Positions 1-64,000 of a stretch of DNA of 64,000 nucleotides are shown in pieces (position 1 is the stretch's first letter; each line of letters begins with the position of its first letter). The stretch covers positions 1-64,000 of the forward strand of contig WBMZ01006409.1 in assembly GCA_013400975.1 (NCBI GenBank). Direction: 5' to 3'. Below the pieces are notes generated by a model that searched no databases, was not told where the DNA came from, and saw only the letters and a list, made by a program, of their open reading frames with translations. The position numbers and the translations under genes are program-made. Origin of the DNA: Atrichornis clamosus. Its lineage: Eukaryota > Chordata > Aves > Passeriformes > Menuridae.

Positions 1-455
1 GGCACAGCAACCCTAGCAAGAGGGTACCACACATTTTTCTTATGGCTCCAGTATCTGTTGAAATCTCCTAGTGGACATTAATGCTTTACTGTACTCACAA
101 GAAATTCCTCCTATATTAACCATTTGTTAGAACAGTTTTACTTTTTTACACTACTGTCACTGCTCCTGTATGTCATTTCCCCCTCTACTCAGCAGCGAAA
201 TAGGGATTGCATTTTGCAGTGCAGTTATCATTGTTATTACATTTTGTTCTCTAAAAATCCGTCAGAATACATTCAAAAATATAATAAAGGGGGAAAAGAT
301 AGGGGAGGAAGGTGGAAATATTCAGATCTTGAACTATGACATCTGTCAAACACAAGCAAACCCAAACTTCCGTACCTCGTGATCGTTCTGGGCTGAGGGT
401 AGCCCAAGGCTCTCACAGCCGAGCTGCTTGCAGCCAGCCCCAACACAATCCCCGG

Positions 456-736
456 CTCTTTATCTCGCACCCGGTGCCCGGACAGCCCTTCCCCATGTGC
501 AGCCGGCGAGGCCGCCCCCGCTTCTCTCCGAGCAGACCCCAGATCCAGTCTCCTTTCTCCCTGGGGAAACGATCTCGGACGGACACCTCCCGGCTGCTGA
601 CTCCTCTCCGCAGTGGCTCTGGGCTGAGCCCTTCCTCTCCCCGGCGTACCGGAGGCGCCAGTCCCACACCTCCGCTGACCCACCTCCGCTGACCCCTCGT
701 CCGCCCGGTTCGGTGCTTCCCTCCGCCCGGCCCGGC
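456..736. other. Unexplained CpG-rich block
   Basis: About 280 bp rich in C, G and CpG, standing out from AT-rich flanks and ending where a CR1 fragment begins. Several overlapping frames are open only because of base composition. It could be a small CpG island of an unseen transcript; no gene is recognised. Confidence 0.45.
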
Positions 737-865
737 CAGGGATGGGGCATCCACAGGTTCTCCAGGCAACCTGTTCCAGCGCCTCATCATTCTCTCTGTG
801 ATGAATCTCTCCCTTTTCTCTCCTGTGAATCTACCCTGTTTCCATTTAAAACCATTCCCCCTACA
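737..865 (-). repeat. CR1 LINE fragment
   Basis: Antisense match to the CR1 3' region (GATGGGGCATCCACAGGTTC, AACCTGTTCCAGCGCCTC). Both ends are truncated. It directly abuts the CpG-rich block at about 456-736. Confidence 0.75.
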
Positions 866-977
866 GAACTTACTAAGTCACACCTTTAATCAATAGTCTG
901 CTAAACATACTTGCACTCAGTCAAAGACACCCTTTGCATTGTCTAGCACCAAAACACAAAGCCACTGAAGGAAAAGG

Positions 978-994
978 AAAAAAAAAAAAAAAAA
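978..994 (+). repeat. Poly(A) run
   Basis: Seventeen consecutive A in a purine-rich stretch. Confidence 0.9.
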
Positions 995-1788
995 GAAAAG
1001 GAAACGTCTTTTAATTATGCCATATATTATTCATGCTGTGGCACGAATTCCACGTGTTCTCCATCTGAAGTATTACATTCCAAAACATCCTCCTGTCCCC
1101 ATGCTTTTATAGCCCATGCTCACGCTCCATTACAACCCCCAGTAAACACTTCCAGCCTTCCTATTCAAATCATTTACAGTTCGTACAAATGCCAATCTAT
1201 GCTAATTTTTCAATTTTTTCTGTATTCTGCTCTCCAACATTCTTATCCTAGCTGACATGAAAAGCAGGCACGCAGTTGTACACCAAGATGGCAGAACAAC
1301 TGAATGTTTAATGACCTAAGTAGTTCAATTCACTGATTATTAAATCCCAGAAAGGTTTCCAAAGGGAACTGTAGGCAGTTTGACACCACACAAGCTAAAT
1401 GTGAGACCGTTATCTTTACTCTAGAATTAGTGAAAAACTTGCTAATGTTTGACTTTCTTCAAGGGAAATAGATGGTTTCAACAGGCTCTAAAAATGCTTT
1501 TTTAAAAAATCCTATTAATCATGCCTTACTCAGCTTACACTTAGCCCAAATTGAGTCTGTTCCCTGGAGTTCTTCCAGTTACCCACATGGCTGCTCTGCC
1601 AAACTGCCCTGTCTTGAGCCTGGTATTTTCAAATCTGGTTCTTCCAATACCCTTGTCATCTGAATGCAAAGAAACCTTCCAAGGCTGGATTTTTACCTGT
1701 GTTCAGAAATGTGTTACAGCTTTTCATCCTCTAACTTACAAAGGAACACTCTTGCTCAATGAGAATATTTACCAGAAATTCACAGATA

Positions 1789-1812
1789 TATAGATAGATA
1801 GATAGATAGATA
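1789..1812 (+). repeat. (GATA)n microsatellite
   Basis: About six GATA units, intergenic. Confidence 0.95.
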
Positions 1813-2395
1813 ATGTGGAACTAAGCTGTTTTTTGTACTTGAAGCCAAAACTTTACCCATACTTCAAAAATCCCCATATCAGCTCCACTTTATGGCAACC
1901 TTGGGAGAATTTGATGAGTACATTGTTGACATTTTAGAAAGCAAGGCAGAGTTTTGTGATTGCCAATTGCAAGGTTACATTGCATCCCTAGTTCTGCCAG
2001 GGTATAACCTATAATTAAAAAAAAAATAAAAACAGTAACCCAACAAAAACTCTCAACAACAGGGAAACCCTGTGGGTAATGTATTTTGGGGCTGTCTGAG
2101 GATTCTTTGAGTCATTGGAGTCAACTGCCTGCCTAAGAGTACATTTGAGGCATATAACAGCACCCCCCTGAAATCCGTGGTCTGTCAGGTCTGATTGTTT
2201 AGACCATCTACATAATTGCATAAATTGCCTTCACTTCCTGTTCACTAAATAGAACTCAAAAGAATCAAAGAACAGTGTTTGGGCATCAGTAGCCCATATA
2301 ACCTATTCCTCAGAGCAAATATGTCATTACATTAATTCACATATTAATGCTGATTACTTAGGGGTGCATATCATATTAGGGTAATTAATCCTATA

Positions 2396-2722
2396 ATGGT
2401 TTGGATCGGAAAGAGCTTTCTTGATCATCTAGTTCCAATCTCTGACATGGGCAGGGACACTTTCCACTAGATCAGGTTGCTCAAAGCCCCACGCAACCTG
2501 ACCTTGAACACTGTCAGGAATAGGCATCTACAACTTCTCTTGGAAACCTGTTCCAGTGCCTCACCATCTTCACAGTAAAGAATTTTTTCCTCATATCTAA
2601 TCTAAATGAATTCTCTTTCAGTTTTAAGCCATTCCCCCTTGTCCTGTCACTGCATGCTCTTGCAAACAATCTCTCTCCATCCTTCTTGTAGGCTCCCTTC
2701 AGGTACTGGAAGGCCACTGAAG
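2396..2722 (-). repeat. CR1 LINE 3' fragment
   Basis: Antisense CR1 3' end, about 325 bp, including TCATCTAGTTCCAATCTCTG and the end-of-ORF2 region. It is moderately diverged and without coding capacity. Confidence 0.88.
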
Positions 2723-5708
2723 TTTGCAAAAATAGGTTGTATAGAAGTCAATTTTACAAGTCTTCAGATAAGCAGGCAATGCATTGCAAACCTTACTGGT
2801 ATTCATTTTACCTGTTCAAGACAGGGCATTAGGCTTTAATTTCCCTGAACTTGAGTCCCAAATACAAAACCAATTTGTGCAAATGAATTCTGTAAGAACC
2901 TGATCCAGTTCCTTCTAGTAAAAGGTTGATACTTAACTTGCACATTTATTAATAGAACAACAACATGCAGCAAAACAATAAGATCTCCACACATGACAGA
3001 GGAACCTCTACAAAACCAATATGTTCCAACTGCAAGCCACATTCTGCTTGGAAGAATCACTGCAGGATGCCCCTGACCAAAGATGGAGAGAAGAGGTCTG
3101 CTGTTATCCTGCCTGACTGTAAGACATTAGTGCCTGAACTCACGCTGTTTTGCTCTCTGTAACATGGAGTATCCTTTATTGGATTTCTATGAGCAGCTGA
3201 ATTCATCATAATTTCTCCAAAAATGATTCCCTAAAGTACAGTTAAAACAGTCATGAGAAGTCCTTTGTTTCCATTGCACATTGGGAAAATCTACAGACTA
3301 GGAGAAGAAAAAATCCCAACTCTAAAAAAAGCATCCTCTCTACAAAGACAAGTGAGTGGGGAACTTGGTGAGCACCACTCACTGGAACCACACTCTTACC
3401 AGTGTGTTGAAGTCAAAGCTTGATGAAATACTTCAGTAGTTCTTTGCAAAGCAAATATTTTTCCACAGACACTTTTATCTAATGCAATAGTGGTTTTAAT
3501 AAGTGATCCAAACATTTATTCTGTGATTAATACCCACAAAGTGTCAATTCCATACATTTCAGTGACTTCATAACATTGTCAAGTGAACCACAAACATGAC
3601 AAACTCCTTTAGCTCAGATATGATTTAAATCCAAACTAAAATGCCACAAGATATTAACTTTGCATATGACATCAAGGGAAGTTACAACTGTTGTCAAAAC
3701 TTCAAACATCTCTACTCGGAAGCATTTAATATTTAATGCATGACAGTGAAATTCTTCACAAGAACCAGTTCCATTGTTACGTAAAACCATGCTATTCCTC
3801 TCCCTCTTTGAAATTGCTTCAAAATTTCAGGGAACACAATGCTGTGTAGTGATACCAAGTCACCACTCAGCCTCAGGCTGGTATCAAGTTACTGTCTCTT
3901 TTTCTGCTCCCATCTCTCGTTTTTTCTGCCCCCAGTACATGCTAATTTTCATCCAGAACTTTTATATTGGGAATATAATAGAAAGAACACTTCTATATTA
4001 GCCCCCAAATGAGACAGACTTAGTCTCACAGAGTAAGGAAGGACACCATCCAATAAGAGAGCAAAAGAACATATCGGGAGAGTGAAAATATTAGTGGATT
4101 ATACACTGAAGCTGCAGTCTAGTTCCAGAGATGGATCTCTTCTACCAAAGCTTCATGGAGCTGCAGCATGGACAAGCATGAAGCATGAGTGGCAAAACTT
4201 ATCAGCACACACCTTCTGTGTAGCCACACGCAAGGGAATGAAATTGCCACTCTCTGTCTGACTGGCACATGAACATCTCCTTCTGGGGCCCTACCTTCTC
4301 ACATCTCAAGAGAAGTCTGAAAACAAAATCATTTGAAACTCTCACCTTGAAAAGAGCTATTAGCAATGTGACTGCATGGCTCAGAGAAGAACATCTCAAG
4401 AGGTCTGCCCTTGGCTGGGCACCCAGCTGGGTTGAGGCAGGAACTTACATAGGGTCAGGAACAGGGTGGGTTCTGTGGCTCACCTGGCAGAGCAGGCACC
4501 ATTTTTTGCTCAGGACACCCCAGCGAGTGGGAGGCACAGAGCAGCCGCGGGATGGAGGACTTGGGAAGGGAAACACTAGTTATACATAGGAGAGGTTAGA
4601 AGGAGGTAGAGCACAAACTCAAAAGGAATCAGATTTCAGTAGCATAACTCTTGTCTACAGCCATCCCTTCCTCCAGCGAGCCGAGCAAGGGGCTGGCAAC
4701 AAGAGCCTATAATTCATAGAGGCATGGGGTCACCTGGAGGTGTATCCACAAGCTGTCAGATTTATCCTTACACAAGGAAACAGTGCAACGTAGGGTTACA
4801 CTATTGATCCCGCAGGAAAGCTTGGAGCAGTATACCACCAGATCACACAGGGAGCAGCTGGCTGAAGAGGCTGCCTCAGCCTATTCTGCAAAGGTTTGTT
4901 ACAATATCAACAACAAGAAACTGTTCATTACAAATCGTTTCAAGGCAGCTGAATACAATTAACACCTCAGACCACCATCAGACACTGTTTAGTATCACAC
5001 ACTCCTTGCCCAGGCAGAGCACGCAGCGACTTCAGTGCACACTTCTGTTAGAGGGACTAGCAGGCTCGATGCTTTATGTTCTGCTCTTAACAAGAGGTGC
5101 TAACTCTGAGTAATGACGGTAACAAGAGGCACATGGTGGCTCGGGCCTAGAAGCAGGTCTTGCCTACAATGCTTGTTAGAGCACAAATCCTGGCTTTGTT
5201 TCTTGGTTGTAAACTTGTTTAAATCTCTTGGAAATATTTTTGAAATCTCTTGGAAAAGACAGAAAAATTTAAAAGTTGCTTCCATAAAAAGAATTTATGC
5301 TTTCTCAAGGAAGAAATTGCAACAGAGGGGTTTTTTTCCCCTGATCATTCAGAAAGCACTTGATAAATAGTTTACTCTTTTTCTCTCACAAGGAGAGGAT
5401 ATGTATAACTATCTCCAAAGAAGACGATAACACATAAGAAAGATCTCATTATTTCATTGAAAATAAAATCTAAATAAAATTGTTTTAAAGAGTTTTGCAA
5501 AAGTCACTTGAATGAGCTTTTGGTGACGTTTACCACTTCTCATAACAACTACCTTAACATCTTATAACAGTGGTAAAGTTTAAGAAAATATGTCTGTCTC
5601 TTTCATTGTTTGGGCGTGTTTTTCCCTAATATTGGGCCACTTTTTCATTCATTCACTGCTTAGACTTCTCGCACTGACAAGCAGCACCACCGGTTAATTT
5701 TCCAAGTG

Positions 5709-5721
5709 CCCACTAGAGGGA
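5709..5721 (+). promoter_or_regulatory. CTCF-core-like motif
   Basis: CCCACTAGAGGGA matches most of the CTCF core (CCACYAGRGGGC), but lacks the last C. It is a single isolated match, so it may be chance. Confidence 0.25.
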
Positions 5722-6459
5722 TCATTTCCATAGCGTTCATCACAGCAGGCAAACTTCATCAGCATCCACATCCCCATGCCCGTCAAACCACGCCACTGCG
5801 AGCACCCGTGCGCCTTTGTGCTATTGAGGGGTAGCTATGATTCAGCAACAGCTCAGTTACCCGATGCATATTTATTGCCAGGTTTATGAGAGGAAATTAT
5901 TCAACTCAGTTCTTCAAGTTATTTTATACCTGCAATTAAAATTAACCTCGGAATAAAAGACTGGTACAAGCTGGCATTGAAGCACAGTTAAATGAGGTGG
6001 GATATAAATATATATATCTACAGCCCACTGAAATAAATGGAAGGTTTGAGTGAAAATTCACTAAACAGGCAGTAGTTCCTCATCTTGTAATGCTCCCTGT
6101 CTCCTTCAAGAAGTATGATAGACAAAATCAGTCTCAGAGCCTGAGTGTCCATCCCACAAGGCCATAAAGATTCTGCTATCTGGAGATTAAACCTCCCTTA
6201 AGGATCTTGCCCAGCTCCAGGTGCAGGCAGTACTGTGCCCTTGGGGCACACAGCCCTGCTTGTACAAACCTCAGTGCCACCAGCAGGCACTGCATCATGG
6301 CAAGACTGCTCTTGTTGCAGGGGGTTATTAAGCCACCCACCTAATGAACTCATGGGTGACTTCAGCTTTCACTGGGGAGAAAGGGGGTTTCTAGTGTTCT
6401 TGGTGGGGGACAAAACCAACTGAAAAACCTGAAGAAAACACATCACACTATTATGTAAT

Positions 6460-6575
6460 TATTTAGGTTGGAAAAGATCTTTAAGATCATCAAGTTCAAC
6501 TGTAAAACTGTAAAGCTAACACTGCCAAATCCACTGATAAATCTAGTCCCTACCTGCCATATCTACATATTCTGC
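6460..6575 (-). repeat. CR1 LINE fragment, older subfamily
   Basis: Antisense CR1-like 3' end (GGTTGGAAAAGATCTTTAAG followed by AACACTGCCAAATCCACTG), short and diverged. Confidence 0.65.
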
Positions 6576-8835
6576 AGGCTAAGGCTCTTTCCCCCTGCTC
6601 TGTGACTATGCACCCTTGCAGTGCCGAGAGGTCCTCCTATACAGATGTTGTACATACATCCAGCACATCCCTTCCCTGGCCACAGTCCACCCTGAGAGGT
6701 CCCAGGCACAGAAGGAAGCTGAGAGCCCTGCTGCCACCAGTGCAGTTCATGCAGCTGGGGTCTTTAGCAAAGCACCAGCTCACTCAGCACCAGTTCCCTC
6801 ACTCATCCATGGGGCAGAGGTCCTGCCTTTCTTCTCGCCTCTAACTGTTCTTTTTCTAGGGTAAGGCAGCATTTATCCCCTAAGAACCACACTCACATCA
6901 TACCTGAGCATGCAACACCTCAAGCTGCTAGCAAAGCATGTATAATCTCAAAACAATTTTAAAAAAAGTTAATAAATTAGATCAATGATAGGGACACAAG
7001 AGAAAAAGGAAATTGAAGGCAGATAAAAACTCATCCCAAGGATAGGTTTTCTCTGAGAGGTGTGAAACACCAGACATTCCAAAAAATCCTCTAGCAGCTG
7101 CTGTTGTTACTGATTTCTCAGGAGCTGTGCTCAGAAGCTTTGGTGAAAAGCAGCTGTAAAATGAGACAAATAGACCAGTTGTGAGGACTGAGATTGAGCC
7201 TTGAGCAAATGATTTCTTGTTTGTCCATGCAGGCAGAGGTTGATCTCATTCAGGGCACTGGGGAATGATACAAATGGGAGGCAGGAATGGGACGAATGGT
7301 TGTTGTCAGTGGCCCAGAGGTGACCTCTGCCCTAGGAAGACAAAAGGAGCCTGTGGACACAGATAGCCCACAGGCTGGTGCCTTCGCTCAAGGTGTGCAT
7401 TGAATGGGCCTTGTTTGCAAAAAAACCTGTGCATCAAGGACATACAGCCATTTATAGCATCCAGAGGTTAAGAGAGTTCAGGGTATACAATCCATCTTTA
7501 CATACAAAGAGCAAATTCTCAAAGGGTTGTTAACCACCTCACAGGTGAACTCAAATCATAAGGTGAACTCAACGGCCACTAGGAAAGGCTGATAGCACAG
7601 CAGCAAACTCCCTGCCACCAGATTGCTCCAATAACTTGCACAAATGGGCTCCGGGATCTGCGTCATGGATCCGAATGGAACTGCTGTGTAGGCAGAGGTC
7701 CGGTCATGACGTCTTGCAATTTGGTCAAAAGTTTCATTCTTCCTCTGTTTTATTGGCCTTTTTCAGCAAACAGTAACTTTTTTTCTTTTTTTAAGAAACA
7801 CTCTGCAACTTTGACTTCTAGTTGCGAATCCCCACATCACATCTCCTGGCTACAGAGAAGTAATTTTCCATCTTTTGTCAGCATTTTGTCTACTCAAGTA
7901 AGGAATGCTTTCTGCAAGGGAAACCACTTCCACTTCAAACTGGCCCTGGTACTGTGCTAGATAAATTTAACATAGGGAACTGTCGTGCAGCGGCAGAAAG
8001 AAGAGCTGAATGTTGGACCTCCCAGCCTCCAGGGAAGGCTCAGCAGTGTTGGCATGTCCTGAAATTAGAAGATGCATGTAACTTGTGTCCAGGGCATTGC
8101 ACTCCTTACAGGCAAAAGAGGTCATCTCTTACGCCTGGCCAGTGAGACTTTAATCATCTGCAAAGAAAATCAGATATGTCCATTGAAGAGGAGAAAGTGC
8201 AATGGAACATTCTTGCCTATTACAGTTTGTGAGAGTTATTGGGTTCAAACTGTTAATTATCCTAGATGAACTTCTCTTTTATTTCCACATCACTGACTTT
8301 TATTTGAAATGCCTCAAACGTCAAAAACACCAGTGGATTCCTGCGTCACAGGTATCGCTACCTTTGTGCCTACTGCTTGTAGCATGCAGCAATGATAACA
8401 CCTAATCTACTATTTTCTAGCACAGAAAAGAAACAAGGACTGTCACGCACATCAGTGAAGAAATGACTAAAAAATAATTTCAACAGACTGCAAGAAAATA
8501 TTTGATAAGCACTTGTAATTAAAGAGACTGGGTTTGGAGTGGTGGGTTGGTTTGGTTTATTTTTTAACTTAGAACTTTGTTTGGCCTTTTAGAATAGACA
8601 AGTTTCCTCCCAGCTCAGAAGGCAGCCCAAAATCAGAGGAATATTCAGAAAAAAAATTTCAAAGTTTTTGGAGGAAGGGTTTCAGATGAAAGGAAATGAG
8701 ACAGCCTTTAGTTAATATTTCTTATAGCTCTTCCTTAATAATTTCTAGACTTTGAAATATTTTTTTTTCTACTGTATCTTTCTTTCTAATACTTACACTT
8801 ATACTTCAGAGGGGCAGGCACTTATTTCTTCTCTG

Positions 8836-9099
8836 TGGTGACCAGTGACAGTACTCAAGGGAATGGCCTGAAGTTGTGTCAGGGGAGGTTTAGGCTGGGT
8901 ATTAGAAAAAGTTTCCTCACTCAGAGGAGGGTCAGGCAATGGAAGAGGCTCCCCAGGAAAGTGGTCACAGCACCAAGCCTGACAGAGCTCAAGTGTTTGG
9001 ACAACGCTCACAGAAACTGTCTTGGTCACGGCCAGAAGCTGGATGATCCTTGTGGGTCCCTTCCAACTTAAGATGTTCTATGATTCTGTAATTCTATGA
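8836..9099 (+). repeat. CR1 LINE 3' fragment
   Basis: Plus-orientation CR1 3' end: AGGCTCCCCAGGAAAGTGGT region, then GGGTCCCTTCCAACTTAAGA and the ATTCTATG-type tail ending near 9099. Confidence 0.82.
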
Positions 9100-12000
9100 C
9101 TTGGAATATTTTACCACTTTTACTGTGGGAAACCTCTAACTTCCAGCTCTTTTTTCCAGTCCTCCCTGAGCATGGATCTCAACTCCATCATCGTTATGTC
9201 CCACCAGATATGTTTAATCTTTTGCTAAGCAAAACCTTGGGCAGACTCTTAGTGTCCCAAGGTGGAGACTGAATAAAATCTTTCAACTTTCTCTGAAATT
9301 ACAATACAGGAAAAAATGACTGTAAAAATAATATATACCAATAAGGATCATCAGTCTGCTGCAATCAAATATAAAATAGCCTTCCTAGAACTGTTTATAT
9401 CTCCCAGTTCTTTATCATACCATGCAGAAATTTATCTTGAAAATGCTTTAACTCCACACTCACCAGAGTTTAATGGTAAATGGGAAGATATCTGAAAAAA
9501 CCCTTCCCTTAGAGCGAAGAAAAAATATGTTCTTTCAGGCAATTTCCTTTGAGACAGAAATCTAATTTAACAAAGATCACCTTGGATGATTAATTTCTTA
9601 AGATTTTCAAACCTGAAATTTGTTGTGTTCTTCTGAAGCATGTTCAGTATTACTTTCCTTCCAATAAGTACTATTTTAACACCACCTGTTTTCAGCATTG
9701 CCCACTAATATCCACAGTGGTTTATTAAGTATGTTATCAAGAAATCTTGTAGTATTCTGTTTTTTAGGTGACTATGTGGTTCTGTTTATAATGCTGCAAA
9801 CGAACTCCCTAAAGGATATTTTTTCTGCAGGAGAAATTTCACCTATTAGGCTTATAAGTCATATTTTGGGCGAAAGGGAAGTTAAGATCAGTACTGTGCA
9901 GAGGTCTTCCTTTACATACTTCTTTAAACCTTGCTTCATACTTCACCTGAAGGCTGGCCCTAAGGTTCCTGGTTTATTCATTAGTTTCCTTGTATGAGGA
10001 ATACTGTGAGACAATGCACCACTCAGTCTACAGTCAACCAGCACCAATCTCCTCCCCCAAGTTTTTTTGTCTGCTTTTGTCAAAAAACATCTTGAAATAC
10101 TTGGTTTTATTACTCTGGGATTGTTTGCACTGAGCACACCTAAGTGCTGCTGTTTTGGGAGGGGTTCTTAGCACACATTAACCGGCCAGTGCTTTGAAAA
10201 AATGTATCCTCTCCAACACTGATTTAAGCAAAAGAATGGGTCAGGAGTCCAGCAAGAGGTTCCTCCCACATCCAAAACCCCATAAAGCTGCCTTCTGTCC
10301 CTGTAAGGACCTCAGTGAACTTGGATATTCAACACACTGAATTCAACTAGTGGTATCAAAGACCTGACCCTGCCTCTGTAGCTAAAGTACTGCAGATGGC
10401 AATGTGACACTGGTGACAATTTGGCCTGCAGCACCTTGAATAAAGAGATGAAAATGAAGAGCATGAAGGGAATATTATGAGGCCATGTCCCTCCTGGGCA
10501 GAGGGACAGCAGCTAGCACAGTTCCAGGTTCCTCACAACCTGCTCCAGGCTGCAGCTTCTCCTGGCAGCGCTGGAGGAACAGCCGTGGTGTCCACAGCAC
10601 AGCATTGCCAGTCTCATTCTGTGTGCATTCATGTATAAGGGTAGAGAACCAGGAGTATATTTAGTACTGTCAATGAGGAGAGAAAATGCTGGTTTTAAAC
10701 AGGTGCGGGATGCTTTTGTTTGTAGTTTAAAAATTTAGATTTTCCTGAAGCCTCTCTCATAGCTGCTTTACAGAAAATCACTCTTTCTTCCAGCTTAAGA
10801 AAGCATGAATCAGTAGCAAAATGGGGCTTCACTGGTAGCATGATTCATCTCACCTTTGACCACTGCTTTCTGTCTCTTCTATGAATCATTATTACAATTA
10901 TTACTGACTCAAGAGCAAACCTTTTGTTGATACCAAAATTCAACCAGTCATCAAAAACTGTAACTTTGACCATGATCCAGTGCCTAGTAAGATCACTAAG
11001 ATTTTAAACCTATTGCACTTCAGATTAGACTTCTTACTGAGAATTCAAGATACCATGGCACTGACCCTCCCTTGATTTATTCCAGCATGAACCAGGATTA
11101 ATTCCATTTGCAATATCATTATGAAGCTACCACAAGTGAAAGATTTAGCTCAGTACGATATTTATCTGGCTTGCATCTCTGGCTTAAGTCAAGGCAAAGA
11201 GAGCAACAATTAAAGTCAGGCTCTTACATCATGGCTCTGGAGGGAGATTATGCTGATCTTCAAGTCTAAAGGTGAAGTCTGACTCAGCCTTCACTCTTCC
11301 CACCATTTAGTATGAATTCCTATAAAATTTCTCAGTTTTACTGACATCTCACCTTCCCCTGGGGGATTGTGTGTATAGATGGGGGATGGGGACAAGAGAT
11401 AACAGTCATCTTCCAGCCCTCAGAAAAAAAACCAAAGTCTAAGCAAGACACTTTTACTGTCACTCAAGCAAGCACTGAATTGGACCCTGCTTAGTTGCAT
11501 CAGACCCAGACAGATGCACGTGCAACCAAAGGCTTCACGAAGATAACAGTGATATCATAACTCAGTCTGATCTTTCCTGCTGAATAAAAACTAAAGTGTC
11601 ATTCAGTTTACATTAAGTTACCTTATTTCATTCTGAGACACAAGTGTCTGACTGAAACTGTAGGGGAGGGCAGCTCATGGGGGTCATGTTTTTAAGGACC
11701 ATGCAAGACTGCCAGGGAACTACCATGTAAATGCATGGTTCTCTTACCACTGAACAGCTTCTAAACCTTGGGTAGTGTGAAAGAAGAGGTGCATGCTTTC
11801 AAAAAACATGTTACGTAGCTCATTACTTGCTCATTAGGAAACCCACACAGCTTAAAATAAGTGCTGAAGTTGTTCTGTGTACCGCTTACATAAAGCAGAT
11901 TTCAGACTACACAGTGTGGTAAACAGATAACAAAAAAAGGAACTGCTTCAGGCAGATAATAAAATTCCTGATAGTAGTACAGAGCTATGCTCCCAGACAA

Positions 12001-12979
12001 CTCCAATTCAGCACAATTTCCATAAAAGTAAAGGTTGTTACTTTACACATAGGACTTCATTACATATTTCTTGAAAAACATTAATTAAATCATATTGCCA
12101 AAATAAGATATCACCCCTTGACTGCCACAGGCCTGTGACCAAGGACCAAATAACTTCCCTTCTGAATCCACAGGTGAAGCACAAAACTTGACATAGGCAC
12201 TGGGAGCCAGTCTGAGAATTCCTTTCAGAGCTGGAGAACAGACTCATTAACTTCTTAGCCTCTTTACTAAGCCTAAGCTATTTATAGAACCACTGAAATC
12301 AATGAGTCTACTGATTAAAATAGAGCCACATGCATAAATCCTGATGTACCAACTCGTAACTGGACTCAGCACCACTAAATCTGAAGTCAAGACAAAACAA
12401 CCAAGAAACAATAGTTACACAGGATCCTGACACCCCTTTCACCATAGCTAGCCTGGCTAATCACTCCAAACACCACTAAAAGCAAAACTCACATCAAAAA
12501 AATCCCCAAATCAACCAGAAGTTTGAGAATTTCATCTACATTTTAAACTCTTCAGGCTCAGAAGTGCCACTCATTTTATGTTTCTAGTATGTCTGGAAAA
12601 ACAGGGCTCTGACCTTTGTTCTTAAGTGCTCTTCTAATAAAAGAACAATTAGTAATATTTAGAGCAATAAACTTTAGTATATTTCTACACAGATTATAAT
12701 TTTTAAGCATTTACCCCTTAGTATGTGGTCAAACAAGACTTCAGAGTGTTGCTCCATGATATGCAGCTGGGCAAACAAAATTCAGCCTTATTAACGTAGT
12801 CTTATCACTGAAAGCCTAAAGGAGAGGGGGGATTAAAAACAAAATAATTAAGAGGACAGAGGCATTGGCTCAGTCAGGAAAAATAAACAGCAGTGATGGG
12901 TGTCAGAGTGGAAGTTCATGAAGTTCAGTCCCACAGGTCTTGCAGTGCCCATGGTCTCAGTGAAGGTGGCATCACCTGT

Positions 12980-13051
12980 CTTCCAAATCAGCTGAAATTC
13001 ATTTTTCATTAACCACCAGTCTTTCAAATCAGCTGAACTTCACTTTTAATT
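12980..13051 (+). repeat. Imperfect tandem duplication, 41-bp period
   Basis: Two copies of a 31-bp segment containing CAAATCAGCTGAA, at 12980-13010 and 13021-13051, with a few mismatches. Confidence 0.85.
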
Positions 13052-15156
13052 CATCAGATTAAAAGGTTAAGTGCCTGGAATCTTTGCTCAAGATCTGTTA
13101 CACTTCTTTCCTTTAAAAGTATAACAGTAGTCAAATTAGTCAGAATTGTTTAATAATTCATACAAGAAAAGTTGCCTATCTCAAGACAAGTGCTCTTGTA
13201 ATCACTTTTGTAAATACAGTTGTATTAACTGGTATAGGAGAACAGGTTCAAAGCTGTAAACCCTGGAAATCTTTTACCATATGAAAGGTTATTATAGCCA
13301 TTAACCCATAATGTCTGCTTGTTATCATGACAGTGCCAGTTCCTCAGGGGTCAGGAGGTTTATGCTAAAGCAGAGAGCGCTGAGTAAAGAGCACGTATAA
13401 ACCTCTATTCTAACTGAACCCAAAACACCCTCTTTTCTTCCCCACCCCAAACACTAAATCGAGAACAAGAGAAGGTGCATCCTTCTTGACTTTGTCCTCA
13501 CCCCGAGTGCCCTAAAATGCTCTCAGTGTCTTGAGAAAAATCATGTATCAGAAGATGTTCTGGAATTTTTCAAGCACTGCTGTTGGGAGGCAGGCAGATG
13601 GACCAAAGTGGCAAAGGCAGAAGGGAACAGGCCAAGCACAGGACAGCCTTGTGGCAGACCCAGCTGACTGCAGTCTAACCAGCCTAGTCTCAAATAAGAC
13701 AAAAAGCTAATTTTAAAAAGGTGTGGTTTATCGGTGCTGTGGATGAGCAGGACCTCAAGGATGGTCTGGATATTATCTGTGGTGTTTGCCAAAGGGAGAA
13801 CACTCAGCAGCTGGAGGGAGCTTTGTCTTGGAGTCACCTTCTGACCCTGAGGGAGGCTGTGGAAAACAGTCTAGCCAAACACTTCCCATAGCCCTGATTT
13901 TACATGGTTTCCCACGAAAGCTTTGAGGGTTCACAAGCATTTCCTTAAGCAGTAGTATTGCAGAGTGTCTTTGTATTGATCCACTTCTCCAAATTGCTTG
14001 AAACTAGTCACCACAGCCTTTCCTTTTCATGTTAGTGGTAGTAGTAATAGTGTTAAAAAACACTTCAACTTAGCCACAGTAACTAAGCTGAGTTTTCACA
14101 TATTCAAACTTCCTAACCTCTAAAGCACCACTTGACAGTTTTCAATAAAAAAGGGAAAATTGGCCAGCAGTGTATATTTGACCTCCAGGTCTAGATATAA
14201 AAATGAACAGCAGTTCTGTAAAGAGCCAGTTAGTTTTCAAGCTGGGTGCTCTTTCAAGCCCTAGACCTGGTCACTCTGAATGCTTCCCTTTTTGATTTTT
14301 TTCCAGGACTAAGCTAAGGAGGACTCCAAGCAGAAAGCAAGTGCAAGGTGGCCAGCAGCACAACGGGGAGGGAGAGATTGGCAACCCTGAACACATGGGC
14401 GAGGAAGAAAGGAGATTAGGGGGCCCCTGGATGACAAGGGAGAAAACATCTGAGAAGAGCAAGCAGAAGGAAAATAATCAAAGGGATTGGAGGGGCCAAA
14501 GTTTGGAGTCCCCAGATAGAGGCAGGGTGGAGCAGGACTCGGCATGCTTGAAGAGGGATGATAAGAGCTGGTCAGATTGTGGTCGTTGTTGCCAGCCAAA
14601 AAACGTACTGTAGTAGCAACTACCCACTGAACAAAGCAGTCGGAGGGCTTTTCCAAGGGGACTGTCTATATTTGGCCATTCATGACCTCTTCTTTTCTCC
14701 CTGTACATGTCTAGCTAACTTTTAAAGACCGCCTTTGTTCTCCTCTCTACCCAGATCAACCACAGCAGGGAAAGTCATCGTGAACCCCAGAACAATGAAA
14801 GTCCACTTACTATGCCTCTGTACTTTACACAGCTTCAGTACCTAGCAGAAAACTGCCTGACACAGCTGAGATCCACATGGCAGTGCTCGGTGATGGTACA
14901 GAAGATACACCCGACACACAAAACCCTGATGGAGACGCTGGTATTTCCTGCCAGGCACACACACAGCTAGTTAAAGGGCAACAGTGAAATCCTGACATAC
15001 TGAATTGGTCCAATTTCAAAGTGAGGAGCAGGAAGGATACACCAAAGAGAAGACACCAAGGACACCCAGTAAGCTGTATTTGTATGACATTGTGACTAAA
15101 GGAAAACTTGCACTTGCTGAATGGTAATAAATATGGTCATATATGGTCAGTATCAT

Positions 15157-15220
15157 ACGTGTGTGTGCATACACGTGTGTGTGCATGCAAAAATAAATAC
15201 GTGCATAAATGTGTGTGTAC
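15157..15220 (+). repeat. Imperfect (TG)n with interspersed CATACACG
   Basis: Alternating purine-pyrimidine stretch with GTGTGTGTGCATACACGTGT followed by a second TG-rich patch. Confidence 0.8.
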
Positions 15221-15364
15221 CCTAAATATGAGACATTTCTCCATCAGAGCCACTGCTGCTGGCTCTTGCTGTGGAAACAACTTCCATTCTACAAGAGACT
15301 CCATCTGTCTCTTCCTTATGGATCCTTGTCCTGAAGCTGCATTTGCCCAGAATGTTTTCTGCTT

Positions 15365-15383
15365 TGTGTGTGTGTGTGTGTGT
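15365..15383 (+). repeat. (TG)n microsatellite
   Basis: About nine TG units in an intergenic region. Confidence 0.95.
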
Positions 15384-18300
15384 CCCATACAAAGAAGGTT
15401 TCCCTGACCCACGCAGAGCAGGCATGGGGCTGTACAGAGAGGCTGGACTCAAAGAAGGCACAGGCACGCTGCCGAACTCTTTGGCCAAGTGAACAACTAC
15501 TTTGAAAGGGCTCTGTGACCCAGGATCCTCTTTGTTCCCCTCAGTCTCCCATTGCTGCTGCCTCACATGATTATTCTTTGGCCAGGACACAAAGTGCTTA
15601 GAGAGACTGTATTTGCCTTTCAGAAGAAAACTTAACATCAGTGTTAGTTGAGGGTTGCAAATATAAAATAATTTGCAGAAGCCTTTAACTTCTTCCATAA
15701 ATAGTATATATACATGTGCAGGAACCAACAGGAGAGAGGGATGATTGCCTTACTGCTCCATGGTCCCTGGAAATCCCCACTGTTGGCAGAAAAGTAAATT
15801 TTCATCCCCTTAAGGTGATGGCTGAGTCGCTGTGTAACCCCTCCTTGCTGTGCTGGCAGCCCAGTTCCCTGCCATGTGGAGAAAGGCAGAGCACAGGGAC
15901 AGATTTTCAGCTGGTGAAAATAGCCATAACTTCCTTTTAGCCAACATACACGTGCTTGCTTCCACCAGCAGATAGTTTGCTTCGTGTTCCTGCCTCAGGA
16001 GCCAAATCCCTTCCTTCTTGGGATGGCAAAGAAGCACAAGGACATTGATACTCTGTCTGCCAAAAGGAGGCTTTGGGAACAGCCTTCATGTCAGCCCAAC
16101 TACTAACCCAAAAAGGTCAGTCAGTTACTTCTTGAAGAAGCAATACTCTGCCATACAAGCAGGAGGAAGCATAATCCATTTAATCATTTATAGAATTTCA
16201 TAGACCTCAAGAGAACTATACCTTGGGATCTTTGTTCTTGCTTTTTTCTTATTTTTAAGTGGAGGCACACAGCGCCAGCATATTAGCATAAAAGTTGGGT
16301 CAGGGTTACTTTCAGGGTTAGATGGACTTGATGTCACTGTGAGTGTAAGGAGATGGCTGGTTAAGACCAGATTTCATATTTCAGATACTAAAGTGCACAG
16401 GAAATAGGAGTTACTGCAAACAAATTTTAGAACGCATGTCTGGAGACAATGGGAATCAAGTGAAATTGTAAAAATGCCTCAATACATTTTCAAGTAAGTC
16501 ACTTCCCTTCAAGTAAAAAGCATCAGGAGTAGGAGGCAGAAAGATGCTTACACCACTGCCCACTTCTAAATGGCCACAGGAACTATGCTGGAAAGCACAG
16601 CTGGCACTCAGAGAACAGGGTTTGTGGAGGGCACTGAGGGAGCTGCACAGGTTCCCACTCTTGCCTCTCTGAAAACCTCACGAAATCCTTCCCCATCAGC
16701 AGCTGAAGTTGTTTGTCCTGGGGGATGCACAATGTTCCTTTGCCACAGCATAGGCACAGATGTGTGGAGCAGATGATCCACCACAAGTCTTCTCCTCCAG
16801 GAGCTGGTGTGGCTCTGGGCCAGAAGCAGGACTCTCTTCCTCCTCAGGGAAGGCTGGGAAGCAGCTCCTCTGAGCCTTATGCGAAGGCCACGAGGGCCAT
16901 GATTATCTTCCTCTGTCATGAGTTATCACACTACATCCAGATAATTTCGGGCTCACTGAACACTCATTTACATTCTTGGAAATTACATGCCAGGCATGTT
17001 CATGAGTAGAAAGGTGATCCCCAGATGGCAATGTCCCCAAAATAATTTGGGGGCAATTCTTTGAAGTGTGCACCAGCCAGTACAAGAGCTGCAGGTACTG
17101 TGCTGCTGGTGAGTGTTTTATCACAGTGCAGACCCTACATGCTGCTGGGTAGTTAAAGCCCAGCCATATGAAAACAACTTCTGTGACCAGTTTGGGCAAA
17201 TTAACCTGGGGTATGCAGAAGGCCTACCATCCTTACTTCTTATGCAACGCTAATACGAAACTGCTAACTAAAGCAAGTGCTGCCCTACAAGATGTCATGG
17301 CATTCACTGTGCTGAATTTCCACTGCCTGTAGTGCTTCCTGATTTAAAATGTGGGGGACCAACTCCACATCAGATGCTTTTTACATGATTAATTTTTAAG
17401 GTGTTTATTGAAAAAAAGGCTGTGGACATACTCTGTCATGTCAATGACTTGTATAATGTCATCACCAGGTTATTTTCCCATATGTACTCTGAAGCCTTTT
17501 ACTGTAGTTTTGTTTCCACCTCCTCACCACAGAGTGGTCAGCAACACAGAGGTTAAAGAGACACAGAGTGTTACTAAACATGGGTGAACACTGAAAAAAA
17601 ATAGGAACGCACTGGGACTGGGAGGAGGTAAAGCAAAGTGCAGCACCACATCGAATGTGCCACTTGCCTTGCGCCTTTTGTTTCCAGAGCCGTGCAAGTA
17701 GCTGGGAAGATAGTGTTATCTGCTGACTGCACTGCTGATCTGGGCAGCCTTTCCCCTCCCAGCTTGCCCTGTGCACTGATGCAGCACAGCATAGCTGAGA
17801 AAAAGAGGAAACCTTCCAACCCTAGAGCCCAAGAAACTACCACCAGCTTCATCTCCTCTTCTACCTGCAGGTTCTGCTACCTTGCAAAACAGAGCAGAGG
17901 GTCAGGGACCAAGGGCTCATCAATACTGGCAAGTTAAACCACAACTGGGAATGAACCATGATCATCTGTATTAGCAAGGTGTTCAAGCAATTACTGCTTG
18001 CCCAGCCGTTACCTGGCACAGTCCAGAGTCAAGGACCTACCTAATCTGAGTTGGCCATCAGCAGGGAGCCACCTTCTCCTGAAGGGAACAGTATTCACTA
18101 GCACAGATGCAAGCTTTTGTGTGCCGGCTGCTCTCTGTACCTAGGAATGTTCCCAGATATAATTAATTGACTGATATACAAGTGGTTGATGATAATTCAT
18201 GGTTATTCAGATGCCTGCTATCTCTGTTGGCCAAGATATGTTCTTCTTTCATCAGACAGCCAATGTCATTTTAGCAGAGACAAGTTCAACCACAAACCTA

Positions 18301-19394
18301 TGGTACTGCTCTAGTGACTTCTCTAGAGACCTGATGTCAAGCATTGCAATAATGCCTTTCCAGCTACCATTTTATAGCAAAGTAACTCTCAGCCTGTAAA
18401 ATATGATGAGGACTCAACAGTAAATTCCATATTTGGATCACAGTGCAAAGCTTGTGTCCTTGAAGAGACAGTGTTTTCCTCATCCCTGCTGAATACCTCT
18501 TTTACTTCCCTTGGCTTTTCATTGTATGTCTCTTACTCCCAGTTTTACTCAACCTCCTCCTTACCCTAACTGGAAGACTCACTACCTTCACCCAAAATAC
18601 ATTCTATATTTTCCAGAGAATTTAACTCACCCTTCATCCCTCATTCATGATCATTGTTATTTCCTCACTTCTTGCTACAGCTTTGGGTCAGAACAGGATC
18701 TCCACCAGATTAGAAAGCACTTGCCCTCAGCTGATAGACATGCACACAATTGTGGGGAATCCATAGCAGCCACCTAAAATACCCTTACAGAAGGGTGTGG
18801 GTTTAAAACCACACAGTTGGAAACCCCACAAACTGTAATTGCAAATATATGTTATAACTTGAATGCATAAACATTTTGCATACATAAATATTGGATGGAT
18901 AAGAAGCCATACACGTTGTGGATTTTCTATAGAAGCTATTTTTAAAAACACAACCTACCACATCCAGCTCAAACTCATTTCTGTGGCTTCTTAGAGAGTA
19001 GAAAAATACCAAAACAGTATTAGCCCTCTGATGTGGAAAATACCTTCTCCTCCAGAAGGACTCAGTTACAAAATAATGGCCTCTGTGTAGAGAAATCCTT
19101 GAATGTCAAATGCCTTATGTCAGTCTCGTCAGTCTGTGCAGCTGGAAAACTGTTCCTTACATGTCAGCATTAAAACTACACACACCAAATCTATCAGCCC
19201 TTGTTCTCTTGTCCTAAAATCGTGGGTTTTCAACATTTCTTGATCAGAGTATTATCTCATATTTTTGAAAAATAATCTCAGAATCACTTGGGCAGCATTG
19301 CTGCAGTCATTTTCACGTACAACTCATAATGATTAGGTTAAACCCTCAACATTTATTTTCTGTTAGTATTTTCTTTTTCTTCTTCAGCATATCT

Positions 19395-20827
19395 TCCCTC
19401 TCTGTAAGGAAATGGGAGACCTGGGTACCCTGGACAAAGAGAAGGCTTAGGCTCTCAACTACATCTATGTCTGTCTCACCTCTCTGCCAGGCAAGATCAT
19501 GGAGCAGATTCTCCTGGAAGCTATGCTAGGGCACATGGAAAACAAAGAGGTGACTGGCAACAGCCACCATGGCTTTACAAAGTGGAAATAATGCCTGACA
19601 GATTTGGTGACCTTCTGTCATGCAGCTACAGCACTGGTGCACAGGGGCAGAGCAACAGGCACCATCTACGTGGACTCATGCAAAGTGTCTGACATTGTCC
19701 TGCACAACATCCTTGTCTCCGAATTGGAGAGACATGGATTTGATAGTACAGACCATTCGGTGGATAAAACACTGGATGATTGCATATAAAGAATTATGAT
19801 CAACAGCTCACTGTCCACATGGAGATCAGTGACAAGTGGTGCCCCTAGGGTTCGGTGCTGGGGCCAGTACTATTCAGCATCTTTACTGGTGACACACAGA
19901 GTGGGACCCAGAGCACCCTTATCAAATGACCCTCATCTTTGCTGACCACACCAAGCTGTGTGGGGCAGTCGACACACTGGAGGGAAGGGATGCCATCCAG
20001 AGGGACCTTGACAGGCTGGAGATGTGGGCTGAAGGAAACCTCAGGAAGTTCAACACAGTGAAGTGCAAGGTGCTGTCCCTGGGTCATGGCAATCCCAGAT
20101 ATACCTACAGGTTGGGCAGAGAAGTGATTGAGAGCAGCCCTGTGGAGAAAAACTTGTGGGTGATGATGATTGATGAAAACTCAGCGTGAGTCAGCAGCGT
20201 GTGCTCACAGCCCAGAAGGCCAAACGTGTCCTGGGCTGCATCCAAAGCAGAAGTGGGCAGAGGGATGAGGGAGGGGATTCTTCCCATCTACTCTGCTCTC
20301 ATGAGACCCCACCTGCATCTGGCTTTTGTGCTACCAACATGAGAAGGACATGGAACTGTTGGAGCAAGCCCAGAGGAAGCCACAAAGTTGATAAGAGGAT
20401 TGGAGCACTTCCTCTACAAAGACAGGCTGAGAAAGTTGTGGCTATTCATTCTGGAAAAGAGAGTGTTTCCTGGAAAGACCTCATAGCACCTTCCAGTATC
20501 TGAAGGGAGGATACAGGGAAGCTGGAGAGGGACTCTTGATCAGGAACTGTAGTGACAGGACAAGGAATAATGGCTACAAACTGAAAGAGGGGAAATTTAG
20601 GTTAGATATTAAGAAGAAATTCTTTACTGTGAGGATGATTAGACACTGGAACAGGTTGCCCAGAGAGGCTGTGAATGCCCCATTCCTGATAGCATTCAAA
20701 GCCAGGTCGGACTAGGCCTTGAGAAACCTAGTCTAGTGGGAGGGGTTCCTGCACATGGCAGGAGGGGTGGGACTAGGTGATCTTTCAGGTCCATTCCAAC
20801 CCCTTAACTTTCTATGATTCTATGTAT
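19395..20827 (+). repeat. CR1 LINE, longest copy, degenerate reverse-transcriptase region
   Basis: About 1.4 kb of plus-orientation CR1 covering the C-terminal part of ORF2 and the 3' UTR, ending with TTCTATGATTCTATG at about 20813-20827. Fragments of reverse transcriptase can be read in several frames (region around 19480-20180), but stops and frameshifts break them, and the catalytic FADD motif reads F-A-D-H near 19938. It is therefore an inactive copy. Confidence 0.88.
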
Positions 20828-21719
20828 TATTTTAATTTTATTTGTCAGGAATGACCATATAAATTTTTCATTTCTGTCTTCTGAATCACTTGTCATCCAT
20901 CAGCTACAAGTTGAGTAACATCAACGAAGCACACGACCACAGGCAACATATTGGGCAAACCCAACTGAATTTCCTATGCAGCATTTATGTAGCAGCTGTC
21001 ACATGGACAGACTCAAAGAATTAAATAATTTTAAAAAAAAAAGCACAACTACCAGTCTCCTTATTGATTATTAACAAAATAAGTAGGCACATGAACAACT
21101 GGAGAATTGGATGCAACAGGGTAGAAACCAGGTGGCAGACACTTGATATTGATGCTAGGAAGAAACGTATGAGGGCACCTCCATGACTGCTGCTCAAAAA
21201 ACAGCACCTAAACTTGTAGTGTTAGACCTCACCCCATTTCTAACATGCACATCCATGAACCCAGAACATGAAACCCAGCAGTGAGAATCACAATATACAC
21301 ATTCAACATCCTCCACGTGGCAAAATCCTCACACACACACAGAGGTGTGGCTGAGGACAGAGAAGGCAGGAGAGCTGTCGAGTAGAAGCCAAACACCAAA
21401 GGAGTGGGCAGTGCCAGGTACCAACACATCTGCAAAGGGCCCATCCAGATGCAGCCAAGATCCTTGTCTGCAACCCCAGAGTTATGGGCTCTAAATTGAC
21501 TCCCAGATTAGCAAATGAGAGGCTGTTTGCAGAAGAAAAATCTTCTGCGTGTTGATTCCCTTTTCTTCTAAATACGTACAAAATTTGCAGCATTAACAAG
21601 CTTACAGATTGAGAACAAACTTCACTCGTACAAAGGTCTTAAAATTATCCAAACTGACCCAAGCTCCCTATTGCTAACATACATCAAGCTCAGAACAACA
21701 GATTTCTTTAAAAATACAC

Positions 21720-21725
21720 TTTATT
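21720..21725 (-). terminator. Candidate polyadenylation signal for SLC30A10
   Basis: The minus strand reads AATAAAGTGTATTTTTAAAG, followed within about 30 bases by a GT-rich stretch (TCTGTTGTTCTGAG), the usual layout of a vertebrate 3' end. Other AATAAA-like hexamers occur nearer the stop, so this is only the best-looking distal site. Confidence 0.45.
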
Positions 21726-24700
21726 TACAAGACATTCAAACTTCATTTTGATAAAAATATAGCTGTACATAAAACTTTAAGTAATTTTTCACTAATGGTT
21801 AATAAAACCACAGTGAGATTCAGCAATCATGGAAATTACATTTTGGCACATTAAATCACTTAAGGAACAGAAAAACTGGAGGAAACTTTTAAGCAACACA
21901 GCTCCATAAATGTAACACTTATACAGTGACATCCTCACATCAAGGTACCACTGTTCAAATAAAGTATTGAACATAGAAAGTGCTTCCACTGTACAGCAGA
22001 GTAAGTAGCAGAACTTAAAGGAATTTTCATAACTTTTGAATTATCTTTTGCCTGCTTTCCAGTTAGTGATCCAAGCTTTCCCCCAGGATGTTAATGAATG
22101 ATAAATGAACCCTCCTGATTTCATTATACCTTCCCAGGCTTAGAAACCAACCTTTCTTAAAAAGTTGCTTCAGGTAGAGTGTTTATAAAGAATGTAAGTA
22201 TATACAAATACATATGTCCATATTGCAGAATGACTACTTAGATAACACTTCTACACAGACACAAAATAGTCCTTGGAGTAGCTCACATCAAACCATCCAT
22301 AGAACTTGGGTGGTGAACTTCATTTGGGGAAAATTCAGATGCTGGCATATACCCTTCAAAGTTCAGAATAAAGGGAGTATTCAGGACAGTAAGGATTATA
22401 ATCAGGGACGGATGAGGGAAAGAATAGCAAAAGCTAAAGGTCCAAAAGTGTTTTGAAATGGTAAGGTGTGTCATATAGCAAAACCAGAAAGTGGGTGAAT
22501 TCAAAAAGAATGGAGTGCAAAAATTAAACCAGTGCATAAAAAGGTATTTCTAAACTGTATCATTGGTACATCACCATGACCAGGCTATCAGAACCATCCT
22601 GCTTTTATTGAAGAGACAAAGAATATAAAAAACATTAAGAGGAAAAAAATATGATTGCACTATGAGCCAAAGTTAAGTACTATAAAAAATACAACAGAAA
22701 GGAAATCAAGTAAAAACTTGGTAAAAGAAAGGCAATACTCCTAAAAATAGCAGCAGTTATTTTTCTTTATATGAAGAGCAAAAGCAAGACCTGTATTTGG
22801 AAAGTTACAGAACAAAAAAAATTTAAAATCAAATTGGCACTTTTGGCACATATGAAAACATGACAAAAATTTGATTCATTTTAAGAAAAGGCACACAACA
22901 GGTGAAGGATAGTAAATTGCTTTTGAATCCAATGTCATGTTAACTTACTCCAGGTTTCACTTTTACTCCACAACAATCTGGCAAGCCTAGCAAAGGTTTT
23001 GACATCATCCAGCTAGGTCACATGTATGACTAGCTGTGGATCAGATCCACCCTAGCCGGACAGCCAGTTGAAAGTCACCCATAATGTAAGCAGATTTCCT
23101 TTGCTGCCAGCAGCAATGGACAGAAAGGGACAATGATTGCACGAGAACCCGAATGCCATGAGAGACAATCATCAGGCAGCGCTTGAAGAGGACAGAGCAG
23201 CACAATCGACCTGCAATCATCAGGGAGGGAAACAAAGCAGTTAAGCTAAAGAGGCCAGGACAGAGCTTTTACGACAGTGCAATGGGTTACAAACTGAATT
23301 TAGAACAATTACCCAAAAATAAGGGCAAACATGGAAATATACTGAATTTCAAAATGAGGGAAGCCTACTTCAAGAGAATTAGAAGAGATATGCCAAGAAC
23401 TGAAGGGAAATAAGCCAATACAAAACACACACTGATTGGAATGAAGTCTCCTACAGAAGTAGAGAGGGGACACCCAGTACAGCCTAGTTGTGACACAAAA
23501 CAAAGGAGGAAAATATGTTGTTGTGGAACTCAAAGGAAAGCAAAGATGCTGGTCAGAAACCTTAGCTGAATACCCTGAAAGTCCCTACACAAAAATAGCA
23601 ACGTTCATCTCATAAATAACATAGCTCCATTAGTTTTGCTTGCTTAAGTAATAGAGCAAATTTAAAATCTGCTTGTTTTCTAGATCTGAAGATTTCTAAA
23701 ATCCCTGGTATTTTCTCATTTATTCAGGGGCAGCAATTACAGTACATTCAACCAGACAAGAGAAAAAAAGTTTAAGAATCTTATTTCATTGTATTTTCAT
23801 GTTACATCACTTTTAAAAGTTTAAAAAAATACATAGCCACAGTTTTAACACTGAAAGAATAAAAATGGTCCATTTTGTCAAATGCCTCAACACCACACAT
23901 ACTAGTTTTCTTTAATCCCAGAGTAAATCCTGGCATTATAGCTTTCAACAACTTAATATATATATTAAAAAATTACCTGATTTAAGACACAAATGCATAA
24001 TTATGAAAGGGTGCTTGTTTTAGAGGATATCTGGGAAGAAAGCTCTCCCATAGACTTTGTTGTTATTTTGGGAGCTTTCTATTCCAGTTCTCAAAAACCC
24101 AATAAATATATTTATTTACATCTAAACCTCAACATTTAGACATCATCATAGATGAAAAGAAAGAAATTTAAAAAAAGAGCAGAAGAAAGGGCTGTCTTAC
24201 TTTATGGCACATGCTTTGAAAAGCCAGGGCAATTACTTACAAGGTTTCCTGATTTACATTAACTCGTGCAATAACTGCCAAGCGAGATCCTGCTGCTGCC
24301 AACAGAATCAAACCGGCTGGAAGATCAAGCTCTTAACTGTATTAACAAATAGGTTAATTTATATAATACAAACTTACAATGAAATGCTACAAAATGTATT
24401 AATTCACCCAAAAGTCTGTTTAAAAGGGGTGATTTCAATTCTAGAAATGTGCTGTTTAGACTGCAATCCCTGCTTCAGTAAATACCATATTCCAAGCAGT
24501 AAAATATCCTGCTGTGTGTTTTAATATTCATTGTTTTACTGCAATCATCTTTATTAATAAGGTAGTTGGCTGCTTTTAAGCCATCCTTACAAGGAGGTCC
24601 TGGTATTTTCCCAGCCCAGGCTGGAAATCAATTTGCCTTTTCTGTTAAGGTGTCACTGAGGTAAAGACACCACTATTTTACAAAGGTGTCCCTATGAATA

Positions 24701-26136
24701 AAAGGACAAAATGGCCTGTCCAGGCCACTAAAAGGCTGATTTTTCCTGAAAAATGTATTTGGAATCTTCTGGATGTGATCTGCATAGCCAGGGAGACCAC
24801 GCACTACACTCAGTGTGGATTAGGTAGTGGGTCTCCTCTCCCAGAAACCTGGGGAACACACCTGACCTAAATCCAGTGCTGGTGACAGAGCACACCCCCT
24901 TGTTTTCCTTAGAGCACCCTTGCATGCTTTCAGAAAGAGCAAGCAGCAAGAAGATAATAAACTGCTTCACTAAATACACTTTGAGATTACCTTTGGGCAG
25001 GGGAGGAAGGACAGGGCAGAAGGTAGGGCTCAGACCTTTAAAACCAGCCAACAAAAAATAATTGAGACTAAACCAGGAAAAATTCCCTGGTTTAATTTTT
25101 GTAAAGCTCCATCTAAGTGATAATACTGTATACAAGACTTTAAAGATACTTCCTTAATTGATACAATATTAAATTATGCCATAATAATAGAATTGCAGAA
25201 TTTTAACTGTTCATAACAAACACATTAGCTTATTTATTCAGCACAAATATGACAGACTCAGTGTTAGAGATAACGATGAAATAAGACCGTGGCTCTTGGA
25301 ACTTCTGTTGTCAAGAGAAGAAAAGAAAGAATTTAAAAAGACTGAGTTGAACAATCACAACAGTCAACAAGATAAAAGTTAATTGGATGACTGCCTGCAT
25401 TTCCAATTGCTTGAATCAGTACAGATGTTAGCAGGTACTTATTTGCTTTCATGACAAACAGTCTATTCCTTAGTACACTCATCTCTGATTAGGCTGCCAG
25501 TATTACTCGTAGAGAAGCAACACCAGCTTCTGCTCTGTCCCTGAATGCAGGAGTCAATCAAGAAAACAACACAAGTCAAAATTCCTGAGTGCTTCCCCTT
25601 ACACACTCTTAGTTTCATTCACAAACCCCACTGGCCAGATGAGTCACTGTTAAAAATGAACTGTCCATGCAAAAATGGGGTTTAAGTACCAGTAAAGCAT
25701 CTCTACTGAAGTCCTTTGTAAATATACAGTACTTCAGCCCAGTACAATCATTAACAGGCCACAGGGCTTTCAAGAAACAGTTCACTTCAGCAGGAAAGGC
25801 CAGAGTTTCTTTCCCAATGCTACTGGCCATGAACTGCAAACATCAGTGCAGACAGAGAGCAATACACACCATCCACTCTAACAACAGGAATTCACCCTTA
25901 GTTTGGTAAGGAACTGGGTAAGGCTGCATCAGAAAAATCTTAGATGAATGCAACACCCTCGGTGGAAATCTTAATCCTTATTTCAGGTACAAGGGGGTTT
26001 TAGGTGTATTTTGGTTTACAGCTAAAGCACAGAAATCTTTTCGCCACACCAACTTCAGCTACAACCACGGATGACCCCCTTCCCAGCCAGGACACATTCT
26101 CTCTATGAAAACATGATGCAGAGCAGAGGGAACTGC
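21720..26136 (-). other. SLC30A10: Probable long 3' UTR of SLC30A10
   Basis: About 4.4 kb of AT-rich sequence follows the SLC30A10 stop. It holds no recognised repeat and no convincing coding region, and ends at a good polyadenylation signal near 21720. Treating the whole stretch as one 3' UTR is inference from the absence of other features; earlier polyadenylation is possible. Confidence 0.45.
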
Positions 26137-26612
26137 CTAAAACCGTGTACTGCCCAACTGCGATTTGTCATCGGACACGTCACAGTTTGTCACGTTTTTA
26201 ACGCTCTCCTCTGCCGCTGGCTCCTCCATAGGGATTTCAATGTCATTTTTCCTTGAGCCATTGCCTTTATGCCGTGCAGCAAGGCAGCTATCACTTTTCT
26301 CCATGTAGCCATTAGTTTTAGCCAGGGAGGGCTCCCGCTGGCTGCAGCACAGCTGAGAGTCACAAGCTTTGGAGATGCAGGGCGAGCTGCACAGTAGCTG
26401 TGAGGTCTTGTGGTCAACGTACTCGGGCTGGATGGTCACAGAATGGACTCCTGCTTCGTGGAAAACCTTCCGTATTTTGTAAGCAGCATCTTGGTAGTCA
26501 GTAGGGGCTTGGCACTTGATATGGAGAGTGGCAATATTCTTCCCACTTGCAAGCTCCCAAACGTGCACCTCATGAAGGCTGCTAACCCCTGGTACACGAG
26601 CTAGTCTGTCAG
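26137..26612 (-). CDS. SLC30A10: SLC30A10 coding exon 4 (C-terminal domain) and stop
   Basis: 476 bp including the TAG stop at 26139-26137. It encodes the ferredoxin-like cytosolic domain (VSSLHEVHVWELASGKNIA, then TIQPEYVD) and the variable Cys-rich and acidic tail ending LGSTRF. The acceptor is GTCTTCCAG. Confidence 0.96.
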
Positions 26613-29600
26613 CTGGAAGACATAAGAGAAAGGTGTTAGAGGCTTTGGTGTACTGGCTAATTATCAGCTGTCTCACTAGGCACCCTCTCCAAAAGTGGCA
26701 GTGTCCAAACTATCATTTTAGAAGACATATACTTGATAAAATATTTTTACTCCCAGCTGTCTTCAGTTCAGCCTCCAGGTGACTGCATGAGCAGGCCACC
26801 TTTCCTTTCGGGTTCCACCTGTCCCTCAGGCTCCCTAAGGACAATTTACCAGCTGTTCACAGAAGAAATCTTAGACCATCACTTCCTCCATCAAGACCCC
26901 ACACCTTCTGGTTTCTTTAAGCCCTGAGCATGATGGAATTCCAGAAATACCTGGTGCCACTCCACAATTAACCAAGGTGAACAGCACCTAAGAACTACAA
27001 AATTAACCAACCTTAATGGACATTTCTAAGATGTTTTGGTAACCTTTCAGAAGTAGCCACTGCAGGATTGGAAAATATTGTAACTCAGTGTTGTTTCTTT
27101 CACAAACAACACACACAAAGCATTAACAGCTCAAGAGCTGGTATTTTTGATGTATTGTTGGAGTACCACATTCTCAAAATGCATGCTTTAGCTAATCCAG
27201 AGAGATTTGAATCATGTTGCTAGGACACAGGCATGTGACTATTTCTCACAGTTCTTGAGAATTTAGAGCTATTATGAGTAAATAATCCAAACATGTCATT
27301 CCACAAATAACGTATGCATTGAAATACATCATTAAAATTACCAGCATTTCAACAACAAATTTGACTTACTCAGTAGTTCCATGTTAACACCTTTGGGGAC
27401 CATCTGCAACAAAATAGTTGAGGTCTCCTTTATAAGTGGGAATGCAGAAGACAGGATGATGAACACCATAATTATTGTCAGGCTTGGATCAATGTAGCAC
27501 TGCCAATTACACGGAGCATCCCCCAGAGGACGTACGTAGAAGATAGAAGCAGTAACTACCACGACCACAGATCCAAGTGCATCTCCCATAACATGCAAAA
27601 GAACACCTGAAACAAATGGCACAATTTCCATTAGTGGGGTGGCTTTGAGGTTTTTTTTGCTTTGTTTTGGGGGTTTTTTTGGGGCGTGGGAGAGATGTAA
27701 TGCTGCATTTTTCAAGTGTGTTCTACTTGACATGAAGAATGTAATGTTCCAGGCATTAATAACATAACCAAAGTTTTCAGTAACAGCTTTCAGAAAAAAC
27801 AGCAAGGGAAACACTGACTCTGAAGCACTGCTGTGTGAGTGGGTTGCATTATTAAATGTGCAGGGTATGCTAGCAACTGCTGTCCAACTGCAGTGCCATG
27901 GCAACGCCAAACACGCTCGCTTAAATGCGTGATGATTGTTAAGAGGTCCTGGCACTTTTAAATCTAAATTAAAAATTTATTACTAAATCTATCCATTCTA
28001 CCCTGAAAGCGGAGCCGCAGACCACCCCCTGTAAGAGTTATCCTCCCCCTTCAGTTTCTGTGACACTGCTGAAATCTGAAAAATTAGCTAAGTGAAACCT
28101 AAGCCGGCTCCAAATACCCTTAAACTCCAATTTTCAGATCAAGCTTGATTATCATCATATTAAAACTTTTCCCACCAATACTACCAGTCCTCAGACCTGC
28201 GAAAAATCAGAACCTGGTCTGAGAGTCAGTCACATGGTTTAGTGCCTGGACTACTATACATTGAGAGGAATGCTGGGTACCTCATTTTGCATCTGTAAAT
28301 ATGGTTTTGGACAAAAGGTAACAGGCTCTTACAGTAACACATTTAGCTGCTCTTTAAACTACAATGACCAAAGCAGTCTTCTTGCTGTAGAGTTACAATA
28401 ATCCAAGAAGTAAATTTTTCTTCTTTTTCTTTTTACTACTTTACATAAAGTTCCCTCTTCCTATCATTGCTCAAACTCACTCCAGTTTTGTTAGTTTTAA
28501 GTGTTCAAACTAAGATTTCATTCCAACCCATGCCTAATTCACAACATCTTTCCCTATATGAAGTTGATTTCTTTGTCAATACTTTTTATCTGGGGGCTGT
28601 GAGAGAAGAAAATGAACCATCTCCTTATAACATCCCTACCACGTACACTTTCAAGTGCTTCACTGCCATTTAATAGCTTCCTCTGGGCTAGAGAAGCTGT
28701 AAAAGGCTCCCACAAAACTCATTAACAACACAGCAAAGAGTTTTGACCCTTTGGTGATGCTGGATACTGGTTTAGCCCTAGAACAGTGTCTGTGCTGCTG
28801 TTTCCTGCCATCTCTGTACACGCACCTTGATCTGTGTGAGGAATGAAGGCAACAACCTCTGGAGTTCCTCCAAATCACTTGGGTCAGATAAGAAAGTACA
28901 AGCTCCTAGTGAGTCCAGCTCTTTCTGCTGGAGTCAGGCGTGTTCTGCCCCATTTGGCAGAATACCACAGGGTTTTACTCCTCCTAACAGAGTTGCAGTG
29001 TTTCCTTTTCATTCACAAATAATCCTGATTCAGCACGGGCTATCAGCTGTTGCACTAACAAGAGAGACAGGCAGGATGGAATTGCATTGCCCAGGCAACT
29101 AACAAGAGAGCACAGCTTAGAAAGAACAGGAAAATGTTTCAGAAAGCCTTCTTTAGAACTAAGGAAAAAGTGAGTATGTAGGAATTTTGGTGAATTAGTA
29201 ATTGAGAATACAGGATTTGGAAAAATACTTATTTTACTTTATTAACTTCATTAGTATGTACATCTTGGTAATACATCACATAATTAGGGCCCAGACAGAA
29301 ATTAACAAATTTCCCTATCAAATCCTAAAAGCTATGATTATAAGCTGGAACTGAAAATGAATTTTTACTAAATAAAGTCAGTATGGTAAGCCCATAGGTA
29401 ACAGTTTTCAACAGCTTGCACTGGAAAGTCTAACTGAACTACTTTGCTTTTGCTCAAGAAGTAAAAGGAATAATTTCATACTACAATAACTAATCCTGCC
29501 ATGCAGAATGTATGGATTCCTGTTCCTACCAGATTTAAAATCAAGGAAGGGATTCCTCTGCCAATCCATTTTCTCCAGCCATGTTTTTCAGGAAGGCTCC

Positions 29601-32108
29601 AATTCCACAACACAAGAATTTTTTGCCAAGAATTTATGAAGTACGTATAGCTATGCAATTAACTTAAAAGGAAAAATACAGAATTGAATCAGAATTTTAA
29701 AAGATATATCTGTAGCATTGGCTAGGGAAGCAAGGAATATTTGTGAAGACAAAAATAGATTTTGCAATGTTGACGTACTAAAGTAGCAAGTAAAAAATTT
29801 CTTTTAAAAATAAAAGATGACAAGAATTTTAAAGTAACCGACACAAAACTCCTTATTCTTCAGACATTTCTGAAAGTTTCCAGCGTCATTACACCTAAGC
29901 ACTCTGGTTGAGGCAAGCAAGGCCTTCTCTAAAGTAATTGGTTTCTTATTCCTCCCCCCTCCAGCCCTGAGTGTGACAGTTAGCTTATCCTGCTCCGATA
30001 ATCTTACCACTATAATGCCACAATATCCAGTGACACCAACTTCTAGACATTCAGGCAAGTGTTGTGGCTCTAGCACACGGTTTGATTTTCCAAAGTATCT
30101 TCCCTTACAGACACATTTGTGTAGCTCTGAAAAGCTTTTTGAAAGGCAGGTAGACACACACATGCACAAAAAAACCCCAGCAAACCCAGCTGCCTGACTG
30201 TCACACTGACCTCTCAAGCTGAATTCATGCAATACAAACTTACACAACCTTGGGGGAATATCAGATGCTGATAGGTGACCATAAGAAGCCTGAAACTACT
30301 ATTCTGATTCAGGTTTCTGACCGTCCTTTCCTTGGGGACAAACTCAATATTTCATATACTCAAAGACATCTGGTTTTGGCTCTGCACAGAGCAGGTACCT
30401 AAACGTGTGGGCATACAAACACCTACACAGACAGGGAGAGACACGTGGGTAATTTATTCCTAGGAGTAGCTATACTGTTTCACTCCACAGGTTCCCAGGG
30501 ATCTGCCAAATTACAACATAGGAAGGGCTCATCCTGTCACAGACTGTCCCAGGGACGGGTTCACAGTTCAAGGACCTGGAAAAATACCATGCTGAAGTAC
30601 AAGTTTCAGAACCTTTTTCCTTATGCTGACAACAAAACATTATCAAGCTTGGGATTTAAAAGAATTTGTTTTCTTCCCAAAAACATTTTAAAGTTGAAAA
30701 CTACTCAACTGCTACAGCAGTGACACTCAAAGATGCACCTCATATCTGCCTGTGTTACCTTCCTGTAAAGCCTCTAGTGACTTGAACTTAGTGCAATAAG
30801 GTTTGCATCCTTTCCAAATGTTCAGCTGCATCCTTCTAAAGAATAAAAATCAAAATGTGAGCACTCTCAGAGCCAAATCAGCACAACACTATTTTGTTAT
30901 TAACTATGCTCTTTCATACAACCAAAACTTTCAGCTAAAGATAACTGGGTCCAATTACAGAGAAGAGTTGTGGGCTTTTGCTCTCTTTCTTACTGGTAAT
31001 TGTGTGCATGTGTGTGTGTAAATCTGAAATGGAAACCAGAAAGTGTTTGAAATTAATATAACATTAGCAGTATACTATTATGCCATACCTCTAATGTTCA
31101 AGGCTTCAGATTTTTTCTCTTTTTTCTTCTCAGACCCCTCTTCAGGGCTTTTTAGGTCATTTGGTGAATCACCTGCATTCAAAGAAGAAACGCTGTGTTG
31201 TGTATAAGTTCTACAAACAGAAAAAACATCAACCTTCTCAAAACCAACTTATTTCAAAGATGACAAGAAAAAAAACAAGCCAAAGCATTTCCCATGCAGC
31301 TCTCTGAGCAACGCCTCCTTCCCCCATCCCGAGGGGACGCCCAGCAGAGCGGTGTAAAGTACAAGGTGAAAGAGGAGGCGGGTGTCTGAGCAAGCTTAGT
31401 GAAATCCCCAGGGTCCACGGGTAGCCTTGGGGCTCTGAAAGGGCCCAGAGGATTGGGCCAAGAGCTCGGCGGGTCCCGAGGGAAAACGAGAGGGAGAGAA
31501 GGGATGCGGAAAGGGGAGAGGGATGCGGAAGGGTGGGAGGGGTGGGGAGAGATGCAGGACACGAGGGGAAGGCGAAGATGCAGCCGAAAGGCACCTGCTT
31601 CATCCACCTCCCCATTCGGGGTGCCACCGGGCACATCCCGCAGCGCGGCGACCGCGGCCGGCGGGGTGGACGGGCGTCGCCGGCGGCAGCAGGCGCCCCA
31701 GTCCTGGAAGACGAGGAGCCCCACGACGTTGACGGCGAGGCCGAGGGTGCCGACGATGAGCACCAGCTGGGCGTCGTCTATGGGCTGGGGTCGGGCGAGG
31801 CGGAGGACGGAGTCCACGAGGATGGTGAAGCAGAGGGCGGTGAGGAAGACGGCGTTGCTGAGCGCTCCCACCGCCTCGGCGCGGCTGTAGCCGTAGGTGG
31901 CGCGGGGACCGCGGCGGCTGCGGCGGGCGATGCGCCCGGTGGAGAGCCCCACGCACAGGGAGATGAGGTCCGACAGCATGTTGAAGGAGTCGGACACCAG
32001 CGCGATGGAGTTGCCCAGGTAGCCGGACACCAGCTCGGCCACGAAGAAGCCGACCGTGAGCACCAGCATGAAGATGAGGCGGCACGTCTTGCCCGAGTAC
32101 CGCCCCAT
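26137..32108 (-). CDS. SLC30A10: SLC30A10, manganese exporter (ZnT10), four coding exons
   Basis: The CDS joins 32108-31595, 31172-31089, 27606-27370 and 26612-26137, giving 436 aa; every intron is GT-AG and phase 1. SLC30A10 is a cation-diffusion-facilitator protein that exports Mn(II) across the plasma membrane. The start MGRYSGKTCRL is the family N-terminus and sits in a near-perfect Kozak context. TM1-TM4 span about residues 10-135. TM2 has Asn43 and Asp47 in SDSFNMLSD, the Asn marking the Mn-type site; TM4 has Asn127. TM5 has His204 and Asp208 in LLHVMGDALG, then TM6 (about 237-257) and a cytosolic domain containing HEVHVWEL, ending in a Cys-rich tail with CSSPCISKACDSQLCC. The TM4-TM5 loop lacks a His-rich zinc loop and is about 40 residues shorter than I recall for human (485 aa total). 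It lies downstream of EPRS1 on the same strand, as in other vertebrates. Identification is firm; borders are hand-set. Confidence 0.97.
26613..27369 (-). other. SLC30A10: SLC30A10 intron 3
   Basis: A 757-bp intron with a consensus donor and acceptor and no other feature seen. Confidence 0.9.
27370..27606 (-). CDS. SLC30A10: SLC30A10 coding exon 3 (TM5-TM6)
   Basis: 237 bp, phase 1 in and out. It encodes GVLLHVMGDALGS with the TM5 HxxxD metal motif, the short extracellular loop CNWQCYIDPSL, TM6, and the start of the cytosolic domain up to GVNMELL. The acceptor is TTTGTTTCAG and the donor is a consensus GTAAGT. Confidence 0.97.
27607..31088 (-). other. SLC30A10: SLC30A10 intron 2
   Basis: About 3.5 kb between the loop exon and the TM5-TM6 exon. 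I recognise no repeat or further exon. A 147-codon minus frame at 29804-30247 has no recognisable domain. Confidence 0.8.
31089..31172 (-). CDS. SLC30A10: SLC30A10 coding exon 2 (cytosolic loop)
   Basis: 84 bp, phase 1 in and out, coding the loop from GDSPNDLKSPEEG to KSEALNIR. The last residues match the loop just before TM5 in human SLC30A10. The acceptor ends TTTGAATGCAG and the donor is GAG|GTATGG. The intron separating it from exon 1 is only 422 bp. Confidence 0.95.
31595..32108 (-). CDS. SLC30A10: SLC30A10 coding exon 1 (TM1-TM4)
   Basis: 514 bp, coding residues 1-171 plus one base. The exon is very GC-rich and contains the TM2 metal-site residues Asn43 and Asp47 and the TM4 residue Asn127. 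The donor reads GCAG|GTGCCT. The frame stays open upstream to an ATG at 32282, but family conservation begins at 32108. Confidence 0.96.
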
Positions 32109-32400
32109 GGCGGCCGTGCGCTGCCGGCCGGTCCCGCTCCGCGTTAGCGCCGGGACATCGCCGCCGCCCGCCCGCAATAAGTGCGGCCGGCCCGGCCCGC
32201 ACCGCGCCGCCCCGCCCGAGGGCACCGCCCCGCCCCGCCCCGGGCCCCGCGCAGCGACCACGGGGGACACAAAAGCACCCAAACACGGAATAAATAGGAA
32301 ATAAATGGGCCGAGCGGAGGAGCGGAGTCGGCGCGGCGGCAGGCGAAGGACCCTCGCCAGCAGGCACAGCTACCCAAGGCTGTTCTGTCTGCGCTCCTAC
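31600..32400 (-). promoter_or_regulatory. SLC30A10: CpG island and promoter region of SLC30A10
   Basis: Dense CpG sequence covers exon 1 and about 250 bp upstream of the ATG at 32108. The 5' flank contains overlapping GC boxes on the plus strand at about 32225-32243, typical Sp1-type sites. An AT-rich patch with TATTTATT on the minus strand lies at about 32285-32305, just upstream. The start of transcription cannot be placed from sequence alone. Confidence 0.7.
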
Positions 32401-32548
32401 CACCCAGAAACGGTGAAGTTCCAGTGACGGATCCAATAATTATCCTCCTTTGGTGCTTCATTGGTGGCGTAAATGACAAACCAAAGGACAGAGTGCCATC
32501 TACTGAGCCAGCTCATTTCCAGCCTCCAGCCTTTAAACAGGTGTGTCA

Positions 32549-33158
32549 AAAAGCCAAGCGAATCCAGGGCTGCATCCAAAGCAGAAGTGGCCAGAAGGTT
32601 GAAGGCGGTAATTCTGCCCCTCTCCTCTGCTCTGGTGAGACCCCACCTGCAGTGTTGCCTCCAGCTCTGGTGCCACCAACATGAGAAGGACATGGAACTG
32701 TTGGAACAAATCCAGAGGAGGCCTCAAAGTTGATAAGAGGATTGGAGCACCTCCGCTACAAAGACAGGCTGGGAAAGTGGGGGCTGTGCAGCCTGGAGGA
32801 GAGAAGATTGCCTGGAGAACTCAACCTTCCAGTATCTGAAGGGGGGCTACAGGAAAGCGGGAGAGGCATTCTTCATCAGGAACTGTAGTGATAAATCAAG
32901 GAATAATGGGCACAAACCGAAAGCAGGGAAAATTAGGCTAGACATTAGAAAAAAATTCTTTACTGTGAGGGTGATAAGATACTGGAAGAGGTTGCCCAGG
33001 GAGGTCGTGGATGCCCCATCCATGGAAGTGTTCAAGTCCAGGTTGCATGGGAGTCTGAACAACCTGGTCTAGTGGAAAGTGTCCCTGCCCATGGCACGGG
33101 GTTGGAACTAGGTGACTTTTAAGCTCCCTTCCAACCCTTAACATTCTATGATTCTATT
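32549..33158 (+). repeat. CR1 LINE 3' fragment next to the SLC30A10 promoter
   Basis: About 610 bp of plus-orientation CR1, from AATCCAGGGCTGCATCCAAA to the tail CATTCTATGATTCTATT. Its truncated 5' end lies about 440 bp upstream of the SLC30A10 start codon. It is not coding. Confidence 0.9.
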
Positions 33159-35069
33159 AAAATAGTACCTTAATGTGCAGAAATCTATCACTACCCTACA
33201 ACAAAAATAATTTCATGCATTTTTTTAACCTACAGGATAGTCTACAAGAACCAGAATAAGGGAGTAAACCTCTATCTTATATTTGTAGATGTTTTGTTGC
33301 TGTTGTTATTATGACAGTTCTTGCGAAAATGACAGCCCTGATTGCAAATGGAAAAAAGGACAGAGCTGGACCGCTAATAGAACATTTCAAAGTGATGAAA
33401 ATAACTAAATAATCAAAGGAGGTGCTGTGAAATTAGGTCATCCTCAACTATGGGATTCTCAATATCAGAACAGGGCCCAAAAATAATAAATAAAATACAT
33501 AAGATCTTAAAGAAAATGATGTCCATAAAACGTTATCCTGTGAAAGTCTGGAGCACTTCAGCTATTCCAGAGGCAAAACACTGCTGAGGTACTGCTTCAG
33601 TAGCTACCATTCACACTGAAGTGCCACATCACACGTTTCACCACTCTTGACAAAGCACCCATTGCTGTCAGATTATGAACCAGCAAGGCCAGGGAACACT
33701 CTTTTGTCCCACCTACCAAAGGTAGTGTTCTCTACATCCAGAAATTCCTTAAAGAACTCAGAAATTTCCTCTTTGTTCTAACTTTAAAGAAACTGCATTG
33801 TTAGCGTTGTAGATTTTCAGCCCTTGCTTGAATATATCTTTCACACGAGGCCTCTCCATTTCACCTAATTCTGTGCACTCAATCAAAGCCTGTCTCACAC
33901 AGAACCCAAGATGTGTCTTAGCCTCTGGAGTGGACGTGTGTGGCTATTCAGGAGATGGTCTCCCCTGCATGAAATTAACACACACAACTGCCAATTAACC
34001 AGAGATTCTCATGCATGCCCTTCACACATTCAATACCCTTCAATATGCAAATTAACAAATGCATAAAAATAAATTTATTGAAATGAACCTTACCATAAAG
34101 ACAAAAACAATTGTGGGAGCAGATAGAGTAACTTATATCAACACACATTTCAGCTCTATAATTGCAACTACCAACATAACATAAGAGATTTTTAATGGTT
34201 GTGAGAATCAAAAGCAATGTGACATAGGTGGAACAAAGAGAAGAAAAATATGAGTTATAGCAGCAAGTTAAGTAGTCAGATACAAATTTTAAAATGACAG
34301 ACTGTATCTTCTTTACTATAATTAATGATAGAAAATTCTGCCTCTGGCACTTCACTTACAATAAAAAAAGATAACACTCTCAAGCCCAGCTAATTGCACC
34401 TGCACAGACATGAAAAGGATTTCCAGTGGTTTTTATTTTAGGAAGACATATAATACAGTAGCTGAAACACCATTAATCCTCCTGTGCAAAATATACATCA
34501 ATTCTCCTTGGAAAAAAAAAAATCTCATAGCCCTGAACTCACTTCAAAACATAAAAATATCACAGTTCCTTTGAAGAAATAGCGTTAAAAATACTGTCTT
34601 CAGCAAATAAGGCTGTGACTAAGTCCTCTGACATGGAGCACAATTACAGCTGACTCTCTGAAGGTGTCAGAAACAGTATATGTTCAGAGACTCAGCTCTG
34701 ACACTGTATCTGCTGATCCAGTGATTATTCCTTCTGTCAAACTCACACATCTCAATCTGCTTCTCACGACACAGCATCAGCCAGAAAGCCACACACTGAC
34801 ACAGGAACGGAGCAGTGCCTGCTGGGTTAGACCACAGATCCATCTCTGAACTATTTCCAGCTCCTACCTACAGCTTTTGATGATGAGAGAACCAAACCTG
34901 CACTGTCTTCAAAACGCAGGGAAGCCACAGATACAGAGGCGCAGCAAAATTCCTGACTGACTCCTTTACTCCTTTCCCTGTACTGCCTCACATTTGATTC
35001 ACTTTTGGTTTAGCACACATTTTTATGGAATTGATCATTCTCTCCTGCTTTCTGTTTCTCATCTTCAGT

Positions 35070-35667
35070 CACTGTTTCAACCCAGCTGGCAACTAAGTGC
35101 CACAGAGCAGCTCACTAAGTCTCACCCACCTCCAGTGGGGTAGGGAGGAGAATCAGAAAAAAGGTAAAAAACCCTTATGGTTTGAGATAAGAACAGTTTA
35201 ATAACTGAGAGAAATTAAAATATAACACTTATACTATTAATAACAATAAAATTTGTAATTAAAAAAGAAAAAGAGAGCCAGATTGATAAACCCCGAGAGA
35301 AAAAAGCGATGCTCAGCGCAGTTTCTCACCACCCTCTGACTGATGCTGAGCTCGTCCCTCAGCAGCAATTGGTGGCTCCCGGCCAACTCCCCTCAGTTTA
35401 TGTCCTGAGCATTATTTTCTATGGCATGGAATATCTCTTTGGGTCCAATTCAGGTCCTGGTTGTCCCGGCTGTGCTCCCTCATGGCTTCTTGTGCAGCTC
35501 CTTGCTGGCAGAGCATGGGAAACTGGAAAGTCCTTGGATTAGAGTAAGCACTGCTCAGGAATGACCATCACATCACTGTGTTATCAATATTATTCTCATA
35601 CTGAATCCAAAGTGCAGCACTGTACCAGTTTTTATGAAGAAAATTAACTATCCCAGCCAAACCCAGG
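35070..35667 (-). mobile_element. Solo LTR relic of an avian endogenous retrovirus
   Basis: On the minus strand it begins GGTTTGGCTGGGATAGTTAA and ends CAGCTGGGTTGAAACA, with an AT-rich stretch and ATTAAA signal near the 3' end, the pattern of a widespread bird LTR as I recall it. No internal coding region is attached. Ends are approximate. Confidence 0.7.
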
Positions 35668-36841
35668 ATGTCTTCTGATCAGTTCCTTATCCACACAAGG
35701 GCCTTTCCCTTTGCACTGTGGTTTGGCAATCCAAGCTTTTTCTCACCTCATTATGCATACAAACTTCCCTGTCCTCTTCATCCAGGTATCACAATCACTT
35801 CAAGACAAACGACTCCTAAAACTGCCAAAGCTGCACTAATCATTCTTGTTCAATAAGTTGTTGCTTTCAATAACATGAAAAATTAATTTAGGTCAATCTT
35901 CAGAATAAAGTGTATTTTCCCTGTAGTTCTTTTGCACCTTGATCTTCTTCCACATAGTCTAAAAGAAAGTCATGATCCTACACGTGGGAGTCACTGATGC
36001 TGTTACCAGTGTTTCCACTCAGGCTCTTCCCCCTTTCTGGGCATCACCATTCTGCCTCCACAAATCCACTTGCAGCATCAGAACATTTGGTCTCAAATCC
36101 TTTTAGAAAGGGACTATGCTCATGATTGCTTTTCAGTGTGCTTGGCATCCTTGTGTGTTTTACACTGACTGCACACATTCCACAATATAATGTTATGTTT
36201 CACTTATTCATCCAGTACTGAGGTTGCCTGAACAAGCTACGTATTATTAAAAAAACCAATCGGCCTAAATATTCCAGGCCCTCTGTTTCTAATTATCCTG
36301 AATTGGAACCTTCTTAGGAGGTTCTGAAAAGGTTGTTCAGCACCTTAGTTTTCTGAATCATTTGCCAACTTTAGTTTCAGCAACAATACTGCTAGAAAAG
36401 CTGCCGTTTCATCATCCTAATCAGGAAGAGAAACTGGTACAATTCTTAAGAACTCACAAAATTATTACAAACAAGATAACTTTCCTTCTGAACTCCAAAG
36501 ATTCAAAGCACTCCTGTAAGCTTCAAGATCTCTGTGTACCAAGTTTTCAAAATGCTCAACATATCAATTTTTAACACTTAGCCCTTGGCAGCCAGACCCT
36601 GTAACCAAGATGCTGTCCCCACCTGTGGCCGTAAGGGATGCTTAGGTAACAGTAAAAGCAGTATACATTATACTTTCCCTTAATACTCTCATCCTTCAAG
36701 TATTTTCAGGCCAAGTGAGTTTCTGAGCTAGATACTTATGTTTAGTAGACCTCAATGGATTTTTCTTTCATGTACTAGTCCAGCCTCTCACTCACCAGTG
36801 GACATTTCAACATCAACTGGAAGCAAGCTCCACATGTCACT

Positions 36842-38180
36842 TTTAATGGTGTGAGGAATCATAGCATAGCTTAGTTTGGAACCCCCTTGCCAAGGGCAGG
36901 AACACCTTCCACTAAACCAGGTTAGTCAAAATCCCATTCAAACTGGCTTCCAGGGATGGGGCATCCACAATTTCTCTGGACAATGTGCTCCTGTGCCTCG
37001 CCACCTTCACAGCGAAGAATTTCTTCCTGATATCGAATGGTTGTGGTTTTGCTAGACCTGGTTTTTGGTAGCGGGGGGGCTGCAGGGGTGGCTTCTGTGA
37101 GAAACTACTAGAAGCCCGCCCATCATGTCCTGCAGGGCCAATGTCTGGCTGGCTGCAAAGATGGACATGCCGCAGGCCAATTAGAAGTGGTAACGCCTCT
37201 GTGATAACATATTTAAGAAGGAATTCAAAACAATCCTGGTTGCGCAGTTTTAAATCCAGCCAGGGAGGTGGGGGGTGAGTGAGGAGATGTGAGCTAAAAA
37301 AAACAACATGGAGAAGACACCAAACCACTTCGGAAGAATAGTGGGAGGAGGTGCAGGATATTCCCCTGCAGCTGGTGGTGAGACCACGGTGAGATGGCAT
37401 GTCCCCGCCTTGTAGCCCATGGAGGACCACAGGGGTGCAGAAACCCACCTGCAGATGTTAGAGCAGGGGGATGCTTGTAAAGGCCTGCAGCCTGTGGAGG
37501 AGTGACCCACGCCACAGCAGTGTGAGGGCCGCTGTTGCCCGTGGGATGGACTGATGTTGCAGCAGTTAGCAGAAGGCTGCTTGTGAGATGGACTTTCTAA
37601 AGGGAGTAGTTCCTGAAGAACACTGCCTTCCAGAGGGGACCCCACCATCCAGCAGGGGAAGATTCCAATCCTTGAATTATTATGAAGTGACCTAAACCCC
37701 ATCCTTAATTTTCTGTCTCCCTGCGTTGTTTGGGTAGGAGGTAAAGCTGGGAGGAGGGTGTGGGGGAGGGGAAGAAGGTGTTTTCCAACGCGCATATTAC
37801 TTCTCATTTTTTCTTTTCTATTAGTTTTAGTAAAATAAATTAACTCTTATATCTCTTAAGATAAAGCCTCTTTCAAATCATTTGAATCATAGACCTTGTG
37901 GACGCTTTGAATTTTTATTTCTCTCCTCTGTTCAGCTGCGAAGAGTGAACCTGGGTAGTTCCTGGCCTCTGGCCAGGCTCAAACCAAAACACTAATCTAA
38001 ACCTGCCCTCTTTCAGTTTAAACTCTTCCCCCCTGTGCTGTCACATGTGGCCTTGTAAAAAGCCCCTCTCCTGCTCTCTTGTAGGCCCCTTTAGACAATG
38101 GAATTTGCTTTAAGGTGTCCCCTGAGCCTTCCCTTCTCCAGGCTGAACAACCTCAACTACCTCAGCCTGCCACCTCTTTC
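36842..38180 (-). repeat. CR1 LINE split by an LTR insertion
   Basis: The antisense CR1 occupies 36842-37036 and resumes at about 37992-38180. The two halves read on from each other (end-of-ORF2 region GAATTTCTTCCTGATATCGA, then TAATCTAAACCTGCCCTCTT). The intervening roughly 955 bp is a later insertion. Confidence 0.85.
37037..37991 (+). mobile_element. Solo LTR of an avian endogenous retrovirus, inserted in CR1
   Basis: About 955 bp beginning TGGTTGTGGTTTTGC and ending CCAGGCTCAAACCAAAACA, with a possible 5-bp target duplication (CGAAT / CTAAT, decayed). A TATA-like ATATTTAAG lies at about 37209-37217 and AATAAA at 37834-37839, both in plus orientation as expected for an LTR. It resembles a common bird ERV LTR from memory. 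No internal retroviral coding region is present. Confidence 0.7.
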
Positions 38181-41100
38181 TCCTTGTTTTGAACCTGAGT
38201 CCTGCTAGTTTCACTCAATATATTCTTGTTCTTGTTTCAGAGGACAGGACAAATATTCAATGCCTGCTGACCCTGCCTATGTCACTCTTGGTTTTGCAGA
38301 CTTGTGTCACATTCTCCTTAAGTTATTAATTTCCAAGGTGACAGGTAGAAATCTACTTAGTTCCTTCCAGAGAAAGCATGACCAGCCCTTGGAAATAGGG
38401 TATCTCTATAATTATGAAATATGACAACAATAACAGCAGTAATGATGGTCATTTTCTTCTACTGCTGAATGAAAATAAGGTCACATGTAGCCTCATGCTG
38501 CTGTAGAATTTGGATAGCTAAAAGAATCACGAAAATAAGGAACTGAACATAAATATTATCATTACGAGAGATCTCTCTTCATCCTGCTTATCAAAGTCCT
38601 GTCAGAGATTACTTGTTAAGCCATCATAAAAATTGTTTACAAGAGACATTTCAGGAAGGACCTGGAAGAAACTAGAGAATGAAGGACACCAACGACCACA
38701 CACTGCTGTACATAACAAAGGAGTTATGCCTCTTTAAGACTGTGGGGAGGAAAATATTACATTTGCACTAAAAAGCTGAGGCTGACCCTGGGCACAGGAC
38801 ATTTAAAGACAGCATCCCTAGCCTGAAATGCAATGGGTGGCTGTGAGAGGGCCTCTAAGCTTCAATCCAAGAAGACATGGTGACAGTCTTGCTACCGTGA
38901 AGCTTGTGAAGCTTGTTTCTCTAAGTTAGGAATGATGGACCAAATTCATAGCAAATCTAAATGGAAACCATGTGGTTGGCTTCTGTCACAAATAACTTTG
39001 GCCACAAAATGAACCACAAAATAAACACCATCCAACAGACCAAGTTGTGGAAGGTGGTTAGTACGAGATAATTCCATTTGCAGGTGTTTTATTCCTCATT
39101 GCCAGCTCATTTGATTTGTATCTCCCTCTCACACCTGCAAGAGGAAGATGGGCTTTTTGGCATAGGCTGAAGGGGGCAATAGCTGGGAAATCATTAAGTC
39201 TGTTTCTCCCCAAGTAGCAGAAGCCTAAGACTTATCTCTCCAGCAAGACTTCAGCAATCTCAGTGAAAGCTTTATCAGTGTCCTTGGTAGAGTACAGAGG
39301 TGGATGTTTCTGGACTTTTAATCAAAACTGAGACTCTTCATGACAGTCTTGAAACTGTCCTGAGAAGAAACACTCTGCTGGTTGGACTGAGAATGTATTT
39401 TTCATGCTCTCCTAAAGTTGACTTGAACACACTGGTAGGTCTATCTGAAATGATGAACCTGTGGGATTATTTAATTCCTAGACTGGAATGTCTTCTTTTT
39501 GTTATATTTTCTTCTATTTTAGGATGGTTGCTCAGATTTTTTGTTACAAACCACCATTCCCTGCTCTTAATATCCAGCATAAAGAAATCTTTTGTATACT
39601 TTAGGACATATCCAGTCAGTCTCTGCTCCAGCACCTGGATAAAGCTTCCTGAAATATTTCAAATACTTCATAATTCACTTTTTTTTAAAGTATAGTTCTG
39701 TTATGTTTCTCATATAAATGTATGTGTGTATATATATTTATCTCTCCATATAACCTTTTCCTAGTGGGAGGAAGAACTGCACATTGAAAAGAACATGAAG
39801 AAGAGAAAGCCACTCACTGATGTCATCGTTGTAAATTGCATTGAATCCTACTGCAAAAGCTTCATTTTCTATATAGGCAGCATTTCTAAACTGAAACTGA
39901 TGCCAAAGTTATACCTGTATCAAACTCTCTGCAGAACAGTCATCCCAATAACACAACTGCAGTTAACGTACAAAACATGTTAGCCTTAAAAAACCCCATT
40001 GTATTGAAACTGTTTATGACTTTGAACTCAGTTATCTTCCAGTCCTTTTATTTCCTTACAGCTCACCACAGGTACTGTGATGTAACTCAGACAGTCTGCC
40101 AGTGCCCTTACTATGAAACTGGTTCAAGGTTGAGACCAAATGTAGATACACAAAGTTCAGCAGCAGTAGTACTGTTGGAATCTAGGTTCAGAAGGTTTAA
40201 TCTCACCTTTATGCTGTTGCATAAACCTTCCAGGGATTCTTTGCTTGCTTTACTCATAGACGTAACTTTTTCATTCTGCACTTTCCATTTTGGGCAAAAC
40301 ATAGCCCTAAAACATTTGCTTTTACTCACTTTGATGCAAAACTTTCTCATTGAAAACTAATCCTTAGATTATCTTCTGAGGTTTCTCTTAAGAGCATTCA
40401 GAATTCTGAAGAAAATGTAGAGAAGCATGTTGCTAAATAAACTTTCACAGTCTCTTCCCTTGTTATTTTAAAGACTTGGTATTAGAGCTTCACTGAATAT
40501 AAATTAACACAGACCTTGTTACCTTTGCAGTAGCTGCTCACAAGAGCTTTGGAAAAATTTGATGAGGATTATTTGCCACTGTATTAAACTAAAGAAGATC
40601 TTCAGAATATATGTGTTCAGTCTTAGGCATTTGATAAACATTTAAAATTGCTTTGACAGTATCTCTTGGCCTTTTTATTCCATTTGAGAAGACTACATCC
40701 AGCAGTGCTGTAGAAATCAAAGACATGACATCTAAATATTTAGCTGTAGAAGGTTTTGGTTACCTGCATGCCAACACATCAATACCTCTGGGATTCATGG
40801 AAACAAATGCATAAGGCACACATCCCTTCATTTATGCATATTATGTTGGCAAACACTTAGGACTGGAATGCCACAGTGCACTACTCTGGCAGCTTAAATC
40901 CTGAGGATGAGGATGTACTGTGTGAATGGAGCAACTGTCTTTTGGTAAAGTCTAGTGCTGTGCATTCAACAATCATGTGTACGAATGCAGCCAGAGGCTG
41001 AATTGGAGAGTTTAGTGAAGGGTTGGTGCTTACAGAGAAAAGTAGAGCCAACCTGTGGAAGATATCCTCAAAAGAGAGGCAGCACAAAGTAATGCTGATC

Positions 41101-41212
41101 TTGAGGAAACGCTTTTAGGCTTCTCAGGTGTGAAAAGCACAGTAAGCCAGAGGCTTCTTGTTACAGGTGTTACAGTCAGGGTTCCTTCCAATTCCTTAAA
41201 AAGGTCTCTGAG

Positions 41213-41233
41213 TCATCATCATCATCATCATCT
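41213..41233 (+). repeat. (ATC)n microsatellite
   Basis: Seven TCA/ATC units in a row, intergenic, between SLC30A10 and the duplicate first exon. Confidence 0.95.
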
Positions 41234-44200
41234 GACAAAGTCTGTCACAGTCTCAGCAGTGCATTTGAAAGAGAAGCCTATTCCAACCAGGGAACTAATT
41301 TTTCTCTTCTTGCATGCGGGTGAATTAAGTGATCATGAAATTCTTCAAACTGACAACCTGAGAAACTGTTCTGGAACTCCAATTACCAGACTATTTTTGC
41401 CACCTGCGGTATAGGTTGATGCAACTGTTGAATCAGACAGCATAGCTACAAATACAATTGTATTTTAGTACCTGCACTCTTTAGCTCACCAGGTCTTCTC
41501 TGAGAAGGTCTATGGCATTAAGATACAGATTAAGCAGCCATTTTCCCACTTATTTTGTCTATAAATTTTCTCCCTTCCCCTGGGATCAGTATGTTTCCTA
41601 CAACAGATGTGAAAATTTAGTTCAGACTATTACAGCAACAGAGTCTTCCCAAGGCACCCAGCCAGTTAAGGTGAGTGCCTCTCTTCATTCACACATGTAT
41701 ACCCCCAAATCTCTCCTACTTACAAAAGCCTGGAGAAAAGATATGCCTCTCAGTAAGCCTCAGAATAAGTAAACTCATTCTGCACAGGTCCAGAAGGAGA
41801 AAGAAGGTATGTTTTCCATTTGCCTGACTGGTAGCTTACATGCCACCTCTTATCTGAGAGGCAGGCTGCTGGTGCACACTGAAATAGGAGAATTAAGATC
41901 CAACAGCGATACCACGCAAAAGCTCACACGCATACCTGCTAAATTGCACAAACAGGAACATTAAAATCAAGCCACCTGGCTGCTAACACAGAATGTGTTT
42001 TATTTAATGAGCTATGAGCTGTGCAAAGACCATGAGGTCTCTCGTAAGGAAATGAGAGCTGTTTCTCCCAGTCTCAGATATTTTGTGAGTGGCTCAGTGT
42101 CAGTTGGGTTGGGCTGGGTGACATCTTTATTTCCTACTTCCCTCCCATCTCCTTGTACAGATCACAAGACGACAGAACAAATGTTTTTTGCATGTTAAAG
42201 CTTTACTTGTTTTCTCCAGACAAACAAGAAAGAATTACTGTAATCAGACTAATGTGGTGCTTTTAAAACTGTGGTCCCTCTAGCAGTTTAAAACTGTGTA
42301 TAAGTGAGTAGAGAAAATTACACTGACCTAGATGGACAGGAAGAATCAGACTTCTGTGTGCAGTAAAACAGGCTTCTGTATTTTTATGACTGATTATAAA
42401 GGGCATGGCCAGTATGAAAATTGTCTGGTATTTATTATAAGACCATGATGTTTGTTATTTTCAGCTGCTTGCTACTTTGCCATATTCTTCATCTTTGTGC
42501 CAAAACTTCCTGCATAAGATACAAACCTCGAAACTGTCAGAAAACTCAGGCTGAAAGTGCCCTGTAATTTCCAACAGCAAGAAAAGTCTTTTGTGAATTT
42601 CAACTTATGGGAAAAGTTTCTTAGGGAAACTTTAATATATTCTATGTTTTAGCAAGTGTTTCCTGGATTTCAAGTCAAAGCACTAACTAATCTGTGATCC
42701 CTCTGCTACAGATGACCCGGCTGGCTCAAGTTCCCCCACACAGCATTTCCTTTAGAGAGTGCAGAAATATTTTTATACCTGTAGCAGCTGCTCAGGGCAA
42801 GCATCAAAAGAAAGAACAGGGGTACATCCTCCCCATACTCTTGCTGACCTCTCCTCTTAGTCCTAACATGGTGTGGGGAACTGCATGTCTGAATCAAGTG
42901 CAAAGATGGACCTAGAGCACAGAGAGACCTTAATTCAACCTGGTGGGAAGAGACAGATGCTTACAGCTGGCAGAGGGGACAGACTGAACAACTGAGACAG
43001 AGAGGAAAAGGAGAATGGCAGCAGATAAAGACTAGGGAGTAGGACACAGAGCAAAAGCGAAGCAAGAACCAGAGAAATGAAGGGTGAGGGTTTGAAGAGT
43101 AAGGGATGAGAGGCAAAACAAACCTAATCAGTGGCTCCATCTGGGTATGCAGGGACAGCAACTTGGAAAAAACACATTTATACTTGCTCCACAAGTCTAT
43201 TTGTACTAAGATGAGAACCTCAGGAGTGGATGTTGCAATGAGTTAAATGAAGAGTACAGATATAGAACAAAGGAAAAGAATGGAGAGCTGGTTTGGCATC
43301 TGTAAACACCTCACTCAGAGTCCACTGGGCTCATCACAGACACACCTCGCTCTGTTCCTGCTGTCAGCAGCCTCATGGAAACCCACCAGCTAATTCTTCC
43401 ATCCCTGATGGCAGGCCATGCAACGGAGGAATGAGATGAACTGCTGGCTCTGCTGATTAATTGTGGCACTAATACATGTGGAAGAATTTGCTGCAGAGGA
43501 TTTAGGTGCTCCCTCTGCCCTCAGCAGAAGATGCAGCACTAGACGGTGACCCACTTCCTGCATGTTTTGACGTGTGTTTTTCAAAGCAGTGCAGGCAATC
43601 ACGTACAAGAGAGAAGAGGGCTGTTTAAACCCATTCCCTACCTGGGCAACAGAGATATGTAGGCAATTGACCCCTTTCCCTGGAAAGCCTAAGAGGCAGA
43701 GTGCTGTTCTACAAATCTTTACCTTTCAGCAAACCATCACTGATGGCAGGAAAATGTCCAGGTGTCAACAAAGCTGTTGCCTAAGGACAGCTGGACTGCA
43801 CCTGCAGGACTCAGAACCCATGTCCATCTGCTTGAATTTCTGCTGGTGGCACTGATGCCCTAGAAAATTCACCTTGACTTCCAGCTCCAGAAAAGAGCAT
43901 ATTTTCCTCATATGTAGGATGACAAGAGACAGAGAGATGGACTCCCTCTTTTTTCATGTCTTTTAACATATCCTTAAAATATATATAAAGCATGTAAGTA
44001 TACTTTTCAGAGTACATCTCTCTGAGAAATAACATCTTTTGAAAGAAATGTAATAAAAATACCATTCAGATTGAATATAGAGAGAATTAGAGGGACTGTA
44101 GATTTGGTGGTGGTTTTGCGTCTCTGTTTCTGGTGTGGTGAAACTTCTCTGCTTGCAGTAGTGCCTACACGTAAGATAATGACATTTTATACTGTAGAGG

Positions 44201-44582
44201 GAATGCTCCTTTCTTCTGGAATTAATTTTATAATTCTTGCTTAGGAAAAATTTCCTCTAATTCTGAGTGGGAATTTTATTATATTTCTATCAAAAGGAAT
44301 GCTATTCCCCAGATAGCTGTACTCTGAAAAGTAGAGTTACGTTTCACATTTAAGTATATATTAAAAAACATCAACAAATCTACACACTATATTTATGGGG
44401 TGTTACAAAATTCATCCCTACTCATGCAACTTAAATTCAGTTGAAAGCAAATCAAGTTGCCAGGTATTTGGACACAAGTCTGTTGGAGGGAGAGAGATGG
44501 CTTATTCGTCCCAGAAAGTTATTAGGAGCAGGATCCTGGAAACTCAGCAAGAACATCATTTAGCTACATAGTTGCAATTAAT

Positions 44583-44638
44583 TTCAGTTAATTCCCTTAT
44601 AAGTGCTGATGTTAATTCAGTTAATTCCCTTATAAGTG
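44583..44638 (+). repeat. Exact 23-bp tandem duplication, 33-bp period
   Basis: The 23-bp segment starting TTCAGTTAATTCCC and ending TATAAGTG occurs at 44583-44605 and again at 44616-44638 without mismatches. Confidence 0.92.
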
Positions 44639-46015
44639 TTCCTCCTTCCTACTTAACCCAGAAGCACCGTTTTGGAAGCTGTCTTCCGAGAAGCCATCAT
44701 ATACAGAGGCTTTGTCAGGAAATGCTGACAGTTCCCAGCATAAAAGCCTATTTAATCCCCCATATACTTACATATCACCAGAAATTTATTCTAAGAGAAG
44801 CTCAGATTTTAAACAGTTGGGCATCTAAACAAAGAGGCACCAAAATCAGTAATGCATGTGGCTTTTAATGTTAAACACCAATTAAGTTAAAGCTTCAATA
44901 TAATCTGGAGACATCCTTAATCATGAACAGAAATATTTACCAATTATGTCCATCAGAAAACCCATTAAACACTATAATGTAAACTAACAAAATTTTTAAA
45001 TTTCTAGTTCCAAAGCCCTGTCAAGCCTAAAAGTCAAATATAAGGCTTACCTCACCTCACCTAGAGCAGTACATAACAGCAGCTGCTTTTTCAGATAGGC
45101 TCTCTCAGCTTTCCCCCCAGCACATCCAGTTAACACTTTGCAAATATATGGCTTCTATGTCAAGTGGAATATTTCTAGTTTTAAGAAATATGTTTGTATG
45201 TGTATCTAAAAACACACAGAGAGTGAAAAAGAACTCGCATGTATCTTACATCAAATAAAGTGAGATAGTTTCTGCGGGAATAAAAAACCCTGTACCAATC
45301 CCTCCTCCCAAGTGCAGAAATTTTAAAACCCTATGCTAACAAAAATAAACTGAAAGGCTAAACCTCTGTGCACCCAACAGAACCTCCTGCAAAAGATTTC
45401 TGTAGCACAGTATGCCTGTTTCTCCTCTGCATGCTCTCTCAAGCACAGGCTAAAAAGCATCAGCAAAGAAGACGTCAGCATTGTAGTCACAGTGTTTTCA
45501 GCCAGCATCCAAATATTTTCACAACATATTCCCAAATCAAGAAAGGCTAAGACTCTGCTTTTGCCCTTACCTATTATTTTGTCTCATACAAATTGTGAAC
45601 ACTGCTCAAAAGATAACCACATCTCTGATTAAAATTACAGCAGAATTACTAAAATATTGAGAGTGGAGATTGTGAGTTACTCATATTTCAGGATTAGGTG
45701 TTTTATAACAAATATCTCCTTAGGGTGGTAGCACACTTAGTCCCATGTTCGGGCAGCCAGTGGATGAGGGAGAAAATTTAACTTGCAGATCACTGTACAC
45801 TTTAGAAGGACAACACATACACTGCTTGCCTGGTGCTTACTGATAAATACATGTGATTGCTGGAAACACGCACAGGTTCAGGCATAAAAACCATCACCCT
45901 CGCTAACAAAAGAGTGAAAAAACCCATGTTTTACTTGCCCATCCCAGAGAAGCAGTAAATAGTCTCTCTAATTAAGAAGTGTAGAGGGGCAGAGCAGCTG
46001 CATGAAGTTATTTAC

Positions 46016-46460
46016 CTGTTTCAGTGTCTCCGGGGGGCCCACGGCAATAACAGCAGTCCATGAAGATAACATAGTTTAACACATTGAAGAACAGACCTGA
46101 AATCCCAATAATGAGGACGAGCAGTGCTTTCTCAGTCTTCTGAGGGTTGATAAACCTCTTGACAGCCTCAACGAAGATGCTGAACATCAGCGCGGTGGCA
46201 AAAACCGAGTTGCCAAAAGCCCCCAGCACGTCCGCCCGGCTGAAGCCAAAAGTGCTGGCCTTGTGCCACCTGATGCGGCTGAACCGGACGCCGAACAGCC
46301 CGATGATCATGGAGATCAAGTGGGAGAGAACAGCAAAGGCGTCTGAGGCTAAGGAGAGAGAATTGCCCACGTAGGCGACCGAGATCTCGGTGGCAAAAAT
46401 GGCAAGGCTCACCACGCACATGAGGATGAGCCGGCTGCTCCGGCCCGAGTAGCGGCCCAT
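46016..46460 (-). CDS. SLC30A10-like first coding exon (TM1-TM4), duplicate
   Basis: An open reading frame from an ATG at 46460 (purine at -3, G at +4) encodes 148 codons plus one base, then a donor ACAG|GTAAAT. The protein starts MGRYSGRSSRLI and aligns along its length with SLC30A10 exon 1, with one residue fewer in the TM2-TM3 loop; it predicts TM1 10-29, TM2 34-56, TM3 78-100 and TM4 112-133. Kept: Glu25, Asp40, and the TM4 Asn (126 here). Changed: the TM2 motif reads SDAFAVLSH, so the Asn43 and Asp47 positions are Ala and His. It ends with CCYCRGPPGDTETG. Splice phase 1 matches SLC30A10 exon 1, so it could join SLC30A10 exon 2 in frame. I found no exons for TM5-TM6 or a C-terminal domain nearby. 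It may be an alternative first exon, part of a tandem paralogue, or a decaying copy; the intact frame argues against simple decay. Confidence 0.88.
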
Positions 46461-46577
46461 TCCTGCCGCTCCCTGCCCCTCTCTCTGAGGGTCGGCAAGG
46501 ACGGAGCTGTGCGAGGAGCAACTCGCTGCCTGCGATCCTGCCCTTCACCTGTCAGTGCTGCTCACATGTGGGAGCCA

Positions 46578-46585
46578 CTTTTATA
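46578..46585 (-). promoter_or_regulatory. TATA box upstream of the SLC30A10-like exon
   Basis: The minus strand reads CCTATAAAAGTGGC, a strong TATA match, about 120 bp before the ATG at 46460. A start site 25-30 bp downstream would give a leader of roughly 90 nt, and that leader contains no ATG. This contrasts with the CpG-island promoter of SLC30A10. Confidence 0.6.
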
Positions 46586-49500
46586 GGAAGCAGTAAAACA
46601 ATAAATCAGTTTAAAGGGCAGTTTAGCAAGACTGATCAAGTGAAGACACCCCGAGGGCTCCAGTCCTGCAGGTGTTCCACCCTCAGGAGGTTTTTTTTCC
46701 TACAAACCCCAAAATAAACCAAGGGAGACTATTGGGAGCATTAGCACTTGCTACTCTGCTCAGTGGTAGTGTCCTAAAAAACTGAATAGGGTCCAAACAG
46801 GAGAGTATAAGAAGGCGGCTCAAAATTTTAAGTGGTTAGAAAAGACCTCTCTTTTGCATAAAACTCTCCTCTTAGGTCTGTTCCTGCCATTTCTGTTGCC
46901 AGTAATTTTAGTACTGATAAAATCCTACTACGCACCTTTGGGAGAAGACATTTGAAATCCATGTTGGGTTGACATTATTTTTAAGAACACAGTAAACATG
47001 AACTGCTTGTGAGAGTCACTGAAGATGTTGCCCATAGAAAAAGCTTCAAAGACAACTGAATTGATCTTCCATTTTAGCAACATAGTAAAATAACTTTACA
47101 ACAACTCTGAACATTTCCTGTGGAAACGGAGAAAATTTGGAGGCCGTTTTCTAAACAGACAGTAGACATGGAAGCTGGGGTTTAACAATAAACCCAAAGC
47201 ACACTGTTCATTTCCCTGACTATCTCAAAATCCCAAGTAATCCTCATATGCTTCTACGGAAAAGTCAGAGATGGAAAAAGCACAAAGAAAGAAGTTAAAG
47301 GGGAAATTAGAGCTGCTGAAGTCTGGGCTTGTACTTTGTGCCATTTCTGGCATTTTTGGTCACTCATTGCAGTACCTGCTGAGCTCCTGAGTGTACCCAT
47401 AGTTAATACACACTCTCAAGCTGCTGCTAGTAGCAGACTAGGCAATACAGGCCATAAGGCCAGGTGCCTTCCTTGAAAAGTTTATGATCCAGCTTTTTAT
47501 TTAAAATGTCCATCTGTGTACGCATATGCACAGTTAGTTACGAGAGAGAATGGAAGGAAATTACATGCAGTGCAGAGAGATAAGATAATACTGATAACCT
47601 GAGCTGACCAACTGTCCCTGCTGGCCTTAGACTTCCCAAGGTGAATCAACTTTAGGTTAAAAACAAACACCCACCCCCACTTTGCATCTGGATTTTTGCT
47701 CACAGGGTTTTAACAGACAAAATATTTATGTTTAAAGTCCAGTTTGTTAGAAGCCTTGCCTGTCAACATATGTAATTTTTAACATTTGGTCATTTGCCTA
47801 CCTACACACTGCAACTGCATCTCAAGGGGTCCCCCCTGCCGTTTTAGGAACACCATTAACCCTGGAAGGGTGAATTAACAGAACTAATTACAATATGGAA
47901 AACTGCTACATACTCTTCATCATCTCACACCTGTGTTACCACTTCTATTCCAGCTATTTCTATGGTGGGTTTTTCCTTCTTGTATTAAAGTGATGTTTCA
48001 CTACTTATTATCTGAACTACAGAGCATGAAAAGTGAGAGATTTTTTTCAAGTTATTCTCATTTCAATGGGAACAGATCAAGGTCAAACTTCAGAGTTCTC
48101 AAAAGTCCTGCCTTACACAAGGCTGTGATTACCAAAACAAGAGCCAAATGAAGCACTGCCTTTGCAGCAGAGCAAAAATGTTCACCTGTGCTCTATTTTC
48201 AATAAGGAGCTGCTAGCACCATGTTAAGGCTCTTATAACCCCCCTAAATTTATTAAATTTATCAGTACGCAAGAACTAAAGAACTTCATGAAATCTGCAA
48301 TTCTATTATAAACATAAACCAGTATCATTTAATCAACAGCAGTGTATTATTCCAATTCACGTACCTATTTTTCTAACAGACACAATATACTCAGAGTCTG
48401 AAAGTTTTTCTGTTACGTCTCACAGATCAATCAGATTGTGCTTTTGATGAAAGGATACTTGAAATGGATGCTATCTCTCCCAGGCAAACATTAGCCTTTC
48501 TGTGGAAGATCATTACAGGGAGATCTGCACGTGAGGCATCAACATTTCAGACACTTCAAGACTTTCTGTGATCAGGAAGGAACATGTTCAGGAAAAGAAA
48601 GGGAAAAACAAATGAAAAAAAAAAAAAGTTGGCCTTCTGTGAAATCTCTTGTCTTCAAATAAACCCCTTTGTAGGTTCAGAGCAACTCATTTCTAGGAAC
48701 AGCGCGTCAACACGTTTACTCATGAATTTGATCCAGTCAGCTGGCTGAAGGTTGGCTGTTTGTTCAAACCAGTAGAGACTGCATTTAGTTTTGCCTCTCT
48801 GGCAAAATTTGTTCTAACGGCTTTCACATCTCATTTTAAAAATACAGGTGTTGTAGAGCATTTCAATGGGAGCTGAGTGCTCATCTCTTCTCAAAAATCT
48901 GGTTTGCTCTGTCAAAAAATCTTGGCACACTCCTGTCTCTTACGCCTGAGGCCCTTAAAGCTGCTGGTTGCTGTTTTTCCCTTCCCCAGCACCAGAGAGG
49001 TGCAGTGGCCAATCCCTCTCAAGGCTACTCTTGGTCACCCATCATTTCATGCTGGGAAAACATAAGTCTGGTGTTGTTACTCACCCTCTTTCTCAAAGTG
49101 TAACCCCTGTCAGCATTGGAGGCAGCACAGCAGGACAGAGAGACCTTAGGGCCACTCGTCTGGTTTGTCACCTGAAACTGAAGATAAACACATGCACTGA
49201 CACATCCTTCCCTAAATCCTTTGCTCATTACTACACCTCAGAAAATATTTAGATAGACGAATGCAAGATAGATGATTTTAAGATGCAACTGAAGCAAACC
49301 TTTCAGGACTAACCACAATGCAAGGAATATTACAGAGAATTTCCAAGCTTCATGCACTTGGAGCAAGCTGATCTGAGATATTTAACAATTTTTGCACTTT
49401 TCTGTGGAAAAACTGGGACATTGACACAAGGCACATGATCCTAAACTGGACAGGCCACTGGTCCAAATTTAATACTCAAAATCTTGACTGGGAGAGCTGA

Positions 49501-50820
49501 CCACAGGAATTCAGGCAAAAGCAAACATTCTGCATGCCTTTGAAAAGCAGAGAAGTGAGAAGATCCGGGAATAGCACTCTTAAGTCTCCTGTATATGCTT
49601 AAGACTATGGCTGCTACATAAAAACAGGTTTTTGGAAACAGGCAGCCACGTAGAGTTGTCCCAGGAAGAGTCTGGGGAGGATCTTACTGGTCCAGCTTTT
49701 TAATTGCCAAGCATTCACTGTACTCTCTTCAAGGAAAGGTGTTTATGTAGAGCCTTCAAACGTACAGGAGAGAAAAAAATAATGCATCAAGCGTGTGCCA
49801 TCCAAAAGCTGTTTTGTGCCAGGGTCACCTCGTTTTTTTTAAAGCCAATCTTGTGCTCAGAGTGGAAGTAATGTTATTTTTAAAATAATTTCATAACTCT
49901 GTAACATCCAGCCTCCTCTGCTAGAGCAACACTTGGTAAGTGTAGGAAAAGCAAAAAAGGTTTTGTGAAACATGCTGTAGATATAACCACAGCCTAAAAT
50001 CTTTAGCACTGAGAACACCTCTCTTCAGATTGCCTTTGCATTACTCATTGCAATGTCAGTCAGACAGCTAAAAAGGCCAGTTTGTAAAATAAAAATAGGG
50101 CTCTGTCATCTGCAAGAGATGGCATCCACTTGCATTTTGCTAACAGTGTGGCATTTGATCTAAGGAAGCCCTTCAAACTTGCTTTACAATGGGGTGAAAA
50201 TCTGGGAGGTGATTGTCCTCTTCTATGTCTGCTCTCATGAGACCCCACCTGGAGTGCTGTGTCCAGCTCTGGGGTGCGCAGCACAAGACAGACATGGACC
50301 TGCTGGACAGAGCCCCGAGGAGGCCACGAAGATGCTCAGAGGGCTGGAGCACCTCTCCTGTGAAGGCAGACTGAAAGAACTGGGATCGCTCAGCCTGGAG
50401 AAGGCTCTGGGGGGACCTCAGAGCACCTTCCAGTACCTAAAGAAAGATCTTTAAGGTCCCTTCCAACTCTTCCAAACCATTCTGTGATTTTATGTTTTTA
50501 TAAAAATATTCCTTGAAAGACCTGACTTCAGATGGCGTTTTCTAAAGGTATTTACCAGGCCTGCAGGTTAGCAGCAAGTCTCTGTTGAAAAATTTGAAGG
50601 CAAAATTAACCACAGATGTTTTATCTGGAAAGCAGATGTCAGCATGCTAAACTGTACTGTAGTGTTCGTGACATCTTCTCCAACCTTTCAGGCATTTTCT
50701 CAATGTACAAGGAAATCCATGCTCCAAAGCAAAAGAACCCACATAAGCAAAGGATACCTATTCTTCACACTGAGCAACACAGAAAAAACCACCACAGCAT
50801 GTTACAGCTCACAATACATG
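46586..50820. other. Region between the EPRS1 3' end and the duplicate exon
   Basis: About 4.2 kb with one CR1 copy and AT-rich sequence; no exon recognised. It would contain any upstream control elements of the TATA promoter at 46578-46585. Confidence 0.6.
50205..50497 (+). repeat. CR1 LINE fragment with internal deletion
   Basis: Plus-orientation CR1 covering the end of ORF2 (TCATGAGACCCCACCTGGAG, GGGCTGGAGCACCTCTCCTG). It jumps at about 50440 directly to the 3' tail (GATCTTTAAGGTCCCTTCCA). It lies just beyond the EPRS1 polyadenylation site. Confidence 0.85.
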
Positions 50821-50826
50821 TTTATT
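50821..50826 (-). terminator. Polyadenylation signal of EPRS1
   Basis: The minus strand reads AATAATAAACATG about 200 bp after the EPRS1 stop, followed by a GT-rich stretch (TGCTGTGGTGGTTTTTTCTG) suited as a downstream element. This gives a short 3' UTR of about 200-225 nt. Confidence 0.65.
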
Positions 50827-51023
50827 ATTGGAGATGTTTACAGAAAAGTCTGTGAATTACTGCTAGCCTAAGACTGACCATCGGGGTGCCGGGTTATGGT
50901 TTATGGCTTTGTCTTTGAATTATTTAAAAAGTCACAAAACCGAGTTAAGTTTAAGGGGCTATTTCAGTCTTATTAAAAAAAGTTCAATTCACAGATAAAG
51001 GTGAAGGTTCTTTCACTAGTGAT

Positions 51024-63440
<12,417 letters not shown>

Positions 63441-63734
63441 CTATGTGGAGAACAAACAGCAAGATGTACTGGTGAGAATTAGAGAGAACTGGCAAGAAGC
63501 ATTGACTGTCAGGTTGCAAAAATAAAATTTCCATCTAGCAATAAACATGGCTTCATAATTAATGGAGGACTAAAGTAACAGCTCTTCCCCAAGCAACAGG
63601 AGTAGGTGTGAGAGCTGCCACATTGTACCAGGAATGTTACCCTAGCCCAGCTGGTCAGTGTAACCTGTTAATAATTGCAGGAGAATCTACACTAAAAAAA
63701 TACAATAAACTTTTGCAGAAAAGAGCTTTAAAAT

Positions 63735-63822
63735 GGCAAAAAAACCCCAAAATCAAACAAAAACAAAACCAACCTAACCAACCAAACAAAAAGCCCCTCA
63801 AAAACAACCCAACAACAAAACC
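63735..63822 (+). repeat. A/C-only low-complexity stretch
   Basis: About 90 bp made almost entirely of A and C (CAAAC, CCAAC-type units), intronic in EPRS1. Confidence 0.8.
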
Positions 63823-64000
63823 GATTTTGGAAGGTAGAAATATAGGCAGAAAAAAACCCCCCAGCAGCTCCTGAAAACCTACAGGTTTGTCTCATGTTCT
63901 TTTCCACAGCTATCACTGAATCTGTCAAGTTTTGAAAAGCCTTGCTATTGTTGCAACACACCAGACACTTTTGCAGTCACTTGTCCCAAATACAGCACGA

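Follow-up and report, generated by a model that had tools for sequence, protein, structure and literature searches.

Inherited manganese excess accompanied by dystonia and liver disease results from loss of SLC30A10 (ZnT10). In the same family of CDF transporters, ZnT6 serves ZnT5 as a partner with altered metal-site residues; ZnT5 and ZnT6 are, however, the products of two genes, whereas both products of the locus described here would come from one gene with shared exons 2–4. The manganese site of canonical SLC30A10 (PDB 9kvx, 9kvy and 9kvz), as seen by cryo-EM, is made of D40, N127, D248 and S252, and E25 is also required, according to PMC13272668. The role of N43 is disputed there: two studies, one of them in DT40 cells, make N43 important while two others do not, and an N43H change abolished Mn export in the DT40 study (PMC13272668). 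Another manganese transporter gene with alternative splicing is SLC39A14, whose isoforms ZIP14A and ZIP14B differ in Mn transport and in tissue, as stated in PMC13272668 and PMC9231024. SLC39A14 belongs to a different family, however, and its alternative exons are 4 and 9; here, in contrast, it is a whole four-helix first exon that alternates.

The DNA analysed, hereafter the window, is a stretch of 64,000 nucleotides from Atrichornis clamosus (contig WBMZ01006409.1). It carries SLC30A10 and a further first exon upstream, with the following features:

46578 to 46585, minus strand: TATAAAAG, candidate TATA box about 118 nt before the alternative ATG
46016 to 46460, minus strand: alternative first coding exon (TM1–TM4), 148 codons plus 1 nt, phase-1 end
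46010 to 46018, minus strand: 5' splice site CAG/GTAAAT of the alternative exon, a good donor
31595 to 32108, minus strand: coding part of canonical SLC30A10 exon 1 (TM1–TM4, N43/D47), CpG-rich, phase-1 end
31089 to 31172, minus strand: shared exon 2 (cytosolic loop), phase 1 to phase 1, 27 codons
27370 to 27606, minus strand: shared exon 3 (TM5–TM6; HVMGDALGS, human H244, D248 and S252)
26137 to 26612, minus strand: shared exon 4 (cytosolic dimer domain, stop codon)

The alternative exon starts with an ATG at 46460–46458 and its last base is 46016. Its frame is open, and the peptide runs from MGRYSGRSSRLILMC to GDTET; hence, the intact 148-codon exon with a phase-1 donor proposed in an earlier note on this DNA is indeed present, on the same strand as SLC30A10 exon 1 and 13.9 kb upstream of it (the note had given about 14 kb). 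The CDF/SLC30 membrane domain was detected in the exon with the Pfam profile Cation_efflux (PF01545; 68.2 bits, cut-off 26.6), and human SLC30A10 is its closest relative of solved structure (E 2.8e-33). Both values indicate a similarity far above chance. The corresponding chicken isoform scores 192.9 bits against the CDF family TIGR01297 (cut-off 82.35). No Rfam family matched at its gathering score.

The two first exons have the same splice phase (1) onto exon 2, and exons 2–4 are common to both. Splicing of the exon models yields a canonical protein of 436 residues and an alternative protein of 413 residues, in which DTETG is followed in frame by DSPND, just as the earlier note had predicted. 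Such splicing, and with it a 413-residue isoform, is in our judgment very likely to occur in Atrichornis clamosus. The window's exon 4 by itself falls just below the cut-off for the dimer domain ZT_dimer (PF16916; 25.6 bits, cut-off 26.7), and PF16916 is precomputed for many relatives.

Canonical SLC30A10 shares exons 2–4 and residues E25, D40, N127, D248 and S252 with the alternative isoform. The differences lie in the first exon and probably in the promoter: the TM1–TM4 parts are about 47% identical, and N43 and D47 are replaced in the alternative isoform by A and H. The closest CDF gene elsewhere in this genome, SLC30A1 (ZnT1; 39% over the alternative exon), differs in having an H43/D47 site and a separate locus, on contig C2446.

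Whether the alternative exon has downstream exons of its own was examined by tblastn of the window with exons 1–4, and with three profile HMMs (exons 1, 3 and 4; 247 relatives in each) run against six-frame, stop-to-stop pieces; exon 2, with its 27 codons, was sought by tblastn only. By either method, the window has two exon-1-type exons, a single exon 3 and a single exon 4. The tblastn search included the interval 32400–46000, and no copies of exons 3–4 were found there; this agrees with the earlier note, which saw no exons for TM5, TM6 or a cytosolic domain between the alternative exon and SLC30A10. In the genome (1.01 Gb, 11269 contigs), the exon-1-type matches at E ≤ 0.001 were the alternative exon, SLC30A10 exon 1 and the SLC30A1-like gene on C2446. 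ZnT10-type exons 3 and 4 are present once, at the SLC30A10 locus, the next best matches being again on C2446. No second ZnT10-type exon 3 or 4 was therefore detected in the window or in the genome, and missed 3' exons of a paralogue were rejected on the results of tblastn, profile HMMs and genome search.

The same fused protein is annotated in many tetrapods, which bears out an extra first exon with shared exons 2–4. Three protein searches gave 278, 249 and 269 matches, of which the best 120 each time, judged by similarity to the alternative exon, were listed; the first used the fused protein as query, with residues 1–149 scored, and the other two used a frog and a Tupaia query. The frog Rhinophrynus supplies one of the best 120 of 278 matches and birds the other 119; among the latter are Gallus, Meleagris and Anas ("isoform X2") and Struthio ("isoform X3"). 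Matches listed with the frog query include Xenopus laevis isoform X2 (two records), poison frogs, Pleurodeles, Geotrypetes, squamates, turtles and marsupials, while those listed with the Tupaia query include lemurs, colobus, gibbon, macaque, cattle, pig, dog, elephant, bats and rodents. Annotated fused isoforms are found, therefore, in six groups: amphibians, squamates, turtles, birds, marsupials and placentals. The name "isoform X2" is given to the fused protein in Gallus, Anas acuta, Xenopus laevis, Bos indicus and Monodelphis, among the matches listed. These records are gene predictions; databases already carry the isoform.

The 253 listed proteins are a selected, related set. A direct join to exon 2 fixes how far away the exon 3 motif should be, and 215 of the 253 have it there (the sequence at the join of one of the proteins, P0014, is GDTETGDSPNDQK). 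Another distance is seen in 32, whose gene models have gained or lost pieces, and 6 do not contain the motif; the 38 proteins in which the plain join is not seen count against our explanation. In the shared part, 196 of 201 residues of the colobus isoform are the same as in human SLC30A10. In Rhinophrynus, a model of 599 residues (P0001) contains both first exons, alternative and canonical, one after the other and ahead of one set of exons 2–4. Such a fusion is probably a prediction error, yet it puts both exons in one gene; the tandem model and the colobus figure agree with two first exons on one gene.

Other peculiarities of the models are worth recording. Lizard and snake models P0134, P0135 and P0137 have about 16 extra residues, of the YFSKDSPVMSPFPAV type, between the alternative exon and exon 2. 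As the insert is alike in three species, it is possibly a small squamate exon; in the window, a search for an exon of this type between the alternative exon and exon 2 gave a best score of 20.3, while at least 5 of 20 shuffles reached at least 20.7, so that the window shows no sign of one. Four amphibian records bear the name "SLC30A10-like" (P0129 of Geotrypetes, P0124 and P0125 of Leptodactylus, P0130 of Pseudophryne), and in their species the alternative exon may belong to a complete gene of its own. In 29 of the 253 listed proteins, including P0198 of Lycaon and P0232 of Myotis, one residue is lacking before the DCC motif (VILDCC instead of VIFLDCC); the names examined were those of carnivorans and bats.

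Indirect evidence for spliced transcripts comes from eight murid-like proteins (P0165, P0167, P0176, P0177, P0180, P0186, P0193 and P0240) with 94.7–95.4% identity to the Arvicanthis isoform. Their longest source contigs measure 1.6–5.6 kb and carry the source tag "lgn"; P0193 represents 55 contigs. A contig of 1.6 kb that encodes 417 residues has about 350 nt left over. Because contigs of this size contain full open reading frames with so little to spare, we read them as spliced transcripts, which is what they look like, retrocopies being the formal alternative. A ninth protein, P0229, reads on past the donor and is probably unspliced. Among the matches listed, no transcript-like contig of this kind came from a bird.

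A tree was made with 21 first-exon sequences, 16 of them alternative exons. The 16 form one side of a branch with support 100/99, within which birds, squamates, mammals, amniotes, and frogs with the caecilian cluster as expected, and the newt stands alone. Support for the canonical group is weak (71/50). The stems of the alternative and SLC30A1 exons are long branches that meet, a circumstance that raised a program warning. The location of the exon and its MGRYSG start speak for an origin from SLC30A10, while the identities do not point to one source: the chicken alternative exon is 47.8% identical to the human canonical exon and 41.5% to the SLC30A1-like exon, and the human canonical exon is 49.6% identical to the latter. 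The exon occurs in birds and in reptiles, and also in amphibians, marsupials and placentals. Since it is found in amphibians as well as amniotes, an origin before the living tetrapods is deduced; judged by its distribution, the exon is at least as old as that group and not specific to birds. When chicken was compared with 13 other species, identity was 67–87% for the alternative exon, 76–91% for exon 3 and 56–94% for the core of exon 4; exon 3 surpassed the alternative exon in 12 of the 13 species, and the alternative exon surpassed the exon 4 core in 11. A level between those of exon 3 and the exon 4 core points to constraint, and we read the alternative exon as being under purifying selection.

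Residues of the metal site were counted over 254 sequences, namely the 253 listed proteins and the window exon. E25 and D40 are invariant (254/254), and 250 sequences have N at the position equivalent to N127. At position 43, 237 have A, 14 have T, 2 have S and 1 has G; at position 47, 251 have H, 2 have Q (P0147 of Ochotona and P0228 of Molossus) and 1 has N (P0248 of Desmodus). The loss of H47 in these three genera possibly reflects relaxation or change of the isoform. The three canonical sequences compared, from human, the window and frog, have N43 and D47. The TM2 ligands of a classical zinc-type CDF protein (H or N at 43, D at 47) are hence not found in the alternative exon across the 254 sequences, while the residues of an SLC30A10-type Mn exporter (E25, D40, N127, D248 and S252) are all present in the isoform by sequence. 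In other words, with the alternative front half the predicted transporter retains its Mn site, whereas neither of the two ligands that TM2 contributes to the classical CDF zinc site is left; the earlier note did not mention this change. In shared exon 3, the TM5 H and D are found in 247 of the 248 listed sequences readable there (five more are unreadable), and the numbering of H244, D248 and S252 was confirmed on the 9kvx chain. The one exception in TM5 is the caecilian Geotrypetes (P0129), which has L instead of the histidine; at position 43 it has G. An AlphaFold model of the chicken isoform, made with 56 aligned isoforms, was poor (mean pLDDT 55, pTM 0.39); Foldseek placed SLC30A10 9kvy first (E 9e-21) but with a TM score of 0.39 and an rmsd of 9.8. 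Because of the quality of the model, the case for the metal site is argued from the sequence. Considering the N43H result and the key role given to residue 43 in another study, A43 might impair Mn transport.

Each first exon probably has its own promoter. The DNA of canonical exon 1 has a GC content of 0.71 and a CpG o/e of 1.01, while the CpG o/e upstream of the alternative exon is 0.32. For the alternative exon, a promoter is inferred from the TATA motif TATAAAAG; as the window contains six octamers of this type, with 3.0 expected, the assignment is suggestive only.

The best explanation as a whole, to which we give a probability of roughly 60%, is that SLC30A10 has two first exons and that the upstream one gives a Mn/Ca-type exporter with exchanged TM1–TM4. 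The part of it that concerns the two first exons has as its direct basis the exon, the splice signals, the frame, the single ZnT10-type exons 3 and 4, and the annotation of the same protein across tetrapods. Two promoters would thereby offer a choice of the front half of one transporter. The alternative exon would exchange TM1–TM4, leaving TM5, TM6 and the cytosolic dimer domain common to both isoforms; E25 and the cryo-EM Mn site (D40, N127, D248, S252) would be retained; a small residue at 43 and a histidine at 47 would alter selectivity or coupling; and a separate, restricted promoter would permit expression in other cells or conditions. That the alternative isoform is a Mn/Ca-type exporter changed in selectivity or coupling and used in other cells or conditions is, from its residues, an evenly balanced proposition. 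A broader proposal is offered tentatively, at a little under even odds: since before the living tetrapods split, promoter choice may have exchanged half of the membrane domain encoded by one gene and so yielded a second exporter that has its own metal preference or coupling (A43/H47), uses the same TM5–6 and dimer domain, and can pair with the first.

The isoform might also be made and transport nothing. Dimerising with canonical SLC30A10 through TM5–6 and the cytosolic domain, it would then tune or block the transporter, a role in keeping with the almost invariable replacement of both classical TM2 ligands in the 254 sequences and with a dimer domain encoded by shared exon 4. However, E25, D40 and the N127 position are kept with no obvious need for them in such a partner, and we deem this role unlikely. 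Lower still do we rate the idea that both isoforms work alike and that the second promoter merely adds other tissues. The retention of the reported Mn-site residues agrees with it, as does the unlike appearance of the promoters (one CpG-rich, the other CpG-poor with a TATA motif), but not the identity of about 47% between the exons of one species, the long stem, or the fixed opposite residues at 43 and 47. We expect, in this order, a changed exporter, a tuning partner and a functionally equal copy.

The earlier note had itself raised the possibility of a true paralogue with later exons missed or lost. The records named "SLC30A10-like" could be separate genes in some amphibians; the single exons 3 and 4 of window and genome, and the near identity of the colobus shared part to human SLC30A10, nevertheless make the upstream exon most improbable as the start of such a gene. 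Equally improbable is a non-functional relic of exon duplication: expression in Atrichornis clamosus rests on prediction, but the frame and donor are intact, key residues are kept in 254 of 254 sequences (listed proteins and window), and identity to chicken is at least 67% across tetrapods. Frame, conserved residues and tree led us to disfavour it.

Alternative first exons are common; the predicted exchange in SLC30A10 involves four transmembrane helices and a metal site, and is deeply conserved. The earlier note knew of no described system of this kind. This holds for function, as no functional study of the isoform, and no description of the alternative exon, was found in the open-access literature searched with the terms used; it does not hold for the isoform as such, already predicted in databases. 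If mammals generally make the second isoform, data on SLC30A10 need to be read again. Two mouse studies measured SLC30A10 mRNA with primers spanning exons 3–4, and such primers cannot separate the isoforms because exons 3–4 are common to both. If the two-isoform reading is true, studies that use exon 1 clones or exon 3–4 primers are blind to the difference. A patient homozygous for the exon 1 deletion p.Ala105_Pro107 is described in PMC3664426; if humans carry isoform 2, it should be intact in this patient and hence would not make up for isoform 1 in clearing Mn. The dispute on residue 43 and Mn selectivity has a ready test in the natural change at positions 43 and 47.

Elsewhere in the window, two open stretches, 32737–33072 on the plus strand and 36912–37457 on the minus strand, have a peptide of the type DIRKKFFxVxV...REVVDAPS in common. 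They contain an inverted match of 88 nt (74%), have no Pfam match, and are probably pieces of an interspersed repeat.
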